Shown: piece after piece, positions 1-64,000 of the stretch | How positions within the stretch are numbered: the stretch's first letter is position 1 | How the letters are laid out: the number at the start of each line of letters is the position of its first letter | From: an uncultured Sphingomonadaceae bacterium | Lineage (GTDB): Bacteria > Pseudomonadota > Alphaproteobacteria > Sphingomonadales > Sphingomonadaceae | DNA length: 64,000 nt | Direction: 5' to 3' | Assembly (NCBI GenBank): GCA_938050045.1 | Contig: CALLJS010000006.1 | Coordinates: 1 to 64,000, forward strand | Translations under genes and position numbers: made by a program | The notes under the pieces: generated by a model | The model's input: the letters and a program-made list of their open reading frames with translations, nothing else | Database searches by the model: none | What the model was told of the DNA's origin: nothing

Positions 1-327
1 AAAAGCCGATATGATGGGCATAGCATCGCCATCATCTATGCCCAGCTTGCCCAAATGGATTGTGATAAAGCGATTAAAATATAAACCCACATGCTCGCTA
101 AAGCGCCAAGCATCCATTAGGTTTTGCACATTATCAATGCTAAGATATTGCGATTGCCGCGCCTTGTCATTGCGCTTTCCACCCCAGCTTTGTTTTGGGG
201 GGTATTGGGTATTCGCCAAACTACTAATATATGTATCTATAATAGCAACGCCCGTGCCAATTGGACGCGCCTTTTCAAAACCCGCGCTTTTGCGCAGATC
301 ACAGGGATTCATTACAGCCATAGCCAT
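1..327 (-). CDS. Replication/mobilization-like protein of the integrated element (3' part missing)
   Basis: A reading frame open from an ATG at 327 to the left edge codes for 109 residues with no stop. No close ATG or GTG lies upstream before the in-frame stop at 376-378, so this start is the likely one. Near residues 85-95 is the stretch NRFITIHLGKLGI. I recall similar NRxxTIHW-like motifs from uncharacterized proteins of alphaproteobacterial integrative elements that look like HUH-type replication or mobilization proteins; this is memory of a family resemblance, not a search. The gene lies downstream of the PC4-like gene on the same strand, which fits one operon for the element. The function is unproven and the C-terminal part, where catalytic residues would be expected, is outside the window. 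Confidence 0.45.
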   Translation of the reverse strand, partial: MAMAVMNPCDLRKSAGFEKARPIGTGVAIIDTYISSLANTQYPPKQSWGGKRNDKARQSQYLSIDNVQNLMDAWRFSEHVGLYFNRFITIHLGKLGIDDGDAMPIISAF

Positions 328-403
328 GATGCTTTCGTCAGTTTCAAGTTTAGGGAATAAACGGCGGGGACAAGCCTATGCCGCCCCCGCTATTCATAAT
401 TGC

Positions 404-757
404 TTATTGGGCGTTAAAACCGCCTAATGCTTGGTATAACGGCGCAATTTCATCTATCGGAATAGTGCAACCTTTGCGGCTGGGTTTCCATTCATCGCCT
501 ACTTGATACCATTCGCGCAATTCGGCATAATGTTTGCCATGATATTCTTTAAGCATGAAGCGTTTTGATTTATTGCTTTGCCTAAATTCATAAAGCAATA
601 ATCCATGCTCGGTTCGCATCATGCAAACATTTCCATTGCAATTATCAGTACGATTATCGTAAAGATTGTTTGTCTGAGTTGTCACATACGATGAAGATAT
701 GGCCTCATTGGACGTTGCCGCGTCCTTTGGGGCATTTTTTTTGGATTCGCTTCTCAT
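404..757 (-). CDS. PC4/p15-like ssDNA-binding domain protein
   Basis: The protein has 117 residues. The last 65 match the transcriptional coactivator p15 (PC4) fold: a beta strand (LLLYEF), then KEYHGKHYAELREWY, a short polar turn (GDEWKPSRKG) and a closing helix (IDEIAPLYQAL). Bacterial PC4-like proteins bind single-stranded DNA or act as small regulators. The N-terminal half is polar, Ser/Asn-rich and probably disordered. I chose the ATG at 757 because it overlaps the stop of the upstream gene as ATGA and has AAGGGGAAG just ahead of it; an ATG at 796 would overlap that gene by 43 bases. It is probably translated together with the HTH gene and serves the element, perhaps in replication or transcription. 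The specific role is inferred. Confidence 0.7.
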   Translation of the reverse strand: MRSESKKNAPKDAATSNEAISSSYVTTQTNNLYDNRTDNCNGNVCMMRTEHGLLLYEFRQSNKSKRFMLKEYHGKHYAELREWYQVGDEWKPSRKGCTIPIDEIAPLYQALGGFNAQ

Positions 758-975
758 GCTACTTCCCCTTGATAAGTTGGCAATGAAGCGGCCCATGCCT
801 GTGCATCATTTTTTGCAATACGGCTTGCCGTGCCTAGCTTTGTTAAACGAATTTTGCCTTTATTGACTTGACGATAAAATTCGGTTCGGCTTATCGCATA
901 GCTTTTCAAAAACTCATTCACTGTGTAAAATTGAACCTCAATATTAGAGAGTGGCGTTAAATTTATTTTACTCAT
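754..975 (-). CDS. Excisionase/AlpA-like small HTH protein
   Basis: The protein has 73 residues. After about 15 residues comes a winged-HTH-like segment: FYTVNEFLKSYAISRTEFYRQVNK, then GKIRLTKLGTASRIAKNDAQAWAAS. The pattern of a first helix, a short residue-specifying helix and a basic wing followed by DAQAWAAS is typical of the MerR-like excisionase/AlpA group, which controls integrase activity or element transcription. The frame is open further upstream to 1188, but that part encodes an unlikely hydrophobic leader; the ATG at 975 has AAGGA about ten bases ahead and is preferred. It overlaps the PC4-like gene by four bases. Its position just downstream of int supports a role in excision. Confidence 0.7.
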   Translation of the reverse strand: MSKINLTPLSNIEVQFYTVNEFLKSYAISRTEFYRQVNKGKIRLTKLGTASRIAKNDAQAWAASLPTYQGEVA

Positions 976-1287
976 AGGTGTTTGTTCCTTAACCTTTCTA
1001 AATACACAACGGAATTGCTGTGTATTGAATGGGTTAGCACAAAAAACATCAAAAATCTCAGTGCAGACAGAAGAATCGTTCTCTTTTTGTACTATAATAT
1101 GGGTAAAAATAATAAAACCCATTAATAACAGTATTTTAAGCAAAATATTCTTCCACAGAAAAGTTAAATTTGTCCACAGGTATTTCAATAAATGTGTATA
1201 AACACTAGACTTTTTTAGGTTTATCCAAACACGCTTATTATTTTATCATCTTTGCCACAGCAATGATTCGTCAAAATATTAGAATTT
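976..1287. other. AT-rich noncoding stretch between int and the HTH gene with DnaA-box-like sequences
   Basis: This 312-base stretch has no convincing gene. It contains several near matches to the DnaA box TTATCCACA: TTGTCCACA at 1170-1178 and TTATCCAAA at 1221-1229 (8 of 9 each), TCTTCCACA at 1149-1157 and TTTGCCACA near 1250 (7 of 9 each), all in one orientation. It must also hold the promoter of the HTH/PC4 genes. A replication origin or regulatory region of the element is possible, but an AT-rich sequence produces such matches easily. Confidence 0.35.
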
Positions 1288-2517
1288 TCAGATATTAGCA
1301 GCGCGCGGTTCAAGCTTGATAACATCACCTCCAACTTTTAATTGATCCAAATAGTCACTCCACCATTGCGCCATTTCAACACGTTCTTGCCAATAGTTAC
1401 CGCGATGATATGCCCCGCGCACTGCATTGCTATCACCATGGGCCAAACTGCGCTCGATAGCATCGGGATTCCACTTGCCGCTTTCATTGAGCAATGTTGA
1501 CGCGGTTGATCGCAAACCATGCGCCGTTATTTCCTCTTTAGAAAAGCCCATGCGCCTAAAGGCTGTGTTGACTGTATTCTCACTCATGGGACGCGAGGGG
1601 GTATAAAATGATGGGAAAATAAAACCTTTATCGCCTTCTATGCTTTTTAATTCCTCTAGCATTGCTAAAACTTGTTTGGATAATGGCACGGAATGTTCAC
1701 GCCTAGCTTTCATTTTTTCGGCTGGTATGTTCCATATAGCCGCATTAAAATCGACTTCACTCCATCTTGCGTGCCTTAACTCCCCTGGTCTCACAAATAT
1801 ATGTGGTGAAATCATCAAGGCAAATTTTGTAATATATTGCCCTTCATATTCATCTATGGCTCTCAGCAAGTGACCAAATTTAACGGGGTCTAAAATTGCT
1901 GCATAATGCTTAACCTTTGGATTAGTCAAAGCACCCTGCAAAGCATGAGCTGGGTCGGTTATGGCTCGGCTTGTTAACATCCCATGCCTAAAAACACGGC
2001 TAGCAAAGGCACGGCATTTTTTAGCCGTCTCATAATTGCCTTTATCTTGAATTTTCGTAAGCGCGGCAAATAATGTTGGAACATCTATGTCATTTAATGC
2101 CATTTTACCAATTGAAGGCTTCAACTGTTTTAGAAAATATCGTGCTTTTGTTATCGTAGCTGGGGCAAGGTTTTTGCCTATCATTATTTTATCAATATAT
2201 TCAGTAGCCAATAATTCAAAATTATTTGCAGCATCATGTTTAGCCGTAGCCTTAGATTTTTTGCGTTCCAACGCTGGGTCAATGCCTTCATTAAGCTTTG
2301 CTCGACCTTCATCTCTTAAAGAACGGGCCTTTGCCAAACTAATTTCAGGCCATGAACCAAGGGCAAGCCGCTTTTCTTTTCCAGCTATTCTATATTTCCA
2401 ACGCCATAATTTAGAGCCTTTAGGCGTTATTTCCAAATAAAGGCCTTTTTCATCACTCTTTTTATAGGCTTTAGCGGTCGCTGGAAAGCCGCGGATTTGC
2501 ATAGCTGTCAGTGTCAT
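1288..2517 (-). CDS. int: P4-type tyrosine recombinase (integrase)
   Basis: The protein has 409 residues. The N-terminus (about 1-85) is the DUF4102 arm-type DNA-binding domain (GLYLEITPKGSKLWRWKYR, then LALGSWPEISLAKAR). It is followed by a core-binding domain and a C-terminal catalytic domain with RPGELRHARW (first Arg), HGLRSTASTLL (His-x-x-Arg), LAHGD (second His position) and the AYHR region with the nucleophilic Tyr. This set identifies an active P4/CP4-57-type integrase that cuts within tRNA 3' ends. The neighbouring tRNA-Thr gene is the obvious target. A GGGGGCAT repeat overlaps its start codon, which suggests self-repression or recombinase binding. Confidence 0.95.
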   Translation of the reverse strand: MTLTAMQIRGFPATAKAYKKSDEKGLYLEITPKGSKLWRWKYRIAGKEKRLALGSWPEISLAKARSLRDEGRAKLNEGIDPALERKKSKATAKHDAANNFELLATEYIDKIMIGKNLAPATITKARYFLKQLKPSIGKMALNDIDVPTLFAALTKIQDKGNYETAKKCRAFASRVFRHGMLTSRAITDPAHALQGALTNPKVKHYAAILDPVKFGHLLRAIDEYEGQYITKFALMISPHIFVRPGELRHARWSEVDFNAAIWNIPAEKMKARREHSVPLSKQVLAMLEELKSIEGDKGFIFPSFYTPSRPMSENTVNTAFRRMGFSKEEITAHGLRSTASTLLNESGKWNPDAIERSLAHGDSNAVRGAYHRGNYWQERVEMAQWWSDYLDQLKVGGDVIKLEPRAANI

Positions 2518-2590
2518 TTGGGGGCATCCCTTTTTTGATTTTCAAAATGCCCCCAAATATGCCCCCATTTTAGTTAGGATTTGGGGGCAT
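2516..2590. repeat. Four GGGGGCAT-type repeats at the integrase promoter
   Basis: ATTTGGGGGCAT occurs at 2516-2527 and 2579-2590. Its reverse complement ATGCCCCCAAAT occurs at 2547-2558, followed at once by ATGCCCCCATTT at 2559-2570. The first copy overlaps the int start codon. Two direct and two inverted copies within 75 bases, between int and the tRNA, fit arm-type integrase binding sites or an operator for int or the HTH protein. The binding role is inferred. Confidence 0.7.
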
Positions 2591-2680
2591 AATGAAGCAT
2601 AGCTAGAAACAATATGAGAATGCAAATGACACAAAAGTCTAGTAATTGCAAGCGTTTGGGAATGTTCAGGGATAAAATTC

Positions 2681-2756
2681 TGGTGCCGCTTAGAGGACTC
2701 GAACCTCTGACCCCATCATTACGAATGATGTGCTCTACCACCTGAGCTAAAGCGGC
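2681..2756 (-). tRNA. tRNA-Thr (anticodon CGT)
   Basis: The minus strand folds as a complete tRNA of 76 bases. The acceptor stem pairs GCCGCTT with AAGCGGC, with discriminator A and an encoded CCA. The D arm includes GCTCAGGTGGTAGAGC, the anticodon stem CATCA/TGATG encloses the loop TTCGTAA, and the T arm is AGAGGTTCGAGTCCTCT. Anticodon CGT reads ACG (Thr). The integrated element abuts its 3' end and leaves the tRNA intact. Confidence 0.97.
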
Positions 2757-2988
2757 TAAACGAAATAATGTTTAGATGCTGGCGCATACCATAGTCGCAA
2801 ATAGTTTCAAGCAATTAGTTTGTCCATCATCCTATCGATAGCCAGCACAGCTTGTGATGATAGGAAATAATAAGAAATAGTATGAGATAATTAACCTTTA
2901 TTTACGATAAATTTACCATTTAGAGTGCATATAGGCTCTTGAATATTATAAAAGATATGAATTTCTTGGGAATATTAAGGATTACAAG

Positions 2989-4368
2989 ATGGATAATGTA
3001 AGGGCATCAGAACCATTTAACAATGAGTTGGATAGCAATGCAATGCCCGATAATTGGGATAGTGCAGAATATATGTCCTACGAAGACCAAGAAGATGTAA
3101 TGATGGAAACACCGCCGATCATCCATGGCGATGAGCGCCGTTTGCAGGTGCGTGCCTATAATTTTTGGACCGAACAGTTGGGCGAAAATAATTATCCAAA
3201 CATCGAAGATTTAGTCCCAGAAGAAAATGAAGATTTTGCCCCTTATGGTGTTTTGTTAGATTTCACCTCTGGCATTGAAAATCCATCGATTGCTTATGTT
3301 GGCGATAAATTGCGCGCTGAATGCGCACTGCCAGATAAAGCAACCTATTTAGAACAAGTACCAACACGTTCGCTATTATCGCGTATCACAGACCATTATC
3401 TGCAAATTATCGCCAATCGCGCGCCCATTGGTTTTGAAGCAGAATTTGTCAACGATAGCGGCACTAATATCATGTATCGCGGTATATTGCTGCCCTATTC
3501 TTCCGATGATGATACCATTGATTTTATTTATGGTTTGATTAATTGGAAAGAAGGGATAGACCAAAAGCTTGGCGATGAATTACAGCTAGAAGTTAGCAAT
3601 GCTCTGCAGGATACGGCCGATCAAATCGACACAAATCAAATTTGGGCAAATGCAGCAACCAACACTATTGTCGAGGCAAGTTCCAACAAAGATGAAATAT
3701 TGGATCAGCATGATATAGAAATATCAAACGATGCTATCACCGGACAGATTGTTGAGCAAGAACCTGAACCAAGCGATAGCTTAGCCGATTGGCTGCATGC
3801 TGCTCGCAGCTCTGCTGATACTGCAAAACATGCCGATGCGCGAAGCCGAGAAACATTATATAAAGCCATCAGCAGAGCTTATGATTTTGCTTTGGTTGCC
3901 AAAGAAAATGCCGATGATTATCAGATGATTTTAGAAGATTCTGGTCTAAAAGCCCAAAAACGTGCGCCTATGACGCCCATCGTTAAATTAATATTCGGGA
4001 TAAATTACGAAAAAACACGCATCGCCGAAATCGCATCCGCGATGAGCTATGCCAAGCGTCATCAAGTCGAAATGGGAGGCATGGCCAAAATGCTTGCCGA
4101 ATTTGATGGCGGTTTGAAAGCAATGGTAAAAGCTGAGCGTATAGCGAAAAAAACCGATAATGGAGGGCAAAAAATTGCGCTTCCTGTTGACCCGCGTGAA
4201 GCATTGCGCAACGCACCAACGCGCAGCATTCAAGACTTCTCTGGCGATGGTGAGGAATTTGTCGTTCTTGTGGCCCGCCGCGATGAAAAGGGTAATATCG
4301 CTATCATTGGCAATGTCGATGCGGAGCCAGCATTTACTGAAAGAGCATTGCGCAAAACTGTAATTTGA
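2989..4368 (+). CDS. PAS-like (PAS_5 type) sensory protein, unknown output
   Basis: The protein has 459 residues and no signal peptide or membrane segment. Residues about 50-187 resemble the alphaproteobacterial PAS_5 family: RRLQVRAYNFWTEQLG at the start, FAPYGVLLDFT in the middle, then IAYVGDKLRAEC and TIDFIYGLINWKEG at the end of the fold. The remaining half is acidic and partly helical, with Ala/Asp-rich stretches (about 260-340) and a C-terminal segment ending in VVLVARRDEKGNIAIIGNV. No kinase, GGDEF or HTH output is visible. It stands alone upstream of a convergent transporter gene with seven bases between the ends. The ligand and partner cannot be read from the sequence. Confidence 0.75.
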   Translation: MDNVRASEPFNNELDSNAMPDNWDSAEYMSYEDQEDVMMETPPIIHGDERRLQVRAYNFWTEQLGENNYPNIEDLVPEENEDFAPYGVLLDFTSGIENPSIAYVGDKLRAECALPDKATYLEQVPTRSLLSRITDHYLQIIANRAPIGFEAEFVNDSGTNIMYRGILLPYSSDDDTIDFIYGLINWKEGIDQKLGDELQLEVSNALQDTADQIDTNQIWANAATNTIVEASSNKDEILDQHDIEISNDAITGQIVEQEPEPSDSLADWLHAARSSADTAKHADARSRETLYKAISRAYDFALVAKENADDYQMILEDSGLKAQKRAPMTPIVKLIFGINYEKTRIAEIASAMSYAKRHQVEMGGMAKMLAEFDGGLKAMVKAERIAKKTDNGGQKIALPVDPREALRNAPTRSIQDFSGDGEEFVVLVARRDEKGNIAIIGNVDAEPAFTERALRKTVI

Positions 4369-4375
4369 TGCGTGC

Positions 4376-6163
4376 TTAATGCAATAGAGCAATCATCATA
4401 CAAGTGGTGAAACCAACCCCTATGGTCAGCGGAATTCCAGCCTTGAAAAAGTCTGTGAAACGATAATTACCCGCAGCATAAACAAGCGTATTGGTTTGAT
4501 AACCAATCGGCGTAGCGAAACTAGCCGATGCAGCAAGCATAACCGCAATGACCAGAGGTTCAGGCGCAATCCCTATATTTTGCGCCAAAGTTATAACGAT
4601 CGGCGTGATGATAATCGCCACAGCATTATTGGTGACAATCTCTGTCATGATGACCGAAAATATATATATTGCAGCGATTAGAGCCCAAGGCGGTAAATTG
4701 ACCAATATTGGCGTCATAGCCGAGACCAACAGATCAACGCTCCCTGCTTGTTGCAAACCAACACCAACCGCCAGCATAGCAAAAACCAGCACTAACACAT
4801 TGCCATCGATAGAGCCCCATGCTTCCTCGGCATCGATACAGCGCGCAAAAAGAATGGCGCCCACCGCTAAAATTGCGGCAACAGCAAGCGGCAAAATTCC
4901 CAACGCGGATAACGCCACCACCATAATCAATGCGCCAATAGCAATCGGTGCGCGATCGCGGCGAAATGCGCGTGCCTTAGTATCTCCAACCCCAAAAAGA
5001 TTAGGATTATCATAGATAGATTGAATATCATTTTTACTGCCAGTAACGATCAACCTATCGGCAGCATGAATGCGCGCATTGGGAAGATCGCTGCGCGGTA
5101 AATCACGATAGCGCGTCAAGCCCAATATCCGTAAATTTGGATTAGACAAAAATGGTATATCAATTAATTTATTGCCAATGGCGGGATGGCTCGTGGAGAC
5201 CGTTGCTTCTACTAATGCCTCGGCCATCGCGCCTGCATCGCCTTTTCTGACGATACCAATTTTGAAATCAGTGGAGGAACGCAGCGACAATAATTCTGCA
5301 ACATCCAATTGTACAACGACTCTATCGCCAGCTTCTAATATTTGCTGTTCCAGATCATGCCTTATAAATTGATTGCTGCGCTTGAGCGTGGTGATGCGAA
5401 TCTTGGGTCGCTTTAGCGCAACAACTTCAGAAACTTTCTTACCAATAATTTGCGCTGCGTTGCGGACTTCTAATTCGGTTAAGAAAGTTGTTTCATTATC
5501 ATCGGTAAAATCCAAACCAGCATCATCCTTTGGCAACAGCCAACTGGAAAATAATAGCATCATGATAGTCCCCGCAAAGGCCGCTGCTAATCCATAAGGC
5601 GTGATGTCAAAAATACCAAATCCATCAAGGCCATTATCACGCGCTACGCTATCGACTATCAAGTTGGTAGATGTACCAATCAATGTCGTAGTGCCGCCTA
5701 AAATACATATAAAACTCAGCGGGATAAGTAATTTTTTAGCTGATATTCCCGTCACTCTGGCAAGGCGCAATATAATCGGTATCATCACCACAACCACAGG
5801 CGTATTATTCATAAATGCCGATGCCACAAAGCCGCCCAAAAACATCTCAGCAACGGCCAGTTTCGGATTTTTCTTGGCGCGCCGAATGATAAAACCTGCA
5901 ACCGCATCAATAGCCCCCGTGCGCAGCAAAGCGCCCGATAATATAAACATCGCACCAATCGTAATCGGCGCAGTATTAGAGAAAACACCGAACATCGCAT
6001 CGCTATCGATGATACCCAAAAATAGGAAGGCACAAGCCCCTAAAATAGCGACAACGGCTGCTGGGAAACGCTCCATAATGAAACCAGCGAATAATAGAAT
6101 CAATATAGCAAGGCCAATAAAAGCTTGATATTCAGCAATAATCGCACGGATAAATTCAAGCAT
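4376..6163 (-). CDS. SLC13/DASS-family transporter with two TrkA-C domains
   Basis: The protein has 595 residues and alternates hydrophobic helices with a soluble middle part. The first membrane block (about 1-210) contains SAFMNNTPVVVVMIPI and GGTTTLIGTSTNLIVDS, the paired SNT-like signatures of the SLC13/ArsB-NhaD superfamily. Residues about 215-370 form two RCK/TrkA-C-like domains (ELEVRNAAQIIGKKV and GNKLIDIPFLSNPNLRILGL). The second membrane block contains EIVTNNAVAIIITPI and ASFATPIGYQTNTLVY. Such proteins carry sulfate, dicarboxylates or other anions with sodium or protons; the substrate cannot be fixed from sequence. It lies 29 bases downstream of aroC on the same strand. Confidence 0.9.
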   Translation of the reverse strand: MLEFIRAIIAEYQAFIGLAILILLFAGFIMERFPAAVVAILGACAFLFLGIIDSDAMFGVFSNTAPITIGAMFILSGALLRTGAIDAVAGFIIRRAKKNPKLAVAEMFLGGFVASAFMNNTPVVVVMIPIILRLARVTGISAKKLLIPLSFICILGGTTTLIGTSTNLIVDSVARDNGLDGFGIFDITPYGLAAAFAGTIMMLLFSSWLLPKDDAGLDFTDDNETTFLTELEVRNAAQIIGKKVSEVVALKRPKIRITTLKRSNQFIRHDLEQQILEAGDRVVVQLDVAELLSLRSSTDFKIGIVRKGDAGAMAEALVEATVSTSHPAIGNKLIDIPFLSNPNLRILGLTRYRDLPRSDLPNARIHAADRLIVTGSKNDIQSIYDNPNLFGVGDTKARAFRRDRAPIAIGALIMVVALSALGILPLAVAAILAVGAILFARCIDAEEAWGSIDGNVLVLVFAMLAVGVGLQQAGSVDLLVSAMTPILVNLPPWALIAAIYIFSVIMTEIVTNNAVAIIITPIVITLAQNIGIAPEPLVIAVMLAASASFATPIGYQTNTLVYAAGNYRFTDFFKAGIPLTIGVGFTTCMMIALLH

Positions 6164-6192
6164 AGACTAATCCCATCGCTGTCATTATCTTA

Positions 6193-7266
6193 TCATCCAC
6201 ATTGCGCACGGTGCATCAATTTTTGATCGGCCAAAACTATCGCCATCATCGCCGCGACCACGGGCGTGCCTCTTATACCAACACAGGGATCATGGCGACC
6301 TTTGGTGCTGATCTGCGCGGCATTACCATCGCTATCAATCGTATCAACGGGCGTTAAAATGCTGCTCGTTGGTTTAAAAGCTACGCGGCAGATAATATCT
6401 TGCCCTGTCGAAATTCCGCCAGCGATACCGCCTGCATTATTCGTCAAAAACTGCGGGTTATGGCCATTATCAGCAGGCCGCATCGGATCGGCATTATGCT
6501 CACCGCTTAACCGAGCGGCCTCAAAACCAGCACCAATTTCAAACGCTTTGACAGCATTAATGCTCATCATCGCCGATGCCAATTCACTGTCTAATTTGGC
6601 ATAAAGCGGCGCGCCCCAGCCTGCTGGTACGCCCGTTGCGCGGCATTCGACAATCGCGCCGAGCGAACTGCCAGCTTTACGCGCATCATCCACCAATTTT
6701 TCCCAGCGTTTTGCGGCCTCTGCATCAGGGCAAAAAAACGGGTTTTGTGTTATTTGTTCTGCATCAAAATTGGTTGGATTAATTTTATCGCCGCCAAGTT
6801 CGCATATATAAGCAATCACTGTGGTTTCAGCTATAATCAACCGCGCAACCGCGCCCGCCGCCACGCGCGATGCCGTCTCGCGTGCACTAGAGCGTCCGCC
6901 CCCGCGATAATCGCGAAAACCATATTTGGCATCATAGCTATAATCGGCATGACCAGGACGATAGGATTTCGCCACTTCGCTATAATCTTTGCTGCGTTGA
7001 TCGACATTTTCAATCATTAGCGAAATGGGCGTACCCGTAGTTTTCCCCGCGAACACGCCCGATAAGATTTTGACATAATCGGGCTCTTTGCGCTGGGTCG
7101 TATATTTTGACTGCCCTGGTTTGCGCGCCTCCATAAAGGGCTGAATATAGGCTTCGTTCAATTCTAATCCTGGCGGCGTTCCATCGATTATTGCACCAAT
7201 AGCGGGGCCATGGCTCTCTCCCCATGTGGAAAAGCGAAACAAATGCCCAAAGCTGTTATAACTCAT
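6193..7266 (-). CDS. aroC: Chorismate synthase
   Basis: The protein has 357 residues, a normal length. It converts 5-enolpyruvylshikimate-3-phosphate to chorismate with reduced FMN, the last step of the shikimate pathway. All three family signatures are visible: GESHGPAIG near residue 16, [19 protein letters not shown] near 125-145, and [17 protein letters not shown] near the C-terminus. It lies between fabI (124 bases upstream) and the SLC13 transporter gene on the same strand. No other aromatic amino-acid gene is nearby, so its transcription is probably independent of a pathway operon. Confidence 0.97.
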
Positions 7267-7390
7267 AAAATATCCTAATGCGCGAACATCTCGATAAGAT
7301 GCAGAGCTATTGATTGCGGCCTATTGAGAGATTCGTCAAGCATTAGCACCAGACTCATCTTTTATATTTGATGCTTTAATTATCAGTCAG

Positions 7391-8200
7391 TCACTTATTA
7401 CTTAAACCAATATCAGGCGCATCTTCTTGTTTCATACCCACCGTATGATACCCCGCATCGACGTGATGCACCTCGCCCGTTACGCCGCTCGACATATCGC
7501 TACAGAAATAAAGCCCCGCCCCGCCGACATCTTCAATGGTCACATTGCGGCGCAGCGGCGAATTAAGCTCGTTCCATTTCATAATATACCGAAAATCACC
7601 AATACCACTGGCAGCCAATGTTTTAATCGGCCCAGCGGATATAGCATTGATGCGAATATTATCTGGTCCCAGATCATTGGCCAAATATTGCACGCTGGTT
7701 TCTAATGCTGCTTTGGCAACGCCCATGACATTGTAATGCGGGATTACTTTTTCAGCCCCATAATAAGTGAGCGTTATTATACTGCCGCCATTTGGCATCA
7801 TTTTAGCAGCACGTCTTGAAACCGCGACCAAACTATAAGCCGAAATATTCATCGTCATAAGAAAATTATCGAGGGTGGTGTCGACATATTTGCCGCGTAG
7901 TTCATTTTTATCTGAAAAACCAATAGCATGGACAACAAAATCAATCGTATCCCAATGCGATGCCAATGTTTCAAACGCCGCATCTAGTGCCGACATATCA
8001 GACACATCACAATCGATCAGCAGATCACTTCCCAATTCTGCTGCCAGCGGCGCAACGCGCTTTGCCAAAGCCTCTCCTTGATAAGAAAAAGCAAGCTGCG
8101 CTCCTTGGTCATAGAGCTGCTGTGCAATCCCCCAAGCCAATGACTTATTATTTGCGAGTCCCATAATTAACCCGCGTTTGCCAGCCATTAATCCGCTCAT
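7391..8200 (-). CDS. fabI: Enoyl-[acyl-carrier-protein] reductase (NADH), FabI
   Basis: The protein has 269 residues and a short-chain dehydrogenase fold. It reduces the trans-2-enoyl-ACP double bond in the last step of each type II fatty-acid elongation cycle. The N-terminal nucleotide site GLANNKSLAWGIA is the FabI variant of the glycine motif. The catalytic Tyr-x6-Lys is in HYNVMGVAK, and AGPIKTLAASGI is the substrate-loop region that triclosan-type inhibitors contact in FabI enzymes. It is followed after 190 bases by aroC and preceded by a YihY-family gene, all on the minus strand. Confidence 0.96.
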   Translation of the reverse strand: MSGLMAGKRGLIMGLANNKSLAWGIAQQLYDQGAQLAFSYQGEALAKRVAPLAAELGSDLLIDCDVSDMSALDAAFETLASHWDTIDFVVHAIGFSDKNELRGKYVDTTLDNFLMTMNISAYSLVAVSRRAAKMMPNGGSIITLTYYGAEKVIPHYNVMGVAKAALETSVQYLANDLGPDNIRINAISAGPIKTLAASGIGDFRYIMKWNELNSPLRRNVTIEDVGGAGLYFCSDMSSGVTGEVHHVDAGYHTVGMKQEDAPDIGLSNK

Positions 8201-8232
8201 AATATACTCCCGTTCAATTATTATTGTCTTTG

Positions 8233-9198
8233 TTAAATATCATTATCATCTTTGGTATTGGCCAAAGCCGCATTTAATTGCGCACCTGTGACCATTCCTA
8301 ATCCTATCAAATAAAAGAATATCAATGCCACCATCACGCCTGCAAGGCTTCCATATGTTAAATCATAATGCGTCATTTTAGAAAGCAATAATGGCAAAAT
8401 ATTCGTGCAAATAAGCCACCATATACTAACCAAGACAGCGCCAGGCCATTTAGGATAATTTTTATTATATTTACGTGGGGTTAGCATCTTAAATAAAATA
8501 TAAATTGTTAAAAATAACAAAAAAAATGGTAGTAATTGACCAATAGAAATAATTGTTGGCAAGCGCATATCGCTCGGGAAGAGTTCGTCCCAAAACTCCC
8601 CAAGCGCGCTGACGATCACTTGGGCACTAAAAGCCAGCATAGTCAAAAATACGGCAAAAATAACTACCGCTATCGAGCCAAGGCGGTAATGCCAAAACGG
8701 CCTCGATGCTTTGGTTCCGTAAGATTTGTTCAGCACATCCCTAATGGTTTCAATCAAGCTGGTCGTTGTCCATAAGCCCACCACCGCACTAAACCATAAT
8801 ATTGGGCTACTTTTTGTAGTCATCACGCTCTCAATCGGTCCGCTCAAAGCAGCACCTACGCGCGGCGGAACAGTCTGAAAAAAGGCTTGAATTAATTCGA
8901 CACCAGATTGGGTTTGGCCAAATAAACCAGCAATTGCAGCCGCAACAATGAAAAAAGCAAATAGAGCCAATAGCGATAAATAGGCAAAATTACCTGCGTG
9001 GACAAAGCCTTCGCTATAAACGCCTGTCACGACACGTTTTAATATTTCAATGATTTGGTCATGAGGTTTGAGCCTATGAAACCATTTATCTTCGCTTTCG
9101 ATATGCTCGGTACTGGCCAAAAGAGAGGCCATTTTTGCCCGCGCTTCTGGGGTTAATGGAGACGGATCAGACACCCATATCCGATCTAATATCTTCAT
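8233..9198 (-). CDS. YihY/BrkB-family inner membrane protein
   Basis: The protein has about 321 residues from the ATG at 9198 and about six membrane helices in the YihY (formerly RNase BN-like) pattern. Family landmarks are EILKRVVTGVYSEGFVHAGNFAYLSLLALF, WTTTSLIETIRDVLNKSYG, FWHYRLGSIAVVIFAV, LTPRKYNKNYPKWPGAVLVSIWW and THYDLTYGSLAGVMVALIFFYL, each given here only as short key stretches. The family has no agreed biochemical function; the old RNase name is misleading. The gene overlaps the preceding DnaJ-type gene by 32 bases; an internal ATG at 9132 would avoid the overlap but is less conserved in position, so the start is uncertain. Confidence 0.85.
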   Translation of the reverse strand: MKILDRIWVSDPSPLTPEARAKMASLLASTEHIESEDKWFHRLKPHDQIIEILKRVVTGVYSEGFVHAGNFAYLSLLALFAFFIVAAAIAGLFGQTQSGVELIQAFFQTVPPRVGAALSGPIESVMTTKSSPILWFSAVVGLWTTTSLIETIRDVLNKSYGTKASRPFWHYRLGSIAVVIFAVFLTMLAFSAQVIVSALGEFWDELFPSDMRLPTIISIGQLLPFFLLFLTIYILFKMLTPRKYNKNYPKWPGAVLVSIWWLICTNILPLLLSKMTHYDLTYGSLAGVMVALIFFYLIGLGMVTGAQLNAALANTKDDNDI

Positions 9199-10108
9199 TG
9201 GCGGGCATAGTATCGACAAAATTTTTCAAAGCTTCATCATCGGCGGAAATATGGATCATAATCGTGACCAATTGATCGCCGCGAATATCCTTAGTGCCTT
9301 TTTTGCTAAATCCTTTGCCTTTTAATCGCATCACTGTTCCGCCATTTGTTCCTGCTGGCAGCGTGAGCAACACCGCACCGCTAACGGTTGGTACTTTTAC
9401 TTTTGCGCCATTAACAGCTTCTTTCAATGTAATCGGAAGATCAAGACGTATATTATCGCCATCGCGTTCAAAATGCGGATGCTTGCCTATTGTCAACGAA
9501 ACCATGCCATCACCATTACCGCCAGGTCCGCGATGGCCTTTGCCCGTAAGGCGGATTTGCGTGCCATCTATGACGCCTGCAGGCAATTTTATTTCGACTA
9601 TTTTACCATCGTTCAATGCGATGCGCTGCGGAACCAAGGTCGCCGCATCGATAAAGGAGACCAAATGTTGATAGGCTATATTCGCGCCTTTAGCTGGTGG
9701 TCGCGCACGCTGCTGCGCTCCAAACCCTGTTTGTCCAGCTTGCGAACGCCCTGGCTGCCCCGCACCAAACAACCCCTCAAACATGTCTCCCAAATCTATA
9801 CCACCGCCAAAATCAAACCCAGAACCATTGGCCCCTGCCGCATTAGGGCCGCCGCCAAACCCGCCAAAACCAGCAGGCGCGCGCGGATTACCATCGCTGT
9901 CGATTTCCCCGCGATCATATTGCGCGCGTTTTTGTTTATCCGATAAAATATCATAGGCGCGGGTGACCAGATTAAAACGCTCACTCGCTTTTGGATTATC
10001 TTTATTTTTATCTGGATGCAATTCTTTGGCCAGCTTGCGATAGGCTGACTTAATAGCTTTCTCGTCTGCGCTTTTTGATACGCCCAATATGGAATATAAG
10101 TCTGACAT
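9167..10108 (-). CDS. DnaJ-class co-chaperone without zinc finger (CbpA-like)
   Basis: The protein has 313 residues. A J domain occupies residues 1-70 with the HPD tripeptide at 31-33, needed to stimulate DnaK ATPase. A Gly/Phe-rich linker covers about 75-140 (FGGFGGGPNAAG and similar). The rest is the two-barrel DnaJ C-terminal substrate-binding region (DGKIVEIKLPAGVIDGTQIRL, GDNIRLDLPITLKEAVNGAKV). No CxxCxGxG repeats occur, so this is a type II, CbpA/DjlA-like protein rather than canonical DnaJ. It is the first gene of a minus-strand group leading to the YihY protein and diverges from pdxH. Confidence 0.93.
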   Translation of the reverse strand: MSDLYSILGVSKSADEKAIKSAYRKLAKELHPDKNKDNPKASERFNLVTRAYDILSDKQKRAQYDRGEIDSDGNPRAPAGFGGFGGGPNAAGANGSGFDFGGGIDLGDMFEGLFGAGQPGRSQAGQTGFGAQQRARPPAKGANIAYQHLVSFIDAATLVPQRIALNDGKIVEIKLPAGVIDGTQIRLTGKGHRGPGGNGDGMVSLTIGKHPHFERDGDNIRLDLPITLKEAVNGAKVKVPTVSGAVLLTLPAGTNGGTVMRLKGKGFSKKGTKDIRGDQLVTIMIHISADDEALKNFVDTMPANEDIRSDMGV

Positions 10109-10315
10109 ATTTCTTCCGTTTTGCCTTGCTAATACACTAATATCAGCAGCGGTATAGATATTTTCAATCTAACAGCGATAAATATGACCAAAAAATGCTC
10201 ATCGCAAGCCTAAAAATAGTGGATAAATGCTCATAACAAAGATTATGATATTGGTTGAGCGATCGAATAATCAGGACTATGGCATCATCAATAGCTTATA
10301 AGGTTACCCAATATC

Positions 10316-10918
10316 ATGTCTACTATGCAAAACACCGACCCCTTCATTCTATTTGACCAATGGTTAGATGAGGCAAAAGCTTCTGAGATTAATGATTATA
10401 ATGCGATGGCACTGACCACAGTCGCAGCCGATGGTCAACCCTCAACCCGCATGGTGTTGTTAAAAGGGCATAGCCAAAATGGTTTTATTTTTTACACCAA
10501 CCTAGAGAGCCGCAAAGCTGGTGAAATAAAGTGCACTGGCAAAGTTGCTTTATTGTTTCATTGGAAGAGCTTGCGCCGACAAATCCGTATCGAAGGCACA
10601 ATATCAGCCGTCGACGATATGGTTGCTGATGCCTATTTCGCCTCGCGCTCGCGCAATTCCCAATTAGGGGCATGGGCATCTGAACAATCACGGCCTCTGG
10701 CCGACAGAGAGACGTTCGAAAAACGTTTCACCCGATTTGAACAAAAATATGCCGACAAAGAAGTACCGCGCCCCGCCCATTGGTCTGGCTTTTTGGTGAA
10801 CCCACAGACAATAGAATTTTGGATGGATCGCGAATTTAGGCTTCATGAGCGTTGGTTATTTGAGCGCGATTTTGAATGCGGGGGCGATTCATGGTCGCGC
10901 GGAATGCTCTACCCTTAA
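10316..10918 (+). CDS. pdxH: Pyridoxamine/pyridoxine 5'-phosphate oxidase
   Basis: The protein has 200 residues and uses FMN to oxidize PNP or PMP to pyridoxal 5'-phosphate, the final step in vitamin B6 synthesis and salvage. Clear family segments are RMVLLKGHSQNGFIFYTN and SRKAGEIK (FMN phosphate contact), LLFHWKSLRRQIRIEG, the SRNSQLGAWASEQS segment, and the C-terminal RLHERW...SRGMLYP motif that contacts the substrate phosphate. AAGG lies nine bases ahead of the ATG. It is followed by a PhzF-like gene after 40 bases. The 207-base divergent spacer with the dnaJ-like gene holds both promoters. Confidence 0.96.
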   Translation: MSTMQNTDPFILFDQWLDEAKASEINDYNAMALTTVAADGQPSTRMVLLKGHSQNGFIFYTNLESRKAGEIKCTGKVALLFHWKSLRRQIRIEGTISAVDDMVADAYFASRSRNSQLGAWASEQSRPLADRETFEKRFTRFEQKYADKEVPRPAHWSGFLVNPQTIEFWMDREFRLHERWLFERDFECGGDSWSRGMLYP

Positions 10919-10958
10919 TCGCCAAAGGTGCATGGCATAAATTAAAAGGCAATCGATA

Positions 10959-11774
10959 ATGGCAAAGCTTCCTTATTTCCACATTAATGCATTTGGGGAC
11001 GGCCCATTCAAAGGTAATCAAGCCGCCGTCATGCCGCTGAATGAATGGCTGGATGATGATATTCTGCAAGCCATTGGCGAGGAAAATAATTTTGCTGAAA
11101 CCGCTTTTTACATCCCCGATAAGAGCGGCGCTGCCGATTATGCATTACGCTGGTTCACGCCCAGTTTGGAAATTGCATTATGCGGCCATGCGACATTAGC
11201 GAGCGGATTTCATATATTAAACCAAAATCCAGACAAAGAATGCATCACATTTCGAACCCGCAAAGCGGGAATATTGTCGGTTAAACGAGAGGGCGATGAT
11301 TATATCGTTGGCCTGCCATCTTATCGCCCTACCCCAGCAGAAATGCCCGATTGGGTGTCATCGCTCGATAGTGGCGGGTCACTTCCGCTAGACTATCTTG
11401 TGCGCACTGGAGGGTATAATCTATTCATCTATGAAAATGCTGATAAAGTACGCGCGCTCAATCCCGATTTTCCTGCCTTAATAGCCGCTGGTGGCGACGC
11501 TCAATTCATTTGCAGCGCGCCCGCCGATAACGCCGAAGATTATGATGTGATTAGCCGCATCTTTGTGCCAGGGGCCAGCGTCAATGAAGACAGCGTTACA
11601 GGCAGTGCGCATGCTGTGCTTACGCCCTATTGGACGGAGCGATTGGGCCGTGATAATTTCAAAGCCCATCAAGCAAGCCTGCGCGGCGGATATTTGAATT
11701 GCTCCATAGACGCAGATATGGTCTGGCTTGGCGGGAAATGCGCCTTAATAATAGAAGGCGTTTTCAGCCTATAA
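10959..11774 (+). CDS. PhzF-family isomerase/epimerase
   Basis: The protein has 271 residues and the twin-barrel diaminopimelate-epimerase-like fold. Family marks are FKGNQAAVMPL near residue 19, the catalytic Glu region NNFAETAFY near 43-51, LCGHATLASGFHIL near 80 and the C-terminal GASVNEDSVTGSAHAVLTPYW. PhzF of phenazine producers isomerizes DHHA, but most PhzF-like proteins have unknown substrates and no phenazine genes are present here. It probably shares a transcript with pdxH. Its 3' end faces the serine-hydrolase gene at a distance of 11 bases. Confidence 0.9.
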   Translation: MAKLPYFHINAFGDGPFKGNQAAVMPLNEWLDDDILQAIGEENNFAETAFYIPDKSGAADYALRWFTPSLEIALCGHATLASGFHILNQNPDKECITFRTRKAGILSVKREGDDYIVGLPSYRPTPAEMPDWVSSLDSGGSLPLDYLVRTGGYNLFIYENADKVRALNPDFPALIAAGGDAQFICSAPADNAEDYDVISRIFVPGASVNEDSVTGSAHAVLTPYWTERLGRDNFKAHQASLRGGYLNCSIDADMVWLGGKCALIIEGVFSL

Positions 11775-11785
11775 TCCTAAGCAGA

Positions 11786-12979
11786 TCAACTCTCTGGGAA
11801 CATTGTTATGACTTGTTCTATCTGGTCATAAATGGGCCGAGTGCGATCATCCAATGTGCGGCCAAGGCGCACTATGGTGAGCTTATGATGGGGCGATACA
11901 ATAACGCTCTGTCCCAAATGCCCCAACATGCCAAAAATATTTTGATTCCCGCGCCCTTCAAATAATATCGGATTAACGCCTGCAGCTCTTCGTTTATTGA
12001 GCCATGTTTGGCCACCATAAGCGGGGTCGGTTGGGCTAGATGTGCGCATAAAACGTGTCCAACTCGTCGGCAGCAGTTGCGCCCCTTTTACCGAACCATT
12101 GCTGCGCAAAAATTCACCAAGCTTTGCCCAGTCTCTTGCGCTGGCATGCATCATCGAACCGCCCAGCATCGTGCCGCTGCGATCAAATTCTGGAACGATT
12201 GTTCGCATACCCAAAGGTTCGAACAATCGGCCGCGTGCAAAGCGCAACATAGCATCGCGGCGCACCTCAGGGTCTTTGCTATCGGTCAATATATTGGTCA
12301 TTATATTGGCTAAAATATTGGTGGTCGCGCTGCTATATTCAAATTTTGCACCGGGTCGTGCTTCTAATTGTCGGGCCTGAGCATATTGCGCAACATTATC
12401 GCGCCCATCCAAAAATAACATGCGCGTTGTATCGGCCTGATATATTGCTTTTCCTTCCTCGGGCTCTGCGCCTTCGCTATGATCCAATCCCGATGCCATA
12501 TGCAGCAAATGGCGTATTGTAATTTTACCGCGCGGGTCTCCTGGGCTTCTCCATGCCTCAACGGGTGCAGGATCATCCAAGACTAAACGGCCGTCCGCTA
12601 CCATTAACCCCACCAAGGTAGCGGTCACTGTTTTTGCCATCGACCAGCTAATCATGCGTGTTTCTTCTGAATATCCTGGCGCATAACGCTCGGCCACTAT
12701 TCTACCTCGGTGCATAATCACCATAGCGCGGGTTTCGGTTAAATCTTCGCGTTCAAAAAAGGGCCGCAATGCATCATAAAGCATTTGTTCGCTTACATCA
12801 TCATTGGCCGTAATATTGATAATTGATTTATCGGCCAATATTTTTGATTCTGCCTCGGGTAATAAAGGCGCTATACTATCCTCTTCAGACGCACAGGCAG
12901 ATATTGCGGCGCATAAGCTTAATGTCATGATTTTGGCTTTTGTCGAAAAAGCTATTGCACTATAGGGTCTTTTAATCAT
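11786..12979 (-). CDS. Lipoprotein serine hydrolase, beta-lactamase-like (class C fold)
   Basis: The protein has 397 residues. A lipoprotein signal ends at Cys29 (lipobox I-S-A-C), so the mature protein is probably anchored in the outer or inner membrane facing the periplasm. The catalytic SxxK motif is SMAK at 113-116. The second motif is the YSS in FEYSSATTN, and a GHLGQ segment near the C-terminus takes the place of KTG. This set fits the broad beta-lactamase/transpeptidase-like esterase family; substrates range from peptidoglycan fragments to esters and cannot be predicted. The gene diverges from a small membrane-protein gene, with only 30 bases between the start codons. Confidence 0.9.
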   Translation of the reverse strand: MIKRPYSAIAFSTKAKIMTLSLCAAISACASEEDSIAPLLPEAESKILADKSIINITANDDVSEQMLYDALRPFFEREDLTETRAMVIMHRGRIVAERYAPGYSEETRMISWSMAKTVTATLVGLMVADGRLVLDDPAPVEAWRSPGDPRGKITIRHLLHMASGLDHSEGAEPEEGKAIYQADTTRMLFLDGRDNVAQYAQARQLEARPGAKFEYSSATTNILANIMTNILTDSKDPEVRRDAMLRFARGRLFEPLGMRTIVPEFDRSGTMLGGSMMHASARDWAKLGEFLRSNGSVKGAQLLPTSWTRFMRTSSPTDPAYGGQTWLNKRRAAGVNPILFEGRGNQNIFGMLGHLGQSVIVSPHHKLTIVRLGRTLDDRTRPIYDQIEQVITMFPES

Positions 12980-13009
12980 AATCGTTCTTTATCACCGCAA
13001 GGATAGATT

Positions 13010-13375
13010 ATGGCAACCGAAAGTTTGAACAGACCCAAAAAAAGCAGAATGCGCAAATTGAGCATCAGCGTGCTGCTCATTATCGCCATCATCTTGGGTT
13101 ATATTTTATATAATATGGCAAGCTTCACAGGGAATGCCCAGCTTGGGACAGCCTATGCATCGCATATTATGTGCTCGTGCCGCTATATCCAAGGCCGCAG
13201 CCTAGAGGATTGCCAAAAAGATTTCGAACCTGGCATGGACATCGTTCATATATCCGATGATCCAACAAACAAACGGCTCACCGCTTCGGTTACATTTTTA
13301 TCAGAAGCCGTCGCTGAATATCGCGGAGATTTTGGCTGCATCCCATTATCCGAAGAAGAAATAGACGCGCTGTAA
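13010..13375 (+). CDS. Small membrane-anchored protein of unknown function
   Basis: The protein has 121 residues. A basic N-terminus (about 1-17) precedes one membrane helix (about 18-36, SISVLLIIAIILGYILY), leaving about 85 residues in the periplasm. That domain has the pattern ASHIMCSCRYIQGRSLEDC, with three Cys close together and a fourth near the C-terminus (FGCIPLS), suggestive of disulfides. I do not recognise a named family. Its start is 30 bases from that of the divergent serine-hydrolase lipoprotein, so the two may share regulation. The stop codon lies inside the first unit of an imperfect tandem repeat that runs into the mnmA end. Confidence 0.7.
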   Translation: MATESLNRPKKSRMRKLSISVLLIIAIILGYILYNMASFTGNAQLGTAYASHIMCSCRYIQGRSLEDCQKDFEPGMDIVHISDDPTNKRLTASVTFLSEAVAEYRGDFGCIPLSEEEIDAL

Positions 13376-13426
13376 TATTTAAGACGCTCTAATACTCAAA
13401 ACGCTCTAATATTTAAGACGCTAATT
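13364..13426. repeat. Imperfect tandem repeat over two convergent stop codons
   Basis: Units of 16-19 bases related to GACGCTCTAATATTTAA occur at 13364-13382, 13383-13400, 13401-13416 and, truncated, from 13417. The first unit contains the stop codon of the small membrane-protein gene and the third contains the stop codon of mnmA on the other strand. It looks like a local duplication of a gene end. Confidence 0.75.
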
Positions 13427-14564
13427 GAACCTTCTGCATATCATAAGCTGCGACGGTTTCTTCTATCCAGCCGCCACCCATGACGCGCTCCCCATGGTAT
13501 AAGACAGCAGCCTGTCCTGGGGCAACTCCATATTCTGGGTTGCAAAATGATAATGTAGCACTGCCGTCTGCACTGCGCTCTAAGCTGACATCAACAAGAC
13601 GCGACATAGAGCGCACTTTGGCTTTTAAGATAGTGTCAGATTCGCCGCCAATCCAGCTCATATCTTTTAAAAGAGCACTGTTCACCGCCAAAGCTTGTTT
13701 TGGCCCAACGATCACTTGTCCTTTTTTGGCATCCAATCGGATCACATAGAGAGGGTCAGCATGGCCGCCAATATCAAGACCGCGTCTTTGCCCGACAGTA
13801 TAATGGATCATTCCTTTATGTTGCCCCAAAATATTCCCATCAATATGAACAATATCGCCGCTGGTTTCTGCATCGGGTCGTACTTTTCGAACAACCGAGG
13901 CATAATCACCGTTGGGAACGAAACATATATCTTGGCTATCGGGCTTCATAGCGACAATCAAACCAAGCTCGGCAGCAATCTCACGCACTTGGCTTTTGGG
14001 TAAGTCGCCAAGCGGAAATCTCAAAAAATCCAATTGCTCTTGAGAGGTAGCGAATAAAAAATAGCTTTGATCGCGCGCGGGGTCGAGCGCACGGTGCAAT
14101 TGCGCGCCATCGCCTTGGTCTATGCGCCGAACATAATGGCCCGTCGCCAAACAATCCGCCCCCAATTCCTTAGCAAGCTTAAATAGGTCGGTGAATTTCA
14201 CACCCATATTGCATTGCACACAGGGTATGGGGGTGCGGCCTGCCATATATTCATCGGCGAATTGATCTATGACCGATTCTTTGAAACGGCTCTCATGGTC
14301 AAACACATAATGCGCGATGCCCAAAGTATCGCATACGGCCCGCGCATCGCGAATATCGCGACCAGCGCAACAACTGCCCGCGCGATTCACCGCCTCGCCA
14401 TGGTCATAGAGCTGCAATGTGATTCCAATTGTTTCTGCTCCGCTAGCAGCGGCAAGGGCCGCAACGACCGAAGAATCGACTCCGCCCGACATGGCAACAA
14501 CAATTTTTTTGCCCGATAAATCGGTTCCAAGCTGAAAATCGACAATATTAAATTTATTTTTCAT
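13413..14564 (-). CDS. mnmA: tRNA-specific 2-thiouridylase MnmA
   Basis: The protein has 383 residues. It activates U34 of tRNA-Lys, -Glu and -Gln with ATP and transfers sulfur to form s2U34. The PP-loop SGGVDSS is at 26-32. The two catalytic cysteines lie in [13 protein letters not shown] and in [13 protein letters not shown], and TGHYVRR and [14 protein letters not shown] are further landmarks of the family. The length is normal. It stands alone on the minus strand, and its last codons lie inside a tandem repeat that also covers the stop codon of the convergent gene. Confidence 0.97.
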
Positions 14565-14730
14565 AGCGCGTGTCGTTTATACATTTGACTGAAGAATACT
14601 AGTTTTACGTGAGCATTTCTCATTTTGGAACATAAATCGTTTACAATTAATAACATAATTTAACTATCCCTAATGGCTTCTTTAAGAGTCTTTTACCAGA
14701 ATTTATATTCTTTGACCTAGTTCAATCGTC

Positions 14731-15171
14731 ATGGATATGAATTTCCCCCACGACTCTGTTTCTCATGAACAAGAAATTATGCTCGATTTGAACGCAATAC
14801 GTTCATCAATCATTGCCAATGCGAGTGCGCGTCAAGCAAGCAGCGAAACGGCTAAGAAATTACAAATTTCTCATGAAACAAAATTATATTCTAATAAATT
14901 ACATTCAATGAGTGGATTAAAAGCAAGGATTTTATTTTTTGCTCAATCCAAACTAAATACCCGCGATGGTCTTATTCAAGACATTGTAAGTGGGCCATTT
15001 AATCCCATTGATAACAATAAAAAATCAAGCTCAAATTGCACTAATTTGGAATATGAAGACGCTGTTAACCTAAACAGTTCAAACAATGTAAAATCATCTG
15101 CGCTAAACCATGAGAATAATGATGGCGACATTGTTAGCGTAAACAATAATTCGATAAATAACCGAGGGTAA
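14731..15171 (+). CDS. Ser/Asn-rich protein of unknown function, coupled to sciP
   Basis: The predicted protein has 146 residues with no signal peptide or membrane segment. The N-terminal half is helical (LDLNAIRSSIIANASARQASSETAKKLQ); the C-terminal half is low-complexity, rich in Asn and Ser. I know no family for it. The stop codon ends one base before the sciP ATG, and the GAGGG ribosome site of sciP lies inside its last codons, so translation of the two would be coupled. This strengthens the case for a real gene, yet the compositional bias means it could also be an open 5' leader of sciP. Confidence 0.5.
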   Translation: MDMNFPHDSVSHEQEIMLDLNAIRSSIIANASARQASSETAKKLQISHETKLYSNKLHSMSGLKARILFFAQSKLNTRDGLIQDIVSGPFNPIDNNKKSSSNCTNLEYEDAVNLNSSNNVKSSALNHENNDGDIVSVNNNSINNRG

Positions 15172-15172
15172 T

Positions 15173-15472
15173 ATGATCGAGAATCAAAAAATTAAAGCAG
15201 GTCAAATAGTAGGTCCATTGGGAGAACCCCTCACATTAGAGACGCTTCCACCACCAGAAACGCGCCGCTGGGTTGTACGCCGTAAAGCAGAAGTTGTTGC
15301 GGCTGTAAGCGGTGGTTTGCTGACCATTGATGAAGTATGCGAGCGTTATACGCTTACTTTGGAAGAATTTGCATCTTGGCAGCGCGCGGTTGATCGTTCT
15401 GGTATGCCTGGTCTGCGCGTTACTCGCATTCAGCACTATCGCGATCTATATGAGCGTCAGCAAAAATATTAA
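15173..15472 (+). CDS. sciP: SciP-type CtrA inhibitor (DUF1153)
   Basis: The protein has 99 residues and is nearly all one DUF1153 helix-turn-helix domain. The signature is RRWVVRRKAEVVAAVSGGLLTIDEVCERY followed by LTLEEFASWQRAVDRSGMPGLRVTR, of which the first residues are the family hallmark. In Caulobacter SciP binds CtrA at promoters and blocks recruitment of RNA polymerase, giving cell-cycle phase control of CtrA targets. The start has GAGGG five bases ahead. I looked for the CtrA pattern TTAA-N7-TTAA upstream and found only degenerate half-sites near 14648-14670. Its length and sequence are typical of alphaproteobacteria. Confidence 0.93.
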   Translation: MIENQKIKAGQIVGPLGEPLTLETLPPPETRRWVVRRKAEVVAAVSGGLLTIDEVCERYTLTLEEFASWQRAVDRSGMPGLRVTRIQHYRDLYERQQKY

Positions 15473-15680
15473 CTCAAATGCTGCGCTAAGAAGCCCATAA
15501 AAACAATCTATTCTCTTGTTAGGCGGCAGGTCTTTTGTTGGGCGACTAGCAGATTTGTGCAACGCTCCATTTAGTCCAATGACCTTGTTGGTCGCTTTTG
15601 GCAGAGCTGTTGTTCTACTGGGGGTTGTTAATTTCATCAAATTTGGGACAATAAGTTGAAATCATCGCCGCATGTAGCAT
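15473..15680 (+). other. Long untranslated stretch downstream of sciP
   Basis: Some 208 bases without a credible gene separate the sciP stop from a strong terminator. Several short G/C-rich inverted segments occur (for example GTTGGGCGAC near 15540 and CCTTGTTGGTCGC near 15585). It could be a 3' UTR or a small RNA ending at the terminator; I see no match to a known RNA family. Confidence 0.35.
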
Positions 15681-15715
15681 AAAAGCCGCTCTTAATCACT
15701 AGGGCGGCTTTTTTT
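15681..15715 (+). terminator. Rho-independent terminator after sciP
   Basis: AAAAGCCGCTC pairs with GGGCGGCTT across a ten-base loop and is followed by seven T residues on the plus strand. The A-run on the other side makes it usable on the minus strand too, but no minus-strand gene ends here. Confidence 0.85.
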
Positions 15716-15721
15716 GGCATT

Positions 15722-15740
15722 ATCGCTAAATTATAGCGAT
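15722..15740. promoter_or_regulatory. Inverted repeat upstream of the RND efflux operon
   Basis: ATCGCTA at 15722-15728 and TAGCGAT at 15734-15740 are perfect seven-base arms around AATTA. It lies 210 bases ahead of the membrane-fusion gene, beyond the sciP terminator. It has no T-run and could be an operator for an efflux repressor, but no regulator gene is adjacent. The rest of the spacer up to 15949 shows nothing else I can name. Confidence 0.35.
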
Positions 15741-15949
15741 TTATACATTCATCCAAGAAATTAGTCCTTTAATCGAACTAAAATCCAATCTAAGGTTTTT
15801 AGGTCTATGCAGATAGTGCATGATTATTGATAAATGTCGGTCAATGCCGCGATCAAACTATTGCAAATAGATTCTGTAGCGTCACTTAATTTAACAATTG
15901 ATACATTATAAAATTTTGCGCAATCGCATGACGAGTTTGGACTATATGT

Positions 15950-17155
15950 ATGACCGATGATAGAGCTATAAATTCTAACTCTACTAATGACAAAAATATA
16001 ATTTTGCCGCAACGGCCAAGCGCCGCATATTATGATGAGAATAACAATCGCGCGCGCAATCCTTTTGCCATTATCATCGCGCTGATATTATTTATACTCA
16101 TCGTTGCGGGGGCCTATTATTTCTATTCATCAAAAACAGAAACACAAGAGCCAACCGTAGAAGTTAATCAAGCGCAGACCGTAACGGTGATAACCCCGAA
16201 AATTGAATCCGTTACATCGACTATTAAAGCCACAGGGTCTCTGGCAGCGCGCAATGAAGTGCCCATCGGCGTCACGGGTGAAGGCGGCCGCGTAGCCCGC
16301 GTTTATGTCGATGCTGGCGATTGGGTAAAGGCTGGCCAAACTTTGGTTAGTATAGAAAGATCGGTACAAACGCAGCAATTAGAAGCACAAATGTCACAAA
16401 TTGACATTGCCAAAGCCGATCTTAAACTAGCGCAAAGTGAATTGGCGCGCGCACAGCAATTAATTGGCAGAGGTTTTATTGCCAAAGCTGATGTGGATCG
16501 GCGTATCGCCACGCGCGATTCTGCTAGAGCGCGGGTTCGTGCAGCCCAAGCGCAATCCAATGAGCTGCGTGCGCGTACTGCGCGGCTCGATATAAGAGCT
16601 CCATCATCGGGTTATATTTTGGAGCGCAATGTTGAAAAAGGTCAAACTGTCTCGCCCGGCAATACAAATCTTTTCCGTATGGCGCAAAATGGTCAGTTAG
16701 AATTACGCGCATTATTGAGCGAGGTTGATTTAGCCGCGATCCAAATCGGCGAAACAGCAAGCATTGCTCCGGTCGGATTAGAAAAAAAATTTGAAGGTAA
16801 TATTTGGGCCATTTCACCGACAATTAATCCACAAACGCGCCAAGGAATGGCCCGCATAGCCGTACCATTTGATAATTCATTGCGCCCAGGCGGCTTTGCT
16901 AGCGTCACTATAAATGCTGGCACACAAAATGCCCCTATTTTGCCGACCTCGGCTGTGCAAAATGACGGGACAGACAGCTTTGTCTATATCGTCGAAAAAG
17001 ACAATAGAGTAGCCAAACGTATGATTAGCATAGGCTCTGTTGCGGCCAATGGCCTTATCATAACATCGGGTCTTAATGGTGATGAAAAGATTGTGCTGCG
17101 TGCGGGTGGTTTTTTGAGCGAGGGGGTAACAGTAAACCCCGTAGTCGAGCAATAA
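15950..17155 (+). CDS. RND efflux periplasmic adaptor (membrane fusion protein)
   Basis: The protein has 401 residues. A charged, Asn-rich N-terminus leads to one membrane helix (about 39-58). The periplasmic part has the usual MFP order: a lipoyl half-motif (GEGGRVARVYVDAGDWVKAGQTL), an alpha-hairpin (about 140-200), the second lipoyl half (RAPSSGYILERNVEKGQTVSPG), then beta-barrel and membrane-proximal domains. It links an inner-membrane pump to an outer-membrane channel. The RND pump gene follows after 49 bases. No outer-membrane TolC-like gene is in the window, so that part must be encoded elsewhere. The exported compound is unknown. Confidence 0.93.
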   Translation: MTDDRAINSNSTNDKNIILPQRPSAAYYDENNNRARNPFAIIIALILFILIVAGAYYFYSSKTETQEPTVEVNQAQTVTVITPKIESVTSTIKATGSLAARNEVPIGVTGEGGRVARVYVDAGDWVKAGQTLVSIERSVQTQQLEAQMSQIDIAKADLKLAQSELARAQQLIGRGFIAKADVDRRIATRDSARARVRAAQAQSNELRARTARLDIRAPSSGYILERNVEKGQTVSPGNTNLFRMAQNGQLELRALLSEVDLAAIQIGETASIAPVGLEKKFEGNIWAISPTINPQTRQGMARIAVPFDNSLRPGGFASVTINAGTQNAPILPTSAVQNDGTDSFVYIVEKDNRVAKRMISIGSVAANGLIITSGLNGDEKIVLRAGGFLSEGVTVNPVVEQ

Positions 17156-17204
17156 AATGCTGTTTATAATCAACAAGTCTTGGAACATTAGATAGGCATT
17201 ATAA

Positions 17205-20200
17205 ATGAATTTTCGCAATCTTTCAGCATGGTCTATTCGCAACCCCGTCATCCCGATGGTGTTCTTTATTGCTGTATTTTTAGCAGGTATCTTAAGCTTT
17301 ATCCGCATGGATATTGTGAACAATCCAGAGGTTGATTTTCCTGGAGTTCAGGTCAATATTGTGCAGCCTGGGGCTGCGCCAACAGAGATTATCAATCAAA
17401 TCACCGACCGCGTCGAAGCCTCAATTCGCTCTATCAATGGCGTTAAAACAATTAACTCAACTGCTAGCGAGGGCAGCAGTTCTTCCTTCATTGAGTTTGA
17501 AATTGGCACTGATACTGATCAGGCTGTGGCCGAAGTTAAAAATGCCTTAGATCAAATAAGGGGCAGCCTACCCGCTGGTATATTAGAGCCGCGTATTTCA
17601 AAAGTGAATATAGCGGGCGGCGCTTTCTTGGGTATTTTCTCTGCCGAAGCCACAGATATGACCATAGAGGAATTAAGCTGGTTCGTTGATGATACTATCG
17701 CCAAGAGATTATTGGCCATTGATGGCATGGCAGAGGTTTCTCGCGGTGGCGGCGTAGACCGAGAAATTCGTGTCATATTAGATCCCAGCAAGATGCAGGC
17801 GCTGGACGTATCGGCCAGCCAAGTCAATAATATATTACGGCAAATCAATATCAATGCAGCAGGCGGTCAATCAGAAGTCGGTGGTATCCGTCAATCCGTG
17901 CGCGTCTTGGGCAATAGCAATAGCGCCTATGAACTCTCTCAAACGACCATCCCTATTGCTGGTGGTAACACGGTGAAATTATCAGATATAGCGACTGTTA
18001 CTGATTCCTATGGTGAGAGACGTTCCATCAATACATTGCGCGGTAAAGAGGTTGTGAACTTCAACTTTTCACGCGCACGCGGTGCATCTGATGTCACCGT
18101 ATATGACGAAGCAGTAGAGGTATTGGCAGAGATAGAAGAAGCCAATCCCGGCATCAAATTCACAAAACTTTTTACCACCGTTGATTATACCAAAACCCAA
18201 TATAGCAGCTCTATGAAGGCCATGATTGAAGGGGCGTTTTTGGCCGTTGTGATTGTATTTTTCTTCTTGCGGGATTGGCGCGCCACGATAATCTCTGCAA
18301 TTGCTATCCCCCTATCCGCAATTCCAACATTTTGGTTCATGGATTTGCTTGGCTTTAACCTAAATTTTTTGTCATTGCTTGCGTTAAGCTTGGTTGCGGG
18401 GGTGCTGGTCGATGATGCCATTGTAGAAATTGAAAATATCGTGCGCCACATGCGTATGGGCAAATCCGCCTATCAAGCCTCTATAGATGCTGCTGATGAG
18501 ATTGGCCTTGCCGTTGTGGCGACATCATTTTGTATCGTTGCTGTGTTCCTTCCTGTCGGATTAATGCCCGGCATTTCTGGTCAATTTTTCAAAAACTTTG
18601 GCATTACAGTGGTTATTTCCGTTCTCATGAGCTTGGCTGTTGCGCGGATGATAACGCCGCTCATGGCGGCCTATTTCCTAAAAGCCAAAGGGCATGCCGA
18701 TCATGGCAAAGGCCCAATGATTGATTTTTACACCAAGGTTTTGAAATGGACTATCAGCACCCGTTCAGCCGCTGCATATCGCAATCACCGCAGAAATAGA
18801 GATAATAAAGTCGCTTTTGGTCATAAATTTATTAGCCTATTTTTAGATCATCGTATTTGGATGATGGGCATAGGTTTTGGGGCTTTCATTCTTACCATTA
18901 TATTGTTCGCCATTACCCCCAGTCAATTCCAACCTACGATTAACGAAAATAATAGCCGCGTTCAAATTGAAATGGTTCCTGGTACGACATTAGAGGAAAC
19001 CCAAGAGATAGCAACCAAAGTAACAGCTATTATGGTAGCACAACCCGAAGTTAAAACTGCATTGCAAAATGTGCGCGAGGGTGCAGCGACAATCTTTATG
19101 ACATTGAATGAAGATCGTGAAAAAACATCGGTTGAGTTTGAAAAAGACCTGAATGATGAATTACAGCAAATACCCGATGCGCGGGTTCGTTTCCAATCAC
19201 AAAGCGGCGGCAATGGAACAGGCAGAGACCTCTCTATCATGCTCACAGGATCGGATTCAGACCTATTAAAAGAAACTGCCGTAAAAGTTGCCGAACAAAT
19301 GAAAAAGCTCGATACTGTAAAAGCACCGCGCGTTAATGCTGATTTGCAACGTCCAGAAATTTTAATCACGCCGCGCAGCGATTTAGCATCTGAATTGGGT
19401 GTGACAACGGCAGCCTTGAGCCAAACAATTCGTATTGCGACATTGGGCGAGATTGATCAAAATACCGCCAAATTCTCGTTATCCGATCGACAAATCCCTA
19501 TCCGCGTCGTCTTGGATGAAGATTCGCGTCAAGACATAAACACGATCAATAATCTGCCTGTACAAATGACCAATGGGGCATCGGTGCCATTGGGTACAAT
19601 AGCAGAAATTGGTTTCGGCTCTGGCCCAACAGCCATTCAGCGCTATAATCAGACGCGGCGTATTTTCATTGGAGCGGATTTGGCCGATGGTGTGGCATCG
19701 GGCGCAGCTAGAGAGCAAATAGACCAATTACCTATCATGCAGAATTTACCCAGCGGCATCTCAACACGCCCCTTTGGTGATGCTGAATGGCAACTTGAAT
19801 TGCTCGAAAATTTTGTGATCGCGGTCATATCTGGCGTCCTCACCGTGTTCGCGGTTTTGGTATTGCTCTACAAACGCCTTATGTCGCCGCTGGTCAATAT
19901 GTGCTCGCTTGCATTGGCCCCGCTTGGCGGTATCGCGCTTATTTGGGCGGTTGGCCAGCCTTTATCTATGCCCGTATTCATCGGCGTGCTTATGCTATTG
20001 GGTATTGTCAGTAAAAACTCAATCTTGCTGATTGATTTCGCCATTGAAGAATTAGCAAAAGGCACCGACAAATATACTGCCATTGTTGAAGCTGGGCAGA
20101 AAAGAGCTCAGCCTATTGTGATGACGACTGTGGCTATGACGGCAGGCATGGTTCCAACTGCTATATCGCTCTCGGGTGATAGTGCGTGGCGGCAACCTAT

Positions 20201-20384
20201 GGGAATTGTAGTGATTGGCGGCTTGATTGTATCCACACTGTTAACATTACTGATCGTGCCCGCTGGGTTTAGCCTTGCCGATGGGGTTGAAAAACGCACT
20301 GGGCCGTGGCTGCGCAAAAAATTACTCACTTATAATCCTGGTGATAGCGATAGTGACAATCAAAGATTAACGGGCGCAATATAG
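17205..20384 (+). CDS. RND multidrug-type efflux pump, inner membrane subunit
   Basis: The protein has 1059 residues with the duplicated RND layout: one helix, a large periplasmic loop, six helices, then the same again. The proton-relay helix carries VDDAIVEIEN near residue 402 (the paired Asp), and TM10 carries SKNSILLIDFA near 936 (the conserved Lys). These mark the HAE-1 (drug/hydrophobe) group rather than metal pumps. An insertion around residues 500-535 (HGKGPMIDFYTKV...NHRRNRDN) lies in the cytoplasmic loop between the halves. It is transcribed with the adaptor upstream. Substrates cannot be predicted. Confidence 0.95.
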   Translation: MNFRNLSAWSIRNPVIPMVFFIAVFLAGILSFIRMDIVNNPEVDFPGVQVNIVQPGAAPTEIINQITDRVEASIRSINGVKTINSTASEGSSSSFIEFEIGTDTDQAVAEVKNALDQIRGSLPAGILEPRISKVNIAGGAFLGIFSAEATDMTIEELSWFVDDTIAKRLLAIDGMAEVSRGGGVDREIRVILDPSKMQALDVSASQVNNILRQININAAGGQSEVGGIRQSVRVLGNSNSAYELSQTTIPIAGGNTVKLSDIATVTDSYGERRSINTLRGKEVVNFNFSRARGASDVTVYDEAVEVLAEIEEANPGIKFTKLFTTVDYTKTQYSSSMKAMIEGAFLAVVIVFFFLRDWRATIISAIAIPLSAIPTFWFMDLLGFNLNFLSLLALSLVAGVLVDDAIVEIENIVRHMRMGKSAYQASIDAADEIGLAVVATSFCIVAVFLPVGLMPGISGQFFKNFGITVVISVLMSLAVARMITPLMAAYFLKAKGHADHGKGPMIDFYTKVLKWTISTRSAAAYRNHRRNRDNKVAFGHKFISLFLDHRIWMMGIGFGAFILTIILFAITPSQFQPTINENNSRVQIEMVPGTTLEETQEIATKVTAIMVAQPEVKTALQNVREGAATIFMTLNEDREKTSVEFEKDLNDELQQIPDARVRFQSQSGGNGTGRDLSIMLTGSDSDLLKETAVKVAEQMKKLDTVKAPRVNADLQRPEILITPRSDLASELGVTTAALSQTIRIATLGEIDQNTAKFSLSDRQIPIRVVLDEDSRQDINTINNLPVQMTNGASVPLGTIAEIGFGSGPTAIQRYNQTRRIFIGADLADGVASGAAREQIDQLPIMQNLPSGISTRPFGDAEWQLELLENFVIAVISGVLTVFAVLVLLYKRLMSPLVNMCSLALAPLGGIALIWAVGQPLSMPVFIGVLMLLGIVSKNSILLIDFAIEELAKGTDKYTAIVEAGQKRAQPIVMTTVAMTAGMVPTAISLSGDSAWRQPMGIVVIGGLIVSTLLTLLIVPAGFSLADGVEKRTGPWLRKKLLTYNPGDSDSDNQRLTGAI

Positions 20385-20441
20385 AAGCGGTTGAATAAAG
20401 CATTTGGCATAGTGCGTATTATAAGACTATAACAGCACTTA

Positions 20442-21734
20442 GTGACGAACGAACAAACAATTTTATCGCATAAAAAATTATCAGCATTGCGCTTTCAACA
20501 GCGTGATGAAGAGCTTAAAAAAATGCGCATTATTGCCACGGCTTTGCTCGTGCTGATGGCGGTGATTTTCGTTATTGGCAACCATATGGAAAAAGAATAT
20601 GCTGGTCATTGGGGCTTTATGCGCGCCTTTGCAGAGGCTGGCATGGTGGGTGGGCTGGCCGATTGGTTCGCGGTCACGGCCTTATTTCGACACCCTTTGG
20701 GCATCCCCATTCCGCACACCGCCATCATTCCCAAAAATAAAGATCGCATTGGCGAGACATTAGCAGGTTTCTTACGGCGCAACTTTCTCACGACGCGCAT
20801 AGTAGCCCGAAAAGTGCGTAATATTGATGTGGCTGGTGCTGCTGGTAAATTTTTGATGCATCCCGATGGCGGCGAAGGCCGAATGCGCATGGGGGCATCG
20901 CGTTTGATAGGCGATATCATGGCATCATTGGATGATGAGCGGCTGGGGAAAATTGCCAAAGATTCGATGCGCCAGCAGCTAGAAAATATCAATCTTGCGC
21001 CATTATTGGGACAATTATTGGAAGCGATGATAAAAGAAGGTCGGCATAAACCAATATTGAATAGCGTGGTGAAATGGGCTTCAAAGACGTTGAACAGCAA
21101 TGAAGATATAATCCGCAAAATGGTCGAAGAACGCGCCAATACGATCATGCGTTGGACAGGGCTTGATGATAGGCTTGCCGATGCCATCGTCAATGGGTTG
21201 AGCAAATTACTGACCGATATGGCGCAAGACCTTAATCACCCACTGCGCGAAAAAGGCGAAGAAGGCATAAGAAAGCTTGCCCACGACCTACAACATCAAA
21301 AGACATTTGAGAAAAAAATACATGCTTGGAAAAAAGAATTGCTCGCTAATCCTGCAATGGCAAAATGGATGGACAGCCTGTGGCAAAATGGGCGGCAAGC
21401 TCTGCTCAATGCTGCGCGCGAACCCGATGCAGCCATGGCGGGTAAATTTGGTGAAGCCCTAACGAAACTGGGGTCTTCATTGCAAAAAGATGCGCATTTG
21501 AAAAAGCAGATCAACCGTTTTGCGCGCCGTGCTATTGTCGGCACTACCGAAAATTATGGCGATAAAATTGTGACCTTAGTATCCGATACGATTGGTGGTT
21601 GGGAAGCTATCACCCTCACTAGCCGCATAGAAAATGTCGTGGGTAGCGATTTACAATTCATCCGCATCAATGGAACGCTTGTCGGCGGCTTGGTTGGCCT
21701 TTTCATCCATGCCGTTGGCGAATTACTCTATTAA
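20442..21734 (+). CDS. DUF445 (YjiN-like) membrane protein
   Basis: The protein has 430 residues. A first membrane helix is at about 29-46 and a last one at about 410-430 (LVGGLVGLFIHAVGELLY); the middle is soluble and helical. The DUF445 signature RAFAEAGMVGGLADWFAVTALF followed by HPLGIPIPHTAIIP lies near residues 63-95, given here in part. The start is a GTG at 20442; a downstream ATG at residue 28 would cut into the first helix. The function of DUF445 proteins is unknown. It follows the RND pump gene by 57 bases on the same strand and may be co-transcribed. Confidence 0.85.
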   Translation: MTNEQTILSHKKLSALRFQQRDEELKKMRIIATALLVLMAVIFVIGNHMEKEYAGHWGFMRAFAEAGMVGGLADWFAVTALFRHPLGIPIPHTAIIPKNKDRIGETLAGFLRRNFLTTRIVARKVRNIDVAGAAGKFLMHPDGGEGRMRMGASRLIGDIMASLDDERLGKIAKDSMRQQLENINLAPLLGQLLEAMIKEGRHKPILNSVVKWASKTLNSNEDIIRKMVEERANTIMRWTGLDDRLADAIVNGLSKLLTDMAQDLNHPLREKGEEGIRKLAHDLQHQKTFEKKIHAWKKELLANPAMAKWMDSLWQNGRQALLNAAREPDAAMAGKFGEALTKLGSSLQKDAHLKKQINRFARRAIVGTTENYGDKIVTLVSDTIGGWEAITLTSRIENVVGSDLQFIRINGTLVGGLVGLFIHAVGELLY

Positions 21735-21851
21735 ATTGACAGCCTATTAAGCACCGCCTCTAGCCAAACCTCTCTATATACATATCTTTTTGATTGCTCT
21801 GTAAAAAATATTCGCATAGCATAATCGCTTAAATATTCAGAAAGGCGCATC

Positions 21852-23090
21852 ATGGTTGCATTTTGGTTTAATATCCCCCTTTGGCAACGGGTGATTGCTG
21901 CTTTGATATTGGGTGTTATCGCTGGTCAAATTATGGGGCCAGATGCGCAAAGCATAAAATGGATTGGCGATTTTTTCATCAAATCCATCAAAATGCTAGT
22001 TGTGCCTCTCATTTTCTTCTCATTGGTGTCGGGCGTCGCCGCGATAGGCGATATTAGCAAATTAGGCAAAGTCGGCGGGCGAGCTATGATATTATTCATT
22101 ATCACCGGTCAAATCGCTGCATGGCTTGGGCTGATGCTTGGTACTTTGATTAAACCTGGTGCTGGGCTGCGCACCGATTTAATCGACAAAGGCGAAACAC
22201 CCGTTCCCAATGAAACCACTGCGGTTGATATGATATTATCCATCATACCAGAGAGCCCCGTGCAAGTGATGGCCGATGCGCAAGTATTACCCTTGATTGT
22301 CTTTGCCTTGTTGATTGGTATTGGCATTTTGATGGCCAAAGAAGATGGCAAACCGCTGATTAAAATATTCGATAGCGGTGCGATAGTGATGCAAAAAGTC
22401 ACTATGATTGTTATGGAATTAACCCCCTTTGGTGTGTTTGCTCTCATGGCTTGGGTCTCGGGCACTTTGGGTTTTGAAGCCTTACAAGCACTTGGCTGGC
22501 TCGTATTCTTAAATTATTTGGGCTGCATATTGATTATCGGCATATTATATAGCGCGATGCTCAAATTTATCGGCAAAGTGCCTGTTATAGATTTTTTCAG
22601 AGGCATAATTGACGCCATTGCGGTTAGCTATTCCACTGCATCATCCAATGCTACTCTGCCCGTCACATTGCGCTGCGCTCAGAGAAATTTGGGCGTATCA
22701 AAAAGCGTATCAAGTTTTGTCATATCATTGGGTGCGACCATCAATATGAACGGTACAGCGATGTATTTAGGACTGGCAACATTGTTCGGCGCGCAAATAT
22801 TCGGTGTTGACTTATCATGGGGTCACTATGGATTAATCGCATTATTATCGACATTAGGGGCAATCGGTGCAGCAGGTATCCCAGGTGCGGGCCTTATCAT
22901 GATGGCATTAGTATTTGGTGCCGTTGGCGTACCATTGGAAACTATCGCATTTGTCGCGGGGGTTGACCGTATTATGGATATGATGCGCACGACCACCAAT
23001 GTTTCGGGCGATGCGGCGGTTGCCGTCACCGTTGCATCGATGACCGGGGAATTGGACAAAGAAGAATTAATCAGCACCGATGATGTGTAA
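21852..23090 (+). CDS. Dicarboxylate/amino acid:cation symporter (DAACS, DctA/GltP-like)
   Basis: The protein has 412 residues and eight or so membrane helices plus two re-entrant hairpins. Key family motifs are the serine-rich hairpin SYSTASSNATLPVT near 258-271, the TM7 ion-binding GATINMNGTAMYLG near 295-308, the second hairpin AGIPGAGLIMMALV, and DRIMDMMRTTTNVSGDA in TM8, whose Asp and Arg contact the substrate carboxylates. The family takes up glutamate, aspartate or C4-dicarboxylates with sodium or protons; the precise choice is not clear. AAAGG lies six bases ahead of the start. Its end faces purA. Confidence 0.93.
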   Translation: MVAFWFNIPLWQRVIAALILGVIAGQIMGPDAQSIKWIGDFFIKSIKMLVVPLIFFSLVSGVAAIGDISKLGKVGGRAMILFIITGQIAAWLGLMLGTLIKPGAGLRTDLIDKGETPVPNETTAVDMILSIIPESPVQVMADAQVLPLIVFALLIGIGILMAKEDGKPLIKIFDSGAIVMQKVTMIVMELTPFGVFALMAWVSGTLGFEALQALGWLVFLNYLGCILIIGILYSAMLKFIGKVPVIDFFRGIIDAIAVSYSTASSNATLPVTLRCAQRNLGVSKSVSSFVISLGATINMNGTAMYLGLATLFGAQIFGVDLSWGHYGLIALLSTLGAIGAAGIPGAGLIMMALVFGAVGVPLETIAFVAGVDRIMDMMRTTTNVSGDAAVAVTVASMTGELDKEELISTDDV

Positions 23091-23154
23091 AACGCGATAA
23101 TTTATGGCTTTAATGTTGGGTTTTGTGCTTTTTTAACGCCGCTTGGCAGGGCTA

Positions 23155-23244
23155 TTATGAAAATGATGATTGTAAAATTTTAGCCAAACGCGCATCGCGG
23201 CCATAAATATCTTTGCGTATCAATAACCCTCTATTGGGCGGCAT
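23155..23244 (-). CDS. Possible 29-residue protein downstream of purA
   Basis: An ATG at 23244, 17 bases past the purA stop, opens a 29-codon frame ending at 23155. AGGGGCG lies about ten bases ahead of it. The peptide (MPPNRGLLIRKDIYGRDARL... in part) is basic and ends QSSFS. No family is known to me. It may be a small gene translated with purA, a remnant of a longer one, or chance. Confidence 0.3.
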   Translation of the reverse strand: MPPNRGLLIRKDIYGRDARLAKILQSSFS

Positions 23245-23260
23245 TTAATCGTTTTCGCCC

Positions 23261-24550
23261 CTAATCCGCAAATGGATCTCGTACCAAAATCGTATCATCG
23301 CGCTGCGGCGAGGTTGATACTAATGCCACAGGACATGCGATCAATTCTTCTATACGGCGAACATATTTAATAGCTTGCGCGGGCAAGTCTGCCCAGCTTC
23401 TTGCTCCAGCGGTTGTGCCTTCCCATCCATCAATCTCTTCATAAATGGGTTCGACTTTTGCTTGATCGGCAGCATGCGGCGGCAGATAATCATAATCAAC
23501 CTCATCAACGCGATAGCCAACGCAAATCTTAATCGTCTTAAACCCATCCAAGACATCAATCTTGGTCAGAGCGATGCCCGATACGCCCGATACCGCGCAG
23601 CTTTGGCGTACCAATACCGCATCAAACCAACCACAGCGGCGCTGGCGTCCTGTGACCACGCCAAATTCATGACCGCGCTCGCCCAATGTTTGGCCCACTT
23701 CATTAAGCTGCTCGGTAGGAAATGGCCCGCTGCCCACTCTCGTCGTATAAGCTTTCACAATGCCCAGCACAAAACCAACGCTCGATGGCCCCACGCCGCT
23801 GCCGCCTGATGCTGTACCCGCAATCACATTCGATGAAGTAACAAAGGGATAAGTGCCATGGTCAATGTCAAGCAACACCCCTTGCGCGCCTTCAAATAAT
23901 ATCCGCTTACCGTCGCTCTTAGCATTATTGAGCATACGCCATACCGGTTTTGCGAACGGAAGAACATAGGCTGCAATATCGGTTAAATCATCGATCAATC
24001 GCTTGCGATCAATGGGGGCTTCGCCAAACCCTTTGCGCAATGCATCATGATGGGCGCAAATACGGTCAAGCTGCGCTTCCAAATCATCCAGATGCGCCAA
24101 ATCGCATATCCTAATCGCACGGCGGCCAACCTTATCTTCATAAGCTGGGCCAATGCCGCGCCGTGTTGTGCCAATTTTGCCAGCACCGCTGGCATCTTCG
24201 CGCAGAGCATCTAAATCGCGGTGAAACGGTAATATGATCGGGCATGTTTCTGCCACCATCAAATTTTGCGGGTTTATATCGACGCCTTGGGCTTTGAGTT
24301 TACCGACTTCGTCACGAAAATGCCAAGGGTCAAAAACAACACCATTGCCAATGGCGGATAAAGTCCCGCGCACAATGCCCGATGGCAGCAAAGATAATTT
24401 ATAAATATTGTCGCCAACCACCAATGTATGACCTGCATTATGGCCGCCCTGAAAGCGCACCACAACATCGGCACGGCTGGCTAACCAATCAACAATTTTG
24501 CCTTTGCCTTCGTCGCCCCATTGCGCGCCTACTACAGTTACATTTGCCAT
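23261..24550 (-). CDS. purA: Adenylosuccinate synthetase
   Basis: The protein has 429 residues. It joins IMP and aspartate with GTP to form adenylosuccinate, the first committed step to AMP. The N-terminal [17 protein letters not shown] (residues 8-24) is the P-loop-like GTP/IMP site with the catalytic Asp and His41-equivalent in [46 protein letters not shown] and the late [14 protein letters not shown] are the other signatures, shown only in part. It lies 136 bases downstream of hisZ on the same strand, a common order in alphaproteobacteria. Confidence 0.97.
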
Positions 24551-24686
24551 ATTAAGGCCTTCCTATGGTGATTAGATCGAATAGAAATCAAACATATTTA
24601 TTAAGCAATTACCGCTCTCTCGTCCAGCGATAGAATGAACATGGCTATCTTATCAGTGCATGATTGGTGGATAAGTTCCAAAAGGA

Positions 24687-25796
24687 TCATATTGTATAAG
24701 GGATTATCTTTTGACCATCCAGATAATGGCTGCAGCCAAGGGCTTTGCCGTCATCATTATCTTCGAGCGCGGCAATAGTAATCCAGCCTTCTTTGCGTAC
24801 CTTAGATGCACAATCAACATCATGATCCAATGGCAAGAATAGATAATCTTCTTCTATCTGATTGGATATAGTATTTATCGCATCGGGATAAAGAGAAAAA
24901 CCCGTTGCTGCTTCCCCATTATCCAATTGATAAGTACCGCCTCTGCCTATCGCACCAGCGATATTATCAGCATAGAGCGTAAACCCAATCCAGCTTTGAT
25001 ATTCAAACCCATGACGCTCGGTCGGGTCTAATGTCACATGAACATCATCGGCTATATATTGCGCTATTGATTGCAAACCTGCTATGCGCGAAGATAGAGC
25101 GCCGCCTGCATCAATGTCGCATAATTTTTGAATAGCTTGCTCAAATTCACCCGTGGCATAGAGCAAAGGCAAATATTCATCAGCACCCAAAGATTTCAGT
25201 GCGCTCGCATCTTTCATATCCAATTGCTCGCTGACCTTTTGCAAATTTTCATCGGCAAGCGGAAAAGTATGTTGGGCCAATGTTATGACCAAATCGGGCA
25301 AGGTAAAATCAATAGTGATGCCTTTTATGCCGACCGATTTCAATGCCTCTATCGCCATGGCCGCCATTTCGCATACCGCCGACACATTATCGCGGCCTAT
25401 TAATTCCGCGCCCAATTGGGTCATTTCACGATTAGGATTGGGCGGATTAGCACGCAATTTGGCCACCACGCCATGATAGCATAAACGCAAAGGGCGCGGC
25501 ATATCGGCCAATCTTGTCGAAGCAATACGGCCAATTTGCAAGGTCATATCGCTGCGTATCGCCATATTACGCCCTGAAACAGGATCGGTAAAGCGCATCA
25601 AATGGTTGCGCGCAGCGCCCAGTGGCCGTCCGGTTAAACTGCTCTCATATTCAGCAATAGCGGGCATCACCCGTTTATAACCATGCGCGGTCAAAACATC
25701 GATCATCGAACGCGCATTGCGAGAAATAAGAGCAGCTTCCTCGAACAATCTGTCGCGAAAACCCTCTGGCAATAGATCAATATTGTGTTGAGTCAT
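24687..25796 (-). CDS. hisZ: ATP phosphoribosyltransferase regulatory subunit HisZ
   Basis: The protein has 369 residues and a class II aminoacyl-tRNA-synthetase-like core, as expected of HisZ: LLPEGFRDRLFEEAA near the start, RFTDPVSGRNMAIRSDMT (motif 2-like) and LGAELIGRDNVSAVCEM. HisZ has no synthetase activity; it joins the short form of HisG and gives histidine feedback control of the first step of histidine synthesis. The start at 25796 (MTQHNIDLLPEG) is preferred because the 12 upstream residues do not resemble the family. No hisG lies in the window. The minus-strand neighbour downstream is purA. Confidence 0.88.
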   Translation of the reverse strand: MTQHNIDLLPEGFRDRLFEEAALISRNARSMIDVLTAHGYKRVMPAIAEYESSLTGRPLGAARNHLMRFTDPVSGRNMAIRSDMTLQIGRIASTRLADMPRPLRLCYHGVVAKLRANPPNPNREMTQLGAELIGRDNVSAVCEMAAMAIEALKSVGIKGITIDFTLPDLVITLAQHTFPLADENLQKVSEQLDMKDASALKSLGADEYLPLLYATGEFEQAIQKLCDIDAGGALSSRIAGLQSIAQYIADDVHVTLDPTERHGFEYQSWIGFTLYADNIAGAIGRGGTYQLDNGEAATGFSLYPDAINTISNQIEEDYLFLPLDHDVDCASKVRKEGWITIAALEDNDDGKALGCSHYLDGQKIIPYTI

Positions 25797-25902
25797 GATT
25801 TCATACCTGAAATTTAGCTGAGTCTTACCCACTCTTTACCAGAATTATGAACGGAGGAAACCACAGTTTAATGGCGGTCTTCCATACAATATAGGGTTAA
25901 GA

Positions 25903-27486
25903 TTAAAATTGAAGATGCTTCACTATCTTAACGCCATCTAATGCATGCACTGCCGACAGGGCGGCTTCGCTGATCGCATCATCAATAGACAATAATAATA
26001 CAGCCTCACCGCCCGCAACTCGGCGGCCTAAATGGAATGTGCCGATGTTCAAACCAGCCTCACCCAATGCAGTCCCAACGCGGCCAATAAAACCAGGCGT
26101 GTCTTCATTCACAATATAGAGCATATGGCCATCAAGATCGGCTTCGATTTTTATGCCAAACATTTCAACCAAGCGCGGCACATTATGACCAAATAATGTT
26201 CCCGCTACGCTGCGATCACCTTGTGAAGTTTGTACGGTTACGCGCACCAATGTTTGATATGTTCCTTCGCGTTCATGGCGAATTTCACTAACTTCTAAGC
26301 CGCGCTCTTTTGCCAAATAGGGCGCATTGACCATATTCACCGTGTCGCTGTAGCGGCGCATAAAGCCCGATAAAACAGCCCCCGTAATCGGCTTAATATT
26401 AAGATCGGCGGCGGCCCCTTCGACTTCTATTGAAATATTATGCAAATCATCCGACGCCAATTGCCCAACCATGCTGCCTAATTTCTCAGCAAGCGTCATA
26501 TAAGGTTTTAATTTCGGAGCTTCTTCGGCCGATAGGCTTGGCATATTCAGCGCATTGATAACACCGCCGTTCACCAGATAATCGGCCATTTGCTCTGCTA
26601 CTTGAATGGCTACATTAACCTGCGCTTCGCTGGTAGAGGCCCCCAAATGCGGGGTACAGATAAAATTTTCTGTGCCAAATAAAGGCGATTCTTTAGCAGG
26701 CTCGGTTGCAAACACATCCAATGCCGCACCACCTACTTGCCCCCTATCCAAAGCATCTTTCAATGCCGCTTCGTCAATCAAACCACCGCGCGCGCAATTT
26801 ATTATTCGCACGCCTTTTTTGGTTTTGGCCAAATTTTCAGCCGATAAAATATTGCGGGTTTGATCGGTTAATGGTGTGTGCAATGTAATAAAATCAGCTT
26901 TGGCCAGCACACCATCCAAATCAACTTTTTCAACGCCAATTTCAATCGCCCGCTCTGGCGTTAAAAATGGATCAAATGCGACTATTTTCATTTTGAGCCC
27001 CAGAGCACGACTAGCGACGATAGAGCCAATATTACCCGCACCGATGAGCCCCAAAGTTTTGCCCGTCAGCTCCACCCCCATGAAACGGCTTTTTTCCCAT
27101 TTGCCTTGCTGGGTCGATGCATCCGCAACGGGCAATTGACGCGCCAAGGCAAACATCATCGCAATGGCATGCTCGGCAGTGGTGATGCTGTTGCCAAACG
27201 GCGTGTTCATGACCACAACCCCTTGCGAAGAGGCTGCTGGAATATCGACATTATCTACGCCAATACCTGCACGGCCTATGACTTTTAGCTGTGTCGCTGC
27301 CGCCAATATTTCGGGCGTCACTTTGGTCGAAGAACGAATGGCAAGGCCTTCATAATCGCCAATGATTTCCATCAATTCTGTGGGGGTTTGACCTGTAATA
27401 ACATCCACATCACAGCCGCGTTCGGCGAATATTTCAGCGGCTTTTGGATCCATTTTATCCGAGATTAAAACTTTAGCTTTGGTCAT
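25903..27486 (-). CDS. serA: D-3-phosphoglycerate dehydrogenase
   Basis: The protein has 527 residues from the ATG at 27486. It oxidizes 3-phosphoglycerate with NAD, the first step of serine synthesis. The substrate and NAD domains carry [12 protein letters not shown], the nucleotide loop [10 protein letters not shown], the Arg region [10 protein letters not shown] and the catalytic His region [13 protein letters not shown]. An intervening (ASB) domain follows at about 320-440, and a C-terminal ACT domain ([19 protein letters not shown]) gives the long, serine-regulated form. It is 103 bases downstream of serC in what is evidently one operon led by a serC RNA motif. Confidence 0.96.
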
Positions 27487-27589
27487 GATATTGTCTTTCA
27501 TCGCATTAGCAAATTAAAGATGATATTTCTTTTTTGCATTTAATATTTGGAGATTTCCCTATGCTATAGGGGTTTATATTCAGCGTATC

Positions 27590-28723
27590 TTATGCAGCGG
27601 ATTTAGCCGTTTCATAGGCCCAATCCAGCCAAGGGCCGAGTGCTGCAATATCAGCCCTATCGACCGTCGCACCGCACCAAATCCGAAGCCCAGCAGGCGC
27701 ATCACGATAACCAGCAATGTCATAAGCGGCATGTTGTTCTTCGAGCAAGGACGCCATTGATTTAATGAAGGCCATATCCGCACCAGCCACGGTCAAACAA
27801 ACCGATGTGGTTGATCGCGTTGCAGGATCAGCCACCAGATGGCCCAACCATTCACGTTCCTGAACGATGCTATCTAAGGCGGCTGCATTGGCATCGCTGC
27901 GCGCTATCATACCGCTCAATCCACCAATAGATTGCGCCCATTCCAATGCGAAAATCACATCTTCAACCGCCAACATAGAGGGGGTATTTATGGTCTCACC
28001 TTTGAAGATACCCGCGATTAATTCGCCGCCTTTGGTCATTCGAAAAATTTTCGGCAACGGCCAAGCAGGGGTGTAATTCTCCAGCCGTTCAACAGCGCGC
28101 GGCCCAAGAATGATGACGCCATGCGCGCCCTCGCCGCCCAATAGTTTTTGCCAACTAAATGTCGTGACATCCAACTTGTGCCATGGCATTTCATAGGCAA
28201 ATACAGCCGATGTCGCATCGTTAAAGGTTAATCCCGCGCGATTATCGCTAATCCAATCGCCGTTGGGAACGCGCGCCCCTGATGTCGTGCCATTCCATGT
28301 AAATACAACATCATGGTCAAAATCTACCGCTGATAAATCAGGGATGTCACCATAATCAGCGCGCATAACATTTGCGTCTAATTTTAATTGCTTATTAACA
28401 TCTGTAACCCAACCAGCACCAAAGCTCTCCCACGCCATCATAGTCACGCCGCGCGCGCCAAGCATAGACCACATCGCCATTTCAATAGCTCCTGTATCGC
28501 TGCCAGGGACAATGCCGATATGGTGCGTATCAGGAATTTGTAATATGTCGCGCAATAAATCTATCGCCAATGCTAAGCGAGATTTACCAATTTTAGCACG
28601 GTGCGATCGCCCTAGACATTCGGTTGATAATTTAGAGGCTTCCCATGTGGGTGGCTTTACGCATGGCCCAGAGGAAAAATGAGGACGCGCAGGTCGCACG
28701 TCGGGTGTCGTTAATTTCGTCAT
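27590..28723 (-). CDS. serC: Phosphoserine aminotransferase
   Basis: The protein has 377 residues and converts 3-phosphohydroxypyruvate and glutamate to phosphoserine and 2-oxoglutarate, using PLP. It belongs to the alphaproteobacterial/archaeal-type group, with [11 protein letters not shown] at the N-terminus, [12 protein letters not shown] near 95, [17 protein letters not shown] near 145 and the PLP Lys in [16 protein letters not shown] near 195. AAGGAG lies eight bases ahead of the ATG at 28723. It precedes serA, and an alphaproteobacterial serC RNA leader directly precedes it, so regulation at the level of its 5' UTR is likely. Confidence 0.96.
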
Positions 28724-28739
28724 ATTCGCTTCTCCTTAC

Positions 28740-28785
28740 AGAGAGCTCGCGCGGCGTTGGGACCGCGTGGCCCGTCAACGCCTCT
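28740..28785 (-). ncRNA. serC RNA motif in the 5' UTR of serC
   Basis: On the minus strand GGCGTTG (28782-28776) pairs with CAACGCC (28759-28753) around an interior GGGCCACGCGGTCC that folds further. It is followed by GCGCGAGCTC and then the AAGGAG ribosome site. The position right ahead of serC and the shape match the serC motif known from comparative genomics of alphaproteobacteria. The ligand, if any, is not established in that literature as I know it. The assignment rests on position and hairpin; a covariance-model search would settle it. Confidence 0.72.
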
Positions 28786-28926
28786 ATGTGCAGTGCAGCA
28801 TTTGGTCAACATAATAATAATATTATATGAAATTAAATCCGCCTTGCTTATTATCTTTAACCTCCATTAGTAATGATTATTGTAAGAATATCTGGTAATG
28901 TTGCGCGGGCGCACTATGGTAAGATT

Positions 28927-29796
28927 ATGATCAAAAAAAATCTCAAAGATCGCCGATTTTATAAGGCGCAACAAGAAATTGACTTTGTTGAAAAACAAAG
29001 CTCTACCGCGCAAACGCAAGACCCAGCCTATAGCTTAGCTTTTCAAGACAATGATTTTTTATTGCGCGAAGAATTACGCCCAGTGCGGTTTCAATTAGAA
29101 CTTTTGAAGCCCGAGATGCTGCTCGATGAAGCCAATATCGAATCAACTTTTGTGATTTATGGCTCGGCGCGGATTGGCGATAAGGCGAGCGCGCAAAAAA
29201 AAATTGATGCCGCTGAGACAAAACGCGATTTGGAAATCGCTAACCGCTTGATGCAAAAAGCACGCTATTATGATGAAGCCCGCAAATTAGGGCGTCTAGC
29301 CAGCGAATGCGGGATTAATGAACCCGATGGCAAACGGCATTTTGTCGTTTGTTCGGGCGGCGGCCCTGCCATTATGGAGGCGGCCAATCGCGGTGCTGAT
29401 GATGCCAATAAAGAATCTATTGGTCTCAATATCGTGCTGCCTTTTGAACAAGCACCCAATGCATATGTTACGCCCTCCTTATCGTTTCAATTCCACTATT
29501 TCGCTTTGCGTAAGATGCACTTTTTAATCCGCGCCCGCGCAGTGGCAGTCTTTCCCGGAGGGTTTGGGACATTCGATGAATTTTTTGAATTATTAACTCT
29601 AATACAAACGGGCAAGATGAGCCCTATCCCAATATTTTTATTCGGCAGCGATTTTTGGAATCGTGTGATTAATTTCGAAGAATTGGCTTTAGAGGGTACG
29701 ATTAGCACCCAAGATTTGGATCTGTTTCAAATTGTCGATGATGCCGATGAAGCATGGCAAAAAACCAAAGAATTTTATGCCTTAAAAGATTGCTAA
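28927..29796 (+). CDS. LOG-family Rossmann-fold protein (TIGR00730-like)
   Basis: The protein has 289 residues from the ATG at 28927. The conserved core is FVIYGSARIGD near the first strand, CSGGGPAIMEAANRGA and the hallmark PGGFGTFDEFFELLTLIQTGK, of which PGGxGTxxE is the family signature. LOG proteins that have been tested are cytokinin-type nucleotide 5'-monophosphate phosphoribohydrolases; many bacterial members act on AMP or unknown nucleotides. An N-terminal extension of about 70 residues is typical of the longer group. An upstream ATG at 28873 has no ribosome site. It diverges from serC. Confidence 0.88.
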   Translation: MIKKNLKDRRFYKAQQEIDFVEKQSSTAQTQDPAYSLAFQDNDFLLREELRPVRFQLELLKPEMLLDEANIESTFVIYGSARIGDKASAQKKIDAAETKRDLEIANRLMQKARYYDEARKLGRLASECGINEPDGKRHFVVCSGGGPAIMEAANRGADDANKESIGLNIVLPFEQAPNAYVTPSLSFQFHYFALRKMHFLIRARAVAVFPGGFGTFDEFFELLTLIQTGKMSPIPIFLFGSDFWNRVINFEELALEGTISTQDLDLFQIVDDADEAWQKTKEFYALKDC

Positions 29797-29859
29797 TTTA
29801 AGCAATAAACTGTGTAAAAAGTCTCTTTAGCTTGGTTTATCAACCGACAGGGTGAAGCT

Positions 29860-30054
29860 TTATTTTCGCTGCTTTTTACTATCGATTATCCATATACCCA
29901 ATGCGATAATGCCGCCTAAGGCAAATCCAGCTAATGTGCCAACCGCTGTTTGGCCATGAAAGGCACCCACAAAAAACCCTATCAATATGCACAAGGCAAA
30001 AAAGAAACCACCTGCGATCGATTTGCTTGCGTTATCATCATGACCATTTTCCAT
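29860..30054 (-). CDS. Small two-helix membrane protein of unknown function
   Basis: The protein has 64 residues: a polar start, then two hydrophobic helices at about 13-32 (GGFFFALCILIGFFVGAF) and 36-56 (GTLAGFALGGIIALGIWII), and a basic tail. The Gly-rich helix-helix packing recalls small AtpI-like or Gly-zipper proteins, but no ATP synthase genes are near and I do not assign a function. Codon use resembles neighbouring genes. It is likely a real gene because the hydrophobic pattern is regular and ends in DSKKQRK. Confidence 0.6.
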   Translation of the reverse strand: MENGHDDNASKSIAGGFFFALCILIGFFVGAFHGQTAVGTLAGFALGGIIALGIWIIDSKKQRK

Positions 30055-30254
30055 AATGTTTCAATGCGCTTTATTGGTCATAGGTGCAAGAATTTTATAT
30101 AGTAAATATCGCTTAACCAAATGTTTTGATAATGTTTCCACAATATCTCTATATATCATTTTACATCAAGTCAGGAAATAATCAGTGTTGATTATAGACG
30201 GCTTATACTCTTTCAATGGCCTATTCAATAGGCCCCAATAATGGAACAATATTT

Positions 30255-30464
30255 ATGCACTTGCCGCTTTATGTTGAAAATCGTGACGTGAACCAAGCCC
30301 AAGAATTAATGAGTGAATATGGACAAGAAGCAGGATTAGAAGCAGCAGAGCGCGCCGAAAAAAGCCGTAACATTGGCAACCATATCTCCTTTGCGCGGTG
30401 GCGGCAAATAGAGCGACTGATAATCATGTTATCAAATGAAACGCCGTCAGGAACCGTGCATTAA
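30255..30464 (+). CDS. Small conserved sphingomonad protein (GNHI...GTVH type)
   Basis: The protein has 69 residues from the ATG at 30255, which has TGGAAC ahead of it; an in-frame ATG at 30216 would add 13 unlike residues. The C-terminal half carries SRNIGNHISFARWRQIERLI and ends SNETPSGTVH. I recall a family of very similar small proteins in sphingomonads ending in a GTVH-like tail, function unknown. The protein is soluble, helical and acidic in its first half. It lies alone between a small membrane-protein gene and sdaA. Confidence 0.7.
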   Translation: MHLPLYVENRDVNQAQELMSEYGQEAGLEAAERAEKSRNIGNHISFARWRQIERLIIMLSNETPSGTVH

Positions 30465-30509
30465 GAGCCTTGCGCTCGAAATAATCTTTTGCTGAAATAT
30501 GCAGATTAT

Positions 30510-31889
30510 TTAACATTCAACCAGATTAACAGCAAGCCCACCTTGCGAGGTTTCTTTGTAACGCTCGCTCATATCTAGCCCTGTTTTGCGCATCGTTTCA
30601 ATGACCTCATCAAGGCTAACGCGGTGCGACCCATCGCCCATAATGGCCAATCGTGCTGCTTCTATAGCTTTGACGGCTCCAACGGCATTGCGCTCGATAC
30701 ATGGAACTTGAACCAGCCCCGCAACCGGATCGCAGGTCAAACCTAAATTATGCTCCATACCTATTTCTGCCGCATTTTCAACTTGCGACGATGTGCCGCC
30801 CCAAACAGCAGTAAGGCCCGCCGCCGCCATTGAACAAGCAACGCCTACCTCTCCTTGACAGCCAACTTCGGCACCAGAAATAGAAGCATTTTCTTTGAAC
30901 AAAGAGCCAATCGCCGCTGCTGTCAATATGAATGTCTCTGTACATTGCGCATTGGCGCCTTGGGTAAAGCGTTCATAAAAACGCAGCACCGAGGGGACGA
31001 TACCAGCAGCTCCATTGGTTGGTGCGGTTACGACGCGGCCACCCGCTGCATTTTCCTCATTCACAGCAAGCGCCCATAAATTGACCCAATCGAGTATCGT
31101 CAGCGGATCCGATAAGGCGCGTTCTTGCCGTGATTGAAGATGCGCATAAATGGTTGGTGCGCGCCGTTTGACATTAAGACCCCCAGGCAAAATACCCTCA
31201 GAGGCAATTCCTCTATCAATACAGCCATTCATCGCACTATCAATCTCAGCAATTTGAGCACTGATTTCCTGATCGCTCCTCAATGTGCGCTCATTTGCGC
31301 GCATGATATCCGCAATAGAAATATTGTCCCTTGCTGCGATTTCTAATAAATCTTTTCCAGAGCAAAATTTATAAGGAACATCCCATAACCCGCCCTCTGC
31401 TTGATTACTCTGCGCTATTTCGCTCTCATCGAGCACTGCACCACCACCAATAGAAAAATAGGCGCATTTCGCTATTTCTTTATCATCTGCAAAAGCGGTG
31501 AAACGCATTGCATTGGAATGAAAATCCAACCGCCTATGCTTATCAAATATTAAATCCGTCGCTTCATCAAAGGATATGCGATGCTTGCCTGCTAGTTTTA
31601 ATCGTTTTGAAATCCGAATATCGCTAATCAAAGTTTCGGCATGATCTAAATCTACATTTTTGGCATTTTCACCCGATAGGCCCAAAAATATGGCGCGATC
31701 GCTGGCATGGCCTTTGCCTGTAAGCGCAAGCGATCCAAACAGACGTACCTTGATGCGCGTGACATCTTCTATGACATCATTATCATCCAACCGCTTAACA
31801 AATTTAGACGCAGCGAGCATTGGCCCCATCGTATGAGAGCTAGATGGGCCTATGCCTATTTTGAATAGTTCAAATACACTTGCAACCAT
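30510..31889 (-). CDS. sdaA: L-serine ammonia-lyase (iron-sulfur type)
   Basis: The protein has 459 residues and is the single-chain type that deaminates L-serine to pyruvate with a [4Fe-4S] cluster. The beta domain opens with [18 protein letters not shown]; the alpha domain holds [34 protein letters not shown] and [18 protein letters not shown], which supply the cluster cysteines. Its presence near serA/serC couples serine synthesis and breakdown in one neighbourhood, though on separate transcripts. Two GATGC-N3-GCATC hairpins lie just upstream of the start codon. Confidence 0.96.
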
Positions 31890-31900
31890 AAATCCTCTTA

Positions 31901-31943
31901 ACGATGCATAGCATCAGTCCTTTTTACGATGCACAGCATCACT
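31901..31943. repeat. Two palindromic repeats just upstream of sdaA
   Basis: ACGATGCATAGCATCAGT (31901-31918) and ACGATGCACAGCATCACT (31926-31943) are direct copies with a 25-base period; each contains the palindrome GATGC-N3-GCATC. They lie 12 and 37 bases ahead of the sdaA start codon. They may be a duplicated operator or hairpins in the leader mRNA. The spacer beyond, to 32026, shows nothing else. Confidence 0.6.
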
Positions 31944-32026
31944 GCATTAGCCTATTATAACTTGTTTGGGACAGTTCAAACAAAACCTCTTATGAAACAC
32001 TCTCTACGCGCTGGTTTCTTGTCAAT

Positions 32027-33862
32027 TTATGAATCTTTAACTGCCGCAATCCATTGATCGATTTGCTGTTCCAAAATGTCGAGCGGAACAGAACCTCCGC
32101 CCAATATCGTGTCGTGAAAACCTCTTATATCAAAATCATCGCCAAGCTCTTCTTCGGCTTTTTTGCGCAATTCCAAAATCCGCAACATACCAATTTTATA
32201 GCTTGTTGCTTGGCCAGGAAGCACCAAATAACGCTGTACTTCACTACGCACCGCAGTCTCTGGGATAGGCGAATTGGCTAAGAAATAAGCAACGGCTTTT
32301 TCTTCATCCCAGCCCTTTGCATGCAAAGCTGTATCCACCACCAAGCGAATAGAGCGCCACATTTCTGTGGTTAGGCGGCCAAAGTCAGAATAAGGGTTTT
32401 CATAGGCCCCCATTTCTTTGGCCAATAATTCTGAATATAGCCCCCAACCCTCGCTAAAAGCAGAGATAGAGCCGCCCCTAGAGCGGAACTTGGGGATGCC
32501 CTCTAACTCTTGGGCGATAGATATTTGCATATGATGGCCAGGCAATCCTTCATGATAGGCAATGACTTCGAGCGATGGAATCGCCATCGCCCGCATATCG
32601 GACAAATGCGCATAATAAGTGCCTGGTTTTGACCCATTGGGCGTGCCAGCGCGGTAATGCTGAGCAGCTCCATCTTGTTCGCGAAATGATTCAACACGTT
32701 TCACCACCAAATCAGCTTTGGGTAACACCCCAAAATAATCAGGTAATTTGCTTTTTAGATCCTCAATATATTGGGTCGCAGCATCGATATAATCTTGCGC
32801 GCCTTTATCATCATTCGAAAAATAAAATTGATCGTCTTCGCGCATGAAAACAAAGAAAGCGTCCAAATCGCCTTCAAATTTCACTTGATCTTTAATCGCT
32901 TCCATCTCGGTTCTGATCCGCGCAACCTCGGACAGACCAATTGCGTGAATTTCATCGGCGGTTAAATTGGTAGTGGTATAATTATGCAAACGGGCGTTAT
33001 AAAAATCTTTGCCATTGGCAAGCTCTGACACCCCAAAGGATGGCTTGGGCAAATTGGCAATATCTTGCTTATACCAATCAATGATGGATTGATAAGCAGG
33101 CTTTAATTTTTCAACCATCGCCGTGCGCGCTTCGCTTTCTAATGCATCACCCCTTTCTTGATTGATGATGCCATCCTTCACCAATTTCGCTATTTTCTCT
33201 CGCGTCGCGCTCCATAGCGCAGAATCTTCACCCTCGGTAAAGGGTGCGCCCGTGATAATCTTAGTCGATTGATCGATCACCCCATCATAGGCAAATTTGG
33301 GCGGGCGCGTTCCCGCCTTTGCCGTGGCTTGTGCCTCGGTCAGCAATTGTCCCAAAGCCCGCGCACTCTCATTAAGACGCGAGATATAAGCGATCATATC
33401 TTCTTCGCTATCGACGCTATGATTATTAATCAAAAATGTCGGCAAGAAACTCTGCGCGCCGCTAAATTGGTGCATGACATAGCCATTATCACGAAATTTC
33501 GCTTCGGCCTCGGCTTGTTTTAAGCGGAACAACCACATATCCCATGATATTTTTGCTGTGGCCGATAATTTATCATAATCAAATTTGGACTGCATTTCTG
33601 TGGCCGCAGCGCGGCGCCATGCAAGCTGTTCATCGTCAGCCTTCGCGCTCATATCATCAATTTTGCCATAATCGGTTTTGATACCCAGAAAAGTTTGGCG
33701 GATTGGGCTAAAAGCCAATTCCTCTTCAAATTTCTCTTCAAACCAAGCGTTTAATTTAGCGGATTCGTCACTCTCATTTTGGCTGGTCTCTGGGTTATCA
33801 CCAACGGGTTTGCAAGCCACAACGGCGGCCGATGCCAATAAAATAGCCAAAAAATTCTGCAT
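32027..33862 (-). CDS. DUF885-family lipoprotein
   Basis: The protein has 611 residues. A lipoprotein signal ends in VVAC at Cys17, so it is membrane anchored on the periplasmic side. The DUF885 hallmark is AYHEGLPGHHMQ near residue 440, an HExxPGHH motif suggestive of a zinc metallopeptidase; GLYSELLAKEMG and the C-terminal LPGQATSYKIGMLRILELR are further conserved parts. Peptidase activity is inferred from the motif, not demonstrated for most members. The gene stands alone, with a 260-base spacer to groEL. Confidence 0.88.
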   Translation of the reverse strand: MQNFLAILLASAAVVACKPVGDNPETSQNESDESAKLNAWFEEKFEEELAFSPIRQTFLGIKTDYGKIDDMSAKADDEQLAWRRAAATEMQSKFDYDKLSATAKISWDMWLFRLKQAEAEAKFRDNGYVMHQFSGAQSFLPTFLINNHSVDSEEDMIAYISRLNESARALGQLLTEAQATAKAGTRPPKFAYDGVIDQSTKIITGAPFTEGEDSALWSATREKIAKLVKDGIINQERGDALESEARTAMVEKLKPAYQSIIDWYKQDIANLPKPSFGVSELANGKDFYNARLHNYTTTNLTADEIHAIGLSEVARIRTEMEAIKDQVKFEGDLDAFFVFMREDDQFYFSNDDKGAQDYIDAATQYIEDLKSKLPDYFGVLPKADLVVKRVESFREQDGAAQHYRAGTPNGSKPGTYYAHLSDMRAMAIPSLEVIAYHEGLPGHHMQISIAQELEGIPKFRSRGGSISAFSEGWGLYSELLAKEMGAYENPYSDFGRLTTEMWRSIRLVVDTALHAKGWDEEKAVAYFLANSPIPETAVRSEVQRYLVLPGQATSYKIGMLRILELRKKAEEELGDDFDIRGFHDTILGGGSVPLDILEQQIDQWIAAVKDS

Positions 33863-34000
33863 ATCTCGCTCCTCTATATCTGCAGTTACGCGAATGATTC
33901 TTACAATAAGGCGATATAATCATACAAAGAGCGGAAAAGAAAGAGCGATGATTAAGTCAGCATAATCAGTCGAAAATTTCGTTACCACAAAATCTTAACA

Positions 34001-34085
34001 TATAAAGGCCAATATATTAAAAAGGCCCGTGCATAAAAAAGGCCCGTGCATAAAAAAGGCCAATATATTAAAAAAGGCCAGTGCA
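34001..34085. repeat. Array of five AAAAAGGCC units downstream of groEL
   Basis: GGCC cores at 34007, 34024, 34041, 34058 and 34076 are spaced by 17, 17, 17 and 18 bases, each preceded by an A-run and followed by either CGTGCAT/AGTGCAT or AATATATT. The unit nearest groEL is the 3' arm and T-run of the groEL terminator; the others are extra copies of that arm without their 5' partner. The remaining spacer up to the DUF885 start has no other feature. Confidence 0.85.
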
Positions 34086-34099
34086 TCGCTGCACCGGCC
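34070..34099 (-). terminator. Rho-independent terminator of groESL
   Basis: On the minus strand GGCCGGTGCA and TGCACTGGCC pair (one G-U) around a GCGA tetraloop and are followed by six T residues. It begins 24 bases past the groEL stop. Confidence 0.93.
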
Positions 34100-34123
34100 C
34101 TCTTTGCTGTTAAGCTTTTGGGT

Positions 34124-35803
<1,680 letters not shown>

Positions 35804-35851
35804 TTAATGTAAATATTTCTGAAATTTGCAATATTATAGTGGGTATCGAAA

Positions 35852-36139
35852 TTATTCGACTATGCCCAAAATATCGCTTTCTTTCATAATCAATAGATCT
35901 TCACCGTCGACTTTAACTTCGGTGCCAGACCATTTGCCGAACAAAATTTTGTCGCCGGCTTTTACGTCAAGTGCCGTGACTTTGCCGCTGTCATCTTTTG
36001 ATCCAGCGCCTGCTGCAACGACTTCACCTTCTGATGGTTTTTCTTGCGCGCTATCGGGAATAATGATCCCGCCAGCCGTTTTTTCTTCTGCCTCTACGCG
36101 GCGAACAAGAACACGATCATGCAATGGACGAAATTTCAT
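35852..36139 (-). CDS. groES: Co-chaperonin GroES
   Basis: The protein has 95 residues, the 10-kDa lid of the GroEL chamber. The start [13 protein letters not shown], the mobile loop [18 protein letters not shown] and the [21 protein letters not shown] segment are typical. It is the first gene of the groESL operon with a CIRCE operator 60 bases ahead. Confidence 0.98.
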
Positions 36140-36198
36140 ACCTTGCTTTCCTCTTATCTGTTAAAAATTATGCTCATATTAGAGCCAAAGAATCAATT

Positions 36199-36225
36199 TT
36201 AGCACACCCCTAGGGTGAGTGCTAA
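36199..36225. promoter_or_regulatory. CIRCE operator (HrcA binding site)
   Basis: The arms are TTAGCACAC at 36199-36207 and GAGTGCTAA at 36217-36225, separated by nine bases, against the consensus TTAGCACTC-N9-GAGTGCTAA: one mismatch. It lies upstream of groES, so HrcA represses groESL at normal temperature. hrcA itself is not in the window. Confidence 0.93.
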
Positions 36226-36441
36226 CGCTCATATATGGACATTATATAAAATTTCAAGAGCTGCTTTTCGACAAAATAAAGCACATTATAAATATAGGGG
36301 ATTTGATTATTCTGCTTATCCTACGCACGATGAGAATATATTCTGTTAAAATCAGCGATTATAGCAGCTAGAGAAAGCTGCATTATGATATGCGTTATAT
36401 TGTATAATAATCTCAAAACTGAATCGCATAATGGTTGGTGC
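36226..36441. other. AT-rich divergent spacer between groESL and the bufferin operon
   Basis: Together with the CIRCE region and the bufA promoter this forms a 401-base gene-free stretch (36140-36540). Beyond the CIRCE site it is AT-rich and should hold the -35 element of groESL. I see no gene, repeat or RNA fold in it. Confidence 0.5.
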
Positions 36442-36467
36442 GTAACCAAAATATAGCTTCATACGAA
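36442..36467 (+). promoter_or_regulatory. ECF sigma (SigF-type) promoter of the bufferin operon
   Basis: GTAACC at 36442-36447 and CGAA at 36464-36467 are separated by exactly 16 bases. This is the promoter form I know for Caulobacter SigF, whose targets include bufferin-type operons. The expected transcript starts near 36475, giving a leader of about 65 bases before bufA. Confidence 0.85.
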
Positions 36468-36540
36468 CCCCATGATGAAGCCAGCCTCTCTACTTGGTTA
36501 TCAAACAAATTTTTAATATATTATTACGAAGGATATTATC

Positions 36541-36825
36541 ATGAGCAATTTAATTAAAGCAACCGCCGCCGCCGCCGCATTAACAGCAGCAGCAGGTTTA
36601 GCATCAGCTCCAGCTGTAGCACAGGGCGCAAAAGAAAAATGCTATGGCATTTCTTTGAAAGGCAAAAATGATTGCGCTGCTGGCCCCGGTACTTCATGTG
36701 CTGGTACTTCAACCGTTGATTACCAAGGCAATGCATGGAAATATGTCGCCAAAGGCACATGCGTCAAGCAAGGCGGCTCTTTGAAAGCGCGCAAAGGCAA
36801 TAAAAAGCCAGTAGCAAAAAAATAA
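36541..36825 (+). CDS. bufA: BufA1-type bufferin precursor (DUF2282)
   Basis: The precursor has 94 residues. A Sec signal peptide spans about 1-28 (hydrophobic Ala-rich core, likely cut after AVA). The mature part has four Cys (34, 45, 53, 74) in the family pattern [17 protein letters not shown] and WKYVAKGTC, with a Lys-rich tail. Bufferins are peptides whose Cys are modified by a DUF692 (MNIO) enzyme, are exported and bind metals, copper being the best-known case. The next genes supply that enzyme and its partner. AAGGA lies ten bases ahead of the start, and a SigF-type promoter further upstream. Confidence 0.92.
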
Positions 36826-36885
36826 TTTTTGAAGATTTCTAACCGCCCGCTTGGGTAATATAATGGTCTGTGCTATATAATTTCG

Positions 36886-37818
36886 ATGCTAAATAACCTC
36901 CCTCCCCTCGTTGGTATCGGACTGAAGCCAGACCATTTCCAAGCCGTACTTGATCATTCCCCCCTTTCGGATCAAGACAAGCAGGATCATATAGCTCCAG
37001 CGGGTTGGTTAGAAGTTCATCCTCAAAATTATTTCGGTGATGGTGGCCCTGCGCATATGCAGTTGGCCGCCATTTCTGAATCTTACCCCATCAGCTTTCA
37101 CTCGGTTGGATTATCGCTGGGAAGCGCTGACGGGTTAAATCATTATGATTTAGAAAAAATAGCATCCTTGTGCGAGCGTTATGATGCCGCCAGCGTCTCC
37201 GATCATCTAAGCTTTAGCGGCAATGCCCATGATCGTTTTGCCGATTTATTGCCCGTAATATATACGCAAGAATCGCTCGATCATTTCTGCAAACAGATTG
37301 ATATTGTGCAAACGCGGCTAAAACGCCCGATGCTGATTGAAAATCCATCGCGCTATTTGAACTATCGCAACAATGAAATGAGCGAGATTGAATTTATTGA
37401 GCGCATGGTCACAAAAACGGGTTGCGGAATTATTTTTGATGTCAATAATGTCGAGGTCTCTTGCAAAAACTTGGGCGAAGATTGCGATGCCTATATTGAT
37501 GCAATCAACCCCGATTGGGTTGGCGAAATGCATTTGGCTGGCCATGCCATAGAAGATCATGATAGCGGCCCGCTGCGCATCGATAATCATGGCAGCCCTG
37601 TCACAGATTTTACATGGACATTATTCGAACATTTTATAGCGAAATCAGGCCCCAAAGCGGTTTTGATAGAATGGGATAGCGATATTCCATCTTATGATAT
37701 TTTAATGGCTGAGGTGCAAAAAGCCCGAGATGTTATAAATAATGCACATAATAGTGCACATAATGCTGGCTCTATATCTACCGCTAACCAAGCTAGAGTT
37801 TATAACAATGTCGCTTAA
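36886..37818 (+). CDS. bufB: BufB, DUF692 (MNIO) peptide-modifying enzyme
   Basis: The protein has 310 residues and a TIM-barrel fold with multinuclear iron. The metal-binding residues expected in the family are visible: FHSVGLSLG with His72, SDHLSF with Asp106-His107, IENPSRY with Glu152, FDVNNVEVS around Asp185, MHLAGH with His216 and His220, DNHG with Asp233 and His235, and IEWD with Glu262. In studied bufferins the enzyme turns Cys into thiooxazole or related rings. It ends with a duplicated NAH/SAH stretch and overlaps bufC by 11 bases. Confidence 0.93.
   Translation: MLNNLPPLVGIGLKPDHFQAVLDHSPLSDQDKQDHIAPAGWLEVHPQNYFGDGGPAHMQLAAISESYPISFHSVGLSLGSADGLNHYDLEKIASLCERYDAASVSDHLSFSGNAHDRFADLLPVIYTQESLDHFCKQIDIVQTRLKRPMLIENPSRYLNYRNNEMSEIEFIERMVTKTGCGIIFDVNNVEVSCKNLGEDCDAYIDAINPDWVGEMHLAGHAIEDHDSGPLRIDNHGSPVTDFTWTLFEHFIAKSGPKAVLIEWDSDIPSYDILMAEVQKARDVINNAHNSAHNAGSISTANQARVYNNVA
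37738..37766. repeat. 12-base tandem duplication near the bufB end
   Basis: AATAATGCACAT is followed by AATAGTGCACAT and a truncated third unit. In frame it yields the NNAHNSAHNAG tail of BufB, beyond the conserved barrel. Confidence 0.75.
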
Positions 37819-38548
37819 ATCCATATTAGAAGAAAGCCAAAATAATTTCATCGATACGATCAACCAAGGGCCCAATGCGCTCAATCCTGATTTGTTTGAT
37901 GGCCCGATCGACAGAATCATCCTTGGCTTAAAGGCGCACGCCAACACAATATCGCATGCGCGTTTGGTTGCATTAGAAGAAACATTCCCCATGACTCGTG
38001 AAGCAATGGGCGAAGATATTTTTAATGGCTTAACCCGCGAATATGTTGAGCTGGACCATGTTAAAAGGCATGATAATAACGAATTGGGTGTGCATTTCGA
38101 AGCATTTATTCGCCCAACATGCGCGCCAGAATTTGCCGACTTAGCAGCGATTGAATGGGCCTGGTTAAAGAGTTATAATGCTGCTGATGCTAGCCCATTA
38201 TCTTTGGAACAATTAGCGCAATTTGATGAAGAGACTTTGGTCGCGCAAAACATCACCCTACATCCCGCCGTGCAAATCATTGCTCTGCAAGCACCGCTTG
38301 CTCAGCCTTTGAGCGAATTAAATAAAATAATGCATAATCCGAACACTATATTGATAACGCGGCCCGATGCAGAGGTGAAACTCTTGCCAATTGATGCCAT
38401 TGCTGCAAAGTTAATATATGAGTCAAAATTAATTACACCAATGCGTAACCTTTTAGCTATTGCTACCGAAACGGAAGATATAAATAATCCATTGCAGCCA
38501 CTTTTAACTATCATTGGTGCTGGCGCGTTGACAAGCGTGGATACATAA
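37808..38548 (+). CDS. bufC: BufC, DUF2063 partner of the DUF692 enzyme
   Basis: The protein has 246 residues from the ATG at 37808, which overlaps the bufB end; a frame extending to 37742 would add residues unlike the family. The N-terminal domain (about 1-95) has the DUF2063 pattern: ILGLKAHANTISHARLVALEETFPMTREAMGEDIFNGL, abridged here to its key parts GLKAHANTI and ALEETFPMT. The C-terminal domain is the second, winged-helix-like part. BufC-type proteins bind the precursor peptide and present it to BufB. Its last codons contain a second exact SigF-type promoter. Confidence 0.88.
   Translation: MSLKSILEESQNNFIDTINQGPNALNPDLFDGPIDRIILGLKAHANTISHARLVALEETFPMTREAMGEDIFNGLTREYVELDHVKRHDNNELGVHFEAFIRPTCAPEFADLAAIEWAWLKSYNAADASPLSLEQLAQFDEETLVAQNITLHPAVQIIALQAPLAQPLSELNKIMHNPNTILITRPDAEVKLLPIDAIAAKLIYESKLITPMRNLLAIATETEDINNPLQPLLTIIGAGALTSVDT
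38445..38470 (+). promoter_or_regulatory. Second SigF-type promoter inside bufC, ahead of doxX-sigma-antisigma
   Basis: GTAACC at 38445-38450 and CGAA at 38467-38470 are again exactly 16 bases apart, in the same orientation as the operon and about 90 bases ahead of the doxX start. An exact ten-base match of this form is expected roughly once in eight windows of this size on chance alone, so two in one operon is unlikely to be accident. It would let the sigma factor raise its own synthesis. Confidence 0.6.
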
Positions 38549-38560
38549 TAAGGATTTAAT

Positions 38561-39007
38561 ATGTTGAAGAAAATCATCGCACTATATGACCAAATTACTG
38601 GTTTTTTAGCCAGTAAATTTGGCGAATCTCTCGTACTATTATTTGTCCGCTTTGCTCTAGCATTTCCATTTTGGACTTCTGCTCGAACAAAAGTAGAAGA
38701 AGGCACATTGCTGACAATGAACGAGATTCAACCAATATTATTTGAAAATGAATTTGGTATGCCTGGATCATTAGCCCCCTTAACAATGTATGCCGAACAT
38801 TTCTTACCCTTATTGTTGGTGGCTGGTCTTTTTACCCGTTTTGCGGCTTCTGGATTATTTGTAATGACCATGGTTATCCAATTTTTTATATTCCCAGAGG
38901 CTTGGGGTACTGTCCATATGTTTTGGGCTGCGCTGGCCCTAATTTTGATTAGCCGTGGCGGCGGTGTTATCGCTCTCGACGCGCTATTAACTAGAAACCG
39001 TAAATGA
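38561..39007 (+). CDS. DoxX-family membrane protein of the bufferin operon
   Basis: The protein has 148 residues with four membrane helices in DoxX style (LLFVRFALAFPFWTSARTKVEEG, MYAEHFLPLLLVAGLFTRFAASGLF, MVIQFFIFPEAWG, HMFWAALALILISRGGG, each shown in part). DoxX proteins are common in bufferin and other redox operons, where they probably take part in quinone-linked thiol oxidation; the exact role is not known. AAGGATTTAAT precedes the start, 12 bases after bufC. The end overlaps the sigma-factor gene by four bases. Confidence 0.9.
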   Translation: MLKKIIALYDQITGFLASKFGESLVLLFVRFALAFPFWTSARTKVEEGTLLTMNEIQPILFENEFGMPGSLAPLTMYAEHFLPLLLVAGLFTRFAASGLFVMTMVIQFFIFPEAWGTVHMFWAALALILISRGGGVIALDALLTRNRK

Positions 39008-39528
39008 TAGCAAATGAAGAGACATTAAAGAAGCTGATGATAAGAGCGCAGAGCGGAGATAAACAGTCTTACTCTGTGCTTTTAGAGCAAACGGGTCGCT
39101 GGCTTGGCCGCTATTTTTCCAATAAAATTGCGAGCGATGCCATCGATGATCTCATCCAAGAGACTTTAATATCGCTGCACCGCAAACGCGACAGTTTTGA
39201 TCCAGCGCGGGCATTTTTGCCCTGGATCGCCGCTATTGCCCGTTATCGTTGGGTCGATAAATTACGCCAAACATATAAGCATCAAGCGGGAACATTGGAT
39301 TTTGATATTGCCGAAGAAGGCCATGAAGATGTTGTGGGCGCGAAAATTTCGATTGACCGATTGCTAACGATGATCCCAGAAAAGCAAGCAGAAGTTATCA
39401 AATTGGTAAAGGTTGAAGGCCATAGCATAGCCGAGACAAGCCAAAAAACTGGCCAATCAGAGTCGCTCGTGAAAGTGAATATTCATAGAGGACTCAAAAA
39501 ATTAGCGACGCTGATTGAAAGCGAGTAG
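39004..39528 (+). CDS. ECF RNA polymerase sigma factor (SigF-like)
   Basis: The protein has 174 residues. Region 2 covers about 10-85, with DDLIQETLISLHRKRDSFDPARAFLPWIAAIARYRWVDKLR (key parts only) for -10 recognition and core binding. Region 4 (about 115-165) carries the HTH with LVKVEGHSIAETSQKTGQSESLVKVNIHRGLKKL, again partial. It groups by eye with the Caulobacter SigF/ECF26-like factors, which pair with NrsF anti-sigmas and act on GTAACC-N16-CGAA promoters. Both such sites in the window belong to this operon. The start overlaps doxX as ATGA. The stop lies in a 16-base tandem duplication. Confidence 0.93.
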   Translation: MIANEETLKKLMIRAQSGDKQSYSVLLEQTGRWLGRYFSNKIASDAIDDLIQETLISLHRKRDSFDPARAFLPWIAAIARYRWVDKLRQTYKHQAGTLDFDIAEEGHEDVVGAKISIDRLLTMIPEKQAEVIKLVKVEGHSIAETSQKTGQSESLVKVNIHRGLKKLATLIESE

Positions 39529-39555
39529 AGTGAAAGTTCAGTAGAGTGAAAGTGA
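39524..39555. repeat. 16-base duplication at the sigma/anti-sigma junction
   Basis: AGTAGAGTGAAAGTTC at 39524-39539 is repeated as AGTAGAGTGAAAGTGA at 39540-39555. The first copy contains the sigma stop codon. A GTG in the second copy (39546) could serve as an alternative start for the anti-sigma gene. Confidence 0.85.
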
Positions 39556-39563
39556 ATAAGATA

Positions 39564-40199
39564 ATGCACAATAAATTTAACATAGATGATTTGGTGAATG
39601 ATTTAACACCCGTCAAACCAATGAATATTAACAAAGGCCTCGCTCTTCCAACCGTGATAGTGATCGCATTCATTGCGTTATTCGTATCGCAGCTTGGTCT
39701 GCGTTCCGACTTAGCAGCGGGCATTCCTGCCCCCATTACTATGATGCGCAGCGGTGTATTATTGCTGCTGGGTTTTGCAACGGCGCGCGCCGTTGTCAGC
39801 ATGGCCACGCCATCGGTTGGCAAAGGTAGCCAAGGTTGGATTTGGGCTGTTGGGGCCGCATTATTATTCCCTATTTCTGCTCTTATCGTTGCTATTTCAA
39901 CCATGTCTGCGGATATGCCCGTCACGGTAAATACAGGATGGTATTGCTTCAAAATGTGTTTGGCAGCCGCCTTAGCAACCGCCATTCCCATGGTATTATG
40001 GCTTCGTAAAGGTGCGCCAACATCATTGCAACGCGCGGGTTGGCTTACGGGTCTTGCGGCCGGTGGCTTGGGAGCATTTGCTTATTCATTCCACTGCCCA
40101 TTCACCAGAGTTGTGGATATTAGCATATGGTACACAGCCTCTATCGTCACATCCGCAATTATTGGCCGCTTGATAGTGCCGCGCCTTATCCGCTGGTAA
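39564..40199 (+). CDS. nrsF: NrsF-type (DUF1109) anti-sigma factor
   Basis: The protein has 211 residues and six membrane helices after a short cytoplasmic N-terminus (NIDDLVNDLTPVKPM, the sigma-binding part in NrsF). Helices carry SQLGLRSDLAAG, GWYCFKMCLAAALATAIPM (conserved Cys), and AFAYSFHCPFTRVVDISIWY (second conserved Cys). The two periplasm-facing Cys are the known heavy-metal sensors of Caulobacter NrsF. I prefer the ATG at 39564; a GTG at 39546 is possible. It closes the operon and should hold the sigma factor inactive until metal stress. Confidence 0.9.
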   Translation: MHNKFNIDDLVNDLTPVKPMNINKGLALPTVIVIAFIALFVSQLGLRSDLAAGIPAPITMMRSGVLLLLGFATARAVVSMATPSVGKGSQGWIWAVGAALLFPISALIVAISTMSADMPVTVNTGWYCFKMCLAAALATAIPMVLWLRKGAPTSLQRAGWLTGLAAGGLGAFAYSFHCPFTRVVDISIWYTASIVTSAIIGRLIVPRLIRW

Positions 40200-40352
40200 G
40201 TGCAAACATCTTCGGGATGGGCGCACAAATATTACGGCTTCAAATTTTAACGGACTATAGCTTTGCGCCTTATGCTCTGGTTTTTACGCTCTGGTTTTTT
40301 AGGCCCAGCCCATTTTAGATCTGGCCTAATTTAGATCTGGCCTATTTTAGAT
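40200..40352. other. Convergent spacer with short tandem repeats
   Basis: GCTCTGGTTTTTA occurs twice with a 14-base period (40274-40301). It is followed by units of a 16-base repeat at 40313-40360 (separate entry). No gene or clear terminator hairpin is visible, although two T-runs lie after the CTCTGG boxes. Confidence 0.5.
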
Positions 40353-40360
40353 CTAATTTA
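40313..40360. repeat. 16-base tandem repeat over the hisF stop codon
   Basis: TTTTAGATCTGGCCTA (40313-40328), ATTTAGATCTGGCCTA (40329-40344) and TTTTAGATCTAATTTA (40345-40360) are in tandem. The last unit contains the hisF stop codon on the minus strand and appears to be the parent of the other two. Confidence 0.85.
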
Positions 40361-41162
40361 TACTGCACCGCGCTGGCAGACCAGCATTGCGCAAAGCATC
40401 ATGCGCATCGGCAATGCTTGCCTCGCCAAAATGGAAAATCGATGCCGCCAATACGGCGCTGGCATGCCCTTGCGTCACACCGCGCACCAAATCATCAACA
40501 TGGCCAACGCCGCCGCTCGCGATGACGGGAATAGCAACATTATCGGCGATCGTGCGGGTTAGCTCCAGATCAAAACCAGCCTTTGTTCCATCACGATCCA
40601 TAGAGGTGACAAGCAATTCACCCGCGCCCAAACGTTCCATAGTGTGCGCATGTTCCAATGCGTCTATCCCCGTTGGTTTGCGGCCGCCATGGATATATAT
40701 TTCCCATTTACCAGAGGTTGCGCTATTGGCATCGCCGCTATTGGCATCATCTTCCGACCAGCGTTTTGCATCAACCGAGGCAACAACACATTGGCTGCCA
40801 AATTTTTCTGCAATATCGGCTATCACTTGCGGATTGGAAACCGCCGCGCTGTTGATAGCCACTTTATCCGCCCCCGCCAGCAATAAAGCGCGCGCATCCT
40901 CTACGCTTCTTACCCCGCCGCCGACGGTGAGCGGCATAAAGCAAACCTCTGCGGTTCGACGCACCACATCCAATATCGTAGCGCGATCTTCATGGCTGGC
41001 GGTTATATCCAGAAAACACAGCTCATCTGCGCCTGCCCTATCATAGGCTTTTGCTTGTTCAACTGGATCGCCAGCATCAACCAAATCCACAAAATTCACA
41101 CCCTTGACCACGCGGCCATCGGCGACGTCTAAGCAGGGTATGACACGAATACGAACGCTCAT
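40353..41162 (-). CDS. hisF: Imidazole glycerol phosphate synthase, cyclase subunit
   Basis: The protein has 269 residues, some 10-15 more than usual. It makes IGP and AICAR from PRFAR and ammonia supplied by HisH. The catalytic Asp residues are in [14 protein letters not shown] (first half-barrel) and in ASVDAKRW (second). [14 protein letters not shown] and [12 protein letters not shown] are the phosphate-binding loops. The extra length is a loop after the second Asp, where [17 protein letters not shown] contains a tandem 15-base duplication at 40722-40751. The start overlaps hisA by four bases. It is the last gene of the hisBHAF operon. Confidence 0.96.
40722..40751. repeat. 15-base tandem duplication inside hisF
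   Basis: GCTATTGGCATCGCC and GCTATTGGCATCATC lie back to back. On the coding strand they give repeated [10 protein letters not shown] in a loop right after the catalytic Asp of the second half-barrel. Confidence 0.85.
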
Positions 41163-41890
41163 ACTGCTTTATCCCCCATTGCGATAGCCGAGGCCAAATC
41201 AAGTCTGCCCTCAAACAAAGCGCGCCCCGTAATCACCCCTTCGATGCCATCTTGCGCGTGGAGGCTTAATATATGAATATCATCAATACCCCTTACCCCG
41301 CCGCTGGCGATCACGGGCAAATCAATCTGGCGGGCCAAATCAACGCTCGCATCGACATTGCATCCTGTGAGCATACCATCGCGCCCAACATCGGTGAATA
41401 AAATACTCGCAACGCCAGCATCTTCAAATCGCCGCGCCAAATCCACGACTGGCATATCCGATTTTTCAGCCCAACCCTCGGTTGCTACAAAACCATCGCG
41501 CGCATCTACGGCAACGACAATACCGCCAGGAAATTCTTTGGCTATTGCTTTGACAAAATCAGGATTTTTAAGTGCCGCCGTGCCAATAACAAGGCGCGAG
41601 ACACCCAGACTAAACCATCGCTCGACCGTTTCGCGGTTTCTAATCCCGCCGCCCAGTTGAATATGCCCATCAAAAGCAGAGATTATCGATTCTACAGCAT
41701 TGGCATTTTCGGGCTTGCCCGCAAAGGCTCCATCCAAATCAACCACATGCAAAAATGCAGCTCCCGCCTGTTGAAAGCGCAGCGCCTGCGCAGCGGGATC
41801 ATCGGCATAAATGGTCGCCCTGTCCATATCGCCTTCGGATAAGCGCACCACTTGGCCCGATTTCAAATCTATAGCGGGAAAAATAATCAT
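41159..41890 (-). CDS. hisA: ProFAR isomerase HisA
   Basis: The protein has 243 residues from the ATG at 41890 ([21 protein letters not shown], partial). It isomerizes ProFAR to PRFAR. The catalytic Asp is in AIDLKSG near residue 8 and the second in [12 protein letters not shown] near 170. [13 protein letters not shown] and [14 protein letters not shown] are the phosphate loops. Upstream in-frame ATGs exist but their sequence is not family-like. AAGG lies nine bases ahead. It lies 19 bases after hisH and overlaps hisF by four bases. Confidence 0.96.
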
Positions 41891-41909
41891 AATGTAAAAG
41901 GCCTTATCT

Positions 41910-42551
41910 TTAGGGACGCCATTGTAAAAAGCGCGCCAGAAATGAAATACCATAATGCTGGCTTTTTTCGGGATGAAATTGAACCCCCAAGATATTATCT
42001 TTGCCAACGGCAGCCGTCACTGTGCCGCCATGATGTGTGCGCGCAATAATATCGCTTTCGTCAAGCGCATCAAATTTATATCCGTGCAGAAAATAGGCCT
42101 CGCCCGATAATAATAAACCATTGCCTGCTAATGGATGATGCTTTGATAGCCTAATCTCATTCCATCCCATGTGCGGGATTTTAATCGTCTCGCTAGGGTC
42201 AAAGGCGCGCACATTGCCCTTTATCCAGCCCAAACCCTTATGCATTCCATGTTCAACGCCCGTATCCGCCAATAATTGCATCCCAACGCATATGCCCAAA
42301 AATGGAATAGCACCGCCTCTCACGCTTTGCTCCAGCGCATCTATCATACCATCAATGGCGAATAATGCGTCTTTGCAGGCCCCAAATGCGCCAACGCCCG
42401 GCAATATTATCCGATCAGCAGCGGCAATATAATGCGCATCATGGGTCACTTCTACCGAGTGCGCACCAGCCGCTTTTAAGGCATTATAAACGCTATGTAA
42501 ATTACCTGCCCCATAATCTATCAGGGCAATTTTTTCGGCACATATGCTCAT
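41910..42551 (-). CDS. hisH: Imidazole glycerol phosphate synthase, glutaminase subunit
   Basis: The protein has 213 residues and a class I glutamine amidotransferase fold. The nucleophile Cys is in FLGICVGMQLLAD, and the His-Glu pair is in GVQFHPEKSQ. GAGNLHSVYNAL near the N-terminus and LPGVGAFGACKDAL are typical. It delivers ammonia through the HisF barrel. It follows hisB by five bases. Confidence 0.96.
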   Translation of the reverse strand: MSICAEKIALIDYGAGNLHSVYNALKAAGAHSVEVTHDAHYIAAADRIILPGVGAFGACKDALFAIDGMIDALEQSVRGGAIPFLGICVGMQLLADTGVEHGMHKGLGWIKGNVRAFDPSETIKIPHMGWNEIRLSKHHPLAGNGLLLSGEAYFLHGYKFDALDESDIIARTHHGGTVTAAVGKDNILGVQFHPEKSQHYGISFLARFLQWRP

Positions 42552-42556
42552 ATCGC

Positions 42557-43183
42557 TCAGGCGCCTTTGCTCGCCAGCATACCTTTGGTAGAAGGAACAG
42601 CCCCCTGTTTGCGCGCATCGATGGCGATGGCTTGGCGCATGGCGCGGGCAAAGCCCTTGAAAATACTCTCTGCAATATGATGATTATTACGCCCATGGAT
42701 GAGATCAATATGCAGCGTCAAACCTGCATTATCGGCAACACTGTGAAACCAATGATCGAATAATTCGGTATCCATCTCGCCCAATCTAGGCTGAGAAAAA
42801 GCTGCATTCCACACCAAAAATGGACGCCCCGATATATCCACGGCGACGCGGCTCAATGTTTCATCCATAGGAGAGTAAGCACTGCCATATCGCATGATAC
42901 CCGCTTTATCGCCCAATGCTTGGTCAATCGCTTGACCGATAGCGATGCCGCAATCTTCGGTTGTATGATGTTGATCGATATGCAAATCACCTTTGATTTT
43001 ACAGATCAAATCAATCAAAGAATGGCGCGCAAATTGCTCGATCATATGATCCAGAAATCCAATACCCGTACTCACTTCATAGTCGCCCGTTCCATCAAGG
43101 TTTAGCTCGATGAAAATATCGGTTTCTTTGGTTTTACGTTCTATCAGTCCTTGTCGCATAGGGACGGTATAAAGCGCGGGCAT
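42557..43183 (-). CDS. hisB: Imidazoleglycerol-phosphate dehydratase
   Basis: The protein has 208 residues from the ATG at 43183; an ATG at 43159 ([15 protein letters not shown]) is a fair alternative. It dehydrates IGP to imidazole acetol phosphate using manganese. The metal sites are in [20 protein letters not shown] (key HHxxED), [10 protein letters not shown]-like WFH and GRNNHHIAE. It is the first gene of hisBHAF, with no other his gene ahead of it; the divergent neighbour is sspB. Confidence 0.96.
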
Positions 43184-43307
43184 AATTAGGCAAGTTATTG
43201 CAGCAATATTATATCTATTTTATCCAAATGTTCGTTGCATTAAATTTTTTATACTATCCGTGCCATTATTTCTTGATTTAGGAGGCAAGCAGGTTCAATT
43301 ATGCAGT

Positions 43308-43796
43308 ATGAGCGAAGAAATTACAGATAGTCTAATTCCCTATGATGATATTGTCCAAGAAGTGCTGCGCGCCGTTGTGGGGCGCGTGCTGCGCACCATT
43401 GAGGCTGATGGACTTCCTGGCGATCATCATTTTTACATCACATTTCGAACCACCGCCGATGGTGTGTCTATCCCACAAGCATTAATCGAACGCTTCCCAG
43501 AAGAAATGACGATTGTATTGCAGCATAAATATTGGGATTTGAAAATTGGTGATAAACATTTCGAAGTTGGCCTCTCTTTCTCGCAAGTGCCTTCGCATTT
43601 GGTGATACCCTATTCCGCTATCACTGCTTTTGTCGATCCTGCGGTTGATTTTGCGCTGCAATTTCCCGTCGATAATGGCCAAGATACTCTCTTTGAAGCC
43701 CTTGAGCCCGAGGAACAAGCCAATGAAGAAGAAATAGCGGCATCGCAAGAAGATGGAACCAATGTGGTCAGCGTTGATTTTGGAAAAAAATCTTAA
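43308..43796 (+). CDS. sspB: SspB-family ClpXP protease adaptor
   Basis: The protein has 162 residues. The globular domain (about 1-120) is the alphaproteobacterial SspB-alpha type: IPYDDIVQEVLRAVVGRVLRTIE, HHFYITFRTTADGVSIP, TIVLQHKYWDLKI and FEVGLSFSQVPSHLVIPYSAITAFVDP (all shown in part), which cradles the ssrA tag. A Glu-rich linker leads to a hydrophobic end NVVSVDFGKK, the expected ClpX-docking tail. I chose the ATG at 43308; AGGAGG lies 22 bases ahead, farther than usual, so a start a little upstream cannot be excluded. Confidence 0.9.
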   Translation: MSEEITDSLIPYDDIVQEVLRAVVGRVLRTIEADGLPGDHHFYITFRTTADGVSIPQALIERFPEEMTIVLQHKYWDLKIGDKHFEVGLSFSQVPSHLVIPYSAITAFVDPAVDFALQFPVDNGQDTLFEALEPEEQANEEEIAASQEDGTNVVSVDFGKKS

Positions 43797-43880
43797 ATTT
43801 GATATTTTCATCAATCATTATATGTCGTAATTTTATATTAGGTCTGCAAAATAGTTGACGTGAGGCCTTGATTTGCGGCA

Positions 43881-44555
43881 ATGGTCGATATGGCCAGCGA
43901 AATTAAAACGAAAAATCAAAATTCTTCTATCCAGCTCGAACGGCGCGGACTTTTGTTCGTATTATCATCGCCATCGGGGGCTGGAAAATCAACATTAGCC
44001 CGTAAATTACTCGCCTCTGACGATCATATATCATTGTCCGTATCGGCCACAACGCGCCCACCGCGTCCAGGTGAAACCGATGGCAAAGATTATCATTTTG
44101 TCGATAAAGCTACTTTCAAGCAAATGGCTGCGAAGGGCAAATTTTTGGAATGGGCCAAAGTATTTGGTCACCGCTATGGCACGCCAAAAGCCCCTGTTGA
44201 AAGCTTATTAGCAAGCGGGAAAGATGTGCTATTTGACATTGATTGGCAAGGAACGCAGCAGCTTTATCAAGAAGCAGGCAATGATATTGTACGCATATTC
44301 ATCTTGCCGCCATCGATTATCGAGCTCGAAGATCGCTTGCGCAACCGCGCTACTGACAGCGATGAGGTTATCACCGATCGTATGGCGCGCGCTAAATCTG
44401 AAATTGGCCATTGGGACGGTTATGACTATGTCCTTATCAATGATGATGTCGATACCTGTTTTGAAAAAATCACCCATATTTTGGCCGCCGAACGCCTCAA
44501 ACGCATGCGTCAAAAGGGGTTGATTGGTTTTGCAAGAAAGCTGATGGAAGGCTGA
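43881..44555 (+). CDS. gmk: Guanylate kinase
   Basis: The protein has 224 residues. It phosphorylates GMP and dGMP with ATP. The P-loop is SSPSGAGKST near residue 30; SVSATTRPPRPGETDGKDYHFV is the GMP-binding signature (shown in part) and VLFDIDWQGTQQL the Walker B region. A polar N-terminal extension of about 20 residues precedes the fold. It lies 84 bases after sspB on the same strand; its end is four bases from the convergent ATP12 gene. Confidence 0.97.
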   Translation: MVDMASEIKTKNQNSSIQLERRGLLFVLSSPSGAGKSTLARKLLASDDHISLSVSATTRPPRPGETDGKDYHFVDKATFKQMAAKGKFLEWAKVFGHRYGTPKAPVESLLASGKDVLFDIDWQGTQQLYQEAGNDIVRIFILPPSIIELEDRLRNRATDSDEVITDRMARAKSEIGHWDGYDYVLINDDVDTCFEKITHILAAERLKRMRQKGLIGFARKLMEG

Positions 44556-44559
44556 AAAC

Positions 44560-45249
44560 TCACACCAATTTTAGGAAATCATAAGCTGCCTTAAAATCTA
44601 CATAACGATCATTGCGATGCTTTTGCGCAAAACTATCCGCGCCCCATTGTTCCTCTTGCCACAACTCATCGAGGCAGAGCGCAGGCCAAATCGCATCAAT
44701 TTCGGCTTTGCCCTCAAACAGCGCGAGGCTCATAATCAATGATCCCGAAATATGCGTCAATTTTGCCATAGCGGAGAGCTGATAATCATCCATAGCTTCG
44801 ATAGTTTTGCGCAAATTGAGCAAGCTTTGCTTTGGCTGCGCTTTATGCATAATCCCGCTCACGGCAATCAGCGGCGCATCATAATGCTGCTCTGCCCAAT
44901 CCAGCCATGGCTGCCATTCGCGCATTTGACGCGCGACCAGAGGATCGGGGCTATCGGCGCGATAGCATAGCAAATCGCTCTCCCCATAAGCGGTAATATT
45001 TTGCACAAAAGTCTCTTTGTCATCGGCAATACGGTCAATCGCCGCATTGGCAAATCCCGTCACCACCATAGCGGCTGGATCAATATCTTCGCCTTGCGCA
45101 TCCCATTCGGATTTCACAGCATCGGCCATATGCGGATTGGGCAGCGATAGTGCGCGGCGCATCGGTGTTTTGACGGGCTTGCCATCGAGCAATATTGCAT
45201 AGCCATCATCGGCAGCATGCACGGCAACTTGTTTATAAAAACGCTTCAT
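44560..45249 (-). CDS. ATP12-family F1 ATP synthase assembly chaperone
   Basis: The protein has 229 residues. In mitochondria ATP12 binds the F1 alpha subunit before assembly; alphaproteobacterial homologs are presumed to do the same. Typical parts are KRFYKQVAVHAADDGYAILLDGKPVKTPMRRALSLP at the N-terminus (abridged), ESDLLCYRADSP in the middle and LTHISGSLIMSLALFEG near 170. The start codon overlaps the stop of the preceding gene as TAATG, so translation is coupled. It ends a group that begins at crcB. Confidence 0.93.
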   Translation of the reverse strand: MKRFYKQVAVHAADDGYAILLDGKPVKTPMRRALSLPNPHMADAVKSEWDAQGEDIDPAAMVVTGFANAAIDRIADDKETFVQNITAYGESDLLCYRADSPDPLVARQMREWQPWLDWAEQHYDAPLIAVSGIMHKAQPKQSLLNLRKTIEAMDDYQLSAMAKLTHISGSLIMSLALFEGKAEIDAIWPALCLDELWQEEQWGADSFAQKHRNDRYVDFKAAYDFLKLV

Positions 45250-45515
45250 TATCTCTCTATATCTGCATCATTACATTCTATATCTGCATCGTTACCTTCA
45301 TCGGGGGTTTTCCATGCGCGGGCCAAGAGTATCGGCAGGACGATAAATGCAAAACCGCCCATGACTATCAAAAAATACGCTACGCCATCTGAGAGCTGCA
45401 TAAAATCATTGAGCAAAATAGCAAAGCCAACCGCCATCATTGCAATACCGATAATCCGCACCAGGCCGATGGTCAAATATTTGCTTAAAGCATTTTTTTG
45501 CTGATGATTGTTCAT
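45249..45515 (-). CDS. Small two-helix membrane protein with duplicated tail
   Basis: The protein has 88 residues with membrane helices at about 15-35 (IGLVRIIGIAMMAVGFAILL) and 45-66 (VAYFLIVMGGFAFIVLPILLA). The C-terminal tail repeats NDADIEC then NDADIER, encoded by a 21-base tandem duplication at 45257-45298. It overlaps the HAD gene by four bases (ATGA) and the ATP12 gene by one. I know no function; its constant company with HAD and ATP12 genes is the only clue. Confidence 0.75.
   Translation of the reverse strand: MNNHQQKNALSKYLTIGLVRIIGIAMMAVGFAILLNDFMQLSDGVAYFLIVMGGFAFIVLPILLARAWKTPDEGNDADIECNDADIER
45257..45298. repeat. 21-base tandem duplication at a gene end
   Basis: CTATATCTGCATCATTACATT at 45257-45277 is followed by a near-identical unit at 45278-45298 (three substitutions). 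It encodes the repeated acidic tail of the 88-residue membrane protein right before its stop. Confidence 0.85.
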
Positions 45516-46183
45516 AATCCACCTGCGAAATTTGCTAATGCAGTGCTTAATTCATCCATCCTATGCACGCATATATCCGCGCCACTGCTTTGCAATATTT
45601 CCAGCGAATGATAGCCCCAATTCACGCCAATGGTGTAACAACCAGCCGCTTTTCCCATTTCCATGTCAAAGCTGGTATCGCCAATCATAACCGTATTGCG
45701 CGCATCGCTGCCCGCATCGGCCATGGCCTGTTGCACCATAGAAGGATGCGGTTTCGATGGATGCCTATCGGCGGTTTGCAACGATATAAAATAGTCTTTT
45801 ATCTCATGCTCGGTAAGTGCGCGAACTAAACCGCGATCGGACTTTCCCGTAGCCACGCCGAGCATCCAACCCGATGTATCAAGAGCCATAATCAAATCTT
45901 TAATGCCGTCATAGAGCGGCTCATGCACCAATCCATTGCCGCGCATCGCGTAAAATGATTGTTTATAATGCTCGGCCAGCTCGCGATGAAACATATTATT
46001 TTTGTGCGGCATGAGATGCGCCGCCGCCTCGACCAAACTCAGCCCAACAATATGCCGTATTTCGCTGCGCGGCGGGGGCGGTAAATCCATCAACTCAAAG
46101 GCCCGCTCCATCGCCATACAAATATTGGCTTGGCTATCGAGCAAAGTACCATCGCAATCAAATAGGGCTAATTTATTGCTCAT
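45512..46183 (-). CDS. HAD-superfamily hydrolase (phosphoglycolate phosphatase-like)
   Basis: The protein has 223 residues. Motif I is LFDCDGTLLDSQ near the start (two catalytic Asp), motif II lies in LGVATGKS, motif III Lys follows in the HPSKPHPSM region and motif IV is MIGDTSFDMEMGKAAG. A helical cap between motifs I and II marks subclass IA. Phosphoglycolate is a common substrate of this subgroup but is not certain. It lies between the pseudouridine synthase gene (79 bases upstream) and the 88-residue membrane-protein gene, with a four-base overlap to the latter. Confidence 0.92.
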   Translation of the reverse strand: MSNKLALFDCDGTLLDSQANICMAMERAFELMDLPPPPRSEIRHIVGLSLVEAAAHLMPHKNNMFHRELAEHYKQSFYAMRGNGLVHEPLYDGIKDLIMALDTSGWMLGVATGKSDRGLVRALTEHEIKDYFISLQTADRHPSKPHPSMVQQAMADAGSDARNTVMIGDTSFDMEMGKAAGCYTIGVNWGYHSLEILQSSGADICVHRMDELSTALANFAGGL

Positions 46184-46262
46184 TTGCCAATATCCCGTAC
46201 CAAATGGGCCATCGCCAAATGGCTGTGGTTATTGGGCCATTTCAAATTATAATCAATATGCA

Positions 46263-47501
46263 TTAACGGCCGCCTTTCTTGGGCGAACCTTTGCCTTTTT
46301 TAGGACCAGATTTTTTCACGCCAACTTTATTGGCACCGCTCGCAATTCTATCGGATTTTTTGCCTTTGGTACCAGATTTCTTACTATTGAGTCCATCACC
46401 CCTAGAACGTCTTGCCCCGCGCTGATCTTTGCGGATATTTTTGCTATGGTTTTTAGCGATTTTTTTCTTAATCGCTTTGGTTATCGGCCCGCGCCCCTCA
46501 TCAATGGGTAGATCGCCCTCTGCCGCAACCAACCCCAAAGCCTCCATAGTCGCCGCAAAATGTTCGGGCAAATCAGCCCGCACATCCAGCTTGCCACCAC
46601 TTGGATTTGCTATTCTTATGCGCCGCGCATGCAAATGCATTTTTCGGCTAATCTCGCCCGTTAAGAAACATTCTTTGCCGCCATATTTACCATCCCCTAC
46701 AATCGGATGACCAATGGCCGCCATGTGAACACGCAATTGATGCGTGCGCCCCGAATAAGGCGTTAATTCCACCCAAGCGGCGCGATTGCCAATCCGCTCT
46801 ATGATGCGATAGCGACTTTTTGCGCTTTGGCCATTTTCTTCATCCACTTGCATTTTTTCACCGCCCGATGATGGCTGCTTGGCAAGCGCAAGATCAATGA
46901 TACCATCATCAATATCGGGCACACCCATAACGATAGCCCAATAGATTTTACGCGCGCTGCGGCCAGCAAAATGTTTTGCGAAATGCGATGCGCTGTTGGC
47001 CGTGCGCGCCAATAATAATGCGCCCGAAGTATCTTTATCCAAACGATGCACCAATTTAGGGCGATGGTCATTTTCATAGCATAATGCATCCAGCAAGCCA
47101 TCGACATGCTGAGTCATTTTTGTGCCGCCTTGGGTTGCTAAACCGGGCGGTTTGTTGATAATGATGGCCGATTTATCTCTATAAATTACCATATCCAAGG
47201 CCTTGGAAATTTGCGCATCACTCAATGGCATTCGGCTTTTGGGAATGGGCCGGCTATCATTCTGCTCAATCGGCGGGACTCTGATGATTTGCCCAGGCGT
47301 AATGCGAAGCCCAGGGTCGGCGCGTTTGCCATCGACGCGCAACTGGCCCGTGCGCGACCACCGCGACACCATAGCAAAAGACACTTGCGGAATATGCCGC
47401 TTAAACCAGCGATCTAATCTGATGCCATCATCGTCTTGATCGACAGAAAATTGCTGCACATCATCGGATATTTTGCTTGGTTTATTGCTTTTATCGTTCA
47501 T
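46263..47501 (-). CDS. RluA-family pseudouridine synthase with S4 domain and basic tail
   Basis: The protein has 412 residues from the ATG at 47501, which overlaps the crcB stop (ATGA) and has GGTGGA ahead. An S4 RNA-binding domain spans about 20-85 (IRLDRWFKRHIP, LRVDGKRADPGLRITPG in part). The catalytic domain has HRLDKDTSGALLLA with the essential Asp, then GRTHQLRVHMAAIGHPIVGD. It modifies uridines of rRNA, RluC/RluD-like. The last 70 or so residues are extremely Lys/Arg/Gly-rich (GSPKKGGR end), a disordered RNA-binding tail common in sphingomonads. Confidence 0.93.
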   Translation of the reverse strand: MNDKSNKPSKISDDVQQFSVDQDDDGIRLDRWFKRHIPQVSFAMVSRWSRTGQLRVDGKRADPGLRITPGQIIRVPPIEQNDSRPIPKSRMPLSDAQISKALDMVIYRDKSAIIINKPPGLATQGGTKMTQHVDGLLDALCYENDHRPKLVHRLDKDTSGALLLARTANSASHFAKHFAGRSARKIYWAIVMGVPDIDDGIIDLALAKQPSSGGEKMQVDEENGQSAKSRYRIIERIGNRAAWVELTPYSGRTHQLRVHMAAIGHPIVGDGKYGGKECFLTGEISRKMHLHARRIRIANPSGGKLDVRADLPEHFAATMEALGLVAAEGDLPIDEGRGPITKAIKKKIAKNHSKNIRKDQRGARRSRGDGLNSKKSGTKGKKSDRIASGANKVGVKKSGPKKGKGSPKKGGR

Positions 47502-47905
47502 AATATCCACCGCGTCGCGCCCATCCCAGCCAATAGTGCGCATAATGATAATATCACCGAAGCTAGAGCATAAAAAAGTGCGTCCAGCCATGCGCCGCGC
47601 TCTAACATCAGAGCCATCTCTAAGCTGAATGCCGAAAAGGTTGTAAATCCGCCGAGCAGTCCAACCCCAATGAGCAATCGATAATTTTCCATAGGGCCAT
47701 CAGCCTGCATATCACCGCGCATCAAAAATGCCATCAATATGCCCATGCATAATCCGCCCAATATATTAGCGCACAATGTCCCTATCGGCCAATATCCTAT
47801 ATTATATTGTGCGAGAAAATGGCCCAAATTATAGCGCAATGCTGCGCCAATGCCGCCGCCAGTCATGACCAATATAGTGGGCATAAAAGAGGAGGCTATC
47901 GTCAT
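47498..47905 (-). CDS. crcB: Fluoride channel CrcB/Fluc
   Basis: The protein has 135 residues and four membrane helices. GGGIGAALRYNLG at the N-terminus and GLLGGFTTFSAFSLE near 83-97 (with the Phe-box and central TTFS) are the family hallmark. It forms a dual-topology dimer that lets fluoride leave the cell. Its stop overlaps the pseudouridine synthase start. I looked upstream for the fluoride riboswitch and saw no convincing match. Confidence 0.95.
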   Translation of the reverse strand: MTIASSFMPTILVMTGGGIGAALRYNLGHFLAQYNIGYWPIGTLCANILGGLCMGILMAFLMRGDMQADGPMENYRLLIGVGLLGGFTTFSAFSLEMALMLERGAWLDALFYALASVILSLCALLAGMGATRWIL

Positions 47906-48009
47906 ATATTATGGACTATTCTTAGCGGCATGCTTAGCCCTTAGCTTTTGTTACCCCATTTACGCAACTTATTTGCTGAAACTGGTAAATTCTATGGCCG
48001 CCACGCACA

Positions 48010-48048
48010 AAAAAGGGGCTATGCTCTGAACCAACAAGCCCCTTTTTC
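48010..48048 (-). terminator. Terminator after the 48069-48845 lipoprotein gene
   Basis: AAAAAGGGGCTT and AGCCCCTTTTTT pair on the minus strand around a 16-base loop and end in a T-run. It lies 20 bases past the lipoprotein stop. Confidence 0.88.
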
Positions 48049-48068
48049 AATATCATATGGTTTAGCGA

Positions 48069-48845
48069 TTATCGGCCGTTATTAGCCACAATATCAACCG
48101 CTGTTCCGCCCGAGGGACGCGCATTAAATGTTACCACATAGGCACCGCCATCGCTATCGCGAATGCCGCCCAATGTATGCTCGCCCTCGCGCAACACATA
48201 TTCGGCCGTATAGCCAGTGTGCCGCGCCAAGGAATAATAATAATCAACGATTTTTTTCATCGCAACATTGCTGGTAAAGCTTACCACGCGAATATCGCAA
48301 AGGCCACCAGCAACGCCTGCTGCTTCTAATACGCGGCCGCGCGGATATACAGGAAATTCTGCTGGCATACGGTTCGCCCAAGCCGCGCCATATTCTAATT
48401 TTGCATCGCAGCCACCTTTGCCGCGTTGAACAGATTGTTGTTCGGCACGCGCCCCCAAAGTCGCACCTTGGCTGGCTTGACCACAACCCTTGCATTCTTC
48501 TTTGCTCATTATTGTTGGAGCAGGAGCAACCAGAGCCGGTGCCTCTCTTATTTCAGCCAAAGTAAGCGCATCCCCGCTAGACCCTCTATCGGCTGGAATG
48601 GCACCAGACTGGCTGCCATTGACATTTTGAACAGCATTATTATTTGAGCTATTTGTCAAATCTGGATCGACCAAAATACGATCATCCAAAGCGACATTTG
48701 CCTCTGGATCGCTGCCTATGAGATTGGTATCCAATTCTTCTGTATTAGGAGCTTCATCTGATCCACAAGCACTTAATGATAATGGTAATGCGAGCATTGC
48801 AAGGGGCATGGCAAAGGCATTCCACTTTTTAGATTTGAGAGGCAT
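48069..48845 (-). CDS. Lipoprotein of unknown function
   Basis: The protein has 258 residues. A lipoprotein signal ends in LSAC at Cys27. A long disordered acidic/Asn-rich stretch (about 30-130) includes a KEECKGCGQASQ segment, and a compact C-terminal domain of about 100 residues follows (CDAKLEYGAAWANRMPAEFPVYPRG, partial; then VAMKKIVDYYYSLARHTGYTAEYVLREGEHTLGG, partial). That end looks like a small alpha-beta periplasmic domain that I cannot name. It is a single-gene unit with its own terminator. Confidence 0.8.
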   Translation of the reverse strand: MPLKSKKWNAFAMPLAMLALPLSLSACGSDEAPNTEELDTNLIGSDPEANVALDDRILVDPDLTNSSNNNAVQNVNGSQSGAIPADRGSSGDALTLAEIREAPALVAPAPTIMSKEECKGCGQASQGATLGARAEQQSVQRGKGGCDAKLEYGAAWANRMPAEFPVYPRGRVLEAAGVAGGLCDIRVVSFTSNVAMKKIVDYYYSLARHTGYTAEYVLREGEHTLGGIRDSDGGAYVVTFNARPSGGTAVDIVANNGR

Positions 48846-49105
48846 ATACTGCTCCTTTTATGACAACTTAAAAAATACTGCTGCTATGGTTGCCAAGAAA
48901 AAAACCAAATTACTAGCCCCATAAAGGGTTAATTAGGCCAACTATACTGATTTAACAGGTGCAAAACCCTCATCTGTGCCAACGCGAGACATTGGCCTGC
49001 TAGAGGTTAATATAATCTCTTAAAAGCCATAGCAAAGCTGCTTGAATTAATAGATTATGCTGCTTTTTCGAATCAATATTGGATTAAATTTAAGCCAGAG
49101 TCTTT
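48846..49105. other. Spacer upstream of the lipoprotein gene
   Basis: The 260 bases are AT-rich and hold the lipoprotein promoter (AAAGGAG lies six bases ahead of its start codon). I see no gene, hairpin or repeat that stands out. Confidence 0.4.
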
Positions 49106-49831
49106 TTATTTAACCACGCCTTCAAAGGATAATTCACCCGATTCACCAACTTCTATTGGTTTATCAAACACCCAACGCACATGCGTTACATCTGCAACGC
49201 CCGCAGCGCGCTTCACAACAGTATCGCTCTCAGGCGTATCGCTCTGGGCAGTATCGCTTTCGGGCGTATCGCTCTCGGCAGTATCGCTTTCGGGTGTATC
49301 GCTCTCGGCAGCATTGCTCTCGGGTGTATCGCTCTGGGCAGTATCGCTCTGGGCAGCATTGCTTGTTATGGCCGCGTTAGATGGAAGCTTGGTTTCAACC
49401 GTGAGATATTGTAATTCACCCCAATTTTTGCCGCCATCGATAGAAATTTCCGCCCATTCTTCTGCGACTTGCGAAAATTGAACGGCATTAGGCATAGGAT
49501 TCACGGCCTTAAATCCTTCGATAATCTGCCCTGTTTCATTTTTATAAGATAATATGAATTTAAGCCTATCCCCAGGGATAACCACAACATCATTTGGTGT
49601 TTTCAACACTTCTTGTTCTACACCATCTGCATTTTTTTCGGTGCGGATTACATATACTTTACTCGTGAGTGAAACTTGGCTTTGCATCGCAACAGTCGCC
49701 GATGCTGAACTGCTCGAGATGATAAAAGAAGCCAGAATTGCAACGCTGGATAATAGCACAACGCACAATAAGCTGGTGCGCAACATTAGTGTATCGTTAT
49801 TATTTTCAAACTTAACGGATAAACCAAACAT
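49106..49831 (-). CDS. Exported DUF11-like protein with pentapeptide repeat tract
   Basis: The protein has 241 residues. After a short start comes a signal/anchor helix (about 16-40, SLLCVVLLSSVAILASFII) and then a beta-rich domain with a surface-protein look (PGDRLKFILSYKNETGQIIEGF, partial; VNPMPNAVQFSQVAEEWAEISIDGGKNWG, partial), similar to DUF11-type repeat domains. Between this and the last strand (HVRWVFDKPIEVGESGELSFEG, partial) lie ten units of the form SD/N-T/A-x-x such as SDTPE, SDTAQ and SDTAE. The start at 49831 has AAGGG eight bases ahead. Confidence 0.78.
   Translation of the reverse strand: MFGLSVKFENNNDTLMLRTSLLCVVLLSSVAILASFIISSSSASATVAMQSQVSLTSKVYVIRTEKNADGVEQEVLKTPNDVVVIPGDRLKFILSYKNETGQIIEGFKAVNPMPNAVQFSQVAEEWAEISIDGGKNWGELQYLTVETKLPSNAAITSNAAQSDTAQSDTPESNAAESDTPESDTAESDTPESDTAQSDTPESDTVVKRAAGVADVTHVRWVFDKPIEVGESGELSFEGVVK
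49212..49357. repeat. About ten 15-base units encoding SDTPE-like pentapeptides
   Basis: Units of GTATCGCTCTCGGCA type (plus-strand reading) repeat about ten times in frame in the 49106-49831 gene. Third-position and whole-codon differences show several rounds of duplication. The in-frame 15-base period lets copy number vary without frameshift. Confidence 0.88.
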
Positions 49832-50114
49832 ATTTTAGACCCTTGTTGGGATGGTGATATTTATAGATTATGATATTTAATATCAATCAATATCGTCATT
49901 CATGGTAAAGAAATGATTAACGCATCGTCAATAAGGTCTAATTTTAACACGCTTATATCTGTATTTTGGATTATATAAGACCATTGACAATATTTCTGTC
50001 ATTATTTCAGTGCCGAAACATTGCAGTAAAGCAAGCTATAGTCTAGGTATGAGGCAATGATTCAACCGCCAGTGGATCAAGAGCTTGCTGGCTATTATTA
50101 CGGAGCACTCCCAT
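49832..50114. other. Divergent spacer upstream of acnA
   Basis: The 283 bases hold the promoters of acnA and of the 49106-49831 gene. A perfect 13-base palindrome GATATTTAATATC lies at 49872-49884, some 40 bases from the latter's start. I see no known iron-regulator site and no gene. Confidence 0.45.
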
Positions 50115-52790
50115 ATGACTACAACAGGACAAGATACGCTTAATGTGCGCAATCAAATGCAAGTGGGCGAACACAGCATCAGCTATTACTCGCTATCCAA
50201 AGCTGCTGAAAAATTAGGGGATATTTCACGCCTGCCCTTTACATTAAAAGTCCTGCTTGAAAATATGCTGCGCTTCGAAGATGGGACCACCGTTACGACC
50301 AAAGATGCGCAGGCCGTTGTTGATTGGCAGAAAAATGCGAAAAGCGATGCCGAAATTCAATATCGGCCAGCGCGTGTTTTGCTCCAAGATTTCACTGGCG
50401 TTCCGTGCGTTGTGGATTTGGCTGCTATGCGCGATGCAATGAATAATTTGGGTGCTGATGCCGAAAAAATTAACCCACAAGTGCCAGTGCATCTGGTCAT
50501 CGATCATAGCGTTATGGTGGATGAATTTGGCACAGCGCAAGCCTTTGAAAATAATGTTGCATTGGAATATGAGCGCAATGCCGAACGGTATGAATTTTTG
50601 AAATGGGGCAGCAAAGCACTCGATAATTTCCATGCCGTTCCCCCAGGCACTGGCATTTGTCATCAAGTGAATTTGGAAAATATCGCGCGCGGCATATGGT
50701 CTAGCACCGATCAAAATGGCGATATGATTGCTTATCCCGATACCTGCGTTGGCACCGATAGTCACACCACCATGATTAACGGCCTTGGCGTTTTGGGCTG
50801 GGGCGTCGGCGGTATCGAGGCCGAAGCGGCGATGCTCGGTCAACCTGTATCGATGCTTATCCCAGAGGTTGTCGGCTTTAAGCTGACGGGCGAATTGGCC
50901 GAAGGTATCACCGCAACCGATTTGGTTTTAACCTGCGTTGAAATGCTGCGTAAGGTTGGCGTTGTTGGCCGTTTCGTTGAATTTTATGGCCCAGGCGTTG
51001 CGGCTCTATCGCTTGCTGATCGCGCGACCATCTCTAATATGGCCCCCGAATATGGCGCGACATGCGGTTTCTTTCCCATTGACGATAAAACGCTAGATTA
51101 TATGCGCCTCACAGGCCGCGATGAACATGTGATTGCCATTACCGAAGCCTATGCCAAAGAGCAAGGATTTTGGCGCGATGATGATGCACCAGAGGCTGTA
51201 TTCACCAAAACATTAGAGCTAGATATGAGCAGCGTTGTGCCATCGCTCGCTGGCCCAAAACGCCCGCAAGATCGCGTTGCATTAAGCGAGCTAGACGATA
51301 GCTATAATAAAGATTTAGTCGATGTCTTTGGCCGCCCTGCCGAGGGCGCGCAAGTGTCTGTCGATGGCGCAGATTACACCATTGGTGATGGCGATGTTGC
51401 TATCGCTGCTATCACAAGCTGCACCAACACATCCAACCCATCGGTTCTCATTGCCGCTGGTCTTGTCGCCCGTAAAGCCCGCGCAAAAGGATTGTTCGTC
51501 AAACCTTGGGTTAAAACATCCTTGGCCCCTGGTAGCCAAGTTGTGACCGATTATTTAATCAAAGCTGGCCTTCAAGAAGATTTGGATGCGCAAGGGTTCA
51601 ACCTTGTTGGCTATGGCTGTACCACCTGTATTGGTAATTCTGGACCATTGCCGGCCCCGATTAGCAAAGCGATAAATGAAAATTCCTTGATTGCCGCATC
51701 GGTATTATCGGGCAACCGTAATTTCGAAGGCCGCGTTTCCCCTGATGTCCAAGCCAATTATTTGGCATCACCGCCCTTGGTTGTGGCCTATGCATTAAAA
51801 GGCACGGTGCGCGAAGATATTTACAACACACCATTGGGCCAAGGCAGCGATGGAGCGGATATTTTCCTAAAAGATATATGGCCTACCAATGATGAAGTGC
51901 GCGAGGCGATTGAGGCGCATGTTGGCCGCGAGATGTTTGAGAGCCGCTATGCCAATGTTTATGATGGCGATGCCGCGTGGCAAGACATTAAAGTCGATGG
52001 AACGCCAACCTTCGCATGGCGCGCCGGTTCAACCTATGTTGCCAACCCACCTTATTTCGAAGGCATGGAAATGGCGCCCGCCGCCGTTGGCGATATTAAT
52101 GATGCCAAGGTTCTCGCGCTGCTGGGTGATAGCATCACCACCGACCATATTTCGCCAGCGGGTGCGATTAAGGAAGATTCGCCTGCGGGCGAATATCTAA
52201 AATCTCACCAAGTTTCCAAAGCCGATTTCAACAGCTATGGATCGCGGCGCGGCAACCATGAAGTGATGATGCGCGGTACATTTGCCAATATCCGCATCAA
52301 AAATGAAATGGTTCCTGGCGTCGAAGGCGGCATGACCAAATATCAAGGCGAAACCATGGCGATTTATGATGCTGCGATGCGCCACAAAGCCGATGGCAAG
52401 CAATTGGTCGTCATTGGCGGCAAAGAATATGGCACAGGCTCATCGCGCGATTGGGCCGCGAAAGGCACCAACTTATTGGGCGTTAAAGCCGTAATCGTTG
52501 AGAGCTTTGAGCGTATTCACCGCTCAAATCTTGTTGGTATGGGCGTGTTGCCGCTGCAATTCGAAGAAGGTATAACGCGCAAAACATTGAATATGACGGG
52601 CGATGAAAGCTTCTGTATCAAAGGCGTTGCATCGCTCGATCCGCGCCAAAGCGTCGCAGTGGAAATGACCCGCGCCGATGGCAGCGTTGAGACATTTAAC
52701 ACGCTATGCCGTATTGATACCGCCAATGAAATGGAATATTTCCTCAACGGCGGCATCTTGCAATATGTGCTTAGAAAATTAGCGGCTTAA
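50115..52790 (+). CDS. acnA: Aconitate hydratase A
   Basis: The protein has 891 residues and interconverts citrate and isocitrate in the TCA cycle through a [4Fe-4S] cluster. The cluster cysteines are in [12 protein letters not shown] near 436 and in [12 protein letters not shown] near 502-505. [24 protein letters not shown] (partial) and the swivelling C-terminal domain with [19 protein letters not shown] (partial) and [12 protein letters not shown] are canonical of the AcnA/IRP group. The ATG at 50115 has GGAG nine bases ahead; the ten residues upstream in frame are not conserved. A strong hairpin terminator follows. Confidence 0.97.
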
Positions 52791-52817
52791 AAAGCGTTAT
52801 ATATAGCGATGACCATT

Positions 52818-52848
52818 AAACCGCGTGGAGCGATCCATGCGGTTTTAA
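52818..52848 (+). terminator. Terminator of acnA
   Basis: AAACCGCGTGGA and TCCATGCGGTTT form a 12-base stem (one G-U) around a GCGA tetraloop, followed by a short TTAATAT run. It starts 28 bases past the acnA stop. Confidence 0.8.
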
Positions 52849-52879
52849 TATGCGATAGAATGAAATATTGTCATACTCT

Positions 52880-52966
52880 GGACTCCCATTTCCATGGGCG
52901 TGACGAGCTTATGCGAATTTAATGGGCGTGACGGGCTTGCATGAATTTGATGGACGTGACGAAATG
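52880..52966. repeat. REP-like palindrome with a triplicated head
   Basis: On the minus strand CGTCACGCCCATGGAAATGG and the following GAGTCCAG resemble the dispersed CGTCAT...GGAATCCAG palindromic elements common between proteobacterial genes. Its head, CGTCACGCCCAT or a close variant, recurs twice more with a 28-base period (units at 52892-52920, 52921-52948 and from 52949). The remaining spacer (52791-53026) holds only the acnA terminator. Confidence 0.55.
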
Positions 52967-53026
52967 TTTTTCTATCTCTATGACGTTGACATATATTCTG
53001 CATGACGGCCCATATAATATCAAAAC

Positions 53027-53449
53027 TTAACCCCGAAACTTAGCCGCCAAATCATACATAGCAATCGCCGCTTTTGCCGCCTCGCCGCCTTTGTCTTTTT
53101 GCGCAGCATCGGCACGCGCCAAGGCTTGCGCTTCATTTTCAACGGTGATGATACCATTGCCAATTGCAACGCCATCTAGCGTTAAGGCCATAATCGCCCG
53201 CGCGCTCTCATTCGATACGATTTCAAAATGATAGGTTTCGCCGCGAATGACCACCCCAATCGCTACAAAACCATCATATTTCTCGCTCTCCATCGCAAGG
53301 TTAATCGCGCCAGGTACTTCCAAAGCCCCAGGAACGGTGATGACTTCATGGCTGTGGCCCGCAGCTTCTAAGGCTGCCTTTGCTCCATATATCAGCATAT
53401 CATTTAGCCTGTCGTAAAAACGCGCTTCAACGATCAAAAAATGTGCCAT
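53027..53449 (-). CDS. ribH: 6,7-dimethyl-8-ribityllumazine synthase
   Basis: The protein has 140 residues from the ATG at 53449, with GGAGA ahead. It condenses the RibB product with ARP in the penultimate step of riboflavin synthesis and assembles into 5-mers or capsids. [41 protein letters not shown] (with the catalytic His) and [14 protein letters not shown] are conserved. It follows the RibBA-type gene by 46 bases on the same strand. Confidence 0.95.
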
Positions 53450-53495
53450 AATTGTCTCCAATATCTTTGTTTTGGGCTATATTATTGAGGCCATA

Positions 53496-54821
53496 TTACG
53501 CAGTATCATGCAATTCAACAGCACGCTGCCCCACTATGCGCAAGCCATAAGCATCAAGGCCAACCAATTCATGGCTGCTATTGCTGATTAATTCCATATC
53601 CTGCACACCAAGGTCTGCCAAAATCTGCGCCCCTACGCCATAATCGCGTAATTGATCGGGCATTGAGGGTATTGGTTTTTCTTCATTTTCTTGCTTCTTC
53701 ATATCTTTTTGGCCCAATAAACGCTGCACTTGCGTTGACAAAAAACGCCTGCCCGTTTGCGGTATCATGACAATCAGTCCATGCCCTTCTGCGCCAATGA
53801 TACGCATCGATTCCGCCAGCATCCCCGATGGGCGTTCGCATTGGCCAAAAATATCATCAAATACAGACAAAGCATGCATGCGCACCAAAGTCGGATTATC
53901 AGGATCAATATGCCCTTTTTGCAGCACCAATTGCTCGGTTTGCGTGGCATGGTTGAAATAGGTTATCGCATTCCATTCGCCGCCCCAACGGCTGGTAAAA
54001 CGCGCTTCGATACGTTTTTCCGCCAGATGGTCATTGCGCAAGCGATAGGCAATTAAATCGCGGATTGTGCCGATTTTCATATTATGCCTATTGGCAAATT
54101 CTATCAAATCATTGAGCCGCGCCATCTCACCATCATCTTTCATAATCTCGCAAATCACACCCGATGGATTGAGGCCTGCAAGACGCGATACATCGACGGC
54201 AGCCTCTGTATGCCCCGCCCGCACCAACACGCCGCCATCTTTGGCTTGCAGAGGAAAAATATGCCCAGGCGTTACAATATCGGTTGCGCCTTTATTACTA
54301 TCCACAGCAACCGCGATAGTGCGCGCCCGATCGGCTGCGCTGATGCCCGTGGTCACGCCTTCGCGCGCTTCAATAGAAATGGTAAAGGCGGTGCTATATT
54401 GCGCGCGATTATTCTGGCTCATCATATTAAGATCAAGCTCGTCCACGCGCTCTTTGGTCATCGCGAGACAGATAAGGCCGCGTCCATATTTGGCCATGAA
54501 ATTTACCGCATCAGGGGTCGCCATTTGCGCGGGGATAATCAAATCGCCTTCATTTTCACGATCTTCATCATCGACCAAAATATACATGCGGCCATTGCGC
54601 GCTTCATTGATAATATCTTCGGCGCTCGCCATCACGCTGCCGCCATTACTCGCTAAATATTTTTCCAATCGATTTAATGTATCGGCCGTTGGATTCCAAT
54701 CATCTTGCCCTAAATGTCGCAAGCTGTTGGCATGCAACCCCACCGCGCGCGCTAGGCCCGCTTTAGATGTTTTTCCGCTGTCGACTAATTCGACGATTTG
54801 ATCTATCAATGATGTGCTCAT
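53496..54821 (-). CDS. ribB: DHBP synthase with N-terminal XRE-like HTH and degenerate GTP cyclohydrolase II domain
   Basis: The protein has 441 residues in three parts. Residues 1-58 look like an XRE-type HTH (SKAGLARAVGLHANSLRHLG, then WNPTADTLNRLEKYLA). Residues about 64-265 are DHBP synthase, with DDEDRENEGD at 84-93 and RAGHTEAAVDVSRLAG, which makes the four-carbon unit of riboflavin from ribulose 5-phosphate. The rest aligns with GTP cyclohydrolase II, but the zinc cysteines (the C-x10-CxC of active RibA) are absent: the segment reads VRMHALSVFDDIFGQCERP. So only the RibB step is likely, and a separate RibA is expected elsewhere. Its promoter carries a palindrome that the HTH might bind. 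Confidence 0.92.
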   Translation of the reverse strand: MSTSLIDQIVELVDSGKTSKAGLARAVGLHANSLRHLGQDDWNPTADTLNRLEKYLASNGGSVMASAEDIINEARNGRMYILVDDEDRENEGDLIIPAQMATPDAVNFMAKYGRGLICLAMTKERVDELDLNMMSQNNRAQYSTAFTISIEAREGVTTGISAADRARTIAVAVDSNKGATDIVTPGHIFPLQAKDGGVLVRAGHTEAAVDVSRLAGLNPSGVICEIMKDDGEMARLNDLIEFANRHNMKIGTIRDLIAYRLRNDHLAEKRIEARFTSRWGGEWNAITYFNHATQTEQLVLQKGHIDPDNPTLVRMHALSVFDDIFGQCERPSGMLAESMRIIGAEGHGLIVMIPQTGRRFLSTQVQRLLGQKDMKKQENEEKPIPSMPDQLRDYGVGAQILADLGVQDMELISNSSHELVGLDAYGLRIVGQRAVELHDTA

Positions 54822-54827
54822 ATTTCT

Positions 54828-54855
54828 TAAATATCACATTACAGTGTGATGTCAA
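54828..54855 (-). promoter_or_regulatory. ribB promoter with palindrome in the spacer
   Basis: On the minus strand a perfect -35 box TTGACA (54855-54850) and a -10-like TATTTA (54833-54828) are 16 bases apart. The spacer is occupied by the palindrome ATCACATTACAGTGTGAT (54833-54850, plus-strand reading). The start point predicted 6-7 bases past the -10 box falls at or next to the ATG at 54821, so the mRNA would be leaderless or nearly so. Confidence 0.7.
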
Positions 54856-54863
54856 TTAGCAAA

Positions 54864-54933
54864 ATCACATTATGCGCCGCATAAATTTGATTTATCGGGC
54901 CTAATATTCATATTTTTAATCATCACAATGTGA
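54864..54933. promoter_or_regulatory. Additional ATCACA half-sites between ribB and the thiolase-like gene
   Basis: ATCACATTA recurs at 54864-54872, and TCACA-A-TGTGA forms a compact inverted repeat at 54923-54933. With the palindrome in the ribB promoter this makes several copies of one half-site in a 175-base divergent region; a shared regulator of both genes is possible. Confidence 0.5.
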
Positions 54934-54996
54934 ATTTAACTTGACGATTAAATTATCAAACCCCACATTGCTGCTCTGATATGATAAGGATGATAT

Positions 54997-56556
54997 ATGA
55001 GCCAAATTCCCGATAACACCCCAATTATCGTTGGCGTCGGTCAAGCTAGCGAACGGCGCGATGGCGCAAATTATACTGCGCTATCCCCGATGGATTTGGC
55101 GGGCAATGCCCTTGCTGCAGCCATTAAAGATAGCGGCGAAGATGTTGCTACGCACATCGATACTATCGCTGCGATCCGCCAATTTGAGATTAGCTCTGAA
55201 ATAGCAGTGGCGCCTTTTGGTAAATCGAATAATCCGCCGCGCTCCATTGGCCATCGGGTGGGAGCAAACCCCGAGCGCGCGATATTGGAAATCACGGGTG
55301 GCCAAGGCCCGCAAAAATTGGTTGGCGAACTCGCTCAAGAGATAGCCGATGGTAAAAGCGACATGGCGGCGATAGCGGGGTCTGAAGCTATCTCAACCAT
55401 GCTGATGCATCTTAAAAGCGGCGATAAACCGAACGCGCCAAAAGCTGATTGGAGCGAAGAAATTAGCGGCGATTTGGAAGATCGCGGCTATGGCTTAGAA
55501 GGACAATTTGATCGCGCCTTGCTCAAAAATGGATTTACGGGCCCTGTTACGGGCTATGCCTTATTCGATAATGCACGGCGTCATAAATTGGGGGTTCATG
55601 TTGCTGATTATCAAGCGCAAATCGGAGCATTATTTGCGCCCTTTACCGATGTCGCAGCGGCCAACCCGCATGCAGCCAGCCCTAAATCACTAACCAGCGA
55701 CACTATAGCGACAATGAGCGACAAAAACCGCATGATATCGCACCCTTATTTGCGCCATATGGTATCGCGCGATCAAGTCAACCAAGGGGCCGCGATCATC
55801 CTCTGCTCTGCCCGCAAAGCGCGTGAGCTTGACATAGCAGAAAATAAATGGGTTTATATCCACGCCGTCACCTGCGCCAAAGAGGCTTCTATCATGGGGC
55901 GCAGCGATCTCTCGGCTTGCGCTAGCGCGGTGAATGTTGTGCAAGAAGCCTTTAATATCGCGGGCCAAGGCGTTGATGATGATTCGCCGCTCACCATGCG
56001 CGATATGTGCTATCTCGACCTTTATAGCTGTTTTAGCTTTCCCGTTTTCACCATTATGGAGGCGTTTAACTTGCGCCATGATGATAAGCGCGGTTTGACG
56101 CTAACGGGCGGCCTGCCATATTTTGGCGGTGCAGGCAATAATTACAGCAGCCATGCCATTGTCGAAGCCGTCATCCGCGCGCGCCGTGACCCCAAAGCCT
56201 TTGCATGGGTTGGAGCAAATGGCGGCGCAATGAGCAAATATGCTTGCGGAATTTACTCAACGCGGCCCACACGATGGGATATTGGCCGTTATAATTTGAT
56301 GGCCGATACGCAAAGATCGTTCGAAGTTGCAGAGGAATATGATGGCGAGGCCATTGTTGAGAGCTATACAATAGCCCCGAACAAACGCGGTGCGGTGGCG
56401 AGCATAATTGCACGTACGGCCGATGATATGCGCGTGGCGGCGATGATTAATCAAGATGCATCGGATGTTATGCAGCATTTATCTGATGACCAAGCCATTG
56501 GCCGCAGCGTGAGCATTAGCCATCTTGGAAAAGGCGTGCATAATTTTATATTTTAA
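54997..56556 (+). CDS. Thiolase-like protein (SCP2-thiolase-like, TLP1 type) lacking catalytic residues
   Basis: The protein has 519 residues. The first 400 or so follow the thiolase fold (PIIVGVGQASERRDG, DMAAIAGSEAISTML, and GGLPYFGGAGNNYSSHAIVEA in part). Where active thiolases have the nucleophilic Cys (FCGSGLEA in the fadA-like gene of this window) it reads GGQGPQKL, and the GHPLGATG histidine loop reads FGGAGNNYS. The last 90 residues form an extra domain, as in the mycobacterial thiolase-like protein 1, which binds rather than cleaves acyl-CoA. It is often annotated as acetyl-CoA acetyltransferase; that activity is doubtful here. AAGGA precedes the start. Confidence 0.8.
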   Translation: MSQIPDNTPIIVGVGQASERRDGANYTALSPMDLAGNALAAAIKDSGEDVATHIDTIAAIRQFEISSEIAVAPFGKSNNPPRSIGHRVGANPERAILEITGGQGPQKLVGELAQEIADGKSDMAAIAGSEAISTMLMHLKSGDKPNAPKADWSEEISGDLEDRGYGLEGQFDRALLKNGFTGPVTGYALFDNARRHKLGVHVADYQAQIGALFAPFTDVAAANPHAASPKSLTSDTIATMSDKNRMISHPYLRHMVSRDQVNQGAAIILCSARKARELDIAENKWVYIHAVTCAKEASIMGRSDLSACASAVNVVQEAFNIAGQGVDDDSPLTMRDMCYLDLYSCFSFPVFTIMEAFNLRHDDKRGLTLTGGLPYFGGAGNNYSSHAIVEAVIRARRDPKAFAWVGANGGAMSKYACGIYSTRPTRWDIGRYNLMADTQRSFEVAEEYDGEAIVESYTIAPNKRGAVASIIARTADDMRVAAMINQDASDVMQHLSDDQAIGRSVSISHLGKGVHNFIF

Positions 56557-56780
56557 TCGCGTTAAGTTGCTGTAATATAGTCAGCATTATGGTGCGGATA
56601 TTCTGCGTCAATTCTATACCCCCTCGCCTATGACTTAGGCCATTAACACCCCTCATCATTGCCGCGCAAGCGGGAAACCAGTGCGCAAAAAATCTAAACG
56701 GATAAACGCCCTAACCTCTCATTGCCATGGGAGTGAGCAATGCTGTTCCTATCGCAAAGGCGCGATGATATTAGTCCTAT
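56557..56780. other. Convergent spacer with REP-like palindromes
   Basis: CATTGCCGCGCAAGCGGGAAACCAG (described in parts: CATTGCCGCG, then CAAGCGGGAAACCAG) near 56656-56682 resembles the dispersed CGCGAAAGCGGGAATCC-type extragenic element. CATTGCCATGGGAGTGAGCA near 56720 looks like a second, degenerate copy. No gene is visible. Confidence 0.5.
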
Positions 56781-56807
56781 AAAAAGGGCGGAAGTTTCCC
56801 CCCGCCC
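56781..56807 (-). terminator. Terminator of the fadA-fadJ operon
   Basis: On the minus strand GGGCGG (56807-56802) pairs with CCGCCC (56791-56786), with an inner GGAA/TTCC helix, followed by five T residues. It lies 24 bases past the fadJ-like stop. Confidence 0.85.
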
Positions 56808-56830
56808 CTCTTTGGTGATTTTCAAAAACC

Positions 56831-59023
56831 TTAAGCTGCTTTATAAAAGCTTTCGCCCTTATCGGCTTTTTCGCGAAAGCTCATTGGCGGTTTGAAACGT
56901 TCGCCATATTTTTGCGCAAGACTATCGGCCGTGCGGACAAAATTATCAACGCCGATGGTATCGATATGGCTCATCGGGCCGCCCGTCCAAGGCGCAAACC
57001 CCCATCCGAAAATAGCTCCCAAATCAGCACTTTGCGGATCAGACACCACTTCTTCGTGATAGCATTGGGCCGTCGCTATCAATTGAATATACATCAAACG
57101 CTCTTTAACTTCTTCAACGCTAGGCTGCTCTTCAGCAATTGGGAAATATTCGCCAATACCTTGCCATAGGCCTTTTTTATTCCCTTTATCATCATAGTCA
57201 TAAAAACCAGCACCAAAGCGACGGCCTTGGCGATCAATTTTCTTGACCATCAATTCAGACAATCCCTCGCTACCCGATGGGACATAAGCATCGCCCATTT
57301 CTTCTTTGGTGGATTGCATGATGTCATAGCCAAGCTTTAACGTTGTTTCATCCACAACGGCAAGCGGGCCAATGGGCATGCCCATAGAAATAGCTGCATT
57401 TTCAATCAACGCCATTTTCACACCCTCTGTCACCATCAGCATCGCTTCATTCGCATAAGGCGGGAATACGCGGTTGGTATAGAAACCACGCACATCCTTC
57501 ACCACAATCGGTGTTTTGCGAATTTTAGCATTATAATCAATGGCTACGGCCAAGGCTTTATCGCCTGTTTTTTCGCCGGGAATTATTTCCAAGAGCGGCA
57601 TGCGCTCCACTGGTGAGAAAAAGTGCATGCCGATAAATTGGTCAGGACGTTTTGAATGTTTCGCAAGGCCCGTAATTGGCAAAGTCGATGTATTGGATGC
57701 AAAGACCACATCATCGCGGATAACCGCTTCGGTTTTCTTTATCACATCGGCTTTCACATCGGGGCGTTCAAACACCGCTTCGATAATCAAATCGACATCT
57801 TTAAGATCATCATAATTATCGGTGGGTTTGATACGCGCCATAAAAGCATCGGCTTTTTCTTTGGTCATCTTGCCGCGCGATACTTTTTTGTCGACAATTT
57901 TTTGGCTGTAATCAACGGCCTTTTGCGCATCTTCCATAGTGCGATCGAGCACGATAACATCCATCATGCCTTTAGCCGTGACATGGGTAATACCCGAACC
58001 CATCAAACCACCGCCAATAACGCCTACGGTCTTCAGTTCAGTTTTTTCAATAGCTTTGGGGCGCGCTGCGCCTTTTTCCGCTGCCTGTTTATTGACGAAT
58101 AATGTACGGATCATATTTTTGGATTGCGGGCCAGCCAAGAGCTTGGTGAAATATTTGCTCTCCACGCGAAGAGCTGTGTCAATCGGCAACATAGAGCCTT
58201 CATAAAGGCATGAAAGAATGGCTTTTACCGCTTCATAATTGCCCTTTGATTGTTTCAGAGCCATCGCCGAAGACCCCATATATAATGGCACAGCGCGTGG
58301 ATCCATAGACCCTGCACCGCCTGGGAATTTATAGCCTTTTTTATCCCAAGGCGCAGATGCTTTAGGATTAGCCTTCACCCATGCTTTGGCTTTGTCAATC
58401 ACCTCATCGTGCGGCACAATTTCATTGATAAAACCCTGAGCAAGTGCGGCTTGCGGGTTGGTGGGTTGCCCCATCATAATCATCATACCAGCGGCTTGCA
58501 AACCTGAAAGACGCGGCAATCGTTGCGTTCCACCGCCGCCAGGCAACAAACCAACTTGAACCTCGGGGAGGCCTAGCTGAATTTTCGGATTGTCTGAACA
58601 AATACGATAATGACAAGCCAATGCTAATTCTAGACCGCCGCCCAGTGCAAGGCCGTGCAAAGCACAAGCAACGGGCTTGGCACTCTTGCTGCCTTTGATT
58701 AATTCTTTTGCGCTGTGACCCCCCGTTTCCATGCGGCGTAATTCACGGTTCAATCCCCAGCTTTGCTCAAAAGCTTCTTTCATAGTTTCAGCTTTAGATG
58801 ATCCCAGCATGCGCAAATCTGCACCGGCCAAAAAGCCAGATTTTTTGCCCGATGCAATCACCGCGCCTTTAATATCATCATTATTGATAAGCTCATCGAC
58901 AAATTTGGGGTAATCAGCCATCAAGCCCTCATTCCAGACATTCATAGATTGGCCTGGTAAATCGATCGTCACTAAGGCAATGCCATCGGCATCAATATCA
59001 ATGGTTAATGTTTCATATGTCAT
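56831..59023 (-). CDS. fadJ: Fatty-acid oxidation multifunctional enzyme (enoyl-CoA hydratase / 3-hydroxyacyl-CoA dehydrogenase)
   Basis: The protein has 730 residues. The N-terminal crotonase domain (1-300) has SGFLAGADLRMLG near 63 and the catalytic Glu region GLALGGGLELALACHYR, LPEVQVGLLPGGGGTQRLP (partial). The NAD-binding domain begins at VGVIGGGLMGSGI near 335, with the catalytic His in GMHFFSPVERMPLLEI, and two helical C-terminal domains follow. It hydrates and then oxidizes enoyl-CoA in beta-oxidation. It lies 31 bases downstream of the fadA-like thiolase gene. fadB and fadJ types are hard to separate by eye. Confidence 0.94.
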   Translation of the reverse strand: MTYETLTIDIDADGIALVTIDLPGQSMNVWNEGLMADYPKFVDELINNDDIKGAVIASGKKSGFLAGADLRMLGSSKAETMKEAFEQSWGLNRELRRMETGGHSAKELIKGSKSAKPVACALHGLALGGGLELALACHYRICSDNPKIQLGLPEVQVGLLPGGGGTQRLPRLSGLQAAGMMIMMGQPTNPQAALAQGFINEIVPHDEVIDKAKAWVKANPKASAPWDKKGYKFPGGAGSMDPRAVPLYMGSSAMALKQSKGNYEAVKAILSCLYEGSMLPIDTALRVESKYFTKLLAGPQSKNMIRTLFVNKQAAEKGAARPKAIEKTELKTVGVIGGGLMGSGITHVTAKGMMDVIVLDRTMEDAQKAVDYSQKIVDKKVSRGKMTKEKADAFMARIKPTDNYDDLKDVDLIIEAVFERPDVKADVIKKTEAVIRDDVVFASNTSTLPITGLAKHSKRPDQFIGMHFFSPVERMPLLEIIPGEKTGDKALAVAIDYNAKIRKTPIVVKDVRGFYTNRVFPPYANEAMLMVTEGVKMALIENAAISMGMPIGPLAVVDETTLKLGYDIMQSTKEEMGDAYVPSGSEGLSELMVKKIDRQGRRFGAGFYDYDDKGNKKGLWQGIGEYFPIAEEQPSVEEVKERLMYIQLIATAQCYHEEVVSDPQSADLGAIFGWGFAPWTGGPMSHIDTIGVDNFVRTADSLAQKYGERFKPPMSFREKADKGESFYKAA

Positions 59024-59054
59024 AATATAGTCCTAATTATCTTTATTGCTGGGC

Positions 59055-60266
59055 TCAAACGCGCTCTATGATAGTGGCGATACCCATGCCGCCGCCGATG
59101 CACAGCGTGGTAAGCGCGGTTTGTTTATTGGTGCGCTCCATCTCATCCAAAACGGTCCCCAAAATCATCGCGCCTGTTGCGCCCAAAGGATGCCCCATTG
59201 CAATCGCACCGCCATTAACATTCATCACGCTATGATCGACATTCATGGCTTCCATAAAGCGCAGCACCACGGAGGCAAAGGCTTCGTTCAATTCCCATAT
59301 ATCAATATCGCTATTGACCATGCCCGCGCGCTGCAATGCTTTTTTCGCGGCAAATTCAGGCCCCGTCAGCATGATGGTTGGTTCGCTACCAATAGAGGCC
59401 ATCGCTACAATGCGCGCGCGCGGTTTTAGATCATATTTCTCGCCCGATTCTTTATTTCCCAGCAACACGGCCGCGCTGCCATCTACTATGCCCGAGCTAT
59501 TACCCGCAGTATGGACATTGTTAATCTTTTCCAAGTCAGGATGCTTTAATAATGCAACATCATTAAATCCTGGCATCGTCTCGCCCATCATTTGGAAAGC
59601 TGGCGATAATGCACCTAATGATTGCATATCAGCATCGGGGCGCATTAATTCATCATGATCTAAAATCACTTCACCAATCACATCTTTGATGGGCAGAATA
59701 GATTTTTCAAAACGATTTTCTTGCCACGCTGTCGCTGCGCGTTTCTGGCTTTCAACCGCATAAGCATCAACATCATCACGGCTATAACCATATTTTGTCG
59801 CTATCAAATCGGCAGCAATGCCTTGAGGGACGAAATATTCTTGAAACGCCAATTTAGGATCAGCCATACCGCCCGCACCATCGCTGCCCATTGGCACGCG
59901 GCTCATGGATTCGATACCGCCGCCAATAGCGAGGTCGGTCTCGCCAGATTTTACTTTGGCCACGGCGATATTGACCGCTTCTAAACCAGAGCCACAAAAA
60001 CGATTCACTTGGATCGCCGATGTTGTTTCTTTGTAACCAGCCGCCAAGACAGCGCTGCGCGATATAACGGCCCCTTGCTCGCCCACTGGGGATACACAGC
60101 CAAAGGCAACATCTTCGACTTCATGACCTTCTAGCCCATTGCGTTCATTTACAGATGAAAGCACCTGCGATGATAATTCTAATGCCGTTATTTCATGCAA
60201 AGATCCATCGCTGCGTCCTTTGCCGCGCGGAGAGCGCACAGCGTCATAAATATATGCTTCGGTCAT
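59055..60266 (-). CDS. fadA: Acetyl-CoA C-acyltransferase (beta-oxidation thiolase)
   Basis: The protein has 403 residues. The nucleophilic Cys91 is in [12 protein letters not shown], the catalytic His in [16 protein letters not shown] and the second Cys in [12 protein letters not shown], so the active site is complete. It cleaves 3-ketoacyl-CoA to acetyl-CoA and a shortened acyl-CoA. It is three bases downstream of the CaiB-family gene and 31 bases upstream of the fadJ-like gene; the three form one operon. Confidence 0.95.
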
Positions 60267-60269
60267 GTT

Positions 60270-61427
60270 TTAATCCTTCTTAATTGATACAATATTCGCA
60301 TCGGCGAGTTTTGTAATATCATTATCATCATAGCCTAAATCGTTCAAAATAGTGCGGCCTTGAGCTCCTTTGGGGGTCAAAGTGAATGCATCATAGAGCT
60401 TAGAGCCACCAAAGCGGGGGGCCATTTGCGGGTGGTTCCATTGCCCTTCTTGAATATAGGCGTTTCTTTTCAAATTAACAGGGTGATTAGCAGCTTCTTG
60501 ATAATTAAGCACGGGCGTCACGCAAGCATCGGTAAGCGCAAATATCGCCTCCCATTCATCGCGGCTTTTGCTTGCAAAAACTGTAGCCAGCATCGCCTGT
60601 TGCGCGGGCCATTTGGAAAAATCATTTTGTTTTCCATAGGCTTGCTTATCAATCGGCAATCTATCCATCATTTCGGCAAAAAATTGCTTTTCGATACAGC
60701 CAACCGCCATATATTTTGCATCAGCGGTCTCATAACAGCGATAATAAGGCGCGGCGCCATCCAATAAATTAGCCGCTCTTTGCGCCTGCCATTGGCCGCG
60801 CCCCGCCATGCCGTGAATGAAGCTCATTAATGATGCTGTACCATCGATGATAGACGCATCGACAATATCGCCTTGTCCCGTTTTCTCTGCTTTCAGGAGC
60901 GCAGCCAGCAAACCCGTCACAAGAAACATACTGCCCCCGCCAAAATCTCCGATCATATTGAGCGGCGGCGGCGGCGGCGCATTGACTGGACCGATAGCAT
61001 TGAGCGCGCCCGTCATAGAAATATAATTAATATCATGGCCCGCCATTTTGGACCATGGGCCCTCTTGCCCCCACCCCGTCATACGGCCATAGATAAGCTT
61101 GGGATTGCGGGCCTGACAGGCATCGGGGCCGATGCCCAGCCGCTCCATCACCCCAGGGCGCAGACCTTCTATTAAAACATCAGATTTTTCAGCCAATTTC
61201 AGAATGATTTCTGCACCTTCGGCGGTTTTAATATCAACGATGATTGATTTTTTACCGCGCGCATCAATAGCCGCCATATCCATCGCAGGATTACCCGATG
61301 GCGCGCGATCGACAACGGTAACTTCAGCCCCCAAATCGTTCAATAATTGACCAGCATAGGGCCCTGGGCCGATACCTGCCAATTCTAATATTTTATAGCC
61401 TATTAATGGTTTATCAGAAGATGGCAT
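60270..61427 (-). CDS. CaiB/BaiF (class III) CoA-transferase, alpha-methylacyl-CoA racemase-like
   Basis: The protein has 385 residues. LELAGIGPGPYAGQLLNDLGAEVTVVDR (partial) opens the CoA-binding fold; LIEGLRPGVMERLGIGP, YGRMTGWGQEGPWSKMAGHDINY (with the catalytic Asp in GHD) and LGLLAALLKAEKTGQGDIVD-like segments follow. The GHD with a Met/His pair around it fits the racemase subgroup used for branched-chain acyl-CoA. It heads the operon with fadA and fadJ. A 20-base inverted repeat 68 bases upstream may control the operon. Confidence 0.9.
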   Translation of the reverse strand: MPSSDKPLIGYKILELAGIGPGPYAGQLLNDLGAEVTVVDRAPSGNPAMDMAAIDARGKKSIIVDIKTAEGAEIILKLAEKSDVLIEGLRPGVMERLGIGPDACQARNPKLIYGRMTGWGQEGPWSKMAGHDINYISMTGALNAIGPVNAPPPPPLNMIGDFGGGSMFLVTGLLAALLKAEKTGQGDIVDASIIDGTASLMSFIHGMAGRGQWQAQRAANLLDGAAPYYRCYETADAKYMAVGCIEKQFFAEMMDRLPIDKQAYGKQNDFSKWPAQQAMLATVFASKSRDEWEAIFALTDACVTPVLNYQEAANHPVNLKRNAYIQEGQWNHPQMAPRFGGSKLYDAFTLTPKGAQGRTILNDLGYDDNDITKLADANIVSIKKD

Positions 61428-61494
61428 ATCATTCTCTTTTGTAAATAATGATTTATAGCTGCACTAGCGCGTGATTCATCATACCAGCGGTACA

Positions 61495-61514
61495 GTTTAA
61501 TCGGTTAATTAAAC
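61495..61514. promoter_or_regulatory. Inverted repeat upstream of the beta-oxidation operon
   Basis: GTTTAAT and ATTAAAC are perfect seven-base arms around CGGTTA. It lies between the acyl-CoA dehydrogenase end (61612) and the CaiB-family start (61427). The shape suits a TetR-family repressor of fatty-acid genes such as PsrA/FadR types, but none is encoded in the window. The rest of the 184-base spacer shows nothing else. Confidence 0.55.
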
Positions 61515-61611
61515 TATCTATTATAAGGAGAGCCATGGATTAGCAAGAGAATTTACGTGAATGATAAGCTGCAAAAAAATAGTATAAATGCCTCAATGGC
61601 AATGATTGTTT

Positions 61612-62892
61612 TTAAGTTTTTTGCCGCCCCATAAATCCAAATAAATGCCCCGCCACTTTGCGCATCTGTATCTCTTCTGCACCCTCGGTAATACGATACC
61701 GTCTATGATGCCTGTAAATATGCTCAAACGGTTTATGACGGCTATAGCCTATACCGCCATGCACCTGCATCGCCCGATCGGCTGCATTGCACACCAAGCG
61801 GTTGGCGCGATAATTACAAATGGATATTTGATCAGATAATTTCTGCGCAACATCCACTTTGTCCATCTGGTCCATAGCATCGGCTACGCTATAAATATAT
61901 TGGCGTAGCATAGCCGCCTCGCTGTGCAATTCTACCAATGGAAATTGAATCGCTTGATTGACCGCTAAGGGCTTGCCAAAGGGCTTGCGTTCTTGTGCAT
62001 ATTTTACAGCTTCATCGATACAATATTGCGCCGCACCTAATGATGAAGCCGCTTGGCGAATACGGTTCTCATGGACAAAATGTTGCGCGCAAGCCAGCCC
62101 ATAATCCGCATCCCCCAAAACATCTTGGGCAGGAATCCAGACATTATTAAAGCCGCATTTTGGATGATCGGTGGGCATATTAAATGTCCACATATAGTCC
62201 CCGACTTCAAACCCAACCGCATCGGTCGGCACTATGAAACAACCAATACCGCGTGCATCACCATCCTGACCGCTATGGCGCGCAAAGGTCATAACATGAG
62301 TCGCTTTATGCAGCCCTGTAATCCACATTTTTTCGCCATCAATACGCCAACCATCTTTGCCATTGCGCATTTCTCTTACCGCGCGCGTTTCCATCCAAGT
62401 GGCATCCGAACCATGCGCTTCCTCGGTTAAGCCAAACGCCCATAGCATTTTACCATCGAGCATAGCCGGTATATAATCCGATTTTTGTTTTTCAGTGCCA
62501 AAATCACGCACCATCAGCGGCTGAACCAAATTACCGACTATTGAATTTTCATTTTGCAGATCATTATGCAGACCCAGTCCTTTTTCAGCAAGATGCTCTC
62601 TTATCCGCGCCATCGCCAAATTATTACCATTTTGGCCACCATATTCACGCGGCAAGGCAAAGCGATAATGCCCAGCTTCATCTGCTAAACCGCGCATTTG
62701 CTCCAGTAAATCTTCCCACTCTTGGGTTGGTAATCCTTGATTATCCCAATCGGTACGCGAATGCTCGCGCCGATGATCGAAAAAACGCATATTATCATCA
62801 GCCTGCTGCAATGGCTGAATCTTTGCCTCGATAAATGCATCAAGCGTGGCCAGATAATCTTCAATCTCTGTGGGAATAGAAAAATTGCTCAT
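61612..62892 (-). CDS. Acyl-CoA dehydrogenase
   Basis: The protein has 426 residues with the usual helical-beta-helical ACAD layout. LWAFGLTEEAHGSDATWMETRA and GEKMWITGLHKATHVMTFARH (partial) are the flavin/substrate signatures; QVHGGIGYSRHKPFEHIYRHHRRYRITEGAEEIQ (partial) ends the fold. It oxidizes acyl-CoA to enoyl-CoA and passes electrons to ETF. The phosphotransferase-like gene ends one base ahead of its start, so the two are in one operon, a common pair in which the kinase-like partner is thought to act on the same substrate. Confidence 0.94.
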   Translation of the reverse strand: MSNFSIPTEIEDYLATLDAFIEAKIQPLQQADDNMRFFDHRREHSRTDWDNQGLPTQEWEDLLEQMRGLADEAGHYRFALPREYGGQNGNNLAMARIREHLAEKGLGLHNDLQNENSIVGNLVQPLMVRDFGTEKQKSDYIPAMLDGKMLWAFGLTEEAHGSDATWMETRAVREMRNGKDGWRIDGEKMWITGLHKATHVMTFARHSGQDGDARGIGCFIVPTDAVGFEVGDYMWTFNMPTDHPKCGFNNVWIPAQDVLGDADYGLACAQHFVHENRIRQAASSLGAAQYCIDEAVKYAQERKPFGKPLAVNQAIQFPLVELHSEAAMLRQYIYSVADAMDQMDKVDVAQKLSDQISICNYRANRLVCNAADRAMQVHGGIGYSRHKPFEHIYRHHRRYRITEGAEEIQMRKVAGHLFGFMGRQKT

Positions 62893-62893
62893 A

Positions 62894-64000
62894 TCATGCC
62901 TTTGCTTTTGGTGTCATCCGCCATTTTTTCTGCGCCACTTTGACAGCAGCATAATGGGGTTGATCGATGGTAATTTTCTCTAGCGCGCAAAGCCGCAAAT
63001 GATTAATGACAGCATTATCGCCTGATACAGCCTGCTGGGCAATATTGTGCTCGGTCAAATTGGCTATAATTTCCTGGCGTTCTCTTTGTTGACGCGCGAA
63101 TAGCGCGCCATAGCGCAAAGAACGCTCTACATTAGCAAGGGCATTTCTGGCCACGCGCGCTTCGAATAGATCGCGCCCTCTTGCTTGGGCGATAACGCCC
63201 TCATCCCATTCATATAAAGCGCGAATTAATTCACCAACCTTAGTGGCTCCAGCGGGGGTAGCTCCAGCGGGGTTTAGATTATGCACAGGACAGTCCCATT
63301 CGCTTACTGCATTGGAAACAGGAGCATCGCCTTCCAAGAGCAAGAGCAAATCAAGCTCAACCTCTGATACGCGCGTGCCAATAACCGCACGCTCAAGCGT
63401 CCTTTCTGCTCGCACGCGCCATGAATCGAGCATTTTCAAGCACACTATGCCCCACCAAAGCGTCGAAAATAATAACCAAAAATCAAATCGGCCCCTATCA
63501 ATAGTGCGCCCGCTAATGGTTTGATAATGATGGATGAATGCATCAATTTGACCAAATCCTCCAACGGGCTTTTCATATTGTCCAAACCTCCACGAAGGGG
63601 CGCACATATAGGCCAAATCTTGCTCTGCATTTCCAATATGACCCAGCTCCCAATCCAATATTGCCGAGACGCCATTATCATCAATCAGCAAATTACCCAT
63701 GCGAAAATCACCATGCAAAAATACAGTTTCGCCAGCATTGGGACATAACGTCTCGAGGCTCAAAAAAGCCCAATCAAATATTGGTAAATGCGCTTCAAAA
63801 GCCTGATAATCTTGCTTTAAGCTATGCAGCATTGCTTTGGGGCTATCATGCCTTACCCCTCTAGATATTGGTAGATTATGGATGGACGATAATTGCGCGG
63901 CGCATTGCTGCAATAGCTTTTCGTAAAATTGCTTATCGCTATGGGCTTTGAATATCTTGTGCGGTACAGACTCACCCGACATATATTGCATGATAAATCC
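62894..64000 (-). CDS. APH-like phosphotransferase fused to DUF6285 (5' end missing)
   Basis: The frame is open to the right edge, and the outermost residues GFIMQYMSGESVP look like the hinge of the APH fold, so the N-lobe lies outside. FLHGDFRMGNLLIDDNGVSAILDWELGHIGN (partial) is the catalytic HGDxxxxN and the DW metal loop of aminoglycoside-phosphotransferase-like kinases of the ACAD10 type. After a linker with a PAGAT duplication, the last 120 residues (LIRALYEWDEG, then FEARVARNALANVERSLRYG, in part) match DUF6285, usually a separate neighbour gene. It precedes the acyl-CoA dehydrogenase with one base between them. Confidence 0.88.
   Translation of the reverse strand, partial: GFIMQYMSGESVPHKIFKAHSDKQFYEKLLQQCAAQLSSIHNLPISRGVRHDSPKAMLHSLKQDYQAFEAHLPIFDWAFLSLETLCPNAGETVFLHGDFRMGNLLIDDNGVSAILDWELGHIGNAEQDLAYMCAPSWRFGQYEKPVGGFGQIDAFIHHYQTISGRTIDRGRFDFWLLFSTLWWGIVCLKMLDSWRVRAERTLERAVIGTRVSEVELDLLLLLEGDAPVSNAVSEWDCPVHNLNPAGATPAGATKVGELIRALYEWDEGVIAQARGRDLFEARVARNALANVERSLRYGALFARQQRERQEIIANLTEHNIAQQAVSGDNAVINHLRLCALEKITIDQPHYAAVKVAQKKWRMTPKAKA
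63243..63272. repeat. 15-base tandem duplication in the linker of the APH-DUF6285 gene
   Basis: GTGGCTCCAGCGGGG is followed by GTAGCTCCAGCGGGG. On the coding strand this yields the repeated PAGAT in the linker between the kinase-like and DUF6285 domains. Confidence 0.85.

Follow-up and report, generated by a model that had tools for sequence, protein, structure and literature searches.

Can an enzyme of riboflavin synthesis act as the repressor of its own gene? The question is raised by a ribB-type gene in a stretch of 64,000 nucleotides from an uncultured Sphingomonadaceae bacterium (the window; GenBank assembly GCA_938050045.1, contig CALLJS010000006.1, positions 1 to 64,000). A sequence-only reading of this DNA had described the product as a RibB-type protein beginning with a helix–turn–helix (HTH) domain, had pointed out a palindrome within the promoter and the lack of a visible FMN riboswitch, and had proposed that the enzyme represses its own gene and thereby replaces the riboswitch. 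We analyzed the locus (Table 1), its homologs in the family and the relatives of its HTH.

Table 1. Features of the ribBX locus in the window
Feature	Position	Strand	Basis or remark
HTH-RibBX fusion gene	53496..54821	minus	ORF, 441 aa; single match in own genome
N-terminal Cro/C1-like HTH, residues 1-57	54651..54821	minus	alignment, profile, fold comparison, dN/dS
DHBP synthase (RibB) domain, residues 68-259	54045..54620	minus	DHBP_synthase profile; motifs RENEGD and GHTEA preserved
Degenerate GTP cyclohydrolase II (X) domain, residues 270-432	53526..54014	minus	GTP_cyclohydro2 profile; cysteines absent by eye
ribH (lumazine synthase)	53027..53461	minus	34 bp past the ribBX stop if the TTG start is taken
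Main operator (predicted), ATCACATTACAGTGTGAT	54833..54850	palindrome	16-bp core TCACA-N6-TGTGA at 54834-54849
TTGACA, -35-like hexamer	54850..54855	minus	inferred promoter, -10 weak
Second half-site (minus-strand TGTGA)	54865..54869	minus	31 bp from the corresponding half of the main operator, on its upstream side
Further element, TCACAATGTGA	54923..54933		11-bp palindrome with one central base

The description of the protein held. Both enzyme profiles match the window protein with high significance (DHBP_synthase, E 2.1e-84; GTP_cyclohydro2, PF00925, E 1.1e-33), and the residues R88 E89 N90 E91 G92 D93 and G203 H204 T205 E206 A207, which have a catalytic role, are invariant among 42 sequences. 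Aligned by eye, the X domain lacks a cysteine at each of the three positions where the genome's separate GTP cyclohydrolase II (GCHII) has CLTGDVLGSLKCDC, the zinc cysteines, and it reads HALSVFDDIFGQCERPSG where that other protein reads HSECLTGDVLGSLKCDCG. Because the separate and true GCHII (C6:112455-112940, 201.1 bits) keeps the cysteine motif at the three places where the last domain of the window protein has none, the core is, by its sequence, of the RibBX type, with a DHBP synthase joined to a degenerate GTP cyclohydrolase II domain. With the RibBX proteins of A. baumannii (PDB 6mnz) and Shewanella it shares the two-domain core, the intact DHBPS motifs, the loss of the GCHII cysteines and a separate GCHII in the genome, and 6mnz is its best sequence match among solved structures and the third by fold. 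Unlike the window protein, which has an HTH and a dedicated predicted operator, 6mnz has a match that starts at profile position 64, leaving out the HTH. The nearest three loci in a search of the GTDB collection, 95-96% identical, come from uncultured Sphingorhabdus. Downstream, ribH is probably co-transcribed with ribBX.

Taken singly, the HTH is weak against Pfam: a scan of the full-length protein found no HTH match at E ≤ 10, and when residues 1-66 were scanned by themselves, HTH_26 was matched at E 0.024 with 15.3 bits, below the curated cut-off of 22. As a family, the domain is conserved. Among 41 aligned sequences drawn from the 115 HTH-bearing loci described below, HTH_3 matches 34 at E ≤ 1 (best 1.7e-5), and Pfam thereby places the family, weakly, with the Cro/C1-type HTHs; 15 positions are invariant (M1 A26 G28 L29 H30 N32 L34 R35 W42 N43 P44 T45 T48 L52 L56), mostly within A-GLHxNxLR and WNPT. 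Given a dN/dS of ~0.06-0.09 in five close pairs, the HTH is a conserved coding domain, less constrained than the RibB domain, for which the four pairs computed gave ~0.02-0.03. The predicted fold of the HTH has a pLDDT of 83.1 and three helices called, the third helix of the HTH not being among them. Its Foldseek matches, headed by the MuB N-terminal domain and including CylR2, suggest a resemblance to the P22 c2, HipB and SinR domains, with no match at E ≤ 0.001.

The promoter features noted by the sequence-only reading were confirmed, with one weak point. The TTGACA hexamer (54855-54850, minus strand) is perfect and shares one base with the edge of the palindrome, which is likewise present (54833-54850); 12 bp separate its 16-bp core from the ATG. 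Since a strict sigma-70 scan of positions 54780-55010 found no promoter, we judge the -10 box to be poor and TTGACA to be the only convincing element. The TCACAATGTGA element stands farther upstream, between ribBX and a divergent thiolase-like gene (54997-56556).

If the HTH acts through the palindrome, site and domain should always occur together and be absent together, a clean prediction of the system. We searched 149 genomes of the family, 146 of which had a match, and retained 150 ribBX loci among the matches listed, leaving out of the counts the weaker ribBX matches, including those of two genomes (G010 and G090). The HTH was scored as present in loci with a match from residue 1-8, which gave 115 loci, each from a different genome; in the other 35 the match starts at residue 21 or later, and these comprise 34 loci without the HTH and one copy with an internal stop. 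For each locus, we took the best TCACA-N6-TGTGA between -250 and +60. A palindrome with at most one mismatch was found at 110 of the 115 HTH loci and at none of the 35 others. The HTH loci had zero mismatches in 84 cases, one in 26 and two in five, the last five carrying their 2-mismatch sites near the start, while the best palindromes of the other loci had three to five, such that the two ranges do not overlap. The palindrome is thus kept upstream of HTH-bearing orthologs, the opposite of the outcome that the sequence-only reading had named as fatal to its proposal.

The number of sites is far above what chance would give. When the DNA upstream of the 115 HTH loci was shuffled with its dinucleotides preserved, a site with at most one mismatch appeared in a mean of 1.38 loci and a maximum of 4 in 50 rounds, in comparison with the 110 observed. 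Other gap lengths between 0 and 12 were matched at 1-36 of the 115 loci; the 36 belong to gap 1 and probably arise inside the same TCACA-N6-TGTGA site. Among 15 extra HTH loci from genomes outside the 149, 14 were perfect in the ten arm bases and one had two mismatches, extending the tie between a conserved operator in the gene's own promoter region and the DNA-binding domain. Of 80 loci from the GTDB collection, whose genomes partly overlap the 149, 31 have the HTH; the site was found in 30/30 HTH loci having upstream DNA and in 0/48 HTH-less loci, a count that omits two loci having no upstream DNA (L053 and L054). Four Rhodobacterales-type loci with a match from residues 31-42 (L064, L076, L095 and L109) were checked for the HTH, and it was absent. 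As an observation on the setting of the gene, a RibE-like C-terminal motif occurs within 600 bp upstream of 32/115 HTH loci and 16/35 HTH-less loci, counts that come from a simple pattern and are lower bounds; ribE just upstream thus appears as a common setting that says nothing on the HTH.

Mere co-inheritance of site and domain may contribute to such a pattern, and we addressed it in two ways. In a quick tree of 80 RibBX cores (36 of the 115 with the HTH, 34 of the 35 in the other group and 10 outgroup rows), the HTH state changed six times, at least three of these on well-supported branches, and the operator, scored at up to two mismatches, also changed six times. Three independent pairs on well-supported branches agree for HTH and operator, too few for significance (sign test, p 0.25). 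The contrasts within single genomes weigh more on the question of shared ancestry: in three genomes (G133, G085 and G127), the copy with the HTH has the site (1, 0 and 0 mismatches, respectively), and the one or two HTH-less copies are without it (3-4 mismatches).

A different kind of evidence came from relatives of the HTH that are not fused to an enzyme. One genome (G017), whose own ribBX copies have neither HTH nor site, encodes a stand-alone homolog of the RibBX HTH (E 3e-22) in a provirus-like region (L255/L349/L355). Directly before its ATG stand two ribBX-type palindromes 31 bp apart, with one mismatch each, and a second pair 2.8 kb away has the same 31-bp spacing with 0 and 1 mismatch; the provirus stretch compared recurs in an IMG/VR viral contig (L355). 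Across the stand-alone homologs, 7/8 have a 16-bp palindrome with at least 4 of 5 arm bases complementary at -30 to -26 relative to the ATG, an interval from which most RibBX sites start as well. For comparison, 81 further 5-bp windows, taken from -115 to -31, were each occupied in at most 5/8 homologs and 70 of them in 0-2. Singly these palindromes are unremarkable, and their shared position alone is unusual. These counts leave out the weakest profile matches and two viral-contig homologs with unclear start codons (L358 and L359); a scan of the two found no TCACA-type site, and no palindrome was found for the stand-alone homolog L268. The half-sites differ among the homologs (TCACA, GCATA, CCACA or GCACA, TCGCA or TCCCA), varying, as judged by eye, together with the residues that open the presumed recognition helix. 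In four of the five stand-alone homologs tested, the divergent neighbor has a Peptidase_S24 (cI-like) domain. On account of this neighbor and the shared palindrome position, we assign the HTH to a Cro-like family. The window protein thus resembles stand-alone Cro-like proteins in its HTH family and in the position of its site before the ATG, and in one case also in the operator sequence and the 31-bp tandem spacing; it differs in that those proteins are small, whereas its HTH is fused to an enzyme of ~375 aa.

The palindrome is of a generic kind that is read by many dimeric regulators, and it could be read in trans by another protein, with the HTH having some other role (DNA tethering, oligomerization or none). 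The distribution of sites in the genomes bears on this alternative. In the window's own genome, the 18-mer pattern at 0-1 mismatch matches the ribBX site only; at up to three mismatches, 87 strand-matches were found against 33 for a reversed control pattern, an excess that favors a reader in trans to some degree and makes weaker targets elsewhere in this genome possible. Searched for across the 149 genomes, the exact pattern WTCACAYYNNRRTGTGAW was matched at 58 places, spread over 56 genomes, in comparison with ~7 expected by chance (a rough estimate from base counts that ignores composition), and the reversed pattern gave 0 in every genome among the matches listed. Of the 58 places, 53 are at ribBX; among the remaining five, three are within ORFs and the rest are the G017 provirus pair and one site in another genome (G103). 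The site appears nearly dedicated to ribBX, and we discarded the idea of a wider regulon. Strong sites are thus rare elsewhere, the loci without the site are precisely those without the HTH, even between copies in one genome, and the same site accompanies a stand-alone HTH homolog, all of which makes a regulator in trans very improbable. The G103 site (L254, around 2429) consists of a perfect operator, ATCACATTTCAATGTGAA, and an additional half-site. It is located downstream of ribBX-ribH and of an aldo/keto reductase-like gene and upstream of another minus-strand ORF, in a genome whose ribBX site has two mismatches, and it is a possible second target.

The self-repression through a fused HTH that the sequence-only reading had proposed is therefore strongly supported by the comparative data: the co-occurrence across 150 loci, the paralogs, the absence of another 0-1-mismatch site in the window's genome and the stand-alone relative with the same site. 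We consider it highly probable that the protein is both a DHBP synthase and an autorepressor, its HTH binding TCACA-N6-TGTGA in the ribBX promoter region and limiting the transcription of ribBX and ribH. DHBPS forms dimers, and a RibBX dimer would pair two N-terminal Cro-like HTHs through the enzyme's own dimerization; as the model of the full protein is of middling quality (pLDDT 74.8, pTM 0.54), we argue no dimer geometry from it. The HTH pair would bind the 16-bp palindrome and often also the second half-site, since at 48/110 loci a further TGTGA precedes the corresponding operator half by 31 or 32 bp. The bound protein would then block RNA polymerase, with less ribBX and ribH transcript as the consequence. 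In 73/110 loci, the 3' end of the palindrome is 11-14 bp before the ATG, which leaves little room for leader RNA and suggests a leaderless or nearly leaderless transcript.

The same binding could instead activate the gene, for instance at the -35 element. Small HTH regulators are capable of activation, as with wBmxR1 and wBmxR2 of Wolbachia, which raised a ribA reporter according to a passage in PMC3518464, and the second half-site is upstream of the -35. However, the main site fills the stretch from the -35 to the start codon, a position typical of a repressor and one at which the stand-alone Cro-like relatives have their sites too. We thus regard activation as improbable and retain repression as the preferred mode of action.

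The final part of the original proposal, that the protein replaces an FMN riboswitch, fared less well. As had been noted, no FMN riboswitch (RF00050) reaches the Rfam gathering score in the window. The search was equally empty in all 149 family genomes, including those with an HTH-less ribBX, although its filters can lose weak matches; it did find RF00050 in 7/14 control genomes. Nor was one found at 20 loci without the HTH, of which 18 come from bacteria outside the Sphingomonas group, and the riboswitch was dropped as a candidate regulator. As relatives without the HTH also have no riboswitch, its absence does not appear to be tied to the HTH, and a specific replacement is not supported. A functional counterpart of the riboswitch could still arise if a ligand acting on the X or RibB domain (flavin, GTP or ribulose 5-phosphate) gated the repressor, an addition to autorepression whose probability is to be judged apart from those of the alternatives above. 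The X domain is kept although it is without the GCHII cysteines, and in Shewanella it regulates RibB activity by an unknown mechanism, as a passage of a citing paper (PMC10012899) reports of Brutinel et al. (2013). Against gating, riboswitch absence does not follow the HTH, and the X domain is present in RibBX with and without the HTH and so is not there for the sake of the HTH. On balance, we see ligand gating as a real possibility that falls somewhat short of being probable. Two genomes have HTH-bearing RibBX in short open frames of 350 and 364 aa (G007 C1:2392223-2393224 and G114 C1:8300-9352); their X domains may be cut short and offer a natural test of the need for this domain.

As to its origin, the HTH with its operator looks like a Cro-type module of a phage repressor family that became fused to RibBX within the sphingomonads. 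The stand-alone forms are more widely spread, from which we infer that the module was taken from the phage side and joined to RibBX. At the class level, 12/385 genomes match the HTH; strong matches (E < 1e-30) are confined to four genomes of the window's own family, and the other eight are weaker (best 1e-9), two of them being stand-alone homologs (L267 and L268). Among phage records, the G017 provirus homolog as query gave one match, with 47% identity over 55 residues, and a search for plasmid relatives of the HTH found none at E ≤ 1e-3. The same HTH family is fused N-terminally to CoaBC (PF02441 and PF04127) in 2/29 genomes of another family of the order (L375 in G557 and L377 in G598), with weak palindromes upstream of the two genes, which hints at a recurrent route of capture for this HTH family. 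A broader scenario would have the cofactor-biosynthesis enzymes of the order repeatedly capturing a phage Cro-type domain, RibBX with a phage-type tandem operator and CoaBC independently, and the RibBX switch gated by a flavin-pathway ligand via the RibB or X domain to unite enzyme, sensor and repressor; in this full form, we hold it to be unlikely.

Metabolic enzymes that repress genes of their own pathway are known as trigger enzymes, with PutA, BirA and NadR as examples. The window protein would resemble them in its predicted repression of its pathway's genes and differs in the enzymes and DNA-binding domains involved and in having one promoter as its predicted strong target. RbkR is an archaeal riboflavin kinase with an HTH that regulates riboflavin genes. 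It, too, is a riboflavin-pathway enzyme bearing a DNA-binding domain, with the difference that it acts at another enzyme step and in another domain of life, the likeness being one of architecture. In P. furiosus, RbkR is predicted to regulate the rib operon, as stated in PMC10746257. Enzymes repressing their own genes are thus already known, while for an HTH-RibB fusion we found no description among the titles and abstract openings listed from open-access papers. As 115 of the 149 family genomes carry the HTH-RibBX fusion among the matches listed and no FMN riboswitch was found in the 149, control of vitamin B2 synthesis in this family may as a rule be exerted by a protein. The module further suggests that a metabolic enzyme can take over a phage repressor domain along with its operator as one ready-made feedback unit. 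Elsewhere in the window, an ORF at 49106-49831 (minus strand) encodes a protein with a tandem repeat of the DTAESDTPESD type.
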